Assembly (NCBI RefSeq): GCF_002197845.1 | Contig: NZ_NIDE01000014.1 | Coordinates: 868,001-932,000 of the forward strand | Direction of reading: 5' to 3' | DNA: 64,000 bases | Source: Fimbriiglobus ruber | GTDB lineage: Bacteria; Planctomycetota; Planctomycetia; Gemmatales; Gemmataceae | Part shown: positions 1 through 64,000 of the stretch, piece by piece | Position numbering within the stretch: the first letter of the stretch is position 1 | How the letters are laid out: the number at the start of each line of letters is the position of its first letter | Made by a program: the position numbers and the translations under genes | The notes under the pieces: generated by a model | The model's database searches: none | Seen by the model: only the letters and a program-made list of their open reading frames with translations | Told to the model about the DNA's origin: nothing

Positions 1-51
1 GGCCGCCGGGACTGCGGCGCCCGCTCCGTGCCCTTTCCGCGCGGGAAGCTT

Positions 52-80
52 TTGCCCGGTTTTCCGAGCAACGTTATAAT
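52..80 (+). promoter_or_regulatory. Sigma-70-type promoter of the nfeD operon
   Basis: A -35 hexamer TTGCCC at 52-57 and a perfect -10 hexamer TATAAT at 75-80 are separated by 17 bases. They lie 54 bases upstream of the first gene of the NfeD/flotillin group and point toward it. Confidence 0.6.
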
Positions 81-133
81 CTGTCTGTGGTATCCCGCGT
101 GGCGCGGCGTCCAGGACCAAGGACTCACACCCG

Positions 134-2359
134 ATGACCGCAGTATCCCGCCGCCTCGCCCGGTCGGTCGGTTCGGCCGCCTTGCTCGTATTTCTGCTGG
201 CGGCCCCGGCCGCCGCCCAGAACGCCATCGCGCAGGCCGGCTTGTTCGTGACCGTCCCCAACCCGCTCACGAGCGACGGGTTCAAGCGAATCGAGAACCG
301 CGTCCGGGCCGCCCGGGAGAAGCCGGACCGGGTACCGGGCACGATCGTCTTCGATTTCAACCCGAACGACCGGGACGCGGCCACGACCGACTACGGCAGC
401 TGCTACAATCTCGCGAAATTCATCGCCAGCCTCCACGACACCAAGACTGTCGGGTACGTCCACCACAAGGTGTCCGGGCACACCGTCTTGCCGGTCCTGG
501 CGTGCCAGCAGATCGTCGTCGGCCCGCAGGGAGCGGTCGGCGAGGTCGCGCCCGGAGACCAGCCACTGAACGAGACGGAGGCGAACGCTTACGCGGCCGT
601 CGCGTTGGGCGACCGGCCCCAGTATCACGCGGTCGCCCGCAAGATGTTTGACCCCGCCGTCCGCCTTCGTAAGGGGAAGAAGAACGGGGCCGCGTGGTAC
701 TTCGACCTCAGCAACCGGGCCAAGGCCGAGAAAGACGGCGTTTCGGTCACCGACACGGCCGCCCTCCCGTCCGCCCCGGACGGCCGGGTCGGGTTGTTCG
801 GGGCCGACGCCCTCCGCGAACTCGGCCTGAGCCAGGGCCGCGCCGACTCGCGGCAGGATCTCCTCGAACAGTACGGCATCGGCTCGTCCGCCCTCCGGGA
901 AGACCCGCTCGACGGCCGGGCGCCGGTCGCGTTCCATTACGTCTTGCACGGGCAGGTCGACGGCGGCGTGAAGGAAGCCGTCGTCCGCCTCGCACGGGAG
1001 GTCGTCCGGCAGAAGGGCAACGTCCTGTTCCTTCAGCTGGAATGCGCCGGCGGCGACCTGCAAGCCGCCCGCGACCTAGCTGAGGAGCTGCGGAAGATTC
1101 AGGCGGTCCGCGGCGACGACGGGTTGCTCGTCGTCGCGTTCATCCCCGACCGCGCCCCGGACACGGCGGCCGTAATCGCCCTCGGGTGCGCCGAGATCGT
1201 GATGAGTAAGCGGACGGACGCCAAGTCGGTCGGCGAGGACGCGGCCCCGGAGGCCGAGTTCGGCGACTTCGACACGCCGGTCGGCAAGGCGATCGGGCCG
1301 AACGTCGAGTTCTGGGTCGCCAGCCTCCGCGAGCTGGCGGAAGCCCAGGGCTACCCGCAGATTCTCGTCGACGGGATGCTCAAGAAGGACATCGAAATCG
1401 TCCGCGTCCACAAGAAGGACCGGAGCGTCCGCCGGCTGATGACGGACGCCGAGTTCCAGGAGGACAAGGCGAAGGGGGCCGCGGCCGAGTGGGTGTTCGA
1501 GGCGTCGGTCAAGCCGAAGGGGCAGTACCTCAAGCTGACCGCGTCGAAGGCCGAGGAACTCGGGCTGGCCCGGTTCACCGTGGACACCCGCGACCCGGCC
1601 GAGGTGTACGCGAAGTACGGCATCTCCGACTCGTCGAAGGTGAAAGAAGCCGCCCCGGCCTGGCTCGACAAGTTCGCCGACTTCTTGAAGATCCCGGCGG
1701 TCACGGTCCTCCTCGTGGTCATCGGGTTCACCGGACTGATCCTGGAGCTGAAGGTGCCCGGAACGACGGTCCCCGGCATCGTCGCGGCCCTCTGCTTTAT
1801 CATGGTGTTCTGGGCGCACACGCAGTTCAGCGGGCAGGTCGCGGTCCTGGCCGGGTTACTGTTCGTTCTCGGGCTCGTCTTGATATTGCTCGAAGTGTTC
1901 GTCCTGCCCGGGTTCGGGGCGGCCGGGGTGAGCGGGATCGCGCTGATGCTGGCGGCCCTCGCCCTGGCGACCGTGGGGGCGGCCGACGGCACCATTGAGT
2001 GGAGCCGGTTCGGGGCGAAGATGGCCCAGTACATGATCGCGATGCTCGGGTCGGTCGGGTTGGCCCTGGCGCTCGCCCGCTACCTGCCGAACATCCCCTA
2101 CGCGAACCGGCTGATGCTCGTCCCCCCGGGCGACAAGCCGGGGGCCGAGAGCGAACCGTCCGCCCTGCCGGGGGCCGCGCAGGCCGCGGAGTTGCTCGGC
2201 GCGGTCGGCACGTCCGTCACCGTCCTCCGGCCGGCCGGCTCGGTCCGGATCGGCGACCAGTTCGTCGACGTGGTGACGGACGGCTCGTACATCCCGGCCG
2301 GCGCCCGGGTTCAGGTGATCGAAGTCGAAGGGACGCGGATCGTGGTCAAGGAAGTGTGA
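134..2359 (+). CDS. nfeD: Long-form NfeD-family membrane protein (ClpP-class serine protease domain)
   Basis: 741 aa. A signal peptide covers about residues 1-29 (Ala-rich end before AQ). Two consecutive ClpP/crotonase-like segments follow (about 33-240 and 265-470), then four to five membrane helices (about 515-655) and a C-terminal OB-fold NfeD domain (about 670-741, with the pattern TVLRPAGSVRIGDQ). Long NfeD proteins cleave or process membrane proteins and are encoded next to stomatin/flotillin partners, as here (floA is the third gene). The first ClpP-like half keeps an SG at the usual nucleophile region; the second half shows no obvious Ser there and may be structural. The ATG follows a weak AAGGA-like site. 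The domain order is clear; protease activity is inferred. Confidence 0.85.
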   Translation: MTAVSRRLARSVGSAALLVFLLAAPAAAQNAIAQAGLFVTVPNPLTSDGFKRIENRVRAAREKPDRVPGTIVFDFNPNDRDAATTDYGSCYNLAKFIASLHDTKTVGYVHHKVSGHTVLPVLACQQIVVGPQGAVGEVAPGDQPLNETEANAYAAVALGDRPQYHAVARKMFDPAVRLRKGKKNGAAWYFDLSNRAKAEKDGVSVTDTAALPSAPDGRVGLFGADALRELGLSQGRADSRQDLLEQYGIGSSALREDPLDGRAPVAFHYVLHGQVDGGVKEAVVRLAREVVRQKGNVLFLQLECAGGDLQAARDLAEELRKIQAVRGDDGLLVVAFIPDRAPDTAAVIALGCAEIVMSKRTDAKSVGEDAAPEAEFGDFDTPVGKAIGPNVEFWVASLRELAEAQGYPQILVDGMLKKDIEIVRVHKKDRSVRRLMTDAEFQEDKAKGAAAEWVFEASVKPKGQYLKLTASKAEELGLARFTVDTRDPAEVYAKYGISDSSKVKEAAPAWLDKFADFLKIPAVTVLLVVIGFTGLILELKVPGTTVPGIVAALCFIMVFWAHTQFSGQVAVLAGLLFVLGLVLILLEVFVLPGFGAAGVSGIALMLAALALATVGAADGTIEWSRFGAKMAQYMIAMLGSVGLALALARYLPNIPYANRLMLVPPGDKPGAESEPSALPGAAQAAELLGAVGTSVTVLRPAGSVRIGDQFVDVVTDGSYIPAGARVQVIEVEGTRIVVKEV

Positions 2360-2383
2360 CTCGTGAGCAGAGAAAGAATTCCT

Positions 2384-2607
2384 CATTTGGAGTGCGGCGC
2401 TTGACCGCCGCTTTTGTTTCTTGCCTAATTCACAACCCGGGAGGAAGTGTCCGATTTACTTTGGTCAAATCGGACACTTCCTCCCGGGTTGTGAATAAGA
2501 ACCATGGCCGAGCTGTGGATGGGCATCGGATATCTGGCCCGGCACCCGGCCTTGGTGGTGGCCAAATACCGAAACAAAAGCGGCGGTCAAGCGCCGCACT
2601 CCAAATG
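2384..2607. repeat. Nested inverted-repeat element between the two nfeD genes
   Basis: A perfect 37-bp outer inverted repeat (2384-2420 and 2571-2607) encloses an almost uninterrupted 29-bp inner palindrome (2429-2457 and 2467-2495, 9-base loop). The whole fills the gap between two co-directional genes. The arms begin TTTGGAGTGCGGCGCTTGAC. There is no ORF of note. It resembles a small non-autonomous palindromic element (MITE-like) that would also fold in RNA. Confidence 0.8.
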
Positions 2608-2653
2608 GATTTTCGACCGAGACACGACACCCTCGTAACCCCCGGAACGCCGC

Positions 2654-3190
2654 ATGGACTCGTACCTGCTCCTCGCGATCATCCTGATCGGGTTCGGGGC
2701 CGTCCTGATCGTGTCCGAATTCTTCCTGCCGACCGGCGGCGTCCTGGTGGTCGCGGCCGTCGCGTGTTTCGCGGTGGCGGTCGGGGTGACCCTGCTTTAC
2801 GGCGACACCCTGGAGGCGGCCGCCGTCACGATTACCGTCAGCGTGGGATTGCCGATCGCCGGGGTATTGTTGTTTAACGCTTATAAGCGGTTGTCGCTCA
2901 CGCCCGGGCCGGATTCCGACTCCGGCGGGGCGACGGTGGCTTCGACCCCGGAGATGGCCGTGCTGGCCCAGTTAAAGGGACAGTTCGGCAAGACCGTGAC
3001 GCCGATGCGGCCGTCCGGCTCGGTCGAGATCGACGGCCGGCGGATCGACGCGATGACCGAGGGGATGATGTTGGCCGCCGGGGTGGCGGTCAAGTGCGTC
3101 GACGTGCGGGCCGGGCGGGTGATCGTCCGCCAGATCGACCCGCCCGAGAAATTGGCCGCCCTCGACCTCGACATGGACGACTTGAAATAG
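2654..3190 (+). CDS. Short NfeD-like membrane protein
   Basis: 178 aa. Two or three N-terminal hydrophobic helices (about 4-25, 28-50 and 55-75) are followed by a soluble C-terminal OB-fold NfeD domain (about 105-165, containing TPMRPSGSVEIDGRRID, the same signature as the C-terminus of the upstream protein). Short NfeD proteins pair with flotillin/stomatin proteins and modulate membrane-domain organisation. The gene lies between long nfeD and floA, so a three-component membrane complex is likely. The start is the first ATG after the palindromic gap, preceded by a weak GGAACG. Confidence 0.8.
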   Translation: MDSYLLLAIILIGFGAVLIVSEFFLPTGGVLVVAAVACFAVAVGVTLLYGDTLEAAAVTITVSVGLPIAGVLLFNAYKRLSLTPGPDSDSGGATVASTPEMAVLAQLKGQFGKTVTPMRPSGSVEIDGRRIDAMTEGMMLAAGVAVKCVDVRAGRVIVRQIDPPEKLAALDLDMDDLK

Positions 3191-3314
3191 CACGACCGAC
3201 GTGCCTCCCGCCCGCCCCCGCGGGGGCGGGAGATGACATACGGCCCGGGGCCCGGCCCCGCGCAGGACCGCCCGGGCGCCCGCCCGCGGCATCTCCACCG
3301 GAAAGGACCGCACC

Positions 3315-4409
3315 GTGAATCTGTTCGCCGCCCTCGCGCTGTTCGGAGACAACAAAGCCGACGCCGTCAAGCCACCCCTGGCGCCGCTGGACATCGTCTG
3401 GATCGTCGTCGCGGCCGTCGCGGCGCTCGTCTTCCTGATCTTCCTGTTCGTCTTCTTCAGCTTCATCCGGCTCTGGATTCAGAGCCTGCTGACGGGGGCC
3501 AACATCAGCATCTTCAACCTGGTCGGGATGAAGCTGCGGAAGGTCAACTACGAGATGCTGGTCAACCAGAAGATCGCCCTGGTGCAGGCCGGGGTGCGGG
3601 TGACGACGGAAGACCTCGAATCGCACTTCCTGGCCGGCGGCAAGGTGCCCCGGACGGCGGCCGCGGTGATCGCCGCGCACAAGGCCGGCCTCGACCTCCC
3701 CTGGAAAACGGCCGCCGCCATCGACCTCGCCGGCCGGGACGTGCTGGAAGCCGTCCGGACGAGCGTGAACCCGAAGGTGATCGACTGCCCGGACCCCGCC
3801 AAGGGCAAGCAGTTCCTGGACGCCGTGTGCAAGAACGGGATTCAGCTCTTGGCCAAGGCCCGGGTGACGGTGCGGACGAAGCTCGAACGGCTGGTCGGCG
3901 GGGCGACGGAGGAGACGATCATCGCCCGCGTCGGCGAGGGGATCGTGAAGGCGATCGGCTCGGCCCACGACCACAAGGAGATCCTGGCCAACCCCGGCCT
4001 GATCTCGCAGACAGTGTTGCACTCCGGGCTGGACGCCCAGACGGCTTTCGAGATCGTGTCGATCGACATTGCGAACCTGGAACCGGGCGACAACATCGGG
4101 GCCAAGCTGGCGGCCGACCAGGCGACGACCGACCTCCGGGTGGCCCAGGCCGAGGCCGAGAAGCGGCGGGCGGCGGCCGTCGCCCGGGAGCAGGAGATGC
4201 AGGCACTGGTGCAGGAGAACCGGGCCAAGGTGGTGCTGGCCGAGGCCGAGATCCCGCAGGCGATCGCGGCCGCGTTCCGCGAAGGCAAGCTCGGCATCAT
4301 GGAGTATTACAACATGCGGAACCTCCAAGCCGACACCACCATGCGGAACAACATCGCCGGCATGACCGGCGGGCAGGCGACCGACGGGTCGGGCCGATCG
4401 GGATCGTAA
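3315..4409 (+). CDS. floA: Flotillin-like protein FloA (YqfA family)
   Basis: 364 aa with GTG start, preceded by AAAGGA. An N-terminal membrane helix (about 27-57, Val/Phe-rich) is followed by an SPFH-type region (VNPKVIDCP, LERLVGGATEETIIARVGEG), and then a charged Ala/Glu-rich coiled coil (about 270-330, QATTDLRVAQAEAEKRRAAA). This matches the bacterial FloA/YqfA family in length and order. FloA scaffolds membrane microdomains and is classically encoded downstream of NfeD, as seen here. It is at the end of the nfeD group, 124 bases after the short NfeD gene, and probably co-transcribed. Confidence 0.92.
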   Translation: MNLFAALALFGDNKADAVKPPLAPLDIVWIVVAAVAALVFLIFLFVFFSFIRLWIQSLLTGANISIFNLVGMKLRKVNYEMLVNQKIALVQAGVRVTTEDLESHFLAGGKVPRTAAAVIAAHKAGLDLPWKTAAAIDLAGRDVLEAVRTSVNPKVIDCPDPAKGKQFLDAVCKNGIQLLAKARVTVRTKLERLVGGATEETIIARVGEGIVKAIGSAHDHKEILANPGLISQTVLHSGLDAQTAFEIVSIDIANLEPGDNIGAKLAADQATTDLRVAQAEAEKRRAAAVAREQEMQALVQENRAKVVLAEAEIPQAIAAAFREGKLGIMEYYNMRNLQADTTMRNNIAGMTGGQATDGSGRSGS

Positions 4410-4513
4410 GAACGGTTAAAAATGAAAAGTGAAAAGTGAAAAAAGAAAACCAAGGCGATGCCTATCGCCTTGGTTCGCGGTGGTGTGACGGATTCCTGAT
4501 CCGAGGTCGAGCC

Positions 4514-5110
4514 GTGAACAACGTACTGATCGTTTTTGTCGCGATCGTCGTCATCTCGACCTTGATCGGGGCCGTGACCCAGTGGCTGAAGGCCCAGCAG
4601 CAAGCCGAGCAGGCCCGCGCGGCCCAGAACCGATCGAGTAAACGCAGTGCCGGCCGCGCGCCGACCGGCGACGTCGACCGATTTTTGGAGGAGATCGACA
4701 AGCTCCGCCGCAAGAACGCGGGCGACGCGCTCCCGGTGGCCCGGTCGGCCAACCCGCCCGTCGTATCGGGTCCGCCCCCGGTCGCCCCTCGCGCCCGGCG
4801 GGCGCGGGCCGCGGAACCCGCACCATTCCCCTCGTCGCCACCTCCCCCGCCGATGCCGATGTCCGCGCGTCCCGGGCCGGCGGACGTTCTGTCCCCGCGC
4901 CGGGTCGAAGACTTGCCCATCGCGCCGGTCGTCACCGGCCCGCCGGTGGTCGCCCGGCCGGTCGCTCCGCGGGTTTCTCAGCCCAAGCGAGTCGCCCCCC
5001 CGACCGAGTTCGGCCGACAACTCACCGCGCTGCTCACGTCCAAACACGCCGTCCCGATGGCGCTCGTCCTCACGGAAGTCCTCGGCCCGCCGAAGTGCAA
5101 GCGGGGGTAA
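4514..5110 (+). CDS. Small single-pass membrane protein, Pro-rich (unknown function)
   Basis: 198 aa from a GTG at 4514 that follows GAGGT at good spacing. An in-frame GTG at 4436 lies in a purine-rich leader and would add an unlikely charged N-terminus. Residues 3-22 form one membrane helix, followed by a Gln/Ala-rich coiled stretch (WLKAQQQAEQARAAQ), a basic segment, a long Pro/Ala linker, and a conserved-looking C-terminal tail ending ALVLTEVLGPPK. I recognise that kind of tail from planctomycete proteins but cannot name a function. It follows floA by 104 bases on the same strand, so it may belong to the same membrane operon. Confidence 0.65.
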   Translation: MNNVLIVFVAIVVISTLIGAVTQWLKAQQQAEQARAAQNRSSKRSAGRAPTGDVDRFLEEIDKLRRKNAGDALPVARSANPPVVSGPPPVAPRARRARAAEPAPFPSSPPPPPMPMSARPGPADVLSPRRVEDLPIAPVVTGPPVVARPVAPRVSQPKRVAPPTEFGRQLTALLTSKHAVPMALVLTEVLGPPKCKRG

Positions 5111-5285
5111 GCGGTCGGGAAGAGGCGCGAGTGATCTGCACTATTGGAGTGCTGGTTGGCTAGCATTTGACTATACTATATTTATCTTATACATATTATA
5201 TCATTTCAGATAATCAGACAAAACGATAAAATGAAGTCGACAGAAATTTGTCTGTCGATTTCTGGCTCGACCCAGAGGGCACTCG

Positions 5286-5924
5286 ATGGCGGAAAGGTTC
5301 GCCGAAGGGTATCGCAGGGTGCTGGCCGCCATTACTGGCCGCACGTCATCGACCCACGGCTACCCGCTTCGCATGGTCGAGGCCGCTGAAGCCCGGCTCG
5401 GGTTCGCCATTCCCGAGGCACTCCGCGACTACTACCTGTCGGTAGGACGGCACGAACTCAACCGCGTCCACAACCGGCTGTGGTCGCCTGGCGACCTCGA
5501 GGTGTCTCACGGCCGGTTGGTGTTCCTGGAAGAGAACCAGTGCGTGATCTACTGGGGCGTGCGGCGGCGGACGACGTCCGCCGACCCGGTGGTTTTCCAG
5601 ACGATGGACTTGGACGATGGCGAGTGGGTGGCTGAGGTCCGCTGCTCGCTGTTCCTGCCGGCCATGTTGTGCTGGTACGCCGCCTCCGGGTCGATGCCAC
5701 ACATGGGCTATACTGATCAATTACCCCACGTCACCGCCCGGCGTATGGTGCGGGGTTGGCCGCCAGTGGGTCGCAGTAGCGTGCATTCCGCGTACATCCG
5801 CGATGGGCAGGTAGTTTGCATTGAGGAGTCAGGTGGGGATGCCGTGGTTCGCATCGGGACGCGCAACCGCCGAGACTTCGACACGCTGGTGTCTGAATTC
5901 GCTGTCGGCGTCCATGAGGCGTAA
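5286..5924 (+). CDS. SMI1/KNR4 (SUKH) family protein
   Basis: 212 aa. The N-terminal half carries the SUKH signature: AEARLGFAIPEALRDYYLSVG, then aromatic and acidic segments ending VFLEENQCVIYWGV. SUKH proteins often act as immunity proteins against contact-dependent or polymorphic toxins; others are cytosolic adaptors. No toxin lies beside it. It is the first gene of a run of six small plus-strand genes, four of whose junctions carry related palindromic repeats, and its stop codon abuts the first repeat. This arrangement suggests a mobile cassette. The immunity role is family-based inference. Confidence 0.75.
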   Translation: MAERFAEGYRRVLAAITGRTSSTHGYPLRMVEAAEARLGFAIPEALRDYYLSVGRHELNRVHNRLWSPGDLEVSHGRLVFLEENQCVIYWGVRRRTTSADPVVFQTMDLDDGEWVAEVRCSLFLPAMLCWYAASGSMPHMGYTDQLPHVTARRMVRGWPPVGRSSVHSAYIRDGQVVCIEESGGDAVVRIGTRNRRDFDTLVSEFAVGVHEA

Positions 5925-5925
5925 C

Positions 5926-6023
5926 GGCCGAACCCGGCGCCGCAACAAGCGGCGGGGCATCATTCGTTTCGGGGACTTCAAGCTCTCCGGACCTCCGCCG
6001 TTGCCAAGGTTGTTCGTTCGGCC
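5926..6023 (+). repeat. attC-like imperfect palindrome, copy 1
   Basis: It begins GGCCGAAC at 5926 and ends with the exact reverse complement GTTCGGCC at 6016-6023. Inner arms pair GCGGCGGGG with CCTCCGCCGT around a centre containing CTTCAAG. It starts one base after a stop codon. It shares the block CGGCGGGGCAT.ATT..TTTC with the repeats at 6477 and 7558. Length and terminal complementarity resemble integron attC sites, though the core is not the textbook RYYYAAC/GTTRRRY. Confidence 0.65.
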
Positions 6024-6042
6024 GCCGGAAGGCTTTCGAGAA

Positions 6043-6516
6043 ATGAACGTCAAAGTCCTCGCGCTCGACCTCGAACGCACCCTGATCGACGACGCCCTTA
6101 GCGGTCGCCCGCGTCCCGGGCTGTTCAACTTTCTGGCCTTCTGCCACGAGCGGTTCAGTCGGGTTGCCATGTTTACAACCGTCGAAGAGGCCGACGCCCG
6201 TGAAGCGATGACCGATCTCGACCGGGCCGGCCACCTACCGCCGGGTCTGCTCGACCGGCTGGAGTTCGTCGGATGGAGTGGCGAGTTCAAAGATTTGACG
6301 TTTGTGCCGGGTGCCGCAATTAATGAGGTTGTGCTGGTGGACGACGATGCGGGTTGGGTCCGACGGGATCAGCGGGACCAGTGGGTTCCCGTCGCCGCAT
6401 GGGATGGCGGACCGGACACCGAACTAGCTCGTGTGCAGGTGGTGTTGGAGGGCCGGCTCACGGGCAGCGTACCAAAGGCCGAACCCGGCGCTGCAGCAGC
6501 CGACGGCGGGGCATGA
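6043..6516 (+). CDS. Small HAD-superfamily-like protein
   Basis: 157 aa from ATG 6043; the reading frame is open further upstream, but that part is the repeat. The N-terminus VLALDLERTLI matches the HAD motif I shape (DxDxT) with Glu in place of the second Asp. A later VLVDDDAGWV resembles motif IV. Spacing and size suit a minimal HAD phosphatase or a pseudo-enzyme. The Asp-to-Glu change removes the usual acid/base residue, so activity is uncertain. The last dozen residues (AEPGAAAADGGA) are encoded by the following repeat, which hints that the original stop was altered or that the repeat supplies it. Confidence 0.6.
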   Translation: MNVKVLALDLERTLIDDALSGRPRPGLFNFLAFCHERFSRVAMFTTVEEADAREAMTDLDRAGHLPPGLLDRLEFVGWSGEFKDLTFVPGAAINEVVLVDDDAGWVRRDQRDQWVPVAAWDGGPDTELARVQVVLEGRLTGSVPKAEPGAAAADGGA

Positions 6517-6576
6517 TTCATTTCCGGGACGAAAGCTTCCGGTGCCCTGCCGTTGCTGGGCGCGGGCCTTCGGCGG
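6477..6576 (+). repeat. attC-like imperfect palindrome, copy 2
   Basis: It starts GGCCGAACCCGGCGCTGCAG at 6477 and overlaps the 3' end of the upstream gene. The right arm (about 6543-6576) pairs with it as GGGC.GCCG..CAGCA..GCGC..TTCGGC. The centre contains ATGATTCATTTCCGGG, shared with the other copies. Confidence 0.65.
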
Positions 6577-6593
6577 CGCGGAGGGCTTTTGCT

Positions 6594-6881
6594 GTGGCAG
6601 TCGCCCCGGAACCATACCTGTCGGCGTGCGTGGAGGTGCTGCACCGGGCGAGTACCACCTGCCGGGTGTGGGGTTGGTCCGGCGAGGTATCCGCGGAACA
6701 CCTCGCCGACCTCATGGACGCGATCCACAACATCCCCTACTTGGTCCAAAATTGGGAGCGGTGCGATGTGCCGTTCCTCCGCGAGTCGTTCCTGCTAGCG
6801 TATCAGCGGAAGTGGGCAGGGCGTGGCGGGATTGCGCTCTGCGACATCTTCGATCAGGTCGTAGCACGGGTCGGCGAGTAG
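6594..6881 (+). CDS. Small unknown protein (about 95 aa)
   Basis: I start it at GTG 6594, which has GGAGGG about 10 bases upstream. In-frame sequence further upstream (to ATG 6513) is repeat DNA read as protein (HFRDESF...), a common artefact. The product has a Trp-rich middle (CRVWGWSGEV) and Leu-rich helical segments (AEHLADLMDAIHNIPYLVQN). It has no signal peptide and no membrane helix. I do not recognise the family. Position between two palindromic repeats suggests a cassette gene. Confidence 0.55.
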   Translation: MAVAPEPYLSACVEVLHRASTTCRVWGWSGEVSAEHLADLMDAIHNIPYLVQNWERCDVPFLRESFLLAYQRKWAGRGGIALCDIFDQVVARVGE

Positions 6882-6991
6882 GCCGCCCCAGGCGCTGCAG
6901 CGGACCCGGCCCGCGTGTAGGCTTTTAAAGTCGGGTTGCTAACCGAACGGGCCGGGGGCAGGTGAGAGGTGTCGTTCAGCGGCGCGGGCGG
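6881..6991 (+). repeat. attC-like imperfect palindrome, copy 3 (divergent)
   Basis: The left arm GGCCGCCCCAGGCGCTGCAGC starts at the stop codon of the upstream gene. The right arm GTTCAGCGGCGCGGGCGG at 6974-6991 is its imperfect complement. An inner pair CCCGGCCCG/CGGGCCGGG closes the middle. It keeps the GCGCTGCAGC block of the other copies but differs in the centre. Confidence 0.5.
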
Positions 6992-6999
6992 AGGCACAT

Positions 7000-7548
7000 A
7001 TGACGCAAGAAGCCGCTCAGAAGCCACCGGGCAGGAATGGCCGGTTGGCCCTTGGGGTTCTGGTGGGGCTCGCGCTAGGCATTCCGGCCGGCGTCCTTGC
7101 GCTCCGACTCTGGCAAGGAGGGAACGAGGCGGGAGCGGTCCCGAACGGGGTCGTTGACAAACAGGCGGAGGCGGCGGGTCAACGGCTGTACGACCATTTC
7201 GATTGCCTCCTACCGGGACGACTGACCACAGAGACCATCGAAGCGAAAGAAGGAGGCACGTTCACCAAACTCGAGTTCGCGGGAACCACCTACTGGCTGT
7301 TGGACAACCACCTCGGCTACGGCGTACCACGCAAACAGATCGGCATCTACGCCCCGGACGAGGACGGGGTGTTTCACCTCAGCCTCTTTGCCCAATCGTG
7401 GGCAGCCGGACACGTCGAGGCCACCGTGGACAAGGAAACCGGAGTTCTGGAGTTACGAGAACGAGCCAACAGCAAGTTGCAGGGGCAGCTCGTCCTGTCG
7501 TGCAACTTGCGGACGGTCGGGACGCAGCATTCGAGCCGCGAGAAATGA
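7000..7548 (+). CDS. Single-pass membrane protein of unknown function
   Basis: 182 aa. A short basic N-terminus is followed by one hydrophobic helix (about 15-37, LALGVLVGLALGIPAGVLAL), then a soluble domain of about 140 residues, probably outside the cytoplasm. The soluble part contains WLLDNHLGYGVPRKQIGIYA and a Ser/Cys-containing C-terminus. I do not recognise it. ATG 7000 follows GGAGGCAC at a usable distance. Flanked on both sides by the palindromic repeats. Confidence 0.6.
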   Translation: MTQEAAQKPPGRNGRLALGVLVGLALGIPAGVLALRLWQGGNEAGAVPNGVVDKQAEAAGQRLYDHFDCLLPGRLTTETIEAKEGGTFTKLEFAGTTYWLLDNHLGYGVPRKQIGIYAPDEDGVFHLSLFAQSWAAGHVEATVDKETGVLELRERANSKLQGQLVLSCNLRTVGTQHSSREK

Positions 7549-7557
7549 GCGGGCACG

Positions 7558-7659
7558 GGTCGAACCCGACGCTGCAGCAGCAGTCGACGGCGGGGCATGA
7601 TTTGTTTCGAGGCTTCAAGTTCTCCGACGTCACGCCACTGCTGAGCGCGGGCGGTCAGT
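7558..7659 (+). repeat. attC-like imperfect palindrome, copy 4
   Basis: It contains CGAACCCGACGCTGCAGCAG, then CGACGGCGGGGCATGATT and a CTTCAAG centre. The right arm ACTGCTGAGCGCGGGCGG pairs with the left. It starts 9 bases after a stop codon and ends 16 bases before the next start. It is closest in sequence to copies 1 and 2. Confidence 0.65.
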
Positions 7660-7675
7660 GATGGAGACTGCGTGA

Positions 7676-8077
7676 ATGAGCCTGGGCATCTACCCGGTAT
7701 TCAACCCGGAGCTGATGGGCACCAAGTTCGATGCCCTTGGGGAGAGACTCGCGGTCAACTTCGAGGCGCTCGACCAGACCGCCTGCTCAGCTGGTCTCAC
7801 CCCGTTCACGGCGTTCGCAGATAATCGCACGGTCCCCGAGGACTTCGAGGGTGACCCGGAAGATTTGGCCGATGTCATGGGCGAGTGGACCGAGTGGTTT
7901 GACCCGGCCGAGGGTCAAGCCGTCATGCAGGCGATTGCCGGCCACATCAAGGCCAACCCCACGGCGGCCGAACAGCTTGACGACCCGGACGAGGTGGTGG
8001 CCGAGTTAGAGGAGCTGGCACGGGTGCTGGCGGCTGCCGCGGTGGAAGGGGCGAGGTTCCGGCTCCAGATGAGCTAG
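7676..8077 (+). CDS. Acidic cytosolic protein of unknown function
   Basis: 133 aa. It starts MSLGIYPVFNPEL, after GGAGA. The protein is rich in Asp/Glu and Ala, with a Trp motif (MGEWTEWFDPAEGQAVMQ) and a C-terminal helical region (DDPDEVVAELEELARVLAAA). No membrane or signal segment. I believe similar proteins occur in Gemmata-type genomes, but I cannot give a function. It follows repeat copy 4; the usual repeat is missing after it, and only a short hairpin with a TTCG tetraloop (about 8092-8107) is seen. Confidence 0.65.
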   Translation: MSLGIYPVFNPELMGTKFDALGERLAVNFEALDQTACSAGLTPFTAFADNRTVPEDFEGDPEDLADVMGEWTEWFDPAEGQAVMQAIAGHIKANPTAAEQLDDPDEVVAELEELARVLAAAAVEGARFRLQMS

Positions 8078-8111
8078 GGCACCGAAAGGACTGCACTTCG
8101 GTGCAGGTAGA

Positions 8112-8561
8112 GTGCGAACCGTGGCACGGTTCTGGAAAGAGCGTATTACCGATTTGCGACCGCGGGATGATGAGGCGCCTTCAGACCTCACCTCGCTGCC
8201 GGCAGACCGTTGGCCCGAGAACCTGAGGTCGTCCAAACCACCGACGATCTCGTTTTCGGAGGCGCGGGACAATCTACTCCCTGTGAACTGGATCTACTGT
8301 GTTGAGGTGTGCGGCTTTACCTTCCGGTTCGCCACGCTGACGGAGATTGCTCGCTATCGAGCCTACTTCGCCGCCAAACACCTTCCCAGCCAACGGCAGC
8401 CGAACCCGCGTTGCGCGAAGAATACGGGAGACCGACGACGAACAGTCCAGACGCCGTTCGCCCGGCTGCCGCTACGCCTCAAAACGAAAGCACGCCGCGC
8501 CAAAATCGCGAAAACATTAGACAATGCGATTCGCTATTTTTTTCTTAAAGGTAACAGTTGA
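8112..8561 (+). CDS. Unknown small protein, last gene of the cassette-like run
   Basis: Up to 149 aa; GTG starts at 8112 or 8121. The first ~95 residues look like real coding sequence (WIYCVEVCGFTFRFATLTEI, then a helical RYRAYFAAKHL). After about residue 97 the composition turns basic and repeat-like, with QPNPRCAKN encoded by a CCGAACCCGCG segment reminiscent of the upstream repeats and pairing with GTTCGCCCGGCTGCC near 8456. The true C-terminus may therefore have been replaced by inserted DNA. Function not recognised. Confidence 0.4.
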   Translation: MRTVARFWKERITDLRPRDDEAPSDLTSLPADRWPENLRSSKPPTISFSEARDNLLPVNWIYCVEVCGFTFRFATLTEIARYRAYFAAKHLPSQRQPNPRCAKNTGDRRRTVQTPFARLPLRLKTKARRAKIAKTLDNAIRYFFLKGNS

Positions 8562-8974
8562 CCATTGCTCGCTAGCCGACTGGCGTGCCATGCGACAAAG
8601 CTAGGCGTGGAAATGAATTTTGACCGTTACCGCTAACCCCTCTTGTACTCCTGTCCTTGTCCATGCTCTTTGAGGAAACACGACGCAAGGCGCAAAAAGC
8701 GCAAAAACTCTCCCCGCACATTCGTCGTAGTACGAAGACCGCGTTGCGCGGTCTTCGGAGCGGGTGGCCGGGCACAGGCCCGATCAGCACCGAGGTTAGT
8801 CTCAAGTCAGGAGGGCCACTCCGTTTGAGTCGTTAACGTCGCGTCTAATCCGAGGAGTCGGCCGCGGCCAGTATAATCCCATCTGTCTTCGAGGGAGACC
8901 AACGCAGATCTGCTGTCGTCGTCGAGTCGAGCCGGTAGAGCAGTCGTCAGTCTAATCAGCCTGAAGGAGCGGAG
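8562..8974. other. Gene-free stretch
   Basis: 413 bases without a convincing ORF. It contains a TATAAT at 8872-8877 without a good -35, and GGAGCGGAG just before the next start. I see no tRNA or strong terminator. Confidence 0.5.
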
Positions 8975-9853
8975 ATGAGTCGACGGGTCGGGTGTGTGGC
9001 CCTGGTGGTGTTCGGGTTGTTCACCCTGGGCGTCCTGCTGACGTTCGTGTCCAAGAACCGGGCGAACCAGGACCGGGTGTACTGCCAGAACAACCTCCGC
9101 ATCATCTCGCAGGGGGTTCTGGAAGCCGACCTCTACCTCCCGCCGGCCGCGGCCGCCGGGGTGTGGGCGCCTGCCTTGAATTTGAGCATCCCGGCGGGGA
9201 CCGTCCCGAACCCGGCCCTCCCGCCCGAGCAGCGACTGAGCTGGATCGCCCCCATCCTCCCCGGCTTCGACCAGAAGCGGCAGGACACGCTCGCCCTCGA
9301 AAAAGCACTCGACCTCACCCTGGCCTGGGACGCGGGGCCGAACCACGCGGTCGGGCAAACAACGGTGTTGACGCTCCTCTGCTTCGCCAACCCGGCGACC
9401 GTCGGGCCGGATCAACCGGGCGTCACGCAGTACGTCGGGGCCGGCGGCGTCGGACCAGACGCGGCTTCGCTCAAGCTGACCACCGATCCGCTCGTCCCGA
9501 GCAAGCCGCCCGTCGCTCCACCCCGGGCCGGTTGCTTCCGGTACGACGCGAAGACGCCGTTCGTGGCCATCGTCGACGGGACGAGCAACACGATCCTGCT
9601 CGGCGAACTCTCGACCGACCTCGGCCCGTGGCTCCAGGGCGGCCCGTCGACCGTCCACACGCTCGACACGGTGACCGGAGCCAGGCCGCAGATCGGGGCC
9701 GGCGGGCAGTTCGGCGGGAATCACTTTCAGGGTGCCAATTTCGCGTTCGCGGACGGGTCGGTCCGTTTCCTCACGGAACGGACCAACCCGAAGGTCTTGG
9801 AGAGCCTGTTCACGATCAACGGCGGCACCATCGATCCGGTGCCGGGTGAATAA
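8975..9853 (+). CDS. DUF1559-type exported protein
   Basis: 292 aa. An N-terminal hydrophobic helix (about 6-27) is followed by an early NNLRIISQG and a C-terminal half with the DUF1559 hallmarks DGTSNTILLGE and ANFAFADGSVRFL. DUF1559 proteins are a large planctomycete family related to pseudopilins (type II secretion/pilus G proteins). This one lacks the canonical GFTLIE cleavage motif and has a plain membrane anchor instead. The start is supported by GGAGCGGAG directly upstream. Role probably at the cell surface or periplasm; substrate unknown. Confidence 0.8.
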   Translation: MSRRVGCVALVVFGLFTLGVLLTFVSKNRANQDRVYCQNNLRIISQGVLEADLYLPPAAAAGVWAPALNLSIPAGTVPNPALPPEQRLSWIAPILPGFDQKRQDTLALEKALDLTLAWDAGPNHAVGQTTVLTLLCFANPATVGPDQPGVTQYVGAGGVGPDAASLKLTTDPLVPSKPPVAPPRAGCFRYDAKTPFVAIVDGTSNTILLGELSTDLGPWLQGGPSTVHTLDTVTGARPQIGAGGQFGGNHFQGANFAFADGSVRFLTERTNPKVLESLFTINGGTIDPVPGE

Positions 9854-9900
9854 TGTGGGTTCGAGATGTGCGTGCCGTGGATTCGTCGACTTGGGCAGGC

Positions 9901-10293
9901 TCAGTGTACTTTCGCCGCGGGCACCGCGGTCGCGGTTGTGCCGGGGTCGATCTTCTGGAGCGCGTCCCCGGCCGCGCGGCGGACGCTCGGCTCGCGGTCG
10001 CGGAGCAGGGCGCGGAGGGCGGGGACGCCGTCCTTCGCCTCCGGTCCGACGTGGCCCAGCGCGCGGGCCGCGTCGCGGCGGACGTAGTGGTTGTCGTCCT
10101 TCAGCGCTTCAATCAGGGCCGGGACGGACGTCTTTTGATCCTTGGCGGCGTCACTCAGAACGTGGACGGCGTGCCGCCGCTGGGCCGGGTCTTCGGCCTT
10201 CGTCTGCTCGGCCCAGTACGTCGTCGACTTCTCGCAGCCGGCGGCGAACACGAGCCCGCCCAACACCGCCGCGCGATAAAGTCCGGTCGTCAT
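9901..10293 (-). CDS. HEAT-repeat lipoprotein
   Basis: 130 aa from ATG 10293, with GAGGGG upstream; a longer start at 10326 adds only a basic stub. A lipobox-like LVFAAGC ends a 19-residue signal peptide, so Cys is probably lipidated. The rest is two to three HEAT/PBS-lyase-type helical repeats (ALIEALKDDNHYVRRDAARA, ALRALLRDREPSVRRAAGDA). Such repeats mediate protein-protein contacts. It lies downstream of, and on the same strand as, the DUF1559 pseudopilin-like gene starting at 11248, 46 bases away, so they could be one transcript. Confidence 0.8.
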   Translation of the reverse strand: MTTGLYRAAVLGGLVFAAGCEKSTTYWAEQTKAEDPAQRRHAVHVLSDAAKDQKTSVPALIEALKDDNHYVRRDAARALGHVGPEAKDGVPALRALLRDREPSVRRAAGDALQKIDPGTTATAVPAAKVH

Positions 10294-10339
10294 GACACAT
10301 CCCCTCGAACGAACCGATCGAATCATGCGTCGTGCCGGG

Positions 10340-11248
10340 TTAGTAATTCCCGACCACGTTCCCGTCCGCGCGGCTGAGCAAGTTTTCGTAAGTGATCCCG
10401 TCGATCGAGCTGCTGATCGACCGCACCGACCCGTCGCCGAGGAGGAAGTTCACGCCGCCGATGTGCTTGCTGTAGAACACGTCCGCGTCCCAGAGCAGCG
10501 GGTCGTTCGGCAGGTGGGTCCGGCTCCCGTGGCTGAGGACGAGGGTCTGGGCGTATTCGGCGTTGCCGATCGGGTCGGACGACTGGTCCGCGGTCACGAG
10601 CCCGCCCGCGACGGACCCGGCCCACGTCGCTTTCGCGTGCCCGCTGTTCCGCTCGCCGATGAACAGGGTGTTGCTCAGTCCGTCCGTCACGTCCGCGACC
10701 CGGTACTTGCTGTTCCGCAGAAAGACGCCCGTGTTGCTCCCCGGATACGAGCTGGTTTCCAGAACCCCGTTCACGGCCGTGTAATTCCCCTGGGCGACCA
10801 CGGCCGAGGTTTTGTAGACGGTGAACGTGGGGAGCAGCTGGTCCGACGGGCAGAGGAACACCGACAGCACCTGCTGGCTGACGGCCTGCGTGCCGACGCC
10901 CTGGGTCTGGTTAATTTGTGTGTAGACGTTCGCCTGTTCGAGGTTCGGCAGCAGCATGGCCGCCCAGCCCCAGCCCGGCCCCTGGTCGGCGCTCGCGTCG
11001 CTGTTGACGTTCGTGTTCGCGTCCACGTAGCCGGCCGGGAAGTTCCCGTTGGTGTCGTGGTAGTTGTGGAGCGCGAGGCCGATCTGCTTCAGGTTGTTGT
11101 TGCATTTGGTCCGCGCCGCCGCTTCGCGAACCTTCTGGACGGCCGGCAGGAGCAGGCCGATCAGAATGGCGATGATGGCGATCACGACCAGCAATTCGAT
11201 CAGTGTAAACCCGGGATGACGAGAGTGATGCGGTGTCGAACGCGGCAC
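10340..11248 (-). CDS. DUF1559 protein with type IV prepilin-like N-terminus
   Basis: 302 aa. It begins with a classic prepilin motif: [20 protein letters not shown] (Gly before Phe is the cleavage point, Glu at +5). [15 protein letters not shown] follows, and C-terminal [13 protein letters not shown]. This is the standard DUF1559 architecture, abundant in planctomycetes and thought to form pseudopilus-like or surface structures. A variant LFIGERNSG is present. Length is normal and the frame intact. The upstream region contains no strong promoter that I can see. Confidence 0.92.
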
Positions 11249-11405
11249 AACCAGGCTCCCGGATCAAGACATCGGGTATACCGGAGTATAACCGTGGTGA
11301 AGATTAGCCGGTTACGCCCATCGTGTCGAGAGGACGGATAAGATTTACCCGGAACGGCGGTCGGCCGGGAACCCGGCTCAGGGGCGAGAACATCTCGGGG
11401 TTCGC

Positions 11406-12170
11406 ATGTCCGCCACGCACTCGGCCGTCGTGAAACTTCCCGTCGGCGCCGACGGTATGATCGTGGGCGACTACGTTCCGGCCGCCGGCGACTTCGCGGT
11501 CGTCTGGGTCCACGGGTTCGGCAGCCACCGCGGCGGGGAGAAGGCGGCCGAAGTGCGGGCGGCGTGCGCGGCCCGCGGGTGGCCGTTCGCCGCGTTCGAC
11601 TTCCGCGGCCACGGCGATTCGCCCGGCTCCATGCTCGACCTCCGCGCGTCCCGCCTGCTCGAAGACCTCGCCGCCGTCCGCGACCTCCTCGCCGACCGCG
11701 GGCGCACGCGGCTCGGGCTGGTCGGGTCGAGCATGGGCGGATTCGCGGCCGCCTGGTTCACCCGACGCCACCCGGCCGACGTGGTCGGATGTGTGTTTCT
11801 GGCCCCGGCGTTCGGGTTCCTGGAGCGGCGATGGAACTCGATCACGGACGCGGAGCGGGCTGACTGGGTGAGGACCGGCCGGCGGCGGGTCAAGAGCGAG
11901 TGGGTCGATGTCGACGTGGGCTACGGGTTGGTCGAGGAGCGGGCGGACTTCACCCCGGAGAAACTGACAGCCGGGTGGGCCACGCCCGCCCTGTTGTTTC
12001 ACGGGTGCGCGGACGATGTCGTGCCCGACACCGACAGTCTCAATTTTCTGCGAGCCGTCGCCTTCCCAGACGTGGAGTTGCGATTATTAAAAGACGGCGA
12101 CCACCGGCTGACGGCCCATAAAACGACGATCGCGGACGCCGCCGGGAGCTTTTTCGAGCGGTTGTCGTGA
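11406..12170 (+). CDS. Alpha/beta hydrolase
   Basis: 254 aa. The nucleophile elbow is GSSMGG (about residue 112), an oxyanion-type HGFGSH lies early, and the acid/base candidates are HGCADDVVP and DGDHRL near the C-terminus. All members of the catalytic triad are visible. The fold resembles small serine esterases and dienelactone-hydrolase-like enzymes. There is no signal peptide, so it is cytosolic. Substrate unknown. It stands alone on the plus strand. Confidence 0.85.
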   Translation: MSATHSAVVKLPVGADGMIVGDYVPAAGDFAVVWVHGFGSHRGGEKAAEVRAACAARGWPFAAFDFRGHGDSPGSMLDLRASRLLEDLAAVRDLLADRGRTRLGLVGSSMGGFAAAWFTRRHPADVVGCVFLAPAFGFLERRWNSITDAERADWVRTGRRRVKSEWVDVDVGYGLVEERADFTPEKLTAGWATPALLFHGCADDVVPDTDSLNFLRAVAFPDVELRLLKDGDHRLTAHKTTIADAAGSFFERLS

Positions 12171-12220
12171 ATAGTTCGGGAGAGTTACGGAGGAGAAAAG
12201 TCTGGCGACGGGAAATCATA

Positions 12221-12888
12221 ATGACTGAAGGCGAGTGGCGTGCGGCAAACGACCCGACGCCGATGCTGGCTTTCCTGCGAGGGCAGGTCAGCGATCGGAA
12301 ACTTCGGTTATTCGTCGTGGCATGCTGCCGGCGCGTCTGGGACGGGCTCAAGGATGTACGAAGCCGGACAGCCGTAGATGTCGCAGAACGATTTGCCGAT
12401 GGGGCGTCGTCGGAAGATGAGCTACTGCGGCCCATGACTCAGCATACGTCGCCGTGGACGACTGCCTGGACTATTCCGCCTTCTCAGAGGATCAAGCCGT
12501 CGCTGCCTATTTGGCGGCCGCGGCAAACGTGGATGATCGTCTGGAGCGCAACGACCCGGTCTCGGAATACACAGCCTTGGTCTTCCATTCAGTTGGCTAC
12601 GCCATCGATGGTCTGTTAGCAAACTGTGAGGTCAAACAAGCGGCCATCCTCCGCTGCATCTTTAACCCCTTCTGTCAGGCTCTGCTCGACCAGCGCTGGC
12701 TAACTCAGAACGTCAAAGCCCTTGCTCATGGCATTTACACGGACCGGGCCTTCGATCGCCTCCCAATTCTCGCGGACGCCCTGCAAGATGCCGGTTGCGA
12801 TGACAGCGACGTTCTCAATCACTGTCGAGGCGACGGGCCTCATGCCCGCGGGTGCCGGGTGGTCGATCTGCTCCTGGGCAAAGAATGA
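12221..12888 (+). pseudogene. Frameshifted gene of a Gemmata-type 'LRDIFGNPF'-like family
   Basis: The first part (ATG 12221 to about 12420) reads TEGEWRAANDPTPMLAFLRG and KLRLFVVACCRRVW. From about 12420 the coding signal moves to another frame: AAHDSAYVAVDD, later RCIFNPFCQALLDQ and FDRLPILADALQDAG, ending HCRGDGPHARGCRVVDLLLG and KE at 12888. One missing base near 12418-12425 (after GATGAGCT) restores a single ~220-aa protein. I have seen this family many times in Gemmata-like genomes, without a known function. It is either a recent inactivating mutation or a sequence error. Confidence 0.7.
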
Positions 12889-12970
12889 AATTCTCATGCT
12901 CAGGAATGAGATCGTTCCCCGCCCGCCTGGAAACGTTCGCTCGAATCAGGGCTTACTACCGCATCGCCTC

Positions 12971-15667
<2,697 letters not shown>

Positions 15668-15770
15668 AGGCGGTGGCGCGGACGGGAGCCGCGCCGGTGG
15701 GTGAACTGATTATGCGCTGTTTGAGGGCGTGACGCCAGGGGATACGATACTCGCCCTGTTTGTACGACTG

Positions 15771-16154
15771 CTACTTGATCGCGGGCTTTTCGCATCTTCG
15801 GGCGGTGCGCCACTCTTCGTAGACCCGCTCACATGGCTCGCAATACTTTCCGACCCCGAATGGCCGTTTGCGTGCGGCCTCGTTGATCGGGCTGGTGTCT
15901 CTGTCGGGGAAAAGCTTGGCATGCGGGAACCGGTGTTCTTGGCCGGACCACAAGTAATGGGTTGTCAACCAATTCGGGGAGATGCGGTACTCCGTCGCGA
16001 TCGGCTCGCGGTGCAACCAGCAGTAAACTTTGCCATCGACATCATGGTAGTGTGAGATGGTTCTTCCGCACGCCGGGCACTGTTGGTCGTCTCCTGGTTC
16101 ATTGCACCAGACTTCTACGTCGGGACAGTGATGGCATCGAACGACGTAAAACAT
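15771..16154 (-). CDS. Zinc-ribbon-like protein of unknown function
   Basis: 127 aa from ATG 16154. Cys pairs typical of metal binding are visible: RCHHCPDVEVWC and QQCPACGRT near the N-terminus, HYHDVDGKVYCWLH in the middle, and KYCEPCERVYEEW near the end. It probably binds one or two zinc ions. It starts 78 bases after the stop of the DUF1778 antitoxin on the same strand, occupying the place where that antitoxin's acetyltransferase toxin normally lies; it has no GNAT features. Function unknown. Confidence 0.6.
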   Translation of the reverse strand: MFYVVRCHHCPDVEVWCNEPGDDQQCPACGRTISHYHDVDGKVYCWLHREPIATEYRISPNWLTTHYLWSGQEHRFPHAKLFPDRDTSPINEAARKRPFGVGKYCEPCERVYEEWRTARRCEKPAIK

Positions 16155-16231
16155 CCTCCAGCCCTCCCGTACGCAATCAAAAGCACTCCTGTCGTGGCCG
16201 TCGTCCAAAGGGCCGAGGGGTGCGTATGGAT

Positions 16232-16525
16232 TCAGTCATCCAGAATCGACCGCTCGGGCAGTAGCTTTCGGATGGCCTCGACGCTCTTGGCGGGCGGGTG
16301 ATCGAGCGTTTCAAAGATGTGCGCAAGTTGTTTTTTGTTAAGTGAACCGGGACCCTCATCCGCAAGCAGTTCGGTCGCGACTTGGTAAGCATTTTCCAGG
16401 ACGAAATCGCTGAGCGTTTCCCCGCGCTGCTGCGCCGCCCGGGCGATGACCACTTTTCTCGCGGCATCAATGCGGATGCTCAGCCGACTTTCCTTGGTAG
16501 ACGGCTCCGGACGGTTCTTGGCCAT
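16232..16525 (-). CDS. DUF1778 (TacA-type) antitoxin
   Basis: 97 aa from ATG 16525. The N-terminal ribbon-helix-helix is typical (STKESRLSIRIDAARKVVI, then ARAAQQRGETLSDFVLENAY). The C-terminal tail (HIFETLDHPPAKSVEAIRKL) is where these antitoxins clamp a GNAT acetyltransferase toxin that modifies aminoacyl-tRNA. The toxin gene expected directly downstream is absent. The upstream 30 bases contain TGTTCACA/TGTACA-like partial symmetry that could be an autoregulatory operator. It may be a solitary antitoxin left after toxin loss. Confidence 0.85.
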   Translation of the reverse strand: MAKNRPEPSTKESRLSIRIDAARKVVIARAAQQRGETLSDFVLENAYQVATELLADEGPGSLNKKQLAHIFETLDHPPAKSVEAIRKLLPERSILDD

Positions 16526-16736
16526 AAAGCACCTTATAATGTGTTCACATTGTACACCCACACCTCAAAGGGTTCTATCCGCGGATGACGTGTGCCGCTG
16601 GAAAGTGAGCCCGCTGTCTTTCGTCACGCGCCAGCCCTTCCGCGATTTCGTTACCCCACCCGCCCCGCGGTTATTATCATCAACCCCCACCGGCCCCCGG
16701 CCGGGTTGCCTCACGCCCCTCACGGAGAACCTCTCG

Positions 16737-17894
16737 ATGATTCGTCTCGTTGCCCGCGGCCTCGTCGCGGGGCTCGCGGTCGTGGCCCTCGCCGGCGCGG
16801 CGGCCGCGGCCGACCCGGCCCCCGCGGCCGGCAAGTTCTGGGTGTTCGTCGGCACGTACACGGGCGGGCCGGGGAAGAGCAAGGGCATTTACCGCAGCGA
16901 GTTCGACGCCAAGACCGGCCAGCTCTCCGCCCCGGAAGTCGCAGCCGAGGTCGAGAGCCCGTCGTTCGTGAACATCGCGCCGAACGGCAAGAACCTGTAC
17001 GCGATCGGCGAGACGGGCGGGAAGGACGGCGGCGGCGTGTACGCATTTACCCTCGACCCGGCGACCGGCAAGCTCACCGCCCAGAACGCCCTGACCAGCG
17101 GCGGCCCCGGGCCGTGCCACATCGCGACCGACGCGGCCGGCGAGTTCGCGGTCGTCGCCAACTACGGCGGCGGCAGCACGGCAATCTTCAAGCTCAAGCC
17201 GGACGGCAGCCTCGCCGCCCGTACCGCCTTCGTGCAGCACAAGAAGACGGCCGAGGGCCGCCAGGAAGCCCCACACGCCCACTGCGGCACCTTCGACAAC
17301 ACCGGCAAGTTCGTCCTCGTCTGCGACCTCGGCCTGGACAAGGTGCTCGTCTACAAGCTGAACCGCGAGACGGGCGAGATCGCCCCCAACGAACCGCCGG
17401 CCATCGCCGTCCCGCTCGGGGCCGGCCCGCGGCACATCCAGCTCACCCCGGCGAACGACCTGGCCTTCGTCTGTGGGGAACTGGATTCAACAGTGAACGT
17501 CCTCAAGCTCGACTTCGCCGGCGGCCACTTCGCCACGACGCAGTCGCTGTCCACACTTCCCGGCGGCAAGCCGGTGAAGGGGAACAGCACGGCCGAGATC
17601 CGCATCCACCCGTCCGGCAAGTTCGTGTACGTGTCGAACCGCGGGCATAACAGCATCGCCGTATTCAAAAACGACGGCGGCACGCTCACCCCGGTCGGCC
17701 ACGCGACCGAGGGAATCAAGGTTCCCCGCAACTTCAACATCGACCCGACCGGCCGGTGGATGCTGGTCGCGAACCAGGACGGGCACGACGTCGTGGTGTT
17801 CGAGATCGACCAGGAGAGCGGCCTGCCGAAGCCGACCGGCACCAAGATCGCGGTCGGGTCGCCGGTGTGCGTGAAGTTCGTGGCGAAGCCGTAG
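16737..17894 (+). CDS. Secreted lactonase (6-phosphogluconolactonase-like seven-bladed propeller)
   Basis: 385 aa from ATG 16737, preceded by GGAGAA. A 24-residue signal peptide ends AGAAAAADP. The body is a seven-bladed propeller of the COG2706 type: FWVFVGTYTGGPGKSKGIY at the start, GGGPGPCHIATD-like, APHAHCGTFD, LGAGPRHIQLTP, SAEIRIHPSGKFVYVSNRG-like and FNIDPTGRWMLVANQ. The His/Asp/Arg positions that line the channel in this family are present. Export suggests a periplasmic sugar-lactone hydrolase rather than the cytosolic pentose-phosphate enzyme; this is inference. Confidence 0.9.
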   Translation: MIRLVARGLVAGLAVVALAGAAAAADPAPAAGKFWVFVGTYTGGPGKSKGIYRSEFDAKTGQLSAPEVAAEVESPSFVNIAPNGKNLYAIGETGGKDGGGVYAFTLDPATGKLTAQNALTSGGPGPCHIATDAAGEFAVVANYGGGSTAIFKLKPDGSLAARTAFVQHKKTAEGRQEAPHAHCGTFDNTGKFVLVCDLGLDKVLVYKLNRETGEIAPNEPPAIAVPLGAGPRHIQLTPANDLAFVCGELDSTVNVLKLDFAGGHFATTQSLSTLPGGKPVKGNSTAEIRIHPSGKFVYVSNRGHNSIAVFKNDGGTLTPVGHATEGIKVPRNFNIDPTGRWMLVANQDGHDVVVFEIDQESGLPKPTGTKIAVGSPVCVKFVAKP

Positions 17895-17938
17895 TAGCGG
17901 GCGGCACCGCGACGTCTCGACAGGCACTAACAGAGGGG

Positions 17939-17978
17939 AAAAGTGAACGGAGCCGCCCGGGCGGCTCCGTTCACTTTT
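17939..17978. terminator. Perfect 40-bp palindrome, bidirectional terminator
   Basis: AAAAGTGAACGGAGCCGCCC followed exactly by its reverse complement. It gives A-tract/hairpin/T-tract on both strands. It lies between the convergent lactonase gene (plus) and the 87-aa gene (minus). Downstream, 17991-18027 holds a second weaker hairpin and 18029-18055 a tandem TTGAAAAGATCAGC repeat. Confidence 0.75.
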
Positions 17979-18228
17979 GATCTGCCAGGTGGACCGCTTT
18001 CGCGGCGGTCGAATGGACAAGCGGTCCCTTTGAAAAGATCAGCTTGAAAAGATCAGCGGACCGAAAGCAACACGGCGAAGTCGTGTGGGATGCCGTGGGC
18101 CAGCCTCAAAATGGAATAGATAGGGGTAGGGAGAGGGCCATAACTCTCTCCCTCCCTCAGAACCGGTGTGACGAGGGGCGAGCGATGCATCCATCGCTCG
18201 CCTACTCTACTGGCTAATCTGATCTGGT

Positions 18229-18492
18229 TCACCGCCCCTGGCTGGTCTTCTGTCGCTCCGGCGCCTCCGGCTCGGCCGTCGGTTTCGCCGGCTCCTTGGT
18301 GGCCTCGCGCTCGATGACGATTTCGCCCAAGTCTTCGGCCTTGATGCCCTTGCCGATCAGCTTCTCGACGAGCTGCTTGTGCATCTGCTCGTGCTCGATC
18401 GGCAGCGCGTCCGGGTCGGAGTCGAGCTTCACGATGATGTTCTGCTTGCCGGACTGCGGGTCGCGGCGGAGGATGATCAGCATTTCGGCCAC
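18229..18492 (-). CDS. Small protein of the FtsH-like module (unknown)
   Basis: 87 aa. It starts with a beta-strand-rich segment (MAEMLIILRRDPQSGKQNII), then SDPDALPIEHEQMHKQLVEK, an I/V-rich strand, and a Pro/Glu/Lys-rich disordered tail. It lies 27 bases downstream of the FtsH-like protease gene on the same strand, so it is the last gene of that operon. Small proteins of this kind occur in FtsH ternary-system loci as adaptor or substrate-like components. The assignment rests on context only. Confidence 0.7.
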   Translation of the reverse strand: MAEMLIILRRDPQSGKQNIIVKLDSDPDALPIEHEQMHKQLVEKLIGKGIKAEDLGEIVIEREATKEPAKPTAEPEAPERQKTSQGR

Positions 18493-18519
18493 GGGGAACG
18501 CTCCTGGTAAATCGGTCGG

Positions 18520-20688
18520 TCAGGCCGGGGCGGTCCCGCCTTCGGGGAACATCTTCAACGGCTTCTTCGCCTCGTTCTTGGCGCCCGGCCCCAGCTGGGC
18601 GATCGTCTTGCTGTCGATCGTCTTCTTTTCTAACAACATGTCGCGGAGGGTTTCCACGAGGGCCTTGTTGTCCCGCAAGATTGTCTCGGCCCGCACCCGC
18701 TGGGCCTCGACCAGCTCGGCCACCCGCTCGTCCAACGACTTCAGCGTTTCCTGCGCCAAGTGGGGGCGGCGGCCCGTGCTGCCGTCGCGGCGGTTCGTGT
18801 CGGTGAACTGGACGACGCCGTTCTTGCCGCCGGCCATGCCGTGGACCTCGACCAGTTCCCGCGCGATCGCCGTCGCGGACTCCAGGTCGGCCGTCGCCCC
18901 GAGGGAGATGTCGTCGAGCAGCAACCGCTCGGCCTCGCGGGCTCCGAGGGCGACGACCATCATGTCCAGGTAGTAGTTTACGGTCAGGATGTACTTGTGG
19001 GCCGGGTCCGCGTACTTGACGTACCCGAACGCCCACTTCATCTCGCTCGCGATCGTGATCCGCTCGATGGCCGGGCTGTGGTCGCAGAACAGGGCCGCGA
19101 CCGCGTGCCCGGCCTCGTGCGTTGCCAGCACCCACTCTTCCTTCTTCGTCATCGTCGGCCGGTCGACCCATTCGGTCAGCGCTCGCTCGACGAGTTCGGG
19201 GGGCGTCGGCCCGGTCGTCTTGTCGCGGAGCCGGAGGCGGGCGATCGAGCGGGCCAGGGCGTTCAGGTGGTCGCCGCTGTACCGTGTCCCGCCGGCCTGG
19301 CCGACCACGTAGTCGTTGGTCCGCTTGACCGCGTACTCCAGGGCATCGTCCGTCATCTGGAGCTTCATCTTCTTGTCGTAAATCTTCAGGATGGCCCGCC
19401 GGTCGTCCGGTTCGGGGTACGGGATGTGGAGGTGGAACTCGAACCGGCCTGGCCGCAACAACGCGGGGTCGAGCGCCTCCACGAAGTTCGTGGTGCCGAC
19501 GACAAAGACAAGTTCGTCCTTGTGGAACCCGTCCATCTCCGTGAGGAGTTGGTTGACCATCGAGTGTTCGACGCCCGACCCGGTGTACGTCCCGCGGGCG
19601 GTGGCGAACGAGTCGAGTTCGTCGAAGACGATGATCGACGGCGCGGACTGGCGGGCCTTGTGGAAGATCTGTCGCAGATTTTCCTCACTCTCGCCGACCC
19701 ACTTCGATTTCAGTTCCGGTCCGGAGACGATAGTCACGGCCGCCCCGATGGCGGTGGCGATGGCCTTGGCGAAGTACGTCTTCCCGGTCCCCGGCGGCCC
19801 CCAGAAGATCATGCCGCGGGGGATCAGTTCTTCGAGCCGGGTGATCTCCTCCGCCTCGGTCGCGCGATCCCGGGTCTGGAGGACATCCAGGATCTCCTCG
19901 CGCAGCCGCTTCTTGACCTTGGTGTACCCACCGATGTCGCGTTCGAGGTCGATGTCCGGAATTTCCAGGGTGCCGGTCAGTGTCGCCTGCCGGAGCTGGC
20001 GGTACGCCTGCTTGGGGTCGGCCGGGTAGTCTTCGCCTTCCATCGTCGAGAGCAGGCGGCGGAGCCGGACCGCGTTTACGCCGGAGACGTACTTGTAGAG
20101 CTGCCAGGGGTTGAACTGGCGGCCGAACTTCCGGGCTTCCTTCTGGGTGATGAGGTGCCGGAGGCGGTTGCGGCTGGTGCCGAGGATGCTGAGCCGGTGC
20201 GGGAACAGGTTCTCGATCACCTTGGGCAGCGGGAACGACGGGTCTTTGAACCCGAGCCAGACGAGTTCCGGGTTTTCGTACAGGAGCGGGATCACTTCCC
20301 GCGCCTCGCCGGTCAGCCCGCCCTGGCTGGTCGTGAGCAAGTCGAGGTGCGGCAGGACGACGACGCGCCGCTCGACGGCCCCGCGGACGGCCTCCCGGAG
20401 CTGCGAGATCATCGTCCCGATGAGGCCGACCGGGACCGGCCCGCCCTGGGCGTCGGCCTCGCGGGGGCGGCCGTCGAGGTAGATGCAGCGCAGGTTGTGG
20501 TCGCGGAGCCGGGCGCGGAGGTTGACGAACAGGTACGGGGCAAGTTCCTTGTCGCACTCGATCAGGCTCGGCAGCCCGCGGATGAGGTGCCCGGCCACCT
20601 CGGCCATCTCGGCCGCGTACGCCGCCTCGACCGCCTCCTGGGGGTTGAGCGACGCGGGGAGCTGATTTTCGGGGATGACTAAGCTCAT
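18520..20688 (-). CDS. Soluble FtsH-like AAA+ zinc protease with an extra N-terminal degenerate AAA-like domain
   Basis: 722 aa. The N-terminal ~235 residues have no membrane helix, unlike housekeeping FtsH, and look like a decayed AAA domain (VVVLPHLDLLTT at 110-120 in the Walker B position). The active AAA+ domain follows: Walker A GPPGTGKT at 297-304, Walker B IIVFDE at 352-357, and an arginine-finger region LRPGRFE at 411-417. The M41 peptidase has HEAGH at 524-528 and the third ligand region GATADLESAT. So ATPase and zinc-protease sites are both intact. Missing membrane anchors and the surrounding small genes match FtsH ternary (conflict/immunity) systems rather than membrane quality control. 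Confidence 0.85.
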   Translation of the reverse strand: MSLVIPENQLPASLNPQEAVEAAYAAEMAEVAGHLIRGLPSLIECDKELAPYLFVNLRARLRDHNLRCIYLDGRPREADAQGGPVPVGLIGTMISQLREAVRGAVERRVVVLPHLDLLTTSQGGLTGEAREVIPLLYENPELVWLGFKDPSFPLPKVIENLFPHRLSILGTSRNRLRHLITQKEARKFGRQFNPWQLYKYVSGVNAVRLRRLLSTMEGEDYPADPKQAYRQLRQATLTGTLEIPDIDLERDIGGYTKVKKRLREEILDVLQTRDRATEAEEITRLEELIPRGMIFWGPPGTGKTYFAKAIATAIGAAVTIVSGPELKSKWVGESEENLRQIFHKARQSAPSIIVFDELDSFATARGTYTGSGVEHSMVNQLLTEMDGFHKDELVFVVGTTNFVEALDPALLRPGRFEFHLHIPYPEPDDRRAILKIYDKKMKLQMTDDALEYAVKRTNDYVVGQAGGTRYSGDHLNALARSIARLRLRDKTTGPTPPELVERALTEWVDRPTMTKKEEWVLATHEAGHAVAALFCDHSPAIERITIASEMKWAFGYVKYADPAHKYILTVNYYLDMMVVALGAREAERLLLDDISLGATADLESATAIARELVEVHGMAGGKNGVVQFTDTNRRDGSTGRRPHLAQETLKSLDERVAELVEAQRVRAETILRDNKALVETLRDMLLEKKTIDSKTIAQLGPGAKNEAKKPLKMFPEGGTAPA

Positions 20689-20741
20689 AGGTCCTGTGAT
20701 TGTTGGTCAGCGATATGTCGTATGTATTGGAGTCAGCCCCC

Positions 20742-21062
20742 GGTGTCCCCGGGCTCCCGCCCTCGTTGTACCCCACAAGTCTGCAACGTCTTTCGTAACA
20801 AGATGTTGCGGACACGGCATTCGGAAGGCCCAAATCCGCTTCGCCGCTTGGAAAACGCTTGTTTTCCAGGCCATTCGGAAGGGGCATTTTCGCTGCTTCC
20901 GACTTATGGGGTACAACGAGGGCTCCCGCCCGGGTCTACGTTAGGCCGCCCCGGAGGGGCGGAAGACAACCCCGGGGATCAATGACGTGCCTCGATCGTA
21001 CTTGCTTTCCGCCCCTCCGGGGCGGCCGAACGTAGACCCGGGCGGGGAGCCCGGGGACACCT
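20742..21062. repeat. Nested inverted repeats inside the FtsH-like operon
   Basis: Three sets of arms are nested or chained. 20742-20761 pairs with 21042-21062 (GGTGTCCCCGGGCTCCCGCC). 20762-20775 pairs with 20907-20920 (CTCGTTGTACCCCA). 20925-20964 pairs with 21007-21046 (CCCGGGTCTACGTT.GGCCGC and on). A small hairpin GGAAAAC/GTTTTCC lies at 20850-20867, and ATTCGGAAGG occurs twice. No ORF. The 402-base gap separates the first three genes of the module from the protease gene. Confidence 0.75.
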
Positions 21063-21090
21063 GCCCGAACCTTCTACCCACGCCCGGACA

Positions 21091-21663
21091 CTACACCTCG
21101 ACCTTAATCGTCAGCGACCCCGTCTCCGCGTCCTCGGCGATTTCGGTGATGGTGCCGAGTTGGGCCGCCTTCTGCTTGAGCGCGTCGCGGGTCACCTTGT
21201 TAACGACCTGGCTCAATTCGGGCTGAAGTTCTTCCAGGTGTTGTTCGAGCGCCTTGGTGGCCTCGGTCTGGAGCCGCTCGGTTTCCTTCTCGGCCTTCTT
21301 TTCCAGGTCTTGCTTGAGTTGTTCGCGGACCCGCTCGCGGACGCCAGTCGAACTCGGGCCGATGTCGTCGTACCCGGTCGCCTCGCGCTTGGCTTCGAGG
21401 GTGATGTTTTCCTGCACCTCGGACTTCACCGACACCTCGCCGTTGCACGGGTCGACGGTAACGGTGAGCGCGCCGTCCTTCCGCGTCATGACGCCGTCGG
21501 CGTTCTCCTCGAAGCCGCGGCCCTTGAGTTCGCCCTTGAGCAACTCGGCCATCTGCTCGGGCGGCAGCACTTCGAGCAGTTCCAGGTGCGTGCAGATTTC
21601 GTCCGCGCCCTTCAGCTCGCGGTCGAGCGTTTCCTTCACGGTGATGCGGTATGCGCGGCTCAT
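21091..21663 (-). CDS. Coiled-coil protein of the FtsH-like module
   Basis: 190 aa from ATG 21663. The N-terminus is alpha/beta (YRITVKETLDRELKGADEIC, then LLEVLPPEQMAELLKGEL), followed by strands (DGALTVTVDPCNGEVSVKSE), a long charged coiled coil (about 105-160, Glu/Lys/Gln-rich) and a final strand pair (TEIAEDAETGSLTIKVEV). No catalytic motif is apparent. The gene sits 59 bases after the 373-aa gene on the same strand. Its plausible role is a scaffold or sensor that presents substrates to the protease; I infer this from context only. Confidence 0.7.
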   Translation of the reverse strand: MSRAYRITVKETLDRELKGADEICTHLELLEVLPPEQMAELLKGELKGRGFEENADGVMTRKDGALTVTVDPCNGEVSVKSEVQENITLEAKREATGYDDIGPSSTGVRERVREQLKQDLEKKAEKETERLQTEATKALEQHLEELQPELSQVVNKVTRDALKQKAAQLGTITEIAEDAETGSLTIKVEV

Positions 21664-21722
21664 GGCGTTCTCTGCTATGGAAAATAAGGACAGATTCCGT
21701 GCCGTGATGTTCGCGTCCGGTG

Positions 21723-22844
21723 TCAGCCGGTTCGCAGCGGTTCCAGGGCGTCGAGGGCACGGCGGGCGCGGGCGGCGAGTTCGTCCCCGCGGGCGGCCTC
21801 CCACTCGGCCTTCCACATCTGGCTGGCCGGGTATTCCTCGTCGAAATACCCGACCGCCTGTGCCTTGCGATTCCAGCGTTGCAATGTTTCGACCTGCCGG
21901 GGCAGCGCGAGCGCGGCCCGCTGGGTCTCCAGTCGGTCGGCCAACCGCGGCGGGCCGGAGCCGTGGAGCCCGCCGGTCCAGAACGCCGGGCTGATTTCCC
22001 CACCTCCGCCGAGGATGACGGACGCGGCGCGAAGGATGAACCGCGCCAGGTCCGGGCGGGCGTGCCTCTCGGCGGCCGACAGGTACGCGGACAGGGCAGC
22101 CGCCTCGGCGCGGCCCTGCTGCCGCATCCGCTTCCAGTCGCCGATCTGCCCCTTCGCCCGTTCGCCCCGGACCCACCGCTGGGCCAGATACTGTTGCAGG
22201 CAATCGAGGATCGCGGCCCGGGTGCCCGTGGAGCACGGGTCGAACGCGGGCGGCGCCGGGTCGTCGGGCGTCGCGAAGTCCGCCGGGTGCATCAGCCAGC
22301 AGAGCGGGTTGCGGGCGAACGCCGCCTTACCGCTCAGGGCCGCCGCCGTGTCCTGCGTCGCGGGCGACCGGAGCGCGTCGAGCGCGAGGGCGAAGAAGAG
22401 TTCGTCACCCGGCGTCAGTTCCTCGGCCGGCGCGTCCCACGCCTCGGCCGGGGTGGTCGCCCGGTCGGCCGCCAGCCAGAAGACGAACCCGAGCGCGTGT
22501 CGGCTGAACGTCAGCCGGCGCTCGTCGAGCGGCAGCCGGTCCCAGACGCGGCCCTCGACCGGCTGGTTCCCGCGCAAGTAGCGGTCTCGCCGCCAGCCGC
22601 CGGAGCGGACGAGGAACAGGACGAGTCCCTTGGCCATCATGTCCCGGGCGAGCCGCACGCAGGTTCGGCTCAGGCACGGTGGGGGTGCCGTGTACTTGGT
22701 CTCGATCGCCTTCTTCGCCTGTTCCGCGGGCATATGCCCGAGCAGGAACCGCAGGATGCGCAGCAAGTCGTACTCGAACCGCGACACGGCCGGCGGACCG
22801 GGCGGGTCCGGGGGCGTCGGCCGAAGCTCTACGGTAATGCTCAT
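21723..22844 (-). CDS. Large helical protein of the FtsH-like module (unknown)
   Basis: 373 aa, no signal peptide. Notable segments are FEYDLLRILRFLLGHMPAEQ, CLSRTCVRLARDMMAKGLVL, LRGNQPVEGRVWDRLP and a C-terminal Ala/Arg-rich helical region (AAERHARPDLARFILRAASV). I do not recognise an enzyme motif. It lies between a radical SAM gene and the coiled-coil gene, all on the minus strand with gaps of 45 and 59 bases. It matches the kind of lineage-specific central component seen in FtsH ternary systems. The start ATG 22844 has GGACG.GAATGAGC upstream, a weak site. Confidence 0.65.
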   Translation of the reverse strand: MSITVELRPTPPDPPGPPAVSRFEYDLLRILRFLLGHMPAEQAKKAIETKYTAPPPCLSRTCVRLARDMMAKGLVLFLVRSGGWRRDRYLRGNQPVEGRVWDRLPLDERRLTFSRHALGFVFWLAADRATTPAEAWDAPAEELTPGDELFFALALDALRSPATQDTAAALSGKAAFARNPLCWLMHPADFATPDDPAPPAFDPCSTGTRAAILDCLQQYLAQRWVRGERAKGQIGDWKRMRQQGRAEAAALSAYLSAAERHARPDLARFILRAASVILGGGGEISPAFWTGGLHGSGPPRLADRLETQRAALALPRQVETLQRWNRKAQAVGYFDEEYPASQMWKAEWEAARGDELAARARRALDALEPLRTG

Positions 22845-22889
22845 TCCGTCCTGGTCCGGCTGTGGGCACGAATTCGTCAGTGGTCGCGG

Positions 22890-23510
22890 CTACTTCTGCT
22901 CGCGTGGGCCGCTCTTCCGCGCCCATTTGGGCTTCCACAAGCCTATCGCATCGGGGGCGGGGAATCCATTCACGCTGACTTGTGTGCGGTCGACACGAAT
23001 TTCGAGCGTGTTCCGCGCCCGCCAGCACGGGTCGTCCGGGTGATACTTTTCGGTCAGGAAATGAACCCGCTGGTTCGTCGACCCGACCCACCGGCGTTCC
23101 GTGTCCGGCCGCTCGCGTTCATACGGCCCGTCCACGAGGAGGTCTGTCAGAGCCAAAAGAGCGGCGACCGCGGGGTCGGGGTTCGCGCGGATTTGCTCGA
23201 CGGTAAACCCGCTGTAAACCATCACCGTCAGCCCGCGATCCCGGGCGGCCCGCGCCAGGGCCGCGCCGGCGGCCGCGTGCGCGAACGGTTCCCCGCCGAG
23301 CAGCGACACGCCCTCGATTGCGCCCGCCGCGCGGGTGCGGTCCAACCAGTCTAGCACTTCCCCCAGCGTTTTCGCTTCGCCGCCCGCAAACGGCAGGAAC
23401 TCGGGGTTGCAGCACCCCGGGCATCGCAGCGGACACCCCTGGAACCAGACCGCGAACCGCACACCCGGTCCTTCCGCCTCGGTCCGCGGCACGATCTGCG
23501 CGACGCGCAT
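22890..23510 (-). CDS. 4Fe-4S radical SAM protein, NrdG/activase-like
   Basis: 206 aa from ATG 23510. The cluster motif is C..RCPGCC (FQGCPLRCPGCCNPEFLPF), the order seen in activating enzymes of the NrdG/PflA group, followed by a GGEP SAM-binding element (VSLLGGEPFAHA) and VMVYSGFT. The protein is a minimal radical SAM domain with all three cluster cysteines. The frame is open far upstream (to 23957) but that part lacks family similarity. It is the first gene of the FtsH-like module. It could modify a partner protein or act as a redox sensor there; no glycyl-radical enzyme gene is nearby. Confidence 0.85.
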   Translation of the reverse strand: MRVAQIVPRTEAEGPGVRFAVWFQGCPLRCPGCCNPEFLPFAGGEAKTLGEVLDWLDRTRAAGAIEGVSLLGGEPFAHAAAGAALARAARDRGLTVMVYSGFTVEQIRANPDPAVAALLALTDLLVDGPYERERPDTERRWVGSTNQRVHFLTEKYHPDDPCWRARNTLEIRVDRTQVSVNGFPAPDAIGLWKPKWARKSGPREQK

Positions 23511-23682
23511 GATGAGGTCGGCGGGTGCGTTGGTCTCCTTGAGTTGATCCGTGGTCGGATGAAAGACAGACAACACGTCCCCCTTCGCTCGGGATACGGT
23601 CCGGACGGTTACGAGGGCGGCCCACGGGATCATGATAAAGGCGAGTGCGACCACCCACCAGTTGGGTTGGACACGTGGTCCG

Positions 23683-23904
23683 TCAACGGCGGCGGTCCGC
23701 CGGCGGTTCCGGTGCGCCGCCCGCAAGCCGCGAGAGAATGACGCGAACGCCGAAGACGATCGTACCGGTCGGGGAGGCGCCCCGAATCCGTGCGACTGGC
23801 AACCTGACGAACGGGTTGTTGTGACCGTCGCGGGGGAAGAAATGATGCCCCAGAACCGTCGCGTCCGATTTTGGAAGTCTGACGCACTTGCGGTTCTCAT
23901 CCAT
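23683..23904 (-). CDS. Possible small or decayed ORF upstream of the radical SAM gene
   Basis: 73 aa, MDENRKCVRLPKSD.... Composition is plausible for about 60 residues and then turns Pro/Arg-rich. In another frame (about 23690-23560) the minus strand encodes a hydrophobic segment NWWVVALAFIMIPWAALVTV, so a small membrane protein broken by a frameshift is possible. I cannot confirm either. The rest of 23905-24074 shows nothing. Confidence 0.25.
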   Translation of the reverse strand: MDENRKCVRLPKSDATVLGHHFFPRDGHNNPFVRLPVARIRGASPTGTIVFGVRVILSRLAGGAPEPPADRRR

Positions 23905-24074
23905 CGCGTTCGTGCGGAGAGTGGGGACCGGCGTCCGCCGTATCTCCGTCCCCGCACGTTGCGACTTGGTTATGAACGCTCAACAGTTCTGCGGGGGCTC
24001 CGAGAGCCCCGATCTGGGCAACGGTCTCCGGGGTCATCGTCCTGGCAACGCGGGCCGTGCCGGCGGCGCCGGCA

Positions 24075-26333
24075 TTAGAGGCCGTACGCGCGTCCTTTCT
24101 CGATTTGAGCGCCAGGTGATACATACCCGCCGATGTTCACAATGTCATAATAGGTGTTCGCGCCCGCCGTGCCATCGAGACCGATTTTGTCCCCGGACAC
24201 GCCGTCGTCGGCGACGGCGGCGCCTTCCTGGATGTCGATGCCGTAATCGTTCGTGCCGGTACCACGTGAAGTGCCCCAGAGGAAGATGGAGCCGGCCGAC
24301 TTGGCGTCCTCGCCGATCGTTGTTCTGGCGTCCGAGATCCGGACGCCCTCGTCGTTGGCCGAGCCGAGGCCGCTGGTGCCGGTGATGTCGATCGTGTTCG
24401 CGACGATCGGGGCCGAAAAAGCCTCGCTCGATGGGATAAGCACCTGGGCGCCGCCGCTGATATTCACGCCGTCATTCCCCGCGACGAGGCCGGCACCGGT
24501 TCCGGTGATATTGATGTAGCTAGCCCCCACGGTGGCATCGTTGATGTAAACCCCGGTATCGTCGCTTCCCCAGCCACAGGCCACACCGTGAAGGTCGATC
24601 TCGCTCAGGTTACCACCCTCAACCCAGGCGCCCTGTATGCTGATCCCGTCGTTCGAGGAGCCCACGCCGGCACCGGTGCCGGTGATATCAACACTGCCAA
24701 ACTCGTCCCCCACGATCGCGCCGGAAATGTTGACCCCGGCGTTGCTGCTATACCCCAAGCCCCCGGTACCGGTGATCGTGAGCCATGCGCCGTTCGCTGA
24801 CACTATGGACGAACCGCTGATGGTCACTCCGTTCTCGTCGTTCCCTGAGCCGTTGCCGTGACCCGTGACGGTCAGGCTGCCACCGGCAGTCACGTCACTG
24901 TTGCTGGTGATGGCGACGCCTTCGTCGGCGTTGCCCGTGGTTGACCCGGCGGTGCCGGTCATGGTGACGTTGGCAAGACCCGGGTTGGACGCCGTGCTGA
25001 TCACGTTGCCGCCGGAAAGGAAGATGCCGTCGTTCATCGTGCCCGAGCCGCTGGCGTTGCTGTTTCCCGTGAGCTGGATCGAGCCGCTGCCGGTCGCGAC
25101 CGTGGCCCCGGTCTGGAGGCCGATCCCGTAGTTCCACGAGCCCGTGCCGGCACCCGTGCCGGTGATGGCGAGTGGACCCGCGGCCGTACTCACCTTCGTG
25201 CCACTGCCCGTGATGTTGACCCCGAAGTTGCTGTTGACACCCGCGGTGCCATTCCAGTCGCTCGCCCCGCTGATGGCGACCGACCCGGTCGCCGAGGTCG
25301 TCACGGCCGACCCGCCGCTGATGGTCACCCCGTTCTCGTCGCTGCCCGCGCTGTTGTCGTAGCCGTTGATGGTCACCTTCCCGCCGGTGGTCACGTCACT
25401 GCCGCCGGTAATAGCAACCCCTTCGTCGGTGGCGCCCTTGCCGGAGTTCGCGACGCCGTCCAGGAAGACGCTGCCGGTGCCGAATGACCCCACCTGGCCG
25501 CCGGACAGGAAAATGCCGTCGTTCATCGCGCCCACGCTGGTGCCCGAACTGCCTCCCAGGAGGCTGATCGACCCACTACCGGTCAGGAGTGCGGCCCCGG
25601 CCTGCACGCCGATCCCGTAGTTCCACGAGCCCGTGCCGGCCGCGGTGCCCAGGATGCCGAGCGCACCCGACTGCGTGCCCACCAGCGTGCCGTTGCCGGT
25701 AATGTTGACCCCGAAGTTGGAGTTGACACCGGCGCCGCCCGTGCCGTAGATCGAGAGCGAACCGCTGGCTACGATCGAGGCGCCGTTCTCGATCGTGACG
25801 CCGTCGCTGTAGGACGCGGTCGGGCTGTTGTACGCGTTGCCGGTCAGGACCATGCCGGATGCGGTCAGGCTGGCGGCGTTGATGGTAATGGCGGTGGGAT
25901 CGGCGGGGTCCCCGGTTGCCGTCAGGTCGATCTGTCCCGGGACGCTGAGCTTGGTGCCCTGGCTGAGGGTAACGGCCCCGTGGGTCATGGTCAGCTCGAA
26001 CGTCTGCGGGTTGGACACGTCCAGCGTGTTCGCGTTGACCCAGGTGATGCCGCCGATCGGGGTCTTGGGTTGGGCGAAGGTGTCCCCCGCGAGTGCGATC
26101 TGCACCTGACCGGTTGCCGTGGACGACACCGTCGCGTTGGCGTTGGCGGTCGCATCGGTCAGCGCGAAGACACCGCCCGACAGGCTAAAGCTCGCGGCGG
26201 GGACCAGACGGCTCTCGAACACTTCCAGGCCCAGGCGCGCCCGGCGGGGCGCCCCCGCCGGGCGCGCCTGGGCCTGGAGACCGCGGGCGAGGTCGCGCGA
26301 GAGCATCCGGGACAGCCAAGAGGAAATACGCAT
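24075..26333 (-). CDS. Large repetitive secreted/surface protein
   Basis: 752 aa from ATG 26333. The N-terminus is basic and ends LGLEVFESRLVPA, the short sorting-like tag typical of giant Gemmata-type exported proteins. The remainder is Gly/Ser/Asn/Thr-rich with recurring short units (ITGTGAG, SGGSDV, NDGIFLSGG, DEGVAITGGSDV, DENGVTISGGSAV), as expected of a parallel beta-helix. A block of about 190 residues is present twice in tandem (for example NSNFGVNITG and GTGSWNYGIG recur). No enzyme site is visible. Probable cell-surface or matrix protein. The gene stands alone; expression signals were not identified. Confidence 0.75.
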   Translation of the reverse strand: MRISSWLSRMLSRDLARGLQAQARPAGAPRRARLGLEVFESRLVPAASFSLSGGVFALTDATANANATVSSTATGQVQIALAGDTFAQPKTPIGGITWVNANTLDVSNPQTFELTMTHGAVTLSQGTKLSVPGQIDLTATGDPADPTAITINAASLTASGMVLTGNAYNSPTASYSDGVTIENGASIVASGSLSIYGTGGAGVNSNFGVNITGNGTLVGTQSGALGILGTAAGTGSWNYGIGVQAGAALLTGSGSISLLGGSSGTSVGAMNDGIFLSGGQVGSFGTGSVFLDGVANSGKGATDEGVAITGGSDVTTGGKVTINGYDNSAGSDENGVTISGGSAVTTSATGSVAISGASDWNGTAGVNSNFGVNITGSGTKVSTAAGPLAITGTGAGTGSWNYGIGLQTGATVATGSGSIQLTGNSNASGSGTMNDGIFLSGGNVISTASNPGLANVTMTGTAGSTTGNADEGVAITSNSDVTAGGSLTVTGHGNGSGNDENGVTISGSSIVSANGAWLTITGTGGLGYSSNAGVNISGAIVGDEFGSVDITGTGAGVGSSNDGISIQGAWVEGGNLSEIDLHGVACGWGSDDTGVYINDATVGASYINITGTGAGLVAGNDGVNISGGAQVLIPSSEAFSAPIVANTIDITGTSGLGSANDEGVRISDARTTIGEDAKSAGSIFLWGTSRGTGTNDYGIDIQEGAAVADDGVSGDKIGLDGTAGANTYYDIVNIGGYVSPGAQIEKGRAYGL

Positions 26334-26679
26334 GGTCAGACTCCGATACCGGTAATTAGATGTGTGAAAATCACTCACTTTTGCTCCTCTCAGAGCACGG
26401 CATTATGTGAACCAGCCTTGCGACAGTGAAGGGGCGACTCCTAACCTTCAGTGCGTCGATGCCCTCTCGGCAGTCTCAGAAAAAAATGACCGGCCGAACG
26501 GGAAATCTTCGGGATGGTTCGAGATGGCGGAGTTCAGGAACCGGATGCGATTGGGAAGCCCGGCAGGCCGGGCGGAATAAGCGACGGGCATACGGGGCGT
26601 GGTTCAAAAGTGGCCATTTTTGGGTACCATCCCCGCCAACGCGCGCACGATGAGCGCGGACGACGGCTGAAACCCGTTC

Positions 26680-27203
26680 TCGTTTGAGGTGGATTCCGTT
26701 GCGCTCGAATCGCTGGTAGCCGAGCAACGCGAGCCCGTGTGGGTGGTCCTGACGCGTCAACAACTCGGCGGGACTCTTCCGGCGCGTTCCGGCTGTTCGC
26801 TCCGGGCCAAGACGCGATAGATCAAAAAGAACGGGAGCCGTTCGAGATCGTCCGGCCCCACGCTGCGCCGCAAGGCGAAGTACGAGCGGAGGCGGCTATT
26901 CAAGTTCTCGACCACCGAATTGGCACGAACCGTTTGCGCCACCACGCTGACCTGGATTTGTGTGGCCAATTCCGTGACGGGAACGGTGCCGGCGAGCGCT
27001 CGGACGGCGAGTTCTTGCCGCTGGTTGTCGGACAGCGACTTAGCCAGGACCGACTCAAATGCCGTGGGACCGGTCTGCCGCAATTCGGGAATCGCGGCCA
27101 GGAACTCGACCAGCGAAGCCGTTGGGGTGGCCTGCGAATACTGGAAGTCCGAACGAATGGTTAAATACCACGACACCCGCGGACGCCTTCCACTCTTTCG
27201 CAA
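26680..27203 (-). pseudogene. Transposase remnant (frameshifted)
   Basis: The minus-strand frame from 27203 reads VRANSVVENLNSRLRSYFAL then RRSVGPDDLERLPFFL, a conserved C-terminal block of a DDE transposase family common in planctomycetes. At about 26785 a one-base loss shifts the frame; the other frame continues SPAELLTRQDHPHGLALLGY then QRFER. The N-terminal part, including most of the catalytic core, is missing, and I see no terminal repeats. A dead copy. Confidence 0.65.
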
Positions 27204-27323
27204 TTCGGTATATCACGCGTTAGCCACGTATTCTCAGTATGAAGCCAAAGGCCAGTTCTGGTCTGCTGAAGCCTCGGTTTGGTGATCTTGCGAAACTCGT
27301 GGCCGCCAACCATTGAGTTCCTG

Positions 27324-27629
27324 TTATTCCCCTTGAAACAGTCGTCGACATTCGGCCTCATATTCAATCGCCAGACCGAATTCCGCGGGGCCCCGGCGGT
27401 GATCTCCAAACAAGTCACACATGGCGATCCGCCAAGCTCCAGCGTGGGTCATCAACCCTCGTTCGGCCATTGATTCGTAGTAAAAGCGTGCAACTGCTCG
27501 CCGGTGGGCCTCACCCGGCTCGACCCCACCGACTCGGGTCAACACCCAGGCGTACAATCGTTGTTCGGCCTCAAGGTATGGGACATAATCTTCGTCCGGC
27601 CACCAGTCGTCTGGCGGGGGTTCCGCCAT
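27324..27629 (-). CDS. Unknown small acidic protein
   Basis: 101 aa from ATG 27629 (upstream in-frame codons to 27689 add a Cys-containing stub). It contains WWPDEDYVPYLEAEQRLYAW, then helical RAVARFYYESMAERGLMTHA and an acidic end. No signal or membrane segment. I do not recognise it. It is 87 bases from the next minus-strand gene. Confidence 0.55.
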   Translation of the reverse strand: MAEPPPDDWWPDEDYVPYLEAEQRLYAWVLTRVGGVEPGEAHRRAVARFYYESMAERGLMTHAGAWRIAMCDLFGDHRRGPAEFGLAIEYEAECRRLFQGE

Positions 27630-27716
27630 TTCCACGTCCTCGCAGTTAGAGCAATTGGCCAGCCTTTGGTGTTTCAGAAACCGGCACATCGGACCGGGGT
27701 TAGCCGTACCGGATGG

Positions 27717-28235
27717 TCAAGCCACCGGTTGTTGCCACTCAAGCCACACCTGCACTCGTAGCGCGTATGAGACACCACTGTTGAAATACTCGCCGCTAAT
27801 CTCAACCCGATACCTTCCGTCCTGCTTGCCGGTGAATGTTACTTGCATCTGGGAGGTCGCGCACCCCTCCCACACATACAGGAAGAAAAACGGCCAGGCG
27901 GTGACCCCATCTAACAGATCCGGCTCCGGTGTTGGCGGAAAAAGATATTCCCGCCCGATCAACTCGTCCGGCGACCGGACCCGGAGTGGCAGCCGCTGTG
28001 CGGAGAGTAGCGGTTCTGCCCCCACCAGTAAGTCGTCTATCGTTTCCGGTCGATCATCTGGCCAGTTCTGATAGTCCAGTTGGGGCGACTCGCCGCAATA
28101 AACCTCAAGCTCCCAGGAGTAATCGCCCAACTCCTCCCGGCCGCGGGATAACACCCCACGGCGAACGGGGAATGCGATCGTGTTTAGGAAAAGGTAATCC
28201 ACCTGGGGCGCGTCCTCCGTCATCGAACACGCCAT
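27717..28235 (-). CDS. Unknown cytosolic protein
   Basis: 172 aa from ATG 28235, preceded by GGGAGTG; MTEDAP at 28223 is an alternative start. Beta-rich with aromatic runs (LFLNTIAFPVRRGVL, WPFFFLYVWEGCATSQMQVT) and a final strand-rich part (YRVEISGEYFNSGVSYALRV). Resembles immunity-type or cargo small proteins, but no family is recognised. Confidence 0.5.
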   Translation of the reverse strand: MACSMTEDAPQVDYLFLNTIAFPVRRGVLSRGREELGDYSWELEVYCGESPQLDYQNWPDDRPETIDDLLVGAEPLLSAQRLPLRVRSPDELIGREYLFPPTPEPDLLDGVTAWPFFFLYVWEGCATSQMQVTFTGKQDGRYRVEISGEYFNSGVSYALRVQVWLEWQQPVA

Positions 28236-28280
28236 TATAGCGCACTCCCAGCATCCCGCTTTGCCCCGCGGCCGCGCCCG

Positions 28281-30314
28281 CTACTTCTTCCCCAGCACGT
28301 ACTTGTCGAACCACGCCAGGTCCCACTCCATCTTCGCCTTGCGGTTCGTCATCTTCGTCAAGCCGTGCGGCTCGCCGCTGTAGACGACCAGCTCGGTCGG
28401 CACCTTCTTGTATTCCTTCAGTGCCCGGTGCAGCATCCGGCTGTGGCCCGGCGGGCAGCGCTCGTCGCCGCCGCCGACGTGGATGAGCGTCGGGGTGGTG
28501 ACGTTGCCCAGGCCGTAGGTGGGCGACGTTTTGTGGTACAGGTCGGGTTGCTCCCACGGCAGCCCGCGTTTGAATACCAGCGCGTACGCCGGCTCGTCGT
28601 TGAAGCCCCACTCGGCCACCGTGTCCACGATCCCCGCACCGCTGCTCGCTGCCTTGAACTTCACCGGCGGGTCTTTCAGCGTAATCAGGCAGTTTGTGAG
28701 GTAGCCACCGTTGCTCCAGCCCATGACGGCCACCCGGTCCGGGTCGGCGATCCCCTCGGTCACGAGGTGGTCGATGCCGGCCAGGATGTCCTTTACGTCC
28801 AGGTCGTTCTCGTTGCCGATGAGGTCGGTCAGGAACTTGTCGCCGTAGCCGACCGAGCCGCGGTAGTTCGGGTAGAGGGCCGCGTACCCCCTGGCCGCGA
28901 AGTAGAGCCGGCCGTTATGCGGGTCGAAGATCAGCTCGGCCTTCGACGACGACGTCGGGCCCCCGTGGATGCCGACCACCAGCGGGAGTTTCGTCCCCTT
29001 CTTGTACCCCGGCGGCAGTTCCAGCACGCCTCCGACCGTGGCCCCGTCCGGCGCCTTCCAGGTGACGTGCTTGACCGACGGGATCTGCCAGTCTTTCGTA
29101 TGTGGGTTCAGGTCGGTGATCTTCTTGCCGTCCGGGCCGCGCTCGCGGAGGTCCGGGAACGAGGCGCCGGTCGCCTCGAAGGTGATCGCCCCGCCGGTGG
29201 GCGTGACCTCGAACATCGACACCACGACGCCCGGTCGCGGGATACCCGTCGTGTCGTGGGAGTTGACGCCGAACCCGTACACGTCGACCGTGCCGTGCTT
29301 CTCGCCGAGGTAAGCAAGCGCCCGGTCGTCGAGCCATCGGAGCGGCGACCCGTACCCGCGGATTTGCACGCCCTCCGGCCGCTTCACCCGCGTCGCGGTC
29401 CAGGGGCCCTTGTCCTGGTCTTCGATGATGACCTCGGCCGGGTAGCCGTCGAAGACGGTGCAGAAGGCCAACCGGGTGCCGGCGAGGTTCCAGGCCAGCC
29501 CTTCGAGCCACGGGTATTTCGACCCGGCCGTCTTCTTCCAGCTTTCGTCCGTCGTCGTCACCTTGTTGGTGGACGAGTCCCACACGTCGACCCGCGACTG
29601 CCCCTCGGACACGACCACCGTGTCGTCCGGGGCGGTAATCATCGCCACCCGTGAGCCGTCGGCCGTCGCGTCGAACTCGCGGACGTAGCGGTTCTCCGCG
29701 ATCACTTTCTCGGTCCGCCAGGTCTCCAGGTTCAGCCGGTGGATTTCGGACACCTTCCGGTTACCCGAGCCGTACTCGACCTTGTCGAACTTCGCCCGGA
29801 GCTTGGCAAATTCGTCCGTGTCCGGCGCGGTGGAGTCGGTGGCGTAGAACAGCGATTCGGTCTTCGGCGAGTAATCGTACGCCACGATTCCGCCCTCGAC
29901 GCGGGTGACGGCACGGGGCGCGCCGCCGTCGACCGGGACGCGCCAGACCTGAGTCGTCCCGTCGTAAGGCGGCTTCTTCTCCCCCTCGCGCTTGCGATTC
30001 GCGAGGACGTAGACCGCCTTGCCGTCGCCGGCCCACTTCGGGTTCCGGTCGTTCGCGCGGTCGAAGGTCAAGCGAACCGGCCGGGGCTGCGTGTCGATCC
30101 CGACCGTCCAGAGGTCAGTCTTCCGGGCATCGTCGGTCGCCTCCCAGCGGGCCTCGGTATACGCGACCGATTTGCCGTCCGGGGCGACGGCGAAGCCGGT
30201 GATCGCGTTCAGGGTGAAGTAGTCCTCGGGCGTAACATCGTGCCCGTCCGCGCGGGCGGGGGCAAACGCGGCGGCGAGGGCTATGACCAACACGGCGGTG
30301 CGGCAGTGGTGCAT
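28281..30314 (-). CDS. Secreted S9 prolyl-oligopeptidase family peptidase
   Basis: 677 aa from ATG 30314. A signal peptide (about 1-22, ending APARADG) leads a beta-propeller of WD40-like TolB type repeats (about 40-410) and the C-terminal alpha/beta hydrolase (about 430-677). The catalytic Ser is in GWSNGG, the Asp in GGGDERCPPGH, the His in SGEPHGL. HGGPTSSSKAEL carries the oxyanion Gly-Gly. All catalytic residues are visible. Likely cleaves peptides (acylaminoacyl or dipeptidyl aminopeptidase type) in the periplasm or outside. Its 5' region on the minus strand contains the twin-hairpin element at 30490-30614. Confidence 0.92.
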   Translation of the reverse strand: MHHCRTAVLVIALAAAFAPARADGHDVTPEDYFTLNAITGFAVAPDGKSVAYTEARWEATDDARKTDLWTVGIDTQPRPVRLTFDRANDRNPKWAGDGKAVYVLANRKREGEKKPPYDGTTQVWRVPVDGGAPRAVTRVEGGIVAYDYSPKTESLFYATDSTAPDTDEFAKLRAKFDKVEYGSGNRKVSEIHRLNLETWRTEKVIAENRYVREFDATADGSRVAMITAPDDTVVVSEGQSRVDVWDSSTNKVTTTDESWKKTAGSKYPWLEGLAWNLAGTRLAFCTVFDGYPAEVIIEDQDKGPWTATRVKRPEGVQIRGYGSPLRWLDDRALAYLGEKHGTVDVYGFGVNSHDTTGIPRPGVVVSMFEVTPTGGAITFEATGASFPDLRERGPDGKKITDLNPHTKDWQIPSVKHVTWKAPDGATVGGVLELPPGYKKGTKLPLVVGIHGGPTSSSKAELIFDPHNGRLYFAARGYAALYPNYRGSVGYGDKFLTDLIGNENDLDVKDILAGIDHLVTEGIADPDRVAVMGWSNGGYLTNCLITLKDPPVKFKAASSGAGIVDTVAEWGFNDEPAYALVFKRGLPWEQPDLYHKTSPTYGLGNVTTPTLIHVGGGDERCPPGHSRMLHRALKEYKKVPTELVVYSGEPHGLTKMTNRKAKMEWDLAWFDKYVLGKK

Positions 30315-30489
30315 GTGCGGTTCTCCGGGGTCTGGTGCGCGTCCGGGCGCGGCCAAGGAGTTTACACGCGGACTTTATCAGTGGAACGGTGCGAACACTA
30401 CGGGTTTCCGGCGACGATTCACTCGCGAAAAATCGTAGTAGAAATGATTACTGGCGTCTGAACGTGCGGAACGGGACGTGACGGAGTGG

Positions 30490-30614
30490 GAAAAAAGAAG
30501 ACCACCCGGGTCTTTGGCAGCCTCTCCCCTCTGCCAAGGATTCCGGGTGGTCTTTCGCTTGAGTCGTACCGGCAGTTAACTAGCGTAGCCTCTCCCCTCT
30601 ACACCAGTTAACCG
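30490..30614 (-). ncRNA. Candidate structured RNA: two hairpins with the same loop, the second followed by a U-run
   Basis: Read on the minus strand. The first hairpin has stem GTTAACT/AGTTAAC plus GTAG/CTAC around loop AGGGGAGAGG (30589-30598). The second has an outer stem GACCACCCGG/CCGGGTGGTC and inner stem TTGGCAG/CTGCCAA around the identical loop AGGGGAGAGG (30521-30530). The second hairpin is followed by TTCTTTTTTC, as in an intrinsic terminator. The shared 14-mer is AGAGGGGAGAGGCT. Options are a small RNA or a 5' attenuator for the S9 peptidase gene 175 bases further on. Orientation is inferred from the U-run. Confidence 0.5.
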
Positions 30615-30997
30615 ACGCGGCGATTCACTCTCGCGATTCACACCACTTGCATCGGCCGTGCCAAACCCGTCGCGCCGCCGGTCCCGTTGCCATCCACTCG
30701 ACGCAACTACTTGTACAAACAGGGAATTGTTACTCGAAAAACTACTCCGACCGGTGATTGATCAGATCGAGCACGCAATGTCAAGTGCGACGTTGAGCGG
30801 CAACCGGTGCCGCGCTCGCACGCGGTCGGGGCGAATAAAATAACAGATGTCCAAATTTCAGGAAAAACTTTCCGTGGATTTCGTCCCTGTCCGGGTCGAA
30901 GGGTAATAGGGGTTTTATTGTCGAGACCCCGGCCGCGGTCTACCATGCTACCGTGGGCACTGCGACTCTCCATGCTGCCCGGCACGAGCACCCCGCG

Positions 30998-31954
30998 ATG
31001 GCCACGGACATTCGCTTGAAGGAAACGGAACTGCAATCGGTCACCGACCAACTCGTCGAGTCATACTCGACCTGCGGGCGGCTGCACCACCTGGGGCACG
31101 AGCCCCTGCCGAACCGCGAGGCCGTCGCCGACATTCTGGCCGACCTGTACGAGGTGATTTACCCCGGGTACGGCCGGCGACAGAACTTAAACACCTCGAA
31201 CATCACGTACTACGTCGGCAGTCTGGTCGACGCGCTGCACGACAAGCTGACCCAACAGATCACCCGCGCATTGCGGCACGACCGCTGCCACGAGGAGCCG
31301 GACAACGACTGCGAGGCCGAGGGCCAGCAGGTCGCGGTCACCTTCCTTCAGCGACTTGCCGGCGTCCGCCAGGTGCTGGAAGTGGACGTGGAAGCGGCCT
31401 ACCGGGGCGACCCGGCGGCCAAGAGTCACCACGAGATCGTGTTCTCTTACCCCGGCCTGGAAGCCATCACCGCGTACCGCCTGGCCCACGAGCTGAGCGA
31501 CCTCAAGGTGCCGTACATCCCGCGGATGATGACCGAGATCGCGCACTCGAAGACCGGGATCGACATCCACCCCGGCGCGACCATCGGCCCTGGCTTCTTC
31601 ATCGATCACGGGACGGGCGTGGTGATCGGTGAGACGACAGAAATCGGCAACAACGTCCGGTTGTACCAGGGCGTGACACTCGGCGCCCTCACCTTCGATC
31701 GGGACGACGGCGGGGCGCTGGTCCACGGCGCGTACAAGCGCCACCCGACCCTACGGGACAACGTCATTGTCTACGCGAACGCCACGATCCTGGGCGGCAG
31801 GACGGAAGTCGGTGAGAGCGCCGTCATCGGGTCGAACGTGTGGCTGACGAAGTCGGTCGAGCCGTTCGCGGTCGTGGTGCTGGACAACCCGCAGCACAAG
31901 GTGAAGGGCGGCAAGACGCGGGCGGCCCAGGAAGAACTGATTTATCACATTTGA
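30998..31954 (+). CDS. cysE: Serine O-acetyltransferase (EpsC/CysE type)
   Basis: 318 aa from ATG 30998 (a GTG at 30953 would add 15 residues; neither has a strong ribosome site). An N-terminal helical domain (about 1-185) leads a left-handed beta-helix of hexapeptide repeats (IDIHPGATIGPGFFIDHGTG, VVIGETTEIGNNVRLYQGVT). The catalytic His/Asp pair lies in HPGATIG...DHGTGVVIGE. It acetylates serine with acetyl-CoA, the first step of cysteine synthesis. Cysteine synthase is not adjacent. The C-terminal tail ends ELIYHI, unlike the canonical ...I used to bind CysK, though it does end in Ile. Confidence 0.92.
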   Translation: MATDIRLKETELQSVTDQLVESYSTCGRLHHLGHEPLPNREAVADILADLYEVIYPGYGRRQNLNTSNITYYVGSLVDALHDKLTQQITRALRHDRCHEEPDNDCEAEGQQVAVTFLQRLAGVRQVLEVDVEAAYRGDPAAKSHHEIVFSYPGLEAITAYRLAHELSDLKVPYIPRMMTEIAHSKTGIDIHPGATIGPGFFIDHGTGVVIGETTEIGNNVRLYQGVTLGALTFDRDDGGALVHGAYKRHPTLRDNVIVYANATILGGRTEVGESAVIGSNVWLTKSVEPFAVVVLDNPQHKVKGGKTRAAQEELIYHI

Positions 31955-32059
31955 CACATGAACCCGGCACCGCGATCGCGTCCGATCTCCGCTTCACGGC
32001 GTGGACGAACGCGATCGCGGTTTCCCGCTTGGGTGAAGTCAACTCCTACCGGCCCGACT

Positions 32060-32091
32060 TGAAGACGTGACGACGTGACGACTTGATGACT
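32060..32091. repeat. Short tandem GTGACGA/CTTGATGA repeats
   Basis: GACGTGACGACGTGACGACT and on to TGATGACT, the same repeat vocabulary as the longer inverted repeat at 37257-37397. Lies between cysE and the ECF sigma gene. The rest of 31955-32254 holds only a weak GC hairpin before a T-rich run at about 32185. Confidence 0.5.
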
Positions 32092-32254
32092 CTGGTCTGA
32101 AGACGGAATTCCCCCCCTCGCTCACAAATCGCCGCGCCCGCCGTTGTTTCCACAGTCGGCGTGAGTGCCATTTCCGCGGGCGGTTTTTTATTTGAAGTAA
32201 ATACGGCCGGCGCGGGACTATCTTCCTGACCCGACGCGCGACGGAGTCTCCCCG

Positions 32255-34210
32255 ATGTCTTCCGGTTCGTTCGGCCGCCTGGCCACGGCCGCCCGCCGGC
32301 TGGCCCGCCCGCCGGCCGGGTCCGACGCCGATTTGCTCGCCCGGTACGCGGACACCCGCGACCCGGCCGCGTTCGAGGCCGTCGTCGCCCGGCACGGGCC
32401 GGGGGTGTTGGCCGTCTGCCGCGCCCGCTTGCGGAATCCGGCCGATGCCGACGACGCTTTCCAGGCCACGTTCCTGGTCCTGGCCCGGGACGCCGCACGC
32501 ATCCGCGACGGCGCGGTCCTGGCCGGGTGGCTGCACCGCGTCGCGCATTTCGTGAGCCTCAAGATCCGCCGCCGCGGCGCGGTCCGGGCAGCCGACCCGC
32601 TGCCGCCCGACCCACCCGACCCGACGATACCCGAACCCGCGGCTGCCGCAGCGATTGCGGAAACGTGCGGGATGGTGCTGGACGAACTGGCCGCCCTGCC
32701 CGACCGGTTCCGGGCGGTCGTCATCTTGTGCGGGCTGGAAGGGCGGACGAACGCGGAAGCGGCGGACATCCTCGGCTGCCCCCGCGGGACCGTCGACTCC
32801 CGCCTGTCGGCCGCCCGCAAGAAGTTGAAAGCCCGCCTCGCCCGCCGCGGGGTCGAGCTGGCCGCCGCGGTCGCGGTCGAGCGGACGCTATCGGACGCCG
32901 CGGCGGCCGGGTGTACCGGGTTGATCGGGCCGACGGCCGCAGCCGCCGGCCACTACGCGATTCACGGGGCCGGGGCCGACCCGTCCCCCGCCTCTCTTCT
33001 CGCCAACGGAGTGAAACCGACCATGTTGACCCTCACGCGGCTCGCCGCCGCCACTCTGCTCGCGGCCGGCGCCCTCGGCACCATCGGGTGGGGCCTGTAC
33101 CACGCCGCCGCTCAGGATGCGCCGCCGCCGCAGAAACCCGCGGCCGTCGCCGCGGACGCGCCGAAGAAGCCCGCGGACAAAAAGCCAGCGGACAAGAAGC
33201 CCGAAGTGGCCGGCGTCCCGGTGCAGGCACAGCGAGACGAGACGGCAATCCGCCTGGAACTCTCCCAGCCGTGTCAACTCAGTGCCGAGCAACGAGACTC
33301 GATTAAATTTGAAGAATTGATCGAATACTTGAAGCAGAAGCACGGGATCGCCGTGCGGCTCGACACCGCGGCTTTCAAGCGACTGGGCATCAACTGGCAG
33401 CGGGAGGCCCAGGGAGCCCGGGCACCGGACGGAAAGACCTTCGTGAGCGCCAACCTCGCGGCCGTGGGGGACGACTTTCAGGACGGCCTCCGGCAATTCT
33501 ACCAGCACGAACTCCATTTCCTCCGCGGGCTCACGGTTGCGGACGTCCTGACCGAAGCCGTGGCCCAACTGCCGGGGAAGTGCGCGTTCCGGTTGCGCGG
33601 GAACCAGATCCTCGTCGGCCCGGCGTACGTCCCCATCTCCATCCCCGGCAAGCGGGCCGACGACGCCGCCGACGCGGTGGCTGAACTGACGCGGCGGCAG
33701 ATGGTGGAACAAATCGTCGGAGAACCGGTTTCGGTTTCGGTCGAAGATCTGCCGCTGACGGACGTCGTGAAACAGCTCCGCCAACAGACCGGGGCCAACA
33801 TCGTGATCGACGCCCGGTGCAAGGCCCAGTCCAAGCAGAACGTATCCGCCACGTTCGACGACGTCCGGTTGTTGTCCGCCCTACAGTTGCTGGCCGACAT
33901 GTGCGAACTCAAGCCGGTGGCGATGAACAACCTGTACTACATCACTACCGGCGAGAACGCGGCCAAACTGCAGAAGGAGATCCTCCGCGAGCAATTCGGC
34001 GAACCGACCGGCCCGGGCATCCTCGTCCCGCCCGACGCCGTCTCCGACGGTCTGAACCTGTACGAGCGGCCCGCGACCCTCAAGCCGTACCAATTCCCAG
34101 GCGGGTTGGGGTTCGGGGGTGGGGGCGGGATGGGCGGACGGGCGGTCGTCCCGGGGCCGAAGCCAACGCCGCCCGAAAAACAGCCTGAAAAGCCATCCGA
34201 GATGAAGTGA
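32255..34210 (+). CDS. ECF sigma factor fused to a membrane helix and an STN-like periplasmic region
   Basis: 651 aa. Sigma-2 (about 25-100, DADLLARYADTRDPAAFEAV, FQATFLVLARDA) and sigma-4 (about 140-195, LPDRFRAVVILCGLEGRTNA, RGTVDSRLSAARKKLKARLA) make a complete ECF sigma of the planctomycete type. A helix (about 256-280, LAAATLLAAGALG) and an Ala/Pro/Lys linker follow. The C-terminal half has two secretin/TonB short N-terminal (STN)-like units (about 340-430, SIKFEELIEYLKQKHGIAVR; about 490-565, LPLTDVVKQLRQQTGANIVI) and a Gly/Pro tail. This predicts a membrane-tethered sigma factor with an extracytoplasmic sensing region. Confidence 0.85.
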   Translation: MSSGSFGRLATAARRLARPPAGSDADLLARYADTRDPAAFEAVVARHGPGVLAVCRARLRNPADADDAFQATFLVLARDAARIRDGAVLAGWLHRVAHFVSLKIRRRGAVRAADPLPPDPPDPTIPEPAAAAAIAETCGMVLDELAALPDRFRAVVILCGLEGRTNAEAADILGCPRGTVDSRLSAARKKLKARLARRGVELAAAVAVERTLSDAAAAGCTGLIGPTAAAAGHYAIHGAGADPSPASLLANGVKPTMLTLTRLAAATLLAAGALGTIGWGLYHAAAQDAPPPQKPAAVAADAPKKPADKKPADKKPEVAGVPVQAQRDETAIRLELSQPCQLSAEQRDSIKFEELIEYLKQKHGIAVRLDTAAFKRLGINWQREAQGARAPDGKTFVSANLAAVGDDFQDGLRQFYQHELHFLRGLTVADVLTEAVAQLPGKCAFRLRGNQILVGPAYVPISIPGKRADDAADAVAELTRRQMVEQIVGEPVSVSVEDLPLTDVVKQLRQQTGANIVIDARCKAQSKQNVSATFDDVRLLSALQLLADMCELKPVAMNNLYYITTGENAAKLQKEILREQFGEPTGPGILVPPDAVSDGLNLYERPATLKPYQFPGGLGFGGGGGMGGRAVVPGPKPTPPEKQPEKPSEMK

Positions 34211-34228
34211 GTGATGTGGATAACCAAA

Positions 34229-34255
34229 ACACCCCGGGCAACACGCCCGGGGTGT
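34229..34255 (+). terminator. Intrinsic terminator of the sigma/STN gene
   Basis: An 11-bp perfect stem ACACCCCGGGC/GCCCGGGGTGT with a short loop lies 19 bases after the stop codon, followed by GAGCTTTT. Confidence 0.65.
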
Positions 34256-34299
34256 GAGCTTTTGGAAGGTGGGACCGCCGTCCCGGCGGTCTTTTGGCG

Positions 34300-35919
34300 T
34301 TACAGGTAGTGTTCGGCCGACGCGGACTCGGTCGCCTCGGCTTCGTCTTGCTGCCGGAGGCCGATGGCCGTCACGGGCCCGCTGGGGGCCGGGTGGAAGC
34401 CGGTCGTCTCGGGCATCAGTTCGTACATCGTCCGCATGATTTCCTCCCGGATCAGGAGGAACGCTTCCGCGCACTTGGGGTCGAACTGGCGGCCGGCCTG
34501 CCGCTCCACTTCCGCGAACGCGTCGACCGGCGAGCGGCCCCGCTTGCTCTCGTGGTACGGCCGGTGGCTCGTCATCGCGTCGAACGCGTCGGCCACGGCC
34601 ACGATCCGCGCCAGGAACGGGATCTCCTCTTTGCTCATCCGGTCCGGGTACCCGGTCCCGTCCCACCGCTCGTGGTGGTTGCGGACGATCGGGATGATTG
34701 GGTGCAACTCGGGGATGCCGCCCAGGTACTCGGCCCCGAGCGTCGTGTGCGTCTGCATGGTGGCGAACTCCTGCGGGGTCAGCCGCCGGGGCGCCCGCAG
34801 GATCTCGTCGCTGATGCCGATCTTGCCGATGTCGTGCAGCGGCGTGCCGAGCCGGAGGAGTTCGAGCTGGTCCTCGGGCAGGTCGAGCTTCTCACCGAGC
34901 ATGGTCGCGTACCGGGTGACCCGCTGGGTGTGCCCGCCGGTGTACTCGTCCCGCAGTTCGACCATCTGGGCGAGCATCGTGATCGTCTTGAGGAACAGCG
35001 CCCGCTGCTTCTTCAACAGGGCCGCGCACTCGATCCCGGCGGACACGTTGGCGGCCAGGGCGTCGGCCAGGAGCAGGTCGTCTTCGGTGAACGGGGACTG
35101 GAAGAACCCGCGGTCCAGGTGCAACACCCCGAGCTTCCGCCGCGGCGTCCGCAGGAGGACGCAAAGGACCGACGACATGGCCCCGTCGGCGATGCTCTGG
35201 GTCATCAGGTCGCCGTCGTCCTGGACGTTGCAGAACAGGACCGACTCGCCCTTCGCGTAGCACCGGGCGGTCAGCCGCTTGCTGAAGTGGAACCGCCCCT
35301 TGGACTCGCTGCTGCCGACCGCGAGGGCCCGGAGCCGGAGTTTCACGTCGGGCCCGTCCCCGTCGGCCAGGACGATCGCCCCCCGCTGGGCGTCGAGGAC
35401 GCTGACCGCGTCGTTCAGGATCGATTCGAGGAGTTGGTCTTCGCTCTCGAGGTGATTGAGGTGGTGCCCAGCCCGGAGCAGGGCCAGGAGTTGGTCCCCG
35501 GCCCGCGGCATCGAGTTCCGGTCGAACGCGATCCGCTTCAGCCCTTCCTCGAACGTCGACCGGGCGGCGGCCGTCACGATCATCTGGTCGGACGGCGGGC
35601 CGTCGAGCGTCGCGTCCACCAGTTCGACCAGCACCGCCACTTTCCCGAACTGGATCACATCTCGCGGCCGGACTGCGTGTTCGCCGGGCGGGAGCTTGTT
35701 GCCGTTCAGGTACGTCCCGTTCGTACTCTCCAGATCCCGGACCACCCACGTCCCGTCGCCGCCCAAGCGAACTTCGGCGTGCCGCCGGCTGACCGACCCG
35801 TCGTCCAGCACGATTTCGAGGGACCCGAGCCGACCGGCACGAAGAATGGCGCTCGATTCCCACACACGGCCTTTGCTGGGGCCGCTAATGCCGCGAAGTC
35901 GGATCGTCCGTTTCGACAT
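34300..35919 (-). CDS. FHA-GAF-HD-GYP protein (cyclic di-GMP phosphodiesterase)
   Basis: 539 aa from ATG 35919. The FHA domain (about 1-105) contains GSVSRRHAEVRL and LESTNGTYLNGN, a phosphothreonine reader. The GAF-like domain (about 150-310) has LESILNDAVSVLDAQRGAIV. The HD-GYP domain (about 325-500) has the HD pair in LHDIGKIGISDEIL, the second His set in HHERWDGTGYP, and the substrate motif GTGYP; it keeps the residues for a two- or three-metal site. It should hydrolyse c-di-GMP to pGpG/GMP under control of phosphoprotein binding. Stands alone between convergent/divergent neighbours. Confidence 0.92.
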   Translation of the reverse strand: MSKRTIRLRGISGPSKGRVWESSAILRAGRLGSLEIVLDDGSVSRRHAEVRLGGDGTWVVRDLESTNGTYLNGNKLPPGEHAVRPRDVIQFGKVAVLVELVDATLDGPPSDQMIVTAAARSTFEEGLKRIAFDRNSMPRAGDQLLALLRAGHHLNHLESEDQLLESILNDAVSVLDAQRGAIVLADGDGPDVKLRLRALAVGSSESKGRFHFSKRLTARCYAKGESVLFCNVQDDGDLMTQSIADGAMSSVLCVLLRTPRRKLGVLHLDRGFFQSPFTEDDLLLADALAANVSAGIECAALLKKQRALFLKTITMLAQMVELRDEYTGGHTQRVTRYATMLGEKLDLPEDQLELLRLGTPLHDIGKIGISDEILRAPRRLTPQEFATMQTHTTLGAEYLGGIPELHPIIPIVRNHHERWDGTGYPDRMSKEEIPFLARIVAVADAFDAMTSHRPYHESKRGRSPVDAFAEVERQAGRQFDPKCAEAFLLIREEIMRTMYELMPETTGFHPAPSGPVTAIGLRQQDEAEATESASAEHYL

Positions 35920-36262
35920 GGAAAAGTCCCGCGTGTGGGTCTGCGGGGCAGCCCGGATAGTCCATAAAAATGTAACACACACTTCGTCGCATGTCGGGAA
36001 ACTTAGGTTCCAATCATGCGGGTTGTTACAGCGTCACCATCCTCGCGATAATTATTTGACAGTTCTCACGGCAAAAAATTTCACGCGGACGCGAAGAAGA
36101 GGGCATTTAGGGAAGGATAATTGGCCTTAATATTTCGTCTGAGAATATATTTCAATCTTTGCAGAAATCTAAACAGCTGTCTGCGATTGTGAAAAAGGTG
36201 TGAGAAAATGCGGCGGGTGTCCGAAAAGTCCGCGTGTGCCTGGCGGGCGCACGCGGTAACGA

Positions 36263-37225
36263 TCACGGCGCGTCGGTCGGCCGACCGAGTGCGGCGTCTT
36301 CGCGGCGCAAGCCCGCGCGGACGAAGCCGTCGTCGTTCCGGTAGATTTCGTCGCCGTTGATCCCGGCGGCGGTGGTGGTGGTGAACCGAACGGCCCCGCC
36401 CACGTACAGCACATTTTGCCCGCCGCGGTGGAGCGCCGGGGGGGACGGCAAATCGGCCACGACCGGCGACAGGTCGGCCATCCCGTCCGCCAGCCGCAGC
36501 CCGGTCACGCGGCCGTCCGGCCGGCGATAGCCCAGGGCGTACGAATACCCGACGGTGGGAACGACCGCGTCATCCCCGGTCACGGTAGTGCCCGCCGCGG
36601 CCACGACATCCGCGCTCGGGCAAGCCGCGGCGGTGTACTGGCCGGCCCGCGTCAGTTCGGCCGCGAACGCCCCGGCGACCGGGACTTCGGGGGAGCCGAC
36701 CTCGGGAAGTCGGCCGTCGTGCGTGTCGGCATAGCCGGCCAGCGCCCGGTGGACTTCTTGAAGCTGATTTTGGCAGGCGCGGATCTGGTTCTCGTTCCGC
36801 AGCTTGGCGACCCCGGACAGCACCAACCCGACCGAGAAGAACGCGATTCCGCCGGCCACGACGACGTCGGCGGCTCGCCACCCCCAGCCGGGGAAGACCG
36901 CCTCGGCCAGCGGCCGCGGGCGGAGCGACGACGGGTACGGCCGCACGTCTTCCGTCGGCTCCGTCGCCCGGGCGGGCGCGTCGGCCCGGGTCGGCCGGAG
37001 CAACCCGTTCTCGACAAGGTAATGAGCCGCCCGCGCGATCGTATCGACGGCCAGATTCGGCGGCGGCGCGTACCCGTCCCGGTCGGCTTCGAGCGGTTGG
37101 AGGGCTGCCCGGGCGCGATCGACTTTGGCCGCGTCGTCCGGGTGCGCCGCCAGGTGTGCGGCAACCGCGGCACGGTCGGCCGGGTCGAGGGCGTTCAACG
37201 CATAACCGATGAGCAGGTCGTCCAT
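36263..37225 (-). CDS. Anti-sigma-like membrane protein
   Basis: 320 aa. An N-terminal ~60-residue helical domain typical of anti-sigma factors (LLIGYALNALDPADRAAVAA, LAAHPDDAAKV) lacks the HxxxCxxC zinc motif. A membrane helix lies at about 119-140 (VVVAGGIAFFSVGLVLSGVA), and the periplasmic part has RLPEVGSPEVP and a DUF1559/H-X9-DG-like end (GGQNVLYVGGAVRFTTT). It follows the ECF sigma gene in the same orientation (182-base gap filled by an inverted repeat), so it is the likely regulator of that sigma factor. Confidence 0.8.
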   Translation of the reverse strand: MDDLLIGYALNALDPADRAAVAAHLAAHPDDAAKVDRARAALQPLEADRDGYAPPPNLAVDTIARAAHYLVENGLLRPTRADAPARATEPTEDVRPYPSSLRPRPLAEAVFPGWGWRAADVVVAGGIAFFSVGLVLSGVAKLRNENQIRACQNQLQEVHRALAGYADTHDGRLPEVGSPEVPVAGAFAAELTRAGQYTAAACPSADVVAAAGTTVTGDDAVVPTVGYSYALGYRRPDGRVTGLRLADGMADLSPVVADLPSPPALHRGGQNVLYVGGAVRFTTTTAAGINGDEIYRNDDGFVRAGLRREDAALGRPTDAP

Positions 37226-37256
37226 ATGACACCCATTCGCTAGTCGTCAAATCGCT

Positions 37257-37397
37257 AGTCATCAAGTCATCAGGTCGTCAAGTCATCAAGTCATCAAGTC
37301 CAAAACCGCCAAGGTCGAGGTCGCGAAATCGCCAAGTCGGTGGCCCGCGCCAGGTCTTCCAGACCTGATGACTTGACGACCTGATGACTTGATGACT
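37257..37397. repeat. Inverted array of TCATCAAG-type short repeats
   Basis: A perfect 32-bp inverted repeat (37257-37288 and 37366-37397) is itself made of the tandem units AGTCATCA, AGGTCGTCA and AGTCATCA; the 77-base middle holds a GGTCTTCCAGACC hairpin and more units. It lies between the sigma stop codon and the anti-sigma start. It would form a strong hairpin in the mRNA of the pair. Confidence 0.8.
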
Positions 37398-37406
37398 AAT
37401 TTCGCC

Positions 37407-38042
37407 TTACTCGTCCGGCGTCGCTTCGGCGGTCCCGTGCCACGCCTCGGTCAACTTCGCCAGGGCGGCGTGAAGGCGGGACTTGACGGTACCGAGCGGG
37501 ATGTCGAGCGCGTCCGCGATTTCCTGGTACCGGAGTCCCTGAAAGTACGCCAGGACGACGACCTGCCGGAGCAGGTCGGGGAGCCGGTCCACGGCGTCGC
37601 GGACGAGCTGCCGGAGTTCCGCGCCCTCGGCGCGGGCGACCGGACCGGGGTTGTGGTCTTCGAGGATCTCGAACAGCGGGCGGGCGGAGTCGTCCGCCGC
37701 GTCCCCCGCCAGCAGCGGGTCGGCCTTCCCGTCCACCCGCCGGTTCCGCCGGCGGAGGGCGTCGATCGCCTGGTTCGTGGCGATCGCGTAGAGCCAGGGC
37801 CGCGCGGGCCGGCCGGGCTGGTACTGGGCGATTTTCACGAATACTTGGACGAATGTGTTCTGGAACACGTCGGCGGCGAGGTCGTCGTCCCCCAGGTACC
37901 GCCGCAGGTAGCCGAACAGTTCTCGCTCGTACCGCTTGACCAGCCCGCCGAACAGATCCCGCTCCCCGTCCCGCAAACGGGTCAGCAGGTCTTCGTCCGA
38001 GTACAGGGCGTATGGGTCGTTGTTCGGGAACACCCTAATCAT
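37407..38042 (-). CDS. ECF RNA polymerase sigma factor (RpoE-like)
   Basis: 211 aa. Sigma-2 (about 15-85) has LLTRLRDGERDLFGGLVKRY and ADVFQNTFVQVFVKIAQYQP, then PWLYAIATNQAIDALRRRNR. Sigma-4 (about 140-195) has LPDLLRQVVVLAYFQGLRYQ and EIADALDIPLGTVKSRLHAA. Both regions are intact. It is followed by a membrane anti-sigma-like gene, so it probably responds to an envelope signal. Length is normal. Confidence 0.92.
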   Translation of the reverse strand: MIRVFPNNDPYALYSDEDLLTRLRDGERDLFGGLVKRYERELFGYLRRYLGDDDLAADVFQNTFVQVFVKIAQYQPGRPARPWLYAIATNQAIDALRRRNRRVDGKADPLLAGDAADDSARPLFEILEDHNPGPVARAEGAELRQLVRDAVDRLPDLLRQVVVLAYFQGLRYQEIADALDIPLGTVKSRLHAALAKLTEAWHGTAEATPDE

Positions 38043-38224
38043 CCTGTACGCCGCCCGGCGGGGCGGGGTTCACCGCGCGCGGGGCTGATTTACGTTTCGA
38101 CGTGGCGGGGAAGTCGCCCCCCGGGTTCCGCGGCCCGAACTGATCTGGCACGGTGTCCACACTCATGGTATGGCTCGGGCGGCAAATCGGAACAAGATCG
38201 ATTCGAGCCGACGGGAGGGATCTC

Positions 38225-39598
38225 ATGCGCCGGGGTATCGTTTTGGGCGCGGGCTTGGCCGGGGTGGTGTTCCTTCAAACCGGGGCGATGACACAGGTCG
38301 TGCCGTTCGCGGCAGACCGAACGACGCCGCAACCCGCGCCGGCCGCGCCCCCGGCAACCGCGCCCGCTCCCACCGCCCCAGTTTACCCGGCGTCACCACC
38401 ACTTGCCGCCCCGGTGACGAACCCGTTCACGCCGGCGCCCGGCGCACAGCAACCTCCGCCCGCGGGGCAGGCCGCCCCCGGCACCACCCGTGTCGGTTAC
38501 GCTCCGGCCGACGCGCAGGTTCAGCCCCCGGCCGTCACGCCCGCGGCGTCGCACCCCATGTACGTCCACCCGGAGCACGGGGGCTGGATGATCTGCGTGA
38601 AGAGCTACACGGGGGCGGAAGCGAAGGAGCATGCCGAGCAGTTGACGACCGAAATCCGCCAGACCCACCAGGCGGCCGCGTACCTGTTCGCCCGCGGCGC
38701 GGAAGAACGGGAAGACGAAATGAAGCGGCGGGCCGAGGTGCGGGAGAAGATGCGGAAGTTGAACGAGCCGTTCCTCGAAAAAATGCAAGCGCTCAAGAAA
38801 GAGGCCGACGCCAAGGGGCAGCCGTTCGACGTCGGGCCGCTCACGTTCCGGATGCCGACCGTCGAGTACAACGAGCAGTGGGCGGTCCTGGTCGGCGGGT
38901 TCAAGGACATGGATACGGCCCGGGCCGCGCTCAACACGGTCCGCAAGTGGGCGCCGCCGAAGGACACCCGCCTGCTCGACTACGCCGTCGGGGCGGTCGC
39001 CTCGGAGAGTGGGGTGACGAAAACCGGGGCCTACATCAACCCGTACGCCAGCGCGATCGTCGTCCCGAACCCGGCCACCCACCACGCCAACCCCAATCAA
39101 CGAATCCCGATCGACCCGGCCGTCATCAAGTGGAACGAGGGCGAGCCCTTGAGCCTGCTGAAGTGCAAGAAGGACTGGACGCTCCTGGTCAAGTGGTTCA
39201 CGGTCTCGGTCAAGGTGCAGTCGAAGAGCGACGACGGCAGTGTACTCGGCAAACTCCTGGGCACGAACAGCGAGGCGGCCGACCGCCTGGACGGGACCGC
39301 GAAGCAGGCCCGGCTGATCGCACACGGGCTCCGCGACGCGAAAATGCAAGAATCGATTGCCCTCGTCGCCCCACGGCTCGGGTTGGCCCCGGCGCCGGTC
39401 GAGTCCTACATCTTGCACCTCAAGACCGGCAGCCTCGTGACCGTCGGCCAGTACGACGGACCGGACGACCCGAACCTGATCAACATGCAGAAACTGTTGA
39501 GCGGGATGACGTTCGACGTGGACTACAAGGACGGCCGCCCGCCCGAGAAGCGGAAGCTGTTCGACACCGTGGTCCCGATTCTCATCCCGCGGCCGTAA
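38225..39598 (+). CDS. Exported Pro/Ala-rich protein of unknown function
   Basis: 457 aa from ATG 38225, which has a perfect GGGAGGG site. A signal peptide (about 1-24) is followed by a Pro/Ala linker (about 35-120), a conserved-looking region (HGGWMICVKSYTGAEAKEHA, then AEQLTTEIRQTHQAAAYLFA), a coiled coil, and VEYNEQWAVLVGGFKDMDTA with SPOR-like features. The second half repeats the order 'KKDWTLLVKWFTVSVKVQSK ...' and ends with basic residues. Probably periplasmic; possibly cell-wall linked through SPOR-like folds. Function not recognised. Confidence 0.65.
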   Translation: MRRGIVLGAGLAGVVFLQTGAMTQVVPFAADRTTPQPAPAAPPATAPAPTAPVYPASPPLAAPVTNPFTPAPGAQQPPPAGQAAPGTTRVGYAPADAQVQPPAVTPAASHPMYVHPEHGGWMICVKSYTGAEAKEHAEQLTTEIRQTHQAAAYLFARGAEEREDEMKRRAEVREKMRKLNEPFLEKMQALKKEADAKGQPFDVGPLTFRMPTVEYNEQWAVLVGGFKDMDTARAALNTVRKWAPPKDTRLLDYAVGAVASESGVTKTGAYINPYASAIVVPNPATHHANPNQRIPIDPAVIKWNEGEPLSLLKCKKDWTLLVKWFTVSVKVQSKSDDGSVLGKLLGTNSEAADRLDGTAKQARLIAHGLRDAKMQESIALVAPRLGLAPAPVESYILHLKTGSLVTVGQYDGPDDPNLINMQKLLSGMTFDVDYKDGRPPEKRKLFDTVVPILIPRP

Positions 39599-39631
39599 CA
39601 GATACCGCGGTAGAGGATTATAAGTATCACA

Positions 39632-39661
39632 CCGGCGGCCGGGTTGCGATCCGGCCGCCGG
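39632..39661 (+). terminator. GC-rich hairpin after the exported-protein gene
   Basis: Stem CCGGCGGCCGG/CCGGCCGCCGG with an 8-base loop, 33 bases after the stop. There is no T-run directly behind it, so its strength as a terminator is uncertain. Confidence 0.45.
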
Positions 39662-39861
39662 CGTGACGGAAGCCGGAGACTGCGGGCTACGCAGTTGGTT
39701 TTTTCAAGCGATTCAAGTAGAATTCCCATTCACCAAGTAACCCTAATTCATCTGGTTCTAACTAAAAGTCGGTTCCTTTCCGCCCAGAGTGCTTGCCTTA
39801 TTAGGGTCTGAGAAATGCCGACGACGAGGGAAAGAGCGTATGGATTGGGACACCCTGCTTA

Positions 39862-40792
39862 GAAACCATCTCAAAATAGGCGTCAACCTAACCCATTGAG
39901 GCGGAAGAGTCTACGATACCAGATCAAGGAACACACTAACTGGACTAAGCCCAAATAATTCTTTCCGTTTTTTGCATAACGGACCAAGATGGCTCGGCAA
40001 CGATTCAGCCAACTCAGGGTACGCTCAACCACCCAACGACGCGGCTTGCCATCCGGGTGCTTGGCCGTGACCGTTGTCTTCTCCTCGCCGATTCGGCGGA
40101 TGTGAGGGGTGTATTGGGCCTCACTCGCCGCAGACTGGCCGGACGGATTATCGTACGCTTTATCCAAACACAGATGTTGCTCGTGTTCTTTGGGATCCGG
40201 CCGCTCGATGACGATCGCCTCGATCGTCGCCTTCAATAACTTCGCATCGTGTCGATTCGCCCCGTCAATGACCACCCCCAGTGGTCCACCCTGTTCGTCC
40301 ACCACGATGCTCCGCTTCGTCCCGTTTTTCCCTCGATCCGTTGGGTTTTTGCCGATGTGGTCGCCGCCGTGACGGGCCTTCCCCATGCACCCGTCAGCGC
40401 TCTGCCAGTCCCAATGGACTTGCCCCAGATCATCACATGTCTGGACCAGATCCGCCCAGATCTTTTCCATCACACCCAAGCGACACCAGCGTTGATACCA
40501 ACGGTGAACCGTGCTGTCGTCACCCAGCACCTTGGGCAACGCATTCCATTGGCACCCGGTCCGCATCTGGTAGATGATCCCGTTCAGGCACCTACGCCAA
40601 TCCGCGTGATGCCGACCACGGGGGTCTCGCCGAGGCCAGGCCGCCGCAAGGATCGGTTCGATCCTCGCCCATAAATCATCGGATACCTCCCAGATCGTCG
40701 GAAGGATCGATTCTCTGTCCGCTGTCATACACTCGCTCCGCGATTTCCCGTAACCTCCTGCCCTGGTACATTATACTTTCTGAGATGGTTTC
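39862..40792 (-). mobile_element. Complete IS5-type insertion sequence (931 bp)
   Basis: Terminal inverted repeats GAAACCATCTCA (39862-39873) and TGAGATGGTTTC (40781-40792) flank one transposase gene. The target duplication TTA is at 39859-39861 and 40793-40795. Size, single ORF and TTA target fit the IS427-like branch of IS5. The host frame is preserved on both sides, so the insertion is recent. Confidence 0.9.
39883..40728 (-). CDS. IS5-family transposase
   Basis: 281 aa, complete. The N-terminal helix-turn-helix region has WARIEPILAAAWP and NGIIYQMRTGCQWNALP. The DDE core has SIVVDEQGGPLGVVIDGANR (first and second acidic residues) and the YREK-like WVVERTLSWLNRCRAILVRY (Glu). It moves the element by cut-and-paste. 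No frameshift; start ATG 40728. Confidence 0.92.
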   Translation of the reverse strand: MTADRESILPTIWEVSDDLWARIEPILAAAWPRRDPRGRHHADWRRCLNGIIYQMRTGCQWNALPKVLGDDSTVHRWYQRWCRLGVMEKIWADLVQTCDDLGQVHWDWQSADGCMGKARHGGDHIGKNPTDRGKNGTKRSIVVDEQGGPLGVVIDGANRHDAKLLKATIEAIVIERPDPKEHEQHLCLDKAYDNPSGQSAASEAQYTPHIRRIGEEKTTVTAKHPDGKPRRWVVERTLSWLNRCRAILVRYAKNGKNYLGLVQLVCSLIWYRRLFRLNGLG

Positions 40793-42139
40793 TTAATGCT
40801 GAGCGCCCTCGCCCGACCACCAGCAAGGGTGATCATCGCGAGCAGTTTGAACGTGACTACGACCGAGCCGTCTTTTCCTCGCCCGTCAAACGTCTCCAAG
40901 ATAAGGCCCAAGTCTTCCCTTTGGAACCGCACGATTCGGTGCGCACGCGACTGACGCACTCATTGGAGGTGTCATCCGTCGCCCGTGGGTTGGTGCGGAA
41001 AGTTTGCACGGACTTCCTTGGCGCGAAGTTGAGAGCGGGTCAGGACAGACATATCGAGGCTATCGCCGCGACGTGCGGACTGATTCACGACCTCGGCAAT
41101 CCCCCGTTCGGGCATTCCGGCGAAGACGCCATCCGCGAGTGGTTCAAGCGAACCTTCAAGGCAGACGAACTCCACGGGATGCTCGACGGCCGGGAAGAAT
41201 TAGTTCAGGATTTCTTGCAATTCGAGGGGAACGCTCAGACCCTCCGCATCGTCGCCAAGCTGCAAGTCCTGGCTGACTTTCACGGACTGAACCTCACTTG
41301 CGGCGCGCTATCCGCCCTTTGTAAGTACACCGCCTCGTCGGTGGAGGCCGGCAACGGGGGCGACCACGGCAAATCGAAGCCTGGCTACTTCACCTCCGAG
41401 GCCGACCTGGTTGGGAACATCCGCGAGAAGACTGGCACCGGGCACGCCCGCAACCCCATCACGTTTTTGGTCGAGGCGGCGGACGACATCGTGTACTCGG
41501 TCGCGGATATCGAGGACGGCGTCAAAAAACGAATCTTGTCCTGGGGACAACTTCAACAACTTCTGGAACAAGGGTCCGAAGCCGCGGCCCCGGCTGTCAA
41601 AGAGGTACTCGCGTGGAAGGCGGAAATTCTCAAACCCAGCTCAACCCCCGACGACCTGCCGCATGACATCCACGCCGCCGCTTTCCGGACGGCGTCGATC
41701 AGCCTCCTTGTACGGGAGGCGTCCGCGGCCTTCCGGCATCACTACGACGCCATTATGGCCGGAGAATACAAGGGGGAATTGGTCGCCACCGGTCCGGCCG
41801 CGCCCTTCGTAAAGCTGTTGAAGACCATCGGACGGGCACACATCTACGCCACACACTCGAACCTTAAGTTGGAACTGTTGGGCCGCAAAGTCATTCAGGA
41901 TCTTATGAGCCTATTCTGGCAGGGGGCTCGAGAGTTACCGCCGGACGGCACAATCAAGGCCAAACAATTCCCCGGCAAGTTACAAGCGCTACTGTCGGAC
42001 GCCTACCGCAAGGTGTTCCAGCATTTCGCCAAGGAGCGGGCTGACTTGCCCCTCGATTATCACCGTTTGTTGCTCGTTACCGACTACGTCTGCGGCATGA
42101 CCGACTCGTTCGCCAAACGGCTCCATTCGGAGTTGACCA

Positions 42140-42982
42140 ATGGCTGACGGGATTTCAGTCGAACAATTGAAGTCCATGCTGCGGGACGAGGTGGAATTCT
42201 TCTGCCGGCGACATGAAACGCCGTGGGGGGATATCTCGGAGGTCACGGAGACAATCCGCCGCCATGCGTGGCGGGCGGTGCTGTTCGGTGGTACGCTCCG
42301 CTCCCTTCTGATTTCCCGCCTCGTTCACCAGCGGGCGGGCCGTCCCCGCGACGTGGACATTGTGATCCAGGGACCGCCCTTAGAGGTTCTTCGACACCTG
42401 TTCGACAAGCTGATCTCCCGCGAAACCCGGTTCGGCGGGCTACAACTACGGAGGGCCGGATGGCTGTTCGACGTGTGGCCCTTGGAGCGAACCTGGGCTC
42501 TCGTAGAAGACAAAGTGGACCAACCGGACTTCTCCGACCTCCCGCGCACGACCTTCTTGAATGTCGAGGCCGTTGCCGTTGACGTCTGGCCGGCACCGGG
42601 CCGGGAACGTGAGATCTATTCGGGCGACGGCCAGTTTTTTCGCGCCATCATCGATCGGGTGGTCGAGGTGAACCGCGTCGAGAACCCTTTCCCAGAACTC
42701 TGCGTCGTCCGGTCGCTGGTCATGACGAACGACTTGGGCTTCCGGATCGGACCGGGGTTGGCTCGGTACATCGCCGGTCACGGTCCGAGCCTTTCATGCG
42801 ACGAATTGGAACGGATACAGAAAAAGCACTACGGCCACGTCCGGATTCCGGGGGCGCGGCTTTGGGATTGGATTCGGGCCGTCTGTGATTCCTTGGAAGC
42901 CGGGGTCGAACATGGCCTCCGACTGTTTTCCGCCGCCGAATTGTCAACAAACCGAACGCCATTGCCTTTGGCCGAATCGTGA
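42140..42982 (+). CDS. Nucleotidyltransferase-fold protein paired with dGTPase
   Basis: 280 aa. The N-terminal part shows a pol-beta/CCA-type nucleotidyltransferase head: AVLFGGTLRSLLISRL (the GG signature) and PRDVDIVIQGPP (D-x-D). The remainder is helical with RSLVMTNDLGFRIGPGLARY. The ATG overlaps the end of dgt (ATGGCTGA), so the two are translationally coupled. Substrate unknown. dGTPases can protect bacteria against phages by draining dNTPs; a coupled nucleotidyltransferase could be a partner or toxin/antitoxin-like regulator. Both points are inference. Confidence 0.7.
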   Translation: MADGISVEQLKSMLRDEVEFFCRRHETPWGDISEVTETIRRHAWRAVLFGGTLRSLLISRLVHQRAGRPRDVDIVIQGPPLEVLRHLFDKLISRETRFGGLQLRRAGWLFDVWPLERTWALVEDKVDQPDFSDLPRTTFLNVEAVAVDVWPAPGREREIYSGDGQFFRAIIDRVVEVNRVENPFPELCVVRSLVMTNDLGFRIGPGLARYIAGHGPSLSCDELERIQKKHYGHVRIPGARLWDWIRAVCDSLEAGVEHGLRLFSAAELSTNRTPLPLAES

Positions 42983-43420
42983 TCAGGATTTCACCGACTG
43001 CAGAACAGTTGTTCCAAAGAAATCTTCGCGCGTTAACGGTCAGAATCCCGTTCGGAATCAGCGATTCCCGCTCTCGACGCAACCCGTTGCTGCATAAAGA
43101 ATTCGATATTCGATGTATCGCGATAATATCATGTGAACACGTGGTCACTATAAACTGCAAACTGTTGTGGGGCTCCGGTTTGCGATCGTATGACTAGTGG
43201 ACAATGTGCTAATAGTGCTATCGAGGTACGTTTTCCACGATGTCAAGCACAAATCCCTGTTCTCGTGGTAAATCGTAAAGTACAGGGCTCTCTGGGGTTC
43301 CATTACGTGGGGCAAGAATTCGAACGGGTGATCAGTACTGGTGCGATATCCACTATCCGGAAATTTGATGGCCCGCAACGGGTTGTGTCGAGGTCGGGAA
43401 TCGCTGGTTCGGAATACACA
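42983..43420. other. Gene-free, relatively AT-rich stretch
   Basis: 438 bases with scattered stops in all frames and lower GC than the neighbours (for example 43095-43160). I see no tRNA, repeat or convincing small gene. The local base change may mark imported DNA belonging to the dgt pair. Confidence 0.4.
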
Positions 43421-43472
43421 AAGCGCCTCGGGTCGGTCGACTCCGCAAAGAGTCGACCGGCCCGAGGCGCTT
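43421..43472 (-). terminator. 22-bp stem hairpin after the YTV gene
   Basis: AAGCGCCTCGGGTCGGTCGA and on pairs with 43451-43472 with one G-U pair and an 8-base loop. It lies 45 bases past the stop of the minus-strand YTV gene, followed on that strand by TTGTGTATT. Confidence 0.7.
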
Positions 43473-43516
43473 CACTTCACCGTTTGCCGGGGTCATTCAC
43501 CCGGCCGCCGGCGCGG

Positions 43517-45529
43517 TTACTTACAGCCCGCGATGCAACCCACCGTCGCGCTGATCGAGGGGCTCGCCGTCGCCGGGGCAGTGCCGCACGGGTTGCAGGC
43601 CGGGGTCGAGCAGGGGTCGGCACAGAGCCGGCCGCAGAACAACCCCTTCAGGAACCCGCGGATCGGCTGGGACGAGCCGCCCATCAGCCCGGCGAAGCCG
43701 GCCGAACACGGGCAGCCCGAAGTCGTCGGGCCGCACGCCGGGGCGCACCCGAGGGTGGTCCCGCAAGGGTTGCAGGGGACGTACCGGGGCTTGACGCACA
43801 CCGGCACCTGGACCGCGACCTTCTTCTTCACGCACACCGGGACCATGTCGGTCGTGGTGTGGGGGACTTTGACGGTCGTGGTGCAGGGCACCTGCCGGCA
43901 GACGGTCGTCGGGACCATCCGGGTCACGACTTGCGGCTGCATGGTCGTGACCTTGGTCGGAACCTGCTTGACGCACTGCTCGCGGACCATCCGGGTGGTC
44001 GTGCACGGGACGACGTGCTGCTCGGTCGTGGAGACCATGCGGGTGGTCGTCACCGGCACCTGCTTGTGGACCACTTCGGCGACGGTCCGGTTGACCGTGT
44101 ACGGCACCTTGCGGACTTCGGTCACCGGGACCATCCGGGTGACGTTGCTCGTCACGTCGCGGGACACCGGGGTGCCCTCGACGAACACCCGGCCGTTCCC
44201 GCCGCAGTCGTAAGCCGTCCCGCCGCGGTGGAAGACCCGGCCGGCCGCCGGCCCGCCGACGACCGCTCCCGACCCGGCCGCCCCGCCGCAGGCGTCCATG
44301 TAGGAGCCCTTGGCGATGCGGGTGGTGGTCTTCGGAACTTGCCGCGTTTCGACCACGGGCACGTTCCTGGTCACGGTCACGGGCACCTTCTGGACGATCG
44401 TTTCGCGGACCATCCGGGTGGTCGTCACCGGGACGTTCTCGACGACCTTTTCCTTCACCTTCCGGGTGACCGTCACCGGCTTCTGCTCGGTCACGACCTT
44501 GCGGACCATCGTGGTCACCGGGACCTGCTCGGTCACGGTGTGGTACCGGGTGACCTGGCGGGTCTTGGTCTCGCCCGGCGTGCGGACCAGGGCGAGCCGG
44601 GTGCCGACCTGGGTCTGAACCGTCTGGCAGGTGCAGGGGTCGACGGAGCAGGCCGCGAGCCGGGGGACCCGGCAGAGCGACAGGTGGCCGCGGGTGCAGT
44701 ACGTCTCGCAGACCGTTTCCGGCACCCGCTTGCAGACCGTCTTGGTCGTGCTGACCGGCTCGCACACGGTCTTGCTGACCGTCCGCATTTCGGTCGTCGT
44801 CACGTCCCGGCAGACGGTCCGGCAGACCTGCTTCACGCACGTCTCGGTGACCGGCTTGCACACCGTCCGGGCGCAGTCCTTCATGACCGTCTCGGTGACC
44901 GGCTTGCACACCGTCACCTTGCACTCGTGAATGACCGTCTCGGTGACCGGCTGGGAGACGTAGAAGCACTCGTGCTTGACGACCTGCTCGCACACCGGCT
45001 TACAGACGGTGAACGAACACTCCTTGTAAGACGTCTCGCACACCTTCCGGTGGACGGTGTACGAGCAGTCCTTCATGACCGTCTCGGTGACCGGCTTGCA
45101 CACGGTCTTGCTGACCGTCTTGTTCACGGTCTCGGTGACCGGCCGGCTCACGGTGTACGGGACTTCCTTCATAACCGTCGTGGTGACCGGCCGGTTCACG
45201 GTCTCCTGGACTTCCCGCATTTCGGTCTCGCGGACCGTCTTGTACGACGTCCGGACTTCGTCCCGATAAATGGTTCGGGTGACCGGCTTCAGGACCGTCT
45301 CGGTCACGGATTGGTACTGGGTCCGGTACTGGGCACCGGAACTCGCGGGGTCGCCGGGCGAGCCCCCGGTCCCGCCGACCGCCGCCCCGAACCCGTACTG
45401 GGCGGAACCCGCGGGGACCGATCCGTCGGTCGGGTAGGCGGTACACCCGCAGTGACCAGCCCGGGCGGGGGTAGCCGCCCACGCCAAGACCGCGGCGGCC
45501 ACCAGGGGCACGCCTAATCGCATCCTCAT
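43517..45529 (-). CDS. YTV-repeat cysteine-rich exported protein
   Basis: 670 aa; start ATG 45529 with GGAGGAGA. The signal peptide ends TPARAGHCG. The body is built of about 40 short repeats of the form (K/R)(P/T)VTETV.K.C and YTV (KPVTETVMKDCSYTVHRKVC), the YTV domain family known from planctomycetes. Cysteines recur at fixed distance, then a second region has VPVTTTRMVRE units without cysteines, and the C-terminus is again Cys/Gly/Pro-rich. It is likely a disulfide-crosslinked cell-wall protein. The repeat pattern makes the opposite strand open too, which gives a false 775-aa ORF. Confidence 0.88.
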   Translation of the reverse strand: MRMRLGVPLVAAAVLAWAATPARAGHCGCTAYPTDGSVPAGSAQYGFGAAVGGTGGSPGDPASSGAQYRTQYQSVTETVLKPVTRTIYRDEVRTSYKTVRETEMREVQETVNRPVTTTVMKEVPYTVSRPVTETVNKTVSKTVCKPVTETVMKDCSYTVHRKVCETSYKECSFTVCKPVCEQVVKHECFYVSQPVTETVIHECKVTVCKPVTETVMKDCARTVCKPVTETCVKQVCRTVCRDVTTTEMRTVSKTVCEPVSTTKTVCKRVPETVCETYCTRGHLSLCRVPRLAACSVDPCTCQTVQTQVGTRLALVRTPGETKTRQVTRYHTVTEQVPVTTMVRKVVTEQKPVTVTRKVKEKVVENVPVTTTRMVRETIVQKVPVTVTRNVPVVETRQVPKTTTRIAKGSYMDACGGAAGSGAVVGGPAAGRVFHRGGTAYDCGGNGRVFVEGTPVSRDVTSNVTRMVPVTEVRKVPYTVNRTVAEVVHKQVPVTTTRMVSTTEQHVVPCTTTRMVREQCVKQVPTKVTTMQPQVVTRMVPTTVCRQVPCTTTVKVPHTTTDMVPVCVKKKVAVQVPVCVKPRYVPCNPCGTTLGCAPACGPTTSGCPCSAGFAGLMGGSSQPIRGFLKGLFCGRLCADPCSTPACNPCGTAPATASPSISATVGCIAGCK

Positions 45530-46360
45530 GATGTCTCCTCCTCACCGGACCGACCGGCACACTCGCGATTCCCACGAGCGGAGCGACCGGGGCATTGCGC
45601 CGCGGTCGGAGCCGATCGATCCTGATCCTTGTCGACGGGCGGCGCGGACCGTTTGCCAACGAGCCACACTATCGGTTCGCATCCGCCGCCTGCCGCGTGA
45701 AGCCCATGTGCTCGTCTGCCTCCTGTATCGGACCGCCCGATTCGGGCGAACCAGCGGGCAGGACGACTCAGACCGGTTTCCCGGCCCGCGAACGACGGCG
45801 GGCGCCGCGCATAGGGGCCGTGTCGGACGGGAAGGTTGTAGCGGAGGCGCGACGACACGCGCGACAGATTGACGCGCAAGTAGGCGGGGATAAACGACAC
45901 GGGCCGGCGCCGTTAGTCGGCGCCGGCCGGTGGGAAGTGTCAGGGGACGTGTGGCCCGGCGGGGGACGGCCGGGCGTGTCGGGAGTCCGGCCGAGTATTC
46001 GGGCCGGTGCGGGGAAGTTATTGGGGAAGCGGGCGGCCCTTTGCGACGGCGTTTTCTGTTCGTCCCTGACCGTCGGGCGGGGTGAATAGGTGTAAAGCAG
46101 CGATGGTGCCAATTCTCTCCGGACCGGCCGATTCGCTGCGAAAGCCGTGTTTTCAGGCCGTTTTTTCCGGTGAGTGAAGGAAGTCGGTGTGCCGAACCGG
46201 GCGATGGTGATCGTTCTTGCCCGCCGGTCGGCAAATTTTACGCACCGAATTGCCACCGCCCGCGCACCCGGAACGACTCGCACAATCGGACAGCCGGGGT
46301 GGGTGTTACGATTGCGGCGAGTTGAGGGGCGATCGAGCGCGTGAAGGATTTCTCGGGGTG
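45530..46360. other. Gene-free divergent intergenic region
   Basis: 830 bases between two divergent genes with no convincing ORF. A strong hairpin GGCCGGCGCCG/CGGCGCCGGCC lies near 45903-45930. No tRNA or repeat family seen. Confidence 0.45.
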
Positions 46361-46390
46361 TTGACTTTGTGAGGCCGTCGCGCCTACATT
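46361..46390 (+). promoter_or_regulatory. Sigma-70-type promoter of the DUF4139 gene
   Basis: -35 TTGACT at 46361-46366 and -10 TACATT at 46385-46390, spacing 18. The predicted start lies about 7 bases downstream, at the foot of the hairpin at 46399. Confidence 0.5.
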
Positions 46391-46398
46391 CCTATAGG

Positions 46399-46449
46399 CC
46401 GGCTGGGTTATTCGAGCTGAATGGGCGACAGCTCGGAAAACCCAGCCGG
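46399..46449 (+). promoter_or_regulatory. Two-storey hairpin at the 5' end of the predicted mRNA
   Basis: Outer stem CCGGCTGGGTT/AACCCAGCCGG (46399-46409 and 46439-46449), inner stem CGAGCTG/CAGCTCG (46413-46419 and 46429-46435). Lies in the ~165-base leader of the DUF4139 gene. It may stabilise the mRNA or regulate it; a T-rich TCTTCGTTTT follows, so an early terminator is another option. Confidence 0.5.
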
Positions 46450-46563
46450 TCTCTTCGTTTTACGCGGCAGTTCGTCGGTTCACTTCTTGCCAACGTCTTC
46501 CCCCGGCGCACGTTACAACGGCAACGCCCACGAATTTCCTTTCCCACGTTCTCCGGTGCCCTC

Positions 46564-48852
46564 ATGCGCCTCGTTCGCCTGCTACTCGCGGCCGCCGCGA
46601 CGACGTTCGCGTGCTTCCTCGTGCCCGTCTTCGCCGCGAACAACGCGGCCGACGCACCGAAGGCGGCCAAATTGCCGCTCACCCGCGTGGTGCTGTTCAC
46701 CTCGGGCGTGGGACACTTCCACCGCGAGGGGACCGTGGACGGCACCACGCGGGTCGACCTGAAGGTAGCCGAAGAGGACGTGAACGACCTGATTAAAACG
46801 CTCGTCGTCGGCGACCCGGGCGGCGGGGCCGCGCGGGCGGTGACTTACGACAACCGCGCGCCGGCCGAGATCACCCTGAAGGCGTTCGCCATCGACCTCA
46901 CCGAAAATCCCACCGTCGGCCAACTCCTCCACCAGGTCCGCGGGGAAAAGGTCGAGATCACGGACCGCACCGGTGCCATCGTGTCTGGCGCGATCGTGAG
47001 TGTGGACCGGCCCGCGGCGCAGACCGCGTCGGAAACGAGTACGCGGGCGGACGAAGAACCGCGGAGCGTGACGCGGACCGTCGTTTCAGCGGCCCCGGCG
47101 GAGGCGGTGGAGCAAGTCAACCTGCTGACGGACGACGGCGTACAAAGCGTGCCGCTGGCGCGGGTGAAGAAATTCAAGTTCCTGAAGCCCGAACTCCAGG
47201 CCGAGTTTCAACAGGCGATCCTGGCGTTAGCCGCCGCCCGCGGGGAGGCCAAGAAGGGCATCTCGGTTACGTTCGCGGGAGCCGGCAAGCGCAAAGTGAG
47301 CCTCGGGTACGTGGCCGAAGCGCCGCTCTGGAAGCCGTCGTACCGACTCGCCCTCGGTCCGGCAGCCGGTGCCAAGTTACAAGGGTGGGCGGCCGTCGAA
47401 AACACAACGGACGAAGACTGGGACAACGTGAAAGTGTCACTCGTCGCCGGCCGGCCGATGACGTTCAAGATGGACCTGTACGAACCGCTGTTCGTCCCCC
47501 GGCCGACGGTCGAGCCGGAAATCTATTCCTCCCTACGGCCGCCGATGTACCAGGCGACACTCGCCGAACAAGGAGGGATGCGGCCAGGGGCGGTCGGCGG
47601 AATCGGTGGCGTCGGCGGAATCGGCGGCATCCAAGGCGGGTTCGGTGGTCAGGGCAACTTCGGCCAAGGCGGGTTCTCACAACAGCAAAGTGTGTTCGTG
47701 GGACCGGTTGCGGGGCAAAGTGGAGCGTTCGGCTCGTCGCCCAGAATTGGTAGCGTGACGCGGCCGTCGGTCCGCCAACTACTCGGGCCGCGGCTGGATT
47801 ACAACGAATATACCCAGCGGGCTCCGAACGCCGGGGCGGTCGCGGCCGGGGTAGCTCCCGGCGGCGGCGGGGCGAAGGCACTGGCCGACGCGAACCTCGG
47901 GCAGTCGTTCCGGTACGACATCACCGAGCCGGTTTCGCTTCCGCGGTTCAAGTCCGCCCTCCTGCCGGTGGTGAACGAAGAAACCGAGGCCGTCCGGGTG
48001 AGCATCTACAACTTCGAGAGCCCGACGCCCCATCCCCTGCTCGGCGTGCAACTGACGAACAAGTCGAAATTGTTCCTCGCCCAGGGTCCGGTCGCCGTGT
48101 ACGACGGCGACACGTACGCGGGAGACGCCCGCCTGTCCGACGTGAAGCCCGGCGAGACGCGGCTCTTGAGTTACGCCATCGACTTGGACACGGACGTCCA
48201 ACAGGAGCCGATCAAAGTCACCGAGACACCGTCCGGCGTCCGCATCAGAAACGGTTCGCTGGTCACCACAACCAAGGCCCTGCACACGACCAAGTACGTG
48301 ATCCATAACCGGTCGGCCGCGCCGCGGACGGTGCTGATCACACAGCCGGCGCCAGTGGGCTTGAAACTGTTGACTCCAGAAAAGCCGGCGTACCGGACCA
48401 AAGACCTTTATCGCTTCGAGGTCAAAGTTGCCGCGGGCGCCACCGCCGACCTGGAAGTGGTCGAAGAGGAGACCAGGACCAAGTTGAGTTCGCTAGTTTC
48501 TTTGCCGCTGGAAGAGATCGACCGACTCACCGCGCTCGCCGTCTGCCCGGCGGCCGTGAAAGCCGCGCTCGCCCGCGTGAAGGCGGACCGGGCGAAAACC
48601 GAAGAACTCCAAGCCGGGTTCATGACCGAGACGGCGGCCCTCAAGGCGATCGGCGAGGAGCAAGCCCGCATCCGCGCGAACATCGAACGGGTGCCCAAGG
48701 AATCCCTGGCGTTCACCCGGTACCTCAAGAAGTTCGACGACCAGGAGACCGAGATCGAGAAGCGACAGGCCCGGATCAAGGAACTGACAGTCGAACTGGA
48801 GAACCACAAGAAAACCCGGGCCGATTACCTGAAGGGGCTGAACGCCGAATAA
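46564..48852 (+). CDS. Exported DUF4139-type protein
   Basis: 762 aa from ATG 46564. A signal peptide (about 1-24) is followed by the N-terminal domain RVVLFTSGVGHFHREGTVDG, then a central DUF4139-like beta region (VSLGYVAEAPLWKPSYRLAL, AAVENTTDEDWDNVKVSLVA), a Gly/Gln-rich insert (about 345-385) and a C-terminal charged coiled coil (about 680-762). DUF4139 proteins are exported and poorly understood. Gly-rich inserts probably are flexible linkers. The gene is alone and has its own promoter. Confidence 0.8.
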   Translation: MRLVRLLLAAAATTFACFLVPVFAANNAADAPKAAKLPLTRVVLFTSGVGHFHREGTVDGTTRVDLKVAEEDVNDLIKTLVVGDPGGGAARAVTYDNRAPAEITLKAFAIDLTENPTVGQLLHQVRGEKVEITDRTGAIVSGAIVSVDRPAAQTASETSTRADEEPRSVTRTVVSAAPAEAVEQVNLLTDDGVQSVPLARVKKFKFLKPELQAEFQQAILALAAARGEAKKGISVTFAGAGKRKVSLGYVAEAPLWKPSYRLALGPAAGAKLQGWAAVENTTDEDWDNVKVSLVAGRPMTFKMDLYEPLFVPRPTVEPEIYSSLRPPMYQATLAEQGGMRPGAVGGIGGVGGIGGIQGGFGGQGNFGQGGFSQQQSVFVGPVAGQSGAFGSSPRIGSVTRPSVRQLLGPRLDYNEYTQRAPNAGAVAAGVAPGGGGAKALADANLGQSFRYDITEPVSLPRFKSALLPVVNEETEAVRVSIYNFESPTPHPLLGVQLTNKSKLFLAQGPVAVYDGDTYAGDARLSDVKPGETRLLSYAIDLDTDVQQEPIKVTETPSGVRIRNGSLVTTTKALHTTKYVIHNRSAAPRTVLITQPAPVGLKLLTPEKPAYRTKDLYRFEVKVAAGATADLEVVEEETRTKLSSLVSLPLEEIDRLTALAVCPAAVKAALARVKADRAKTEELQAGFMTETAALKAIGEEQARIRANIERVPKESLAFTRYLKKFDDQETEIEKRQARIKELTVELENHKKTRADYLKGLNAE

Positions 48853-48876
48853 TCCGGCTGCCGCGAACCCGCCCGC

Positions 48877-49935
48877 TCAGTCGAACAGGCTGGGCTGGCG
48901 GGTGCCGGGCCGCCGGAAGGAACCGGCGGAGAGTGGCGGCATGCGGTCGACGAGGTTGAACTTCTGCCGGGCGGTGCGGAACAGCTTGCGAAACATCTCC
49001 GCCCACTCGCCCTCCCCGGTCATGCGGTGGCCGAAGCGGGTTTCATTCAATTTCCCGGACCGCGTGTCCCGAATCCGGCCGAGAATTTTTTCCTTCTTCT
49101 CCGCGTAGTGCCGGTCGAGCCAGTCGGAAAAAATCTCCTTGTTCGCATACGGCAAGCGAAGGACCACGTACCCGGCGGTCAGCGCCCCGGCGTCCGCCGC
49201 CGCGCGGAGAACGTCCGCCACCTCGTGGTCGTTCAATCCGGGGATCACGGGGGCGAACATGACCCCGCACGGCACGCCGGCGTCGGTCAGTTCGCGGACC
49301 GCGCGGAGCCGGGCCGTCGGGGTCGCGGCCCGCGGTTCCATCGTGCGGGCGAGTGCCGGGTCCAGGGTTGTCACGGACAAGAACACGGCGGCAGCCCGGT
49401 GTGCGGCCAAGCCCGCGAGAACATCGCCGTCGCGAGCGACGAGCGCGCTTTTGGTGATGACCGCCACCGGGTTGCGGAACTCCGCGAGGACTTCGAGGCA
49501 CCGGCGGGTGAGCCGGGTGCGGCGTTCGATCGGCTGGTAGGCGTCCGTCACGCCGGAGATGCCGATCGTCTGCGGCTCCCATTTCCGCGACATGAGCTGT
49601 TCGCGGAGCCGTTCCGGGGCGTCCTCCTTGATCAGAATCCGCGTTTCGAAATCGAGCCCGGAGGAGAAGCTCAGGTATTCGTGCGTCGGCCTGGCATAGC
49701 AATACGAGCAGCCGTGTTCGCAACCACGGTACGGGTTGAGGTGGTAGCGGAGAGGAATGTCGGGCGAGTCGTTCGCGGTCAGCACGGTCTTCGAGGCGTC
49801 GCGAAAGAAAAGCGTTTGCGGGGCCGGGTCTTCCGAGGGGTCGTACTCGGAAAACGGCTCGCGATATAGGGGAATGAACCGGTTGGCCGGGTTGTCCGCG
49901 GCGCCCCGGCCCTTGGGTGGCTTGCCGTTGTGCAT
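48877..49935 (-). CDS. PA0069-family radical SAM protein
   Basis: 352 aa. The cluster motif C..GCSYCYA is in NPYRGCEHGCSYCYARPTHE, the arrangement used by the PA0069/spore-photoproduct-lyase-like family. LLRANDS-like VLTANDSPDIPLRYHLNPYR precedes it, and TKSALVARDGDVLAGL and APVIPGLNDHEV follow, typical of the family. The function is unknown; members occur singly in many bacteria. The C-terminal PLSAGSFRRPGTRQPSLFD is also typical. Convergent with the DUF4139 gene, 24 bases apart. Confidence 0.88.
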   Translation of the reverse strand: MHNGKPPKGRGAADNPANRFIPLYREPFSEYDPSEDPAPQTLFFRDASKTVLTANDSPDIPLRYHLNPYRGCEHGCSYCYARPTHEYLSFSSGLDFETRILIKEDAPERLREQLMSRKWEPQTIGISGVTDAYQPIERRTRLTRRCLEVLAEFRNPVAVITKSALVARDGDVLAGLAAHRAAAVFLSVTTLDPALARTMEPRAATPTARLRAVRELTDAGVPCGVMFAPVIPGLNDHEVADVLRAAADAGALTAGYVVLRLPYANKEIFSDWLDRHYAEKKEKILGRIRDTRSGKLNETRFGHRMTGEGEWAEMFRKLFRTARQKFNLVDRMPPLSAGSFRRPGTRQPSLFD

Positions 49936-50774
49936 GTGTACAAAATAACACCGTCCGGCCGGCCATCAAGACGGTTGGCACGAATCGATACGCCAAGAAC
50001 GGTCAATCGGTGTTTTCACCGAAATCGGTGACGCGGATTCCGTTACCGACGACCCCCGAGCGGATCGAACCGCCCCTGCGACCTCAGACTAACCCCGGAC
50101 ACCGGTGGGACGGAACCCGGGTCCGACCGCCCGTCGTGACGGTGGGGACCGGCGGGGCCTCGAACCCCGGGCCCGAGGGAGTTTTTGCGCTTTTCGCACC
50201 TTGCAGTGCGTTTTCTGACAGTGGACGGACAACGATATCACTGCCGGGAAAAATGTCGGCGCCGTGGACCGCGTTGCGACGACGGGCATCGACTTGCACG
50301 CGCGGGCTGGGCGGGTTTTTTGCGCGGTCGTGCGCTCGAATCGACCGAACGAGACGGTCCCGCGAAGCGAGGCCGAAGAACGGTCCCGACAGGTCTTCCA
50401 CTTCCGGAATCGGGATGTGCCGTCGAGTCGTCCTAAACATCCTGCCCGCCGCAATGGCCCCCCGCACGGGCGCTCGGCGCGGGTCTCCGACCCCGCCGTT
50501 CGGCCCGACCGCAGGTCTCCCGTCCCACGGCGGGTGCCCTTCCGGTCGGTGTCCCGTGCGGCGTGCGTCGGGCAGGGAGACCTGCGGTCGGGCCGAACCC
50601 CGAGCTATTCCGTCAGGCGTTCGGCAGCAAATACCTGACCCATCCCGACTGCCTCGATAACTGCGGCGCCCCGCCGGTCCCAAAACGAGGGTTTCCGCGC
50701 AACAAATGCAAAAAATGCTCCCAGGTGCCACAGCTCGTTGTCTGGAGTGGGTCAACTATCAACTGCCGAACGCC
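49936..50774. other. Gene-free region
   Basis: 839 bases. It holds the 24-bp inverted repeat described separately. Around 50595-50720 the plus strand reads FRQAFGSKYLTHPDCLDNCG then AP...RGFPRNKCKKC, which may be the relic of a small Cys-rich protein; no start or stop context supports a gene. Confidence 0.4.
50498..50598. repeat. 24-bp perfect inverted repeat
   Basis: GTTCGGCCCGACCGCAGGTC and on at 50498-50521; its complement is at 50575-50598, with a 53-base GC-rich middle. No gene inside. Similar in build to the other palindromic elements of this window but different in sequence. Confidence 0.7.
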
Positions 50775-51758
50775 TTATTCTTCGGCCGCCGCGCGGGTCA
50801 GCCGGTCGCGGACGGCTCGCCACTCGTCGGTCGCGGGCGGCAGGGTCACGATGATGCGGTCGTATCCCGCTTCGTCGAGCGCGTGTAAGTCGGCGTAAAG
50901 TCGGGCGGCCGCGACGACCGGGGCACCCGTCACGATCAGCCGTGCGACCTTCAGGCCGGCCGTCTCGTACAGGCCGGCCAGGAACCCGGCCTCCTCGGCC
51001 GTCTCGGCACACTCCAGGGCCGTCCGCGGCGCGTAGTGCCGGGCGAGCATGCCGGGCGCGGGAAGCGCCGCGCCGGGGGCCGCGGGCGGCGGGCCGAGTT
51101 CGACCGGGCCGACGACGGCTTCCAGCTGAACCACTGTGATCAGTCCCGGGCGGAGGAGCCGGACGACCGGGCCGGACACGTCCACGACCGTCGATTCGAG
51201 TCCGCCGGGGCAGGGGCCGCCGTCGAGGATGGCGTCGAGTTTGCCGTCCAGGCTGCGGAGTACGTGGGCCGCGGTGGTCGGCGAGAGTTCGCCGGACCGG
51301 TTCGCGCTCGGGGCGGCGATCGGCACCCCGGCCGCAACGAGTAGCGCCCGCGCGACCGGGTGGGCGGGGCAGCGGACAGCCACCGTCGGCCCGCCGCCGG
51401 TGACGCCGTCCGGGACCGCTTCTGCTTTGGGCACGACGAGGGTCAGCGGGCCGGGCCAAAACCGTTCGGCGAGTTGCCGGGCCGCGTCCGGCCATGTGGC
51501 CGCCACCGCGGGCACGGCCACCGGGTCCGCGACGTGGACGATGACCGGGTTCGTCGCCGGCCGCCCTTTGGCCGCGTAAATCCCGGCCACGGCCGCCGGA
51601 TCGAGGGCGTTGGCGCCGAGCCCGTACACGGTCTCGGTCGGGAACGCGACGAGCCGACCGGCGCGGATCAGGTCGGCGGCCCGGCGGACGACGGTAGGGT
51701 CCGGGGCGGAAGGGTCGACGGGCCAAATCGGGGTCGGGGGCATGACGAAGTTTCGCAT
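50775..51758 (-). CDS. tsaC: L-threonylcarbamoyladenylate synthase (Sua5 long form)
   Basis: 327 aa. YrdC/TsaC domain (about 20-210): GRLVAFPTETVYGLGANALD, KGRPATNPVIVHV, FWPGPLTLVV and APSANRSGELSPT. A Sua5-type C-terminal domain (about 230-325) follows a flexible linker. It makes threonylcarbamoyl-AMP for the universal t6A tRNA modification. The start MRNFVMPP has an alternative internal ATG five codons on. Other t6A genes are not in the window. Confidence 0.95.
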   Translation of the reverse strand: MRNFVMPPTPIWPVDPSAPDPTVVRRAADLIRAGRLVAFPTETVYGLGANALDPAAVAGIYAAKGRPATNPVIVHVADPVAVPAVAATWPDAARQLAERFWPGPLTLVVPKAEAVPDGVTGGGPTVAVRCPAHPVARALLVAAGVPIAAPSANRSGELSPTTAAHVLRSLDGKLDAILDGGPCPGGLESTVVDVSGPVVRLLRPGLITVVQLEAVVGPVELGPPPAAPGAALPAPGMLARHYAPRTALECAETAEEAGFLAGLYETAGLKVARLIVTGAPVVAAARLYADLHALDEAGYDRIIVTLPPATDEWRAVRDRLTRAAAEE

Positions 51759-51887
51759 AAGGGCGATCGTGCCGTTTCACCAGGGCGGCCGTTCTGGTAC
51801 AACATATCTGGTGTGACCGTTGACCCCAACCGGTCGTGTCGACCCGCGCGTGGGGCGCCCCGACGGGCACCGAGCGAAGGACTTCTC

Positions 51888-53342
51888 ATGGCCGAGCGGA
51901 GTACCCCGTCCGTCCCCGCGGCAACGGCAGAAGAACGGCGCGTCGCGTCCGAGAATTTCGAGCGCGCGCGGCAAGTCGTCCAGACCGGCAATTACGACTA
52001 CGCCATCTCCCTGCTGACCATGTGCTGCCGGATCGAGCCGGGCAACTTCCTGTACCGTCAGGCTTTGCGGCGAGCGCAGAAGGAAAAGTACGGGAACAAC
52101 CTCCGCGGCAGCCGGTTCGCGTTCCTGTCCGTCCCCCGGTTCAAGGCCCGGGTGAAGGCGGCCAAGGCCACGCGGGATTACCGCAAGGTGCTGGAACACG
52201 GCGAGGCCGTCCTCGCGCGGAACCCGTGGGACGCTGGCACCCAAATGGACATGGCCGAGGCGTTCGACGCGCTCGGGCTGACCGACCTCGCCGTCTTCAC
52301 GCTCGACCAGGCCCGGCAGAAGTACCCGAAAGACCCGACCCTGAACCGGGCGCTGGCCCGCCTGTTCGAGAAGCGGGGCGACTTCCAGAAGGCCATCGTC
52401 CTGTGGCAGATCGTCAAGGAGGCGGCCCCGCACGACGTCGAGGCGGCGCACAAGGCGAAAGACCTGGCCGCCAGCGAGACCATCGCCCGGGGCAAATACC
52501 AGGAAACAGCCGACGGATCGCAGGAATCCCCGGTGATCGGGAAGATGGAGGCGTCCGGGACGGTCAAACAGGACAAGCTCACGCGGGACGCCGGGCCGCT
52601 CCTCAAGCGGATCGAAGCCGACCCGACCGAGGCGTCCCTGTACGTCCAGCTCGCGGGCGTCTACCGCCGGCACAACCAGGACGACCGCGCCCGGGCCGTC
52701 CTCCAGCAGGGGATGGGGCCGACCGGGAACCACTTCTCCCTCCAGCTCGAACTGCAGGAACTGGAAGTGGCTCCGTTCCGCAAGAGCCTGGAAGCGACCG
52801 AGGCCCAGCTAAAGAAGCTGAAAGAACGGATCGCGGCCGGCGACGAGCCGACCGGCGACGAACCGGGCGAGGACGACCTGCGGGCCGCCCGGACGAGGCT
52901 GATCCGCGAGATCTCAAACCGGGAGATCGAGATCCTACGGATGAAGGCCGACCGGTTCCCGAACGACGTCGGCCACCGACTCGAACTCGGCATCCGGCTC
53001 CTCAAGGCGGACCGGCCGGAGGACGCGATCCCCGAACTCCAGGCGGCCAAGCGGGACGAGAAGCACAAGGGCCGGGCCGCGATGTACCTCGGGGCGTGCT
53101 TCCGCAAGCGGAACAATTGGCGGCTCGCCCAGCGGAACTTCGAGGAGGCGCTGGCGGTCCTCCCGGCGACCGACCAAGCCGGCCGCAAAGAAGTCCTTTA
53201 CCAGCTCGCCACCGGCAGCGCCGAGAACGGCGAGTTGGCCCGCGCCCTCGACCTCGGGCACGACCTGGCGAACCTCGACTTCGCGTACAAGAACATCGGC
53301 AACCTGCTCGACGACTGGCAGACCAAGCTGCAAAAAGCTTAG
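51888..53342 (+). CDS. TPR-repeat protein
   Basis: 484 aa from ATG 51888 with AAGGA upstream; the open frame extends to 51360 antisense to tsaC but is not coding there. At least five TPR units are visible (for example FERARQVVQTGNYDYAISLL, HGEAVLARNPWDAGTQMDMA, ALARLFEKRGDFQKAIVLWQ, AAMYLGACFRKRNNWRLAQR). There is a charged central coiled coil. No signal peptide, so a cytosolic adaptor. The stop is followed by an AGCCACAGAGGTCACAGAG minisatellite. Confidence 0.85.
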   Translation: MAERSTPSVPAATAEERRVASENFERARQVVQTGNYDYAISLLTMCCRIEPGNFLYRQALRRAQKEKYGNNLRGSRFAFLSVPRFKARVKAAKATRDYRKVLEHGEAVLARNPWDAGTQMDMAEAFDALGLTDLAVFTLDQARQKYPKDPTLNRALARLFEKRGDFQKAIVLWQIVKEAAPHDVEAAHKAKDLAASETIARGKYQETADGSQESPVIGKMEASGTVKQDKLTRDAGPLLKRIEADPTEASLYVQLAGVYRRHNQDDRARAVLQQGMGPTGNHFSLQLELQELEVAPFRKSLEATEAQLKKLKERIAAGDEPTGDEPGEDDLRAARTRLIREISNREIEILRMKADRFPNDVGHRLELGIRLLKADRPEDAIPELQAAKRDEKHKGRAAMYLGACFRKRNNWRLAQRNFEEALAVLPATDQAGRKEVLYQLATGSAENGELARALDLGHDLANLDFAYKNIGNLLDDWQTKLQKA

Positions 53343-53374
53343 CCACAGAGGTCACAGAGAGCACAGAGTAAGAG

Positions 53375-55078
53375 TAGGCTGATCGGAAGTCAGGCTGGCC
53401 GTGGTTTCGGGTTCATCCCGGATCTGGTACGGTTTTTCCCGGGGCCGAGTCGGTCCCGAGGAACTTCCGCCGTAGCCACTGGACCGTCGACCCGAACATC
53501 TGTTTCGCCCACGTCTGAACGACCTTCTCGGGAACCCGCTCGAGGTCGCCCTGGATCTGCTCCGGGGTAGTCGTCCCGATCATGGCCCCCAACCCCACGC
53601 TCAACCCCGTCAACCCACTGGCCGATTGGTCCCCGGACAAGCGCTTGAGAACCCCGAACGCGGATTCCACGATCTCCGTACTCCCGACCAGCCGTTCGCC
53701 CGGGTGGGCCGCCCGGGTCTCCCGACCGACGTACGCCCGCAACCGGTTCCGCAAGCGTTCCGTGGTCGGATGGTCGCGGGTCGCCAACGGTTCCCACGCC
53801 TCGGCGACCAGGGCCGGGGTCCGGGCGCCGAACCCCTCGACCCGGACCACCCGGACGGTCGCCTGGGCCAGCGCGTGTTGGTCGGCCCAGACCGGCAGCG
53901 CCGCCGCGTACCCGGCCACCCACCCGTAGTGCGCCACCACGTCCGCATCCGGTTCCGCGGCCTGCAACTTCCGCAGAACGAACGGGCCGAACCGGACGAA
54001 CGCGGCCACACTCAGGTACCGTCCCCGAGCCCGCAACGTTGGGGCCATCAGGTGCGCCGACCGGGTCTGGCGAATCGCCGCCGCGGTGGCCGCCATCTGG
54101 CGGGTGAACGCCGCCCACTGGGGATCGCCCTCCCAGTAGTGCTTGAGCAGGTTAGCCGCGACGTGGGTCACGTCCGCCACCCCGACGGTGTCCGGATACC
54201 GGACCCGGAAGTCCTGAATGCCGGCCCGCCATTCGGTCGCCCCGTCGGACACGATCTGCCGCGGCGGCCCGGTCCGGGCGACCGCGTCGGCCAGCGCGGT
54301 GGCGACCTGCGCGCGGTTCGTGGTGGCCATCGGAACCAGGGCCAGGAGATGCACATCAGCCAACGGGAGGGGGCGGACCCCGAACGGCACCTGATCGAGT
54401 GGGATGCCAAAGATGGCGAACAATTTCTGGTGACCGATCTGGAGGGTGTGGTCGATCAGCCACGCCCACGAGTGGTCGTGGGCCAGGGGGCGCGTGAGGT
54501 GGGCGTACCCGAGTCGGACGACCCACGACCGGACGGTGGTCGGGCACGGCGTCCGGTCGGTGTCCAGGGCGGTCGGCCCGGCGGCGGCCACGACGGCCAG
54601 CGCGGCGGCCGTTCCGCGGAACGACAACCCGGCCTGCCGGACGAGGGCGACGGCGAGACCGATGACGGCGACGGGGTATTGGCCGCCGCGGGGGGACAAA
54701 TCTTTTTGGGGGGCGCGACATCGCCCGCGTCGGCCCCATCCGGGCGATACCGGGCGACTTCCTGTTCGAGGTGGTCGACCCGTTGTTGCAGGTGGTCGAC
54801 CCGCTGTTGCAGGTCCTCGGCCCGCTGACGATGACGTTGGCGGGACGCGACGAGATCCCGGACGCGGATGGTCAAGGCTTTCTGTTCGGCTTTGCGGGCG
54901 GCCGCTTTCGCTTTCCAGGCGTCCCGCGAGCGGACCAGTTTGGGGATCAGAATCCGGGGCGGGGTGTGGAATGCCGTTGCGGTTGCCATGCGAGCCTCGT
55001 GCCCGACAAGCGGGAAACAGTTCCCGGAAGTAGAATCGCGCGAATAATCCGCGACAAGCCCAACTTCCGATCAGCCTA
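53375..55078 (-). mobile_element. Complete insertion sequence (1704 bp) with 16-bp inverted repeats and 9-bp duplication
   Basis: Perfect terminal inverted repeats TAGGCTGATCGGAAGT (53375-53390) and ACTTCCGATCAGCCTA (55063-55078). The target duplication GAGTAAGAG is at 53366-53374 and 55079-55087. One transposase read through a frameshift. The family is common in Gemmata-type genomes; I do not place it in a named IS group. Confidence 0.9.
53413..54989 (-). CDS. Transposase expressed through a probable -1 frameshift
   Basis: The first frame begins ATG 54989 and encodes a basic coiled-coil N-terminus (LVASRQRHRQRAEDLQQRVD) to the A-run at 54701-54713. There CCC AAA AAG allows a -1 slip; the other frame continues SPRGGQYPVAVIGLAVALVR then RQAGLSFRG and encodes the catalytic part (LTRPLAHDHSWAWLIDHTLQ, PRQIVSDGATEWRAGIQDFR, ADVTHVAANLLKHYW, ESAFGVLKRLSG) to the stop at 53413. 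Together about 525 aa. The fused order matches the unbroken transposases of this family as I know them. Intact ends and duplication suggest the shift is programmed rather than a lesion. Confidence 0.75.
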
Positions 55079-55186
55079 GAGTAAGAGAGAGAGACCAGGG
55101 AGAGAATAGTAGGGATCGGAATACGCTATACTCGTTTTCTCTCGGTGTTCTCTGTGACCTCTGTGACCTCTGTGGCTAATCGACGA

Positions 55187-55489
55187 ATGCCCCCTCACGT
55201 CATCCGCCTCCGCGGCTTCTGGGAAACGACGACCAGCGACGGCCGTACCCGCCACCTGCGCCGGTTTGGCCGCCCACGCACGCTCGACGCACACGAGACG
55301 GTGTGGGTGGTGTGTACTGGGGTGCCCACTGCGGCGACGGTGCTGGTCAACGGCGGGGTGGTCGGCACCGCGACCCCGGGCGAAGCCTTCGCGTTCAAAG
55401 TCACCCACGAACTCCAGCCGCGCAACGAACTGGTGATCGAGGCGGCTACGGACGGTCCCATCGGGGATGTGACGCTGGAGATTCGATAA
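55187..55489 (+). CDS. Small beta-rich protein, source of a 229-bp duplication
   Basis: 100 aa from ATG 55187. It contains VIRLRGFWETTTSDGRTRHL and TLDAHETVWVVCTGVP, then AATVLVNGGVVGTATPGEAF and a final LQPRNELVIEAATDG. It looks like a small immunoglobulin-like or galactose-binding-like beta sandwich. Not recognised. Its last 229 bases recur at 59506-59734 without indels. An inverted copy of the minisatellite that follows the TPR gene precedes the start. Confidence 0.6.
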   Translation: MPPHVIRLRGFWETTTSDGRTRHLRRFGRPRTLDAHETVWVVCTGVPTAATVLVNGGVVGTATPGEAFAFKVTHELQPRNELVIEAATDGPIGDVTLEIR

Positions 55490-55633
55490 TTCCCGCTCCG
55501 ACGGCGAGACTAGGAAGGGAAGACCGATACAGCAGGTATCGAGCCGAGCCAATAGCCGCTCTGTGATCGGCCGACAATTACTGATATAAGCCAAGCGACA
55601 ATTTACGCGGAGATGGTAGACAGAAATACAAAA

Positions 55634-55691
55634 AGACCGGCCACGCATTCCCTGACTGTCGCCCAATCAGTCAAGGAATCGCGGCCGGTCT
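55634..55691 (-). terminator. Two-part hairpin terminator
   Basis: Outer stem AGACCGGCC/GGCCGGTCT and inner stem ATTCCCTGACT/AGTCAAGGAAT. On the minus strand it is followed by TTTTTGTATTTC. It may end transcription coming from the IS66 element. The surrounding 55490-55874 has no gene. Confidence 0.6.
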
Positions 55692-55874
55692 GTTAACACT
55701 GTATCCCACAACGCACTCGAAAGACAAGATTACACGGCGGAAAACTCCGACAGGTAAATTGGAAGTGCTGATTTTCCCGACACACAACTATTTCTGCAGA
55801 CAATTCGCGAACCGTGACATTTACAAAAGTATCGATTATTCCGGGAGTTATGAAAAATAATTCAGGCTTCTTTT

Positions 55875-57777
55875 GTAACTTCTCAATAACCCCGCGGGCG
55901 TCGGCATCGCGCGCGGGTGCCCCGCCGAACAGGAAGTTCGGTGGCGTCGAGAGCTTGAATAGAAGTCTATATCGTTGCGGAACCGGCCGCTCTCTGGCGG
56001 ACCAACTCCGATAAAGGAAGTAACTCTCCCGCCTTCAGGATTCGATCCTGAAGGTAGGACGTAAAGCGAACTCCCAGCTTCTTGCACGTCGACTTCAAAC
56101 TCAAAAACGTATCCCGGCAACGCTTGCCCAACTCGCCACGCGTGCCGGCACTGATCTTCCGCTTCGTCGCCCAGTCCCGAAAATCACGCTCGGCCGTGTT
56201 GGTGTGCAGCGGCAGGTCCGGACGATCCAGAACCCGTAACAAGTCCGCTTTCTTGCCCGCCATACGCTGCAACGCCGCGTTCAACTCCGGCCAGATGGTC
56301 GTGCGGCCGACGATGGCATCGAAACGCGCTCGCAGCAACTCGGCCTGGCTCGGCGTCGGCGCCAAACGATACGCCTTCAAGTCGGCGTACAGTTGCCAGA
56401 CCGCCGTCAACACCTCTTCCATCGCTTGACATTGCTCACGGCCACACGGCGTCAACTTGGCCAGATTGCGTTCCTGGTGAATCCAGCACAAGCCATGAAC
56501 GAACAGGGCATAAATCGCCGAGCCATCGCTGACGAGGCCCAAGTTCGGCGATAGGCCGTGAGCAATCGCGCTGCCCAGCAACGCCGCCTCCGTCATCGTT
56601 TGACGATGCTTCGCGTTGTCGATTCCCAGGCCATCCAAATGCTGATTCCAGGCCGACACATCCGCGAACGTCCGTGTCACGAACGGACGCTCCCCCACGT
56701 CGCCGGTCGACACCTCGGCTTGCAACAACGGCCAGATTTTGGCAGGCAACCCCTGTCGCGTCAGGTAGGCCCAGGCATGCTCGTTCAGCACATAATCGAT
56801 CCGACCGCAACGCAGCACATCCAGGAATTTGCTCCGCTCTTTCGTGTCGCTGCTGTGGAAGGACGTGAAGAATTCATTGCAAATGCACAGACACGAACCG
56901 TAACGTCCCTGGTGGGGAGCCCCCGAATCGTCCACGTTCAGGCAGGTGAAAACCTGCAAGGCCGTCGGCAACAAGGCGTCCTTCTCTGCGTGAAACGCCG
57001 CGTGATTCTCGGTCAACATGTTGTTGACTTGGCCCGCGGAAATGTCGACGCCGTAATCCCGCAATTCTTCGAGAAGGCGACTCTGGGGAACGTGGGCCGC
57101 GTAATGCTGTTGCAACACGAAACCAAGCAATCCGGGACCGAAATGCCCGCGAATTCCCGCCGGCAGTTCGCCACGAATCCACTCCCCCGTCGGCGCCTGC
57201 CAGGTTTCCAACCAATACCGCGTGTTGTGTGTTTTGATCACCAGATCCTGCACGACGAACGCATCGCGACGCAACAACTTCGCGTCGGGCGGCAACGGTT
57301 TCGGCGTGACCGGAACCTCGGCGTGAATCGGCAGATCGTGGGTCTTCGAACGCTTCTGCGAACCGGGCCTCTTGCCATCGGGCAATGGAGGAGTGAAGGG
57401 CTTGCTTAACTTGCTGGGCTTGCTGTTGGACGCGGGTTTCTTCGGACCTCCCTTGAGTTGTGTGATCTCTCCCGTGAGTTGCGTAAGTTCGGTTTCGAGA
57501 TCCGCAATGCGTTGGGAGTACTCTTCGATCACCTTCAGCAAGAGAAGCACGAGAGGGGTTCTGTCGTCGTCGCGGATGCCCGCGATGACTTCTGGCCATG
57601 ACGCCGCCGCGGGTGTTGCCACCTCCCGGCCGGAGTCGTTGCCGTCAGTACTCGCGGAAAGGTTCATGCGGCCAACATAAGAAACCCCCCTTCGATCAGC
57701 TGCGCCACGGACCCGGAATTTCTAAACGCAAGCACCCCCTGCTCGGCGACCGTCGCAGGAAGTTATTGAGAAGTTAC
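55875..57777 (-). mobile_element. Complete IS66-type element (1903 bp)
   Basis: Perfect inverted ends GTAACTTCTCAATAAC (55875-55890) and GTTATTGAGAAGTTAC (57762-57777); target duplication CTTCTTTT (8 bp) at 55867-55874 and 57778-57785. Carries only the large transposase; the small accessory genes of classical IS66 are absent, as in the ISBst12-like branch. Confidence 0.92.
55967..57667 (-). CDS. IS66-family transposase (TnpC type)
   Basis: 566 aa, complete. The N-terminal leucine-rich coiled coil (VIEEYSQRIADLETELTQLT) and Lys/Pro/Ser region (KKPASNSKPSKLSKPF) are typical, as are the central GPGLLGFVLQQHYAAHVPQ, VDDSGAPHQG (Asp) and WIHQERNLAKL, and the C-terminal LPLHTNTAERDFRDWATKRK with NTAERDFR (Glu). 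Frame intact. It drives transposition of the flanking element. Confidence 0.93.
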   Translation of the reverse strand: MNLSASTDGNDSGREVATPAAASWPEVIAGIRDDDRTPLVLLLLKVIEEYSQRIADLETELTQLTGEITQLKGGPKKPASNSKPSKLSKPFTPPLPDGKRPGSQKRSKTHDLPIHAEVPVTPKPLPPDAKLLRRDAFVVQDLVIKTHNTRYWLETWQAPTGEWIRGELPAGIRGHFGPGLLGFVLQQHYAAHVPQSRLLEELRDYGVDISAGQVNNMLTENHAAFHAEKDALLPTALQVFTCLNVDDSGAPHQGRYGSCLCICNEFFTSFHSSDTKERSKFLDVLRCGRIDYVLNEHAWAYLTRQGLPAKIWPLLQAEVSTGDVGERPFVTRTFADVSAWNQHLDGLGIDNAKHRQTMTEAALLGSAIAHGLSPNLGLVSDGSAIYALFVHGLCWIHQERNLAKLTPCGREQCQAMEEVLTAVWQLYADLKAYRLAPTPSQAELLRARFDAIVGRTTIWPELNAALQRMAGKKADLLRVLDRPDLPLHTNTAERDFRDWATKRKISAGTRGELGKRCRDTFLSLKSTCKKLGVRFTSYLQDRILKAGELLPLSELVRQRAAGSATI

Positions 57778-57785
57778 CTTCTTTT

Positions 57786-58148
57786 GTTCAAAGATCTCGG
57801 GTGCTATACTTCCATCTCAATCGGTTCTTTCAGGATTTTTTTGGAGATTCGACCCGGCCTTAAGCGGCCTGGACGTTCTTATTTGCCTCGTTTGAGTCCC
57901 ATCGCCTGGGGACACCGCCCGCGTTAGGTTTGAGGCTGCCCATGCCTCCCTGGCGCGGGCGGCTTCATTTTGCCCGCTCCTTTCGCCCTTTTTCCGCATT
58001 CGCCACCTTTTGTTTCCACAACCAAATCTTCCATCCCTTTCAAATGCCATCGGGTGAGGGAAAACATTTCGACCCCAGGCACGGTTAATGCTTTTTCAGC
58101 ACCTCGTCCCGAGCGAGTTCTCGCTCCCATCTCCAGAGGTGTTTTGCG
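57786..58148. other. Upstream region of the stress-protein gene
   Basis: 363 bases without a gene. It contains a GGCC-TTAAGC-GGCC hairpin (about 57857-57870) and a GCGGGCGGC/GCCCGC pair further on. The GAGGTG at 58135-58140 serves as ribosome site. Confidence 0.45.
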
Positions 58149-59105
58149 ATGCCGAACCGAAAAAAGAAACACAACGCCGTCCTGGGCGTATTCGAAAGCC
58201 GCGAACGTGCAGACCAAGCCGTTGCCGACTTGAAAGCGGCCGGTTTCGAGGACGCGGAAATCGGAATGGTTTACCGCGACGCCGAAGGGCACACGGTCAA
58301 AACCGGCGCCGCCGATGAAACCAAGGCCGGCGAAGGTGCGGCCATTGGAGTCGCGGCCGGTGCGGCCGGCGGTGCGTTGGTTGGGGCGGGCATTCTGGCC
58401 GGTATTATCCCCGTCATCGGGCCCGTCTTGGCCATCGGCACCCTGGGCACGGTTTTGCTCAACGCTGCGGGCGGGGCTGCGATTGCGGGCATTGCCGGGG
58501 CGCTCGTCGGGTGGGGCGTGTCGGAAGAAGACGCGGCGTACTATGAGAATGAAGTGAAGGCCGGGCACTATTTGGTGACCGTCGAGACGAGCGACCGGAA
58601 CGAAGAAGCTCGCTCGATCCTCCACAGCCATAGTGGATTCGACCGTTCCGCGTGGTCTGCGGTTCGCGCCGACCGCGCCAACATCTTGACAGAAGGCTCA
58701 TTCAAAACCGACGACGGGAGACTGATCCAGCTACACGAAGAACACCTGAAGGCCGACAAGCGAACAGTGAATCGCGGGGACGTGAAGGTTCGCAAGGAAG
58801 TTCACACCGAACACAAACAGATCACCGTCCCGGTCGAGCGCGAAGAGGTCGTCGTCGAGCGCCACCCGGTTAACGGGCGACGAACCGAAACTGGGGAAAT
58901 CCAAGCAGAAGAGATTCGCATTCCGGTCAAAGAAGAGCGGGTTCATGTCCGCAAGGAGGCCGTGGTTACGGAAGAAGTGCGCGTCGGTAAGCGAAAGATT
59001 CACGACACCGAGACGGTGGCCGGTGATGTCCGAAAGGAAGACTTGGTCGTTGAGTCCGAGGGCGGAGCCAAGGTTCGCCAGACCACGAAGAATGCACAGA
59101 AGTAG
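58149..59105 (+). CDS. YsnF/DUF2382-type general stress protein
   Basis: 318 aa. The N-terminal YflT-like part (VLGVFESRERADQAVADLKA) leads a Gly/Ala-rich hydrophobic hairpin (about 58-120, membrane-associating), then AVRADRANILTEGSFKTDDG and the DUF2382 C-terminus with alternating charged strands (VNRGDVKVRKEVHTEHKQIT, VPVEREEVVVERHPVNGR, IPVKEERVHVRKEAVVTEEV). Homologues are stress- or desiccation-induced; biochemical role unknown. Its own terminator follows. Confidence 0.88.
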   Translation: MPNRKKKHNAVLGVFESRERADQAVADLKAAGFEDAEIGMVYRDAEGHTVKTGAADETKAGEGAAIGVAAGAAGGALVGAGILAGIIPVIGPVLAIGTLGTVLLNAAGGAAIAGIAGALVGWGVSEEDAAYYENEVKAGHYLVTVETSDRNEEARSILHSHSGFDRSAWSAVRADRANILTEGSFKTDDGRLIQLHEEHLKADKRTVNRGDVKVRKEVHTEHKQITVPVEREEVVVERHPVNGRRTETGEIQAEEIRIPVKEERVHVRKEAVVTEEVRVGKRKIHDTETVAGDVRKEDLVVESEGGAKVRQTTKNAQK

Positions 59106-59124
59106 TCGGGACGTTCGCGTTTCG

Positions 59125-59149
59125 GGCGGGCAAGTTGCCCGCCTTTTTT
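59125..59149 (+). terminator. Intrinsic terminator of the stress-protein gene
   Basis: GGCGGGC-AAGTT-GCCCGCC followed by TTTTTT, 17 bases after the stop. Confidence 0.85.
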
Positions 59150-59250
59150 GTTGGATACCCAATCTGTTTGAACAGCTTCTACCAATTCATCTGATAGCGC
59201 CATCCGGCAGTATCGCCTCCTTTCTCAGTTTGACCAACCGTTATTGTGGC

Positions 59251-59739
59251 ATGGAACGTGCGCTGCGAGAGTCCCCAGTCGTGGTTGACCTTGGGGAAGA
59301 CTTCATGCGCGGGACCGGGCCGGTGAAAATCGGGAAAGACGTTGTTTATGCTTATTTCACGGCGACGGAACAGACGGCGCGGGTGCGAATGTCGGCCGAC
59401 GAGGGGGATCGCTTGGATCTTTTCCCCGGCCGCCAAGTGCGCGTCGCTTGGGATGGGCGGGAATTCGTAAGCGCACTTCTAACGGCAGTCGTTCCCGCGC
59501 CGCCACCGGTTCGGCCGCCCGCGCACGCTCGACGCGCACGAGACGGTCTGGGCGGTGTGTACCGGGGTGCCCACTGCGGCGACGGTGCTGGTCAACGGCG
59601 GGGTGGTCGGCACCGCGACCCCGGGCGAAGTCTTCGCGTTCAAAGTCACCCACGAACTCCAACCGCGCAACGAACTGGTGATCGAGGCGGCTACGGCCGA
59701 GTCCGTCGGGAATGTGACGCTGGAGATTCGATAATTTAG
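59251..59739 (+). CDS. Unknown protein with a chimeric C-terminus
   Basis: 162 aa from ATG 59251. The first ~90 residues read as normal coding sequence (SPVVVDLGEDFMRGTGPVKI, DVVYAYFTATEQTARVRMSA, RQVRVAWDGREFVSALLTAV). From 59506 the DNA is a copy of 55261-55489 read in the wrong frame, giving an Arg/Gly-rich tail. The original C-terminus was therefore lost or extended by recombination. Function not recognised. Confidence 0.5.
   Translation: MERALRESPVVVDLGEDFMRGTGPVKIGKDVVYAYFTATEQTARVRMSADEGDRLDLFPGRQVRVAWDGREFVSALLTAVVPAPPPVRPPAHARRARDGLGGVYRGAHCGDGAGQRRGGRHRDPGRSLRVQSHPRTPTAQRTGDRGGYGRVRRECDAGDSII
59506..59734 (+). pseudogene. Duplicated 3' segment of the 55187 gene
   Basis: 229 bases matching 55261-55489 with a handful of substitutions and no indel, ending at the same stop (LEIR). 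It lacks a start codon in the original frame. Confidence 0.8.
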
Positions 59740-59906
59740 CAGTGACTTCTCACTCCACACGACAGATCGTGTGTGTGGTGCCGCCGACCCCGTATTGCAG
59801 CGCGAACATCCGGCCGCCCGCGCGTGTCTCCTCCTACTACTACATTACACTGACGACCACCGTGGCCGCGCCAACGGCCGTTATCTCGAATCGTGCAGGT
59901 ACTCCG

Positions 59907-60644
59907 ATGCCCAAACTCAACCAGATCAACGCCATCGTTTCCGGGCGAAAAGGGGACTCGGAAAAGGCGATCACCGAACTTTACAAGCTCGTCCAAAAGG
60001 ACCAACTCTTCGCGGGTCGGGAGCGGACGTATCGCCCGCTCGACGAGGTGACGGGGCAGAAGCTCCCGCCCGAATCCCAGCGCGTCCAGCAACGGGCCGA
60101 CGACCTGGTTCGACAGGCCCGGGAAAAGTGGGCGGACCTGTGGAACCTCGTCCTCACCCAGGACGTCGGGAACCAGCAGGCGAAGGCCGACGTGGTCGTC
60201 GACGGGCAGCCGATCCTCGCAAACGTCCCGATCACATTCCTACTTTTCCTGGACAAGCAGGTGAACGACCTCGAAACGTTCGTCTCGAAACTCCCGACGC
60301 CGGACCCGGCCGAGGAGTGGACCCACGACCCGAACACCGGCCTCCTCCGCAGCCGGGCGACGGAATCGGTCCGCACGTCCAAGGAGCCGACGGTCATCGT
60401 CAAGTACGAGGCGACCAAGGACCACCCGGCCCAGACCGAGCTGTTTACCAAGGACGTGCCGGTCGGGACGTGGACGCAGATCCTGTACAGCGGGTGCATC
60501 CCGGCGGACCGCAAGAACGCGATCCTCGCCCGCGTGCGCAAGCTCCGCGACGCGATCAAGGCCGCCAAGGAGCAGGCGAACCTGCACGAGGTCGAGCGGC
60601 AGAAGGCGGCCGAAGCGGTGTTCGGGTTCGTGTTCGGGGCGTGA
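59907..60644 (+). CDS. Unknown conserved cytosolic protein upstream of the tRNA-like RNAs
   Basis: 245 aa from ATG 59907 (MPKLNQINAIVSGRKG). It contains TYRPLDEVTGQKLPPESQ, WNLVLTQDVGNQQAKADVVV, PILANVPITFLLFLDKQVND and DPAEEWTHDPNTGLLRSRAT. I recognise this as a conserved family also found in actinobacteria (I believe DUF7873) but know no function. No enzyme motif, signal or membrane helix. It is the gene directly before the two tRNA-like RNA units, same strand. Confidence 0.75.
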   Translation: MPKLNQINAIVSGRKGDSEKAITELYKLVQKDQLFAGRERTYRPLDEVTGQKLPPESQRVQQRADDLVRQAREKWADLWNLVLTQDVGNQQAKADVVVDGQPILANVPITFLLFLDKQVNDLETFVSKLPTPDPAEEWTHDPNTGLLRSRATESVRTSKEPTVIVKYEATKDHPAQTELFTKDVPVGTWTQILYSGCIPADRKNAILARVRKLRDAIKAAKEQANLHEVERQKAAEAVFGFVFGA

Positions 60645-60661
60645 TGGCGCGTTCGGCACAA

Positions 60662-60693
60662 GGCGAGCGGGGGACTCACGTCCGCCGCTCGCC
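60662..60693 (+). terminator. Hairpin after the 245-aa gene
   Basis: GGCGAGCGG/CCGCTCGCC with inner GGAC/GTCC pairing, 18 bases after the stop. No T-run follows, so read-through into the RNA locus is possible. Confidence 0.4.
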
Positions 60694-60842
60694 GGTCGTC
60701 GATTTTGTGTCAAGTTTTGGTTTGCAAGAATCGGGGAACGCACATCTCGCCACTCGCTCCGAACAACTTCGGGCGCACATTTGCCATTTCCCCGGTTTCG
60801 CTTGAACCTTTCGCCCGCCCGCGGCATCATGTCTCTTGCACA

Positions 60843-60988
60843 GGCGTGCAGACTCAGGCTCAGGCTCATAGTCAACCGCCACCGGCGCACAGTGTGGGTT
60901 CGATTCCCACCCCCCCTATTCCCAACCACAGGGGGGTAGCCCAACGGGAGAGGCACGTCGGGGCACCCCAGGCTCAGACTGACACGCC
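60843..60988 (+). ncRNA. tRNA-like RNA unit 1 in permuted order (Y RNA-like)
   Basis: All tRNA helices pair in the order 3'-half, loop, 5'-half. T arm GTGGG-TTCGATT-CCCAC (60894-60910). Acceptor 3' strand CCCCCCT (60911-60917), base A, an 11-base link, and acceptor 5' strand AGGGGGG (60930-60936): 7 of 7 pairs. D arm GCC-CAACGGGAGA-GGC (60939-60954). Anticodon-type stem CGTCG (60956-60960) with CGGCG (60883-60887): 5 of 5 with one G-U. The flanks pair GGCGTG (60843-60848) with CACGCC (60983-60988). A joined stem instead of an anticodon loop is what bacterial Y RNAs have; a permuted tRNA gene is the alternative. Confidence 0.6.
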
Positions 60989-61000
60989 AAAACTGAAACC

Positions 61001-61175
61001 CGTGCCGAGGTGTCCAATCGACTGACCGGCCATTCACCAAAAAATACTGGTGCAAATCCAGTCCCCTCCGCTCTCGCGCCCGATAACCTCGGGGGGGGTC
61101 GCCTAACAGTAAGGCGTTTGGTCCTAGACTCAAGGCCGGCGACCGGAAACCGTGGACATTCCCTGAGACGGCACG
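61001..61175 (+). ncRNA. tRNA-like RNA unit 2 in permuted order (Y RNA-like)
   Basis: T arm ACTGG-TGCAAAT-CCAGT (61046-61062). Acceptor CCCCTCC (61063-61069), about 21-base link, GGGGGGG (61092-61098): 7 of 7 with one G-U. D arm GCC-TAACAGTAA-GGC (61101-61115). Anticodon-type stem TTTGG (61117-61121) with CCAAA (61037-61041): 5 of 5. The flanks form a long broken stem: CCGGCC/GGCCGG (61026-61031, 61134-61139), GTCCA/TGGAC (61012-61016, 61153-61157), CGTGCCG/CGGCACG (61001-61007, 61169-61175). T and D loops lack some tRNA consensus bases. The long closing stem favours a Y RNA (Ro60-binding stem). Confidence 0.6.
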
Positions 61176-61201
61176 CCAGACCCGTAAGGGTTATGGAACC
61201 A

Positions 61202-61241
61202 GTCCCGGTGAGCCGGCGAAAGCTCACCGGGACGCTTTTTT
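61202..61241 (+). terminator. Strong intrinsic terminator of the tRNA-like RNA locus
   Basis: 12-bp perfect stem GTCCCGGTGAGC/GCTCACCGGGAC, 8-base loop, then GCTTTTTT. It shows that the tRNA-like units are transcribed from the plus strand. Confidence 0.88.
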
Positions 61242-61341
61242 GACGGACGCCCGCACCAAATCCGCCCTATTCCCCTGTCGCCCGGCACCGGGTACGCTGT
61301 CAGAACATCCCGCCCGCATCCGTTCCGCGCTCGGTACCGTT

Positions 61342-64000
61342 ATGCATCGTTACGTTCTCGTTTTCGCGCTCGGGTTGGTCGCCGTGCCCGTCGGGGCGCA
61401 GACGGTCGACTTCAACCGCGACGTTCGGCCGGTACTAGCGGAAGCCTGCTTCGCGTGCCACGGGCCGGACGACAAGGCCCGCAAGGGCGACCTCCGGCTC
61501 GATACCCGCGCGGACGCGACGGCCGCCGGTGCGATCGTACCCGGTAAGCCGGCCGAGAGCGCGGTCGTCCAGCGCCTGCTCAGTGGCGACCCGGGCAAAA
61601 TCATGCCGCCGCCGAAGACCGGGAAGAAACTGACCGCCGCCCAGGTCGAGACGCTGAAGAAATGGATCGCGGAAGGGGCCGAGTACAGGGGCCACTGGGC
61701 GTTCACCGCGCCCAAGCGGGCACCGCTCCCGAAGCTCGCGGTCCCACCGGCCGGCTTCCGGATCCGCAACCCGATCGACGCCTTCGTCCTCGCCCGGCTG
61801 GAGAAAGAAGGACTGAAGCCGTCGCCGGAGGCAGACAAGGTCACGCTCATCCGCCGCGTGACGCTCGACCTGACCGGCCTGCCGCCCACGCCGGCCGAGG
61901 TCGAGGCGTTCGTCGCCGACGCGTCGGCCGACACTTACGAGAAACTCGTCGACCGCCTGCTCGCGTCTCCCCGATACGGCGAACGGATGGCGCTGGAGTG
62001 GCTGGACGCTGCCCGGTACGCGGACACGCACGGCTATCACATCGACAGCGGCCGGGACATGACCCGGTGGCGGGACTATGTGATCCGCGCCTTTCACACC
62101 AACATGCCGTTCGACCGGTTCACCGTCGAGCAGTTCGCCGGCGACCTGCTCCCGAACCCCACGCCCGAGCAGAAGATCGCCACCGGCTTCCACCGCAACC
62201 ACATGATTAATTTCGAGGGCGGGGCGATCCCGGAAGAATACCAGACCGCCTATGTCGTCGACCGGGTGAACACCGCCTCGACCGTCTGGCTCGGGCTCAG
62301 CATGGGGTGTGCCCAGTGCCACGACCACAAGTACGACCCGATCACGATGAAAGACTTCTATCGCTTTTACGCCTTCTTTAACACCATCCCGGAGAACGGC
62401 CTCGACGGGCAGCGAGGGAACGCAGCCCCAGTCCTTCGCGTCCCGGCCACCGGAGACGCGGAGAAGATCGCCGGCCTACTCGCGAAGGTCGCGGCCCTGG
62501 ACACCAAGCTCGCCGGGCCGTTGCCGGAGGTGGACGCGGGGCAGGCCGAATGGGAGAAAACGCCGGACGCCGGCAAGATCGTCTGGTACTCCGCCGATCC
62601 GGCCGCGCCGAAGTCCAAAGGCGGGGCCACGCTCACGGTCCTTGACGACAAGTCGATCCGGGCTTCGGGAACCAACCCGGCGACCGAGACCTACACGGTC
62701 ACCTTCCGGCCGGTCGTCGCGACCATGACCGGCTTGCGGCTCGAAGTCTTCGCGGACGACGCCATGCCCGCCCGCGGCCCCGGCCGGTCGGGCAACGGGA
62801 ACTTCGTGATGACCGGCATCAAGGTCTCGGGCGGCGACAAGAAGCCCGCGGCCCTCAAGTCCGCGTCCGCCGACTACTCGCAGACGGACGGCGGTTTCGA
62901 CGTCGCCACGACCTTCAAGGGCGGCCCCGGGTGGGCGATTTACCCCGAGGTCGGCAAGGACCACGCGGCCGTCTTCGCGTTCGCAAGCCCGCTCGCCGCG
63001 GGCGGGAAAGACGTGACGGTCGAACTCCGCTTCCAGTCGGTCTTCTCGCAGCACCAGTTCGGCAAGTTCCGCCTGTCGGTGACAGACTCCCCGAACCCAC
63101 ACGGGGCGACCACCCCGCCCGCGGCGATCGCGACCGTTCTGAAGGCGGCCGCCAGGGACCGTACCCCGAAGCAGGCGGTCGACCTCCGGGCGTACTACCG
63201 GGCGTCGATCTCGCCGGTCGTGCGCGCAATGAAGGACGAAGTCGCTGGGCTGCGCAAGCAGGTCGCGGACATTGAAGCAAGTGCCTCGACGGCGATGGTG
63301 ATGCAGGAAATGCCCACGCCGCGGGAGACATTCATGCTCGTCCGCGGGCAGTACGACAAGAAGGGCGAGAAGGTCAGCGCCGGCGTCCCGGCCTCGCTCC
63401 CGCCGCTGCCGGCCGGTTCCCCGGCCAACCGCCTCGGCCTCGCCAAGTGGCTCGTCGCCCCAGACCACCCGCTGACCGCCCGGGTGACGGTCAACCGGTA
63501 CTGGCAGATGTACTTCGGCACCGGCATCGTGAAAACGGCCGAGGACTTCGGCACGCAGGGCGAATTCCCGACCCACCCCGAACTGCTCGACTGGCTCGCC
63601 TGCGAGTTCGTGACGCCGACGGTCACCGGGCACGAGTCTCACGGGTGGGACGTTCGCCACATTCAGCGGTTGATCGTGACCAGTTCCACATACCGGCAAT
63701 CGTCCAGGGCGACCGCCGACCTGCACCACCGCGACCCCGAAAACCGGCTCCTCGCGCGGATGACGCGGGTGCGGCTGCCGGCCGAGTTCCTGCGCGATCA
63801 GTCGCTCGCCGTGAGCGGGTTGCTGAACGGCGAGATCGGGGGCAAGAGCGTCTCCCCGTACCAGCCGCCGGGCATCTGGGAGGAACTCGCGTTCCGGCTC
63901 GACAACAAGAACTTCACCGCCCAGATTTACGAACCGAGTACCGGAAAGGATCTCTACCGGCGAACCATGTACACGTTCTGGAAGCGGACGGCCCCGCCGC
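61342..64000 (+). CDS. Planctomycete cytochrome-type DUF1549/DUF1553 protein (cut by window end)
   Basis: At least 886 aa from ATG 61342; no stop before the window edge. Signal peptide (about 1-20). PSCyt1 haem domain with CFACHG (about 36-41) and KIMPPP. DUF1549 with LTGLPPTPAEVEAFV and a second haem-like CAQCHDHKYDPI. A middle beta-rich region (about 400-560) is of the LamG-like type. DUF1553 follows (LARMTRVRLPAEFLRDQSLA, VTSSTYRQSS). It has the full domain order, unlike the gene at 12971-15667. These exported proteins occur in planctomycete degradation clusters; electron transfer is inferred from the haem motifs. Confidence 0.92.
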   Translation, partial: MHRYVLVFALGLVAVPVGAQTVDFNRDVRPVLAEACFACHGPDDKARKGDLRLDTRADATAAGAIVPGKPAESAVVQRLLSGDPGKIMPPPKTGKKLTAAQVETLKKWIAEGAEYRGHWAFTAPKRAPLPKLAVPPAGFRIRNPIDAFVLARLEKEGLKPSPEADKVTLIRRVTLDLTGLPPTPAEVEAFVADASADTYEKLVDRLLASPRYGERMALEWLDAARYADTHGYHIDSGRDMTRWRDYVIRAFHTNMPFDRFTVEQFAGDLLPNPTPEQKIATGFHRNHMINFEGGAIPEEYQTAYVVDRVNTASTVWLGLSMGCAQCHDHKYDPITMKDFYRFYAFFNTIPENGLDGQRGNAAPVLRVPATGDAEKIAGLLAKVAALDTKLAGPLPEVDAGQAEWEKTPDAGKIVWYSADPAAPKSKGGATLTVLDDKSIRASGTNPATETYTVTFRPVVATMTGLRLEVFADDAMPARGPGRSGNGNFVMTGIKVSGGDKKPAALKSASADYSQTDGGFDVATTFKGGPGWAIYPEVGKDHAAVFAFASPLAAGGKDVTVELRFQSVFSQHQFGKFRLSVTDSPNPHGATTPPAAIATVLKAAARDRTPKQAVDLRAYYRASISPVVRAMKDEVAGLRKQVADIEASASTAMVMQEMPTPRETFMLVRGQYDKKGEKVSAGVPASLPPLPAGSPANRLGLAKWLVAPDHPLTARVTVNRYWQMYFGTGIVKTAEDFGTQGEFPTHPELLDWLACEFVTPTVTGHESHGWDVRHIQRLIVTSSTYRQSSRATADLHHRDPENRLLARMTRVRLPAEFLRDQSLAVSGLLNGEIGGKSVSPYQPPGIWEELAFRLDNKNFTAQIYEPSTGKDLYRRTMYTFWKRTAPP

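What the first reader, a model, noticed from the sequence alone, without database searches (positions are those of the whole stretch)
60843..61241. Two tandem RNAs with complete permuted tRNA-like cloverleaves: probable Y RNAs, or permuted tRNA genes
Seen directly: in both units the T arm and 3' acceptor strand come before the 5' acceptor strand and D arm, and every tRNA helix pairs (acceptor 7/7, D 3/3, T 5/5, anticodon-type stem 5/5, in each unit). The pairing is unit-specific: unit 1's CGTCG does not pair with unit 2's CCAAA. The flanks of each unit also pair, and the locus ends in an intrinsic terminator. Known: bacterial Y RNAs contain a domain resembling tRNA and a stem formed by the RNA ends that binds Ro60; permuted tRNA genes are known from some algae and archaea. 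Inference: tandem Y RNAs without a Ro60 gene in the window, or a bacterial case of permuted tRNAs.
Basis: partly seen in the sequence, partly recalled or inferred. Interest (0 to 1): 0.9.

Follow-up and report, generated by a model that had tools for sequence, protein, structure and literature searches.

The report
Twin permuted-tRNA RNA paired with DUF7873
This stretch encodes an unannotated RNA of about 400 nucleotides carrying two inside-out copies of the tRNA shape, and it travels across bacterial phyla and phages with one protein of unknown function (DUF7873), which points to an undescribed RNA-protein system that imitates tRNA.

Summary
Window 60838-61240 looks like a discrete RNA with its own promoter and terminator. 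It holds two tandem modules in which the T arm and 3' acceptor strand precede the 5' acceptor strand and D arm. Across 72-73 homologues the helices covary strongly (U1 98.1% of cells paired; U2 93.4%, 921 double-change cells against 278 shuffled). tRNA elbow residues are near invariant, but U33 is not conserved, so these are tRNA mimics rather than permuted tRNA genes. The constant partner is not Ro60. It is DUF7873 (PF25283), encoded directly upstream at 59907-60644. In 95 Gemmataceae genomes the same 22 hold both full-length RNA and DUF7873, and the other 73 hold neither, although RNA and gene are unlinked in 11 of the 22. In a scan of named genomes 73 of 80 DUF7873 loci, and 77 of 80 viral ones, have a match to the RNA just downstream. 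No Ro60-type protein was found in 8 of the 22 RNA-positive genomes. No Rfam 15 family reaches its cut-off here, and no held paper names DUF7873. Best reading: a Ro60-independent ribonucleoprotein built on a Y-RNA-type tRNA-mimic module. Binding and function are inferred.

The parts
59907..60644 (+). DUF7873 (PF25283) protein gene, 245 aa; partner of the RNA
   Evidence: Pfam 316.7 bits, cut-off 27; same 22 of 95 genomes as the full-length RNA
60802..60830 (+). promoter-like: TTGAAC (60802-60807), 17-nt spacer, CATCAT (60825-60830)
   Evidence: read; TTGAAC kept in 16 of 20 homologues. The generic sigma-70 scan found no promoter here
60838..61240 (+). twin permuted-tRNA RNA (transcript ends inferred from promoter and terminator)
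60835..60992 (+). Unit 1 (model R1): closing helix GGCGTG/CACGCC 60843-60848/60983-60988 around a permuted tRNA-like module
   Evidence: 152 bits; covariation on 72 homologues
60894..60910 (+). Unit 1 T arm, loop TTCGATT
   Evidence: T54, C56, A58 in 72 of 72; stem 100% paired
60911..60936 (+). Unit 1 acceptor: 3' strand 60911-60917, 12-nt cap 60918-60929, 5' strand 60930-60936
   Evidence: 99.6% paired, 7 of 7 pairs with double changes; cap 4-101 nt in 72 homologues
60937..60954 (+). Unit 1 positions 8-9 and D arm
   Evidence: U8 72/72, A14 71/72, GG in D loop 68/72
60990..61175 (+). Unit 2 (model R2): helices GTGCCG/CGGCAC 61002-61007/61169-61174 and GTGTCCA/TGGACAT 61010-61016/61153-61159 around a second permuted tRNA-like module
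   Evidence: 174 bits; 43 of 44 pairs with double changes on 73 rows
61046..61062 (+). Unit 2 T arm
   Evidence: 98.6% paired
61063..61098 (+). Unit 2 acceptor: 3' strand 61063-61069, 22-nt cap, 5' strand 61092-61098
   Evidence: all 7 pairs with double changes
61099..61115 (+). Unit 2 position 8 and D arm
   Evidence: 98.6% paired; U8 72/72
61202..61240 (+). intrinsic terminator
   Evidence: 12-bp stem plus T run; similar hairpins seen by eye in the alignment of 20 homologues

Best explanation
The RNA and DUF7873 form one two-gene system. SHOWN by comparison: the RNA is a conserved unit with two permuted tRNA-like modules, each keeping the T loop/D loop elbow and a 7-bp acceptor, mounted on covarying stems where a tRNA would have its anticodon loop; and it occurs together with DUF7873 with few exceptions. 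INFERRED: DUF7873 binds the RNA to make a ribonucleoprotein, as Ro60 does with YrlA but without Ro60. The two modules present a tRNA fold with no anticodon loop and, while the acceptor cap is uncut, no open 3' end, so enzymes that read the tRNA fold (processing, modification, repair or decay) can dock on it without its being translated. The particle thus tethers or decoys such enzymes for tRNA upkeep or protection. Its frequent place among phage tRNA genes fits that job.
For: Co-occurrence 22/22 and 0/73 (Fisher 5e-22), concordant also within genera where only some members have it (g6, g20, g24, g37), and with RNA and gene unlinked in 11 of 22. RNA beside DUF7873 in 12 of 12 positive genomes of a 294-genome phylum sample (window included). 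Match downstream in 73 of 80 loci of a named-genome scan (of the other 7, five are Gemmataceae contigs whose genomes hold the RNA elsewhere, two are L214 and L222) and in 77 of 80 viral loci at E<=0.001, 67 of 80 at 45 bits or more. Covariation. Elbow residues kept, U33 not. No other neighbour family in more than 6 of 68 loci. Seven of 8 annotated phages have 2 or more tRNA genes within 6 kb; 22 of 40 viral loci given (of 80) have an ARAGORN call within 2.5 kb, bacterial 4 of 60 within 3 kb (a few viral calls lie on or beside the RNA). A poly(A)/CCA-polymerase-family gene follows the RNA in 8 of 20 Gemmataceae loci (3 of the 8 tested by Pfam).
Against: No binding, expression or phenotype data. 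DUF7873 has no recognisable RNA-binding fold: no Foldseek hit at E<=0.001 in PDB or viral models, best second-look row Z 9.0 at rmsd 8.3, and pI 7.8. Five of 8 annotated phages give only weak RNA matches, 24-33 bits; 10 viral loci are under 45 bits and one of these (L290) overlaps an ARAGORN tRNA call; L284, L285, L214 and L222 have none. Ro60-type proteins are also enriched in RNA-positive genomes. Genomes of one family share ancestry, so 22/22 overstates independent events.
Confidence: 0.62

Rival explanations
1. Tandem Y RNAs that serve Ro60 in trans.
For: Same permuted tRNA module as YrlA (alignment). Other tandem permuted units sit directly upstream of Ro60-type genes in this phylum (L122, L123, L130, L124, L127, L128, L138). 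Ro60-type proteins are commoner in RNA-positive genomes: TROVE 9/22 against 6/73, TROVE or the divergent family 14/22 against 15/73.
Against: 8 of 22 RNA-positive genomes (G012, 13, 16, 20, 24, 44, 45, 54) show neither, and 15 of 73 RNA-negative genomes have one. A Ro60-type match lies near DUF7873 in only 4 of 168 loci (L166, L244, L314, L342).
Confidence: 0.1
2. Permuted tRNA genes spliced into functional tRNAs.
For: Correct permuted order, 7-5-4 bp arms and a 5-bp anticodon-type stem; variable acceptor-cap length, as for an excised spacer; N-C-C-A after the acceptor in 9/72 U1 and 11/73 U2 rows.
Against: T at position 33 in 25 of 72 of unit 2 and no fixed anticodon. The stem runs on into covarying helices instead of closing a loop.
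Confidence: 0.04
3. Two-piece, tmRNA-like RNA: RNase P and 3' processing remove the acceptor caps, leaving nicked tRNA-like ends that can be CCA-tailed or charged.
For: Cap length varies 4-101 nt while the stem is conserved; a poly(A)/CCA-polymerase-family gene follows in 8 of 20 Gemmataceae; C follows the discriminator in 55/72 U1 and 71/73 U2 rows.
Against: The median cap is 8 nt in both units, which leaves little to process. The D stem is complete, unlike tmRNA as I recall it. The genome has its own tmRNA.
Confidence: 0.15
4. Toxin-antitoxin or defence cassette in which the RNA restrains DUF7873.
For: Compact two-gene cassette, patchy, found in phages and bacteria.
Against: RNA and gene are unlinked in 11 of 22 Gemmataceae; no PADLOC match for 3 proteins; the RNA lies downstream, unlike the type III systems I recall.
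Confidence: 0.09

Closest known systems
YrlA-type bacterial Y RNA (RF02553) with Ro60/Rsr
   Same: Permuted tRNA-like module: T arm and 3' acceptor strand, capped acceptor, 5' strand, D arm, carried on a stem (alignment).
   Different: Two modules in one ~400-nt RNA; YrlA score 22 against cut-off 69; constant partner gene is DUF7873, not TROVE.
Permuted (two-piece) tmRNA, RF04321 and RF01851
   Same: T arm and acceptor strands in permuted order (18 and 25 bits).
   Different: Complete D stem, two units, below the cut-offs of 47 and 70; a separate tmRNA exists in the genome.
Circularly permuted tRNA genes of algae and one archaeon (PMC3978253, passages seen)
   Same: 3' half before 5' half.
   Different: No conserved anticodon loop; the junction runs into long conserved helices.

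Membership tests
Y RNA (YrlA type) | permuted tRNA-like module | tested here: met
Y RNA (YrlA type) | scores over the Rfam cut-off | tested here: not met
   22 bits against 69
Y RNA (YrlA type) | encoded with, or dependent on, Ro60/Rsr | tested here: not met
   Ro60-type match near DUF7873 in 4 of 168 loci; 8 of 22 RNA-positive genomes without a detected Ro60-type protein. Dependence itself needs experiment
Y RNA (YrlA type) | binds Ro60 | not testable with these tools
   needs a binding assay
permuted tRNA gene | 3' half precedes 5' half with full cloverleaf arms | tested here: met
permuted tRNA gene | functional anticodon loop (U33, fixed anticodon) | tested here: not met
   T at position 33 in 25 of 72 of unit 2; unit 1 not tabulated
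permuted tRNA gene | bulge-helix-bulge splice site | not tested
   no systematic scan
permuted tmRNA | reaches the family score | tested here: not met
   18 against 47, 25 against 70
permuted tmRNA | is the genome's tmRNA | tested here: not met
   tmRNA at G000:C4:67915-68318, 159 bits
permuted tmRNA | tag-peptide reading frame | not tested
   no dedicated search
twister-sister ribozyme | reaches the family score | tested here: not met
   25.7 against 34, over unit 2
known function for DUF7873 | family or fold with an assigned role | tested here: inconclusive
   Pfam DUF only; no confident fold match

The most novel reading that the evidence does not exclude
A widespread Ro60-independent ribonucleoprotein, DUF7873 plus a twin tRNA-mimic RNA, encoded by bacteria of several phyla and by many viruses, often within viral tRNA gene clusters, that captures tRNA-handling enzymes; the twin module could engage two such enzymes, or one dimer, at once.
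Probability: 0.5. Interest if true: 0.92.

Novelty: new variant of a known kind. Interest (0 to 1): 0.82.

Why it matters
It links a protein family of unknown function to a specific structured RNA by near-perfect co-occurrence, which makes that function testable at once. It widens tRNA mimicry in bacteria beyond the Ro60/Y RNA pair; DUF7873 itself has 312 relatives in one genome collection and 430 in one viral collection, of which 80 each were examined. Viral copies near tRNA genes suggest a role in the contest over tRNA between phage and host. Standard annotation misses it: ARAGORN and Rfam call nothing at the window locus, and ARAGORN called no gene over the RNA in 60 bacterial loci.

Tried and rejected
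Rejected: (1) a tmRNA, since the genome has its own. (2) A twister-sister ribozyme: weak hit over unit 2, below cut-off. (3) Further copies in this genome: the weak core matches at C17 and C4 lie in ordinary tandem tRNA genes. (4) 'RNA without Ro60' resting on TROVE alone: by TROVE 13 of 22 RNA-positive genomes lack Ro60, but I then found a divergent vWA/Ro60-like family that Pfam TROVE misses and recounted with it, which leaves 8 of 22. (5) Function from fold: Foldseek gave nothing at E<=0.001; 3kdq (an uncharacterised protein) was the top second-look row at Z 9.0 with rmsd 8.3, not usable. A missing match does not show a new fold. (6) Conserved neighbours other than DUF7873: the next cluster spans 6 of 68 loci. 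(7) PHROGs, NCBIfam, PADLOC and PDB sequence searches with DUF7873 gave no family.

Papers: PMC7790460, PMC3978253, PMC12282133, PMC8058203, PMC7824862 and PMC7765460 were seen as passages only; the other papers only in search listings. PMC5062991, PMC4201824, PMC10870794 and PMC6047535 are not held, so the main Y RNA papers were not read and prior description there cannot be excluded.

Full report
WHAT WAS CHECKED. The stretch was read base by base. Both units have the T arm and 3' acceptor strand before the 5' acceptor strand and D arm, with a further stem where the anticodon stem of a tRNA would be. ARAGORN and Rfam at curated cut-offs report nothing in the window. At low threshold the first unit resembles permuted and cyanobacterial tmRNA (18 and 25 bits) and YrlA (22 bits), all far under cut-off. 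The single-sequence fold is only mildly better than shuffles, so comparison had to decide.

HOMOLOGUES. DNA search of 95 Gemmataceae genomes gave matches in 23, the substantial ones at 68-77% identity and most reaching into the promoter; 20 loci were aligned. TTGAAC at the promoter is kept in 16 of 20, and the RNA begins just after it with GCACAGGCGTGCAG in 19 of 20. A terminator ends it at 61202-61240. In four of these homologues the cap between the two acceptor strands of unit 1 is 90-101 nt long while the stem stays intact.

STRUCTURE. RNAalifold on 20 sequences recovers both permuted cloverleaves without being given them. Models R1 (unit 1) and R2 (unit 2) were built from these 20. I then gave cmsearch 72 and 73 chosen loci (planctomycetes, actinomycetes, Chloroflexota, Proteobacteria, Armatimonadota by record title, and phages), picked because they had matched before. 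U1 pairs in 98.1% of cells with 226 double-change cells (65 shuffled), U2 in 93.4% with 921 (278 shuffled); slid controls fall to 38-57%. These alignments were fitted to the models, which favours them; the shuffles and the independent folds of 63 concatenated rows, in which the same arms appear, answer part of that. One of the 73 U2 rows is a partial unit 1 match (L014:1755); it was dropped but not. Unit 2's acceptor is 7 bp. Elbow residues in U1: U8 72/72, A14 71/72, GG in the D loop 68/72, T54, C56 and A58 72/72; in U2 U8 72/72, A14 68/72, GG 62/72. At position 33 of U2 the letters are T 25, G 22, A 16, C 9. The anticodon-type stem is above swapped-partner controls in both units.

PARTNER. 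The gene directly upstream, 59907-60644, is DUF7873 (PF25283, 316.7 bits). The same 95 genomes hold DUF7873 in 22, exactly the 22 with a full-length (1-184) R2 match; 16 further genomes had only partial core R2 matches at E<=0.01, and one search used Infernal's stricter filters. In 11 the gene and RNA are adjacent; in 11 they are on different contigs or from about 12 kb to 2 Mb apart. In G012 the DUF7873 frame has one stop and in G011 it is split, while the RNA matches at full length. In a 294-genome sample of the phylum DUF7873 is in 12, and all 12 have an RNA match beside it (weakest G201, partial, 37.7 bits; an extra fragment at a contig end, L262, has none). In named genomes 312 relatives were found and 80 kept. 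A match lies downstream in 73: 65 of 67 at 45 bits or more, plus L234 and 7 of 12 Gemmataceae-type loci. DUF7873 is in 73 phage records; of 8 examined, 3 reach 45 bits and 5 give weak matches of 24-33 bits. Of 80 viral contigs 77 have a match at E<=0.001 downstream, 67 at 45 bits or more; L284 and L285 have none and L356 ends at the gene. L290's weak match overlaps an ARAGORN tRNA call. Some viral loci are near-duplicates.

RO60. TROVE is in 15 of 95 genomes (9 of 22 RNA-positive, 6 of 73 negative), including this one at G000:C1:508158, not in the window. Other tandem permuted arrays (L124, L127, L128, L138) precede a divergent vWA/Ro60-like protein that Pfam TROVE misses (weak vWA_Ro60 in L128 only); that protein is in 24 of 95. 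Counting both, 14 of 22 RNA-positive genomes have a Ro60-type protein and 8 have none found (G012, G013, G016, G020, G024, G044, G045, G054; G013 is only 65% complete), against 15 of 73 RNA-negative genomes (p 3e-4). So Ro60 is enriched but is not the constant partner. Near DUF7873 a Ro60-type match occurs in 4 of 168 loci.

PROTEIN. AlphaFold2 on 46 sequences gave pLDDT 89.8 and pTM 0.65; the five models range 64.9-89.8, so the fold is tentative. Neither PDB nor viral models gave a usable match. Neighbour clustering over 68 loci found no other conserved gene (next cluster 6 loci). PADLOC: none for 3 proteins.

HOW IT MAY WORK. Shown: conserved RNA, tRNA-like modules, co-occurrence. Inferred: DUF7873 binds the RNA; the modules imitate the tRNA elbow and acceptor but cannot decode, and offer no open 3' end while the cap is uncut; enzymes that read the tRNA fold dock there. 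The known parallel is YrlA, whose tRNA-like domain has been suggested as a possible competitive inhibitor of an anticodon nuclease (PMC7790460, passages). Evidence on whether the caps are cut is mixed: median 8 nt but up to 101; a poly(A)/CCA-polymerase-family gene follows in 8 of 20 Gemmataceae; NCCA follows the acceptor in 9/72 and 11/73 rows.

NOVELTY. No Rfam 15 family covers the RNA in the window or in 13 DUF7873 loci tested. No held paper contains 'DUF7873'. Searches on Y RNA, permuted tRNA and tRNA mimics list nothing that describes it by title or abstract, but the main Y RNA papers are not held. I rate it a new variant of a known kind: the module is known from Y RNAs, while the twin architecture, the DUF7873 partner and the distribution are, as far as I could search, undescribed.

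Noticed in passing
L124:5748-8198, L127:2372-4780, L128:6922-8900, L138:1305-3408: Tandem permuted tRNA-like units directly upstream of a ~540-aa vWA/Ro60-like protein that Pfam TROVE misses; 24 of 95 genomes hold the protein. Probably a divergent Ro60 with Y RNA arrays.
   Followed up: partly
L122:4915-5149, L123:5895-6103, L130:4526-4851: Pairs of permuted tRNA-like units directly upstream of TROVE/Ro60 genes, none reaching the Rfam YrlA cut-off.
   Followed up: partly
homologues in alignments A6 and A7, first bases after the acceptor 3' strand: A C follows the discriminator in 55/72 unit 1 and 71/73 unit 2 rows, and the discriminator is A in unit 1 (69/72) but U or G in unit 2 (69/73). Unexplained.
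   Followed up: no
L003, L007, L010, L011, L015, L017, L018, L019: A poly(A)/CCA-polymerase-family gene follows the RNA in 8 of 20 Gemmataceae and is there also in 5 genomes where DUF7873 lies elsewhere (3 of the 8 tested by Pfam).
   Followed up: partly
G011:C1:466792-469250 and G012:C194:41504-42190: DUF7873 is split in G011 and carries one stop codon in G012, while the RNA elsewhere in each genome matches at full length.
   Followed up: no
window 55195-55500 and 59400-59750: ORF translations share the same peptide stretches, suggesting a duplicated segment.
   Followed up: no
window 53413-54699 and 55967-57667, minus strand: Two long ORFs that look like transposases by eye (recalled, not tested).
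   Followed up: no
G000:C1:509550-509617: Weak YrlA match (18 bits) just upstream of this genome's own TROVE gene, a possible Y RNA.
   Followed up: no
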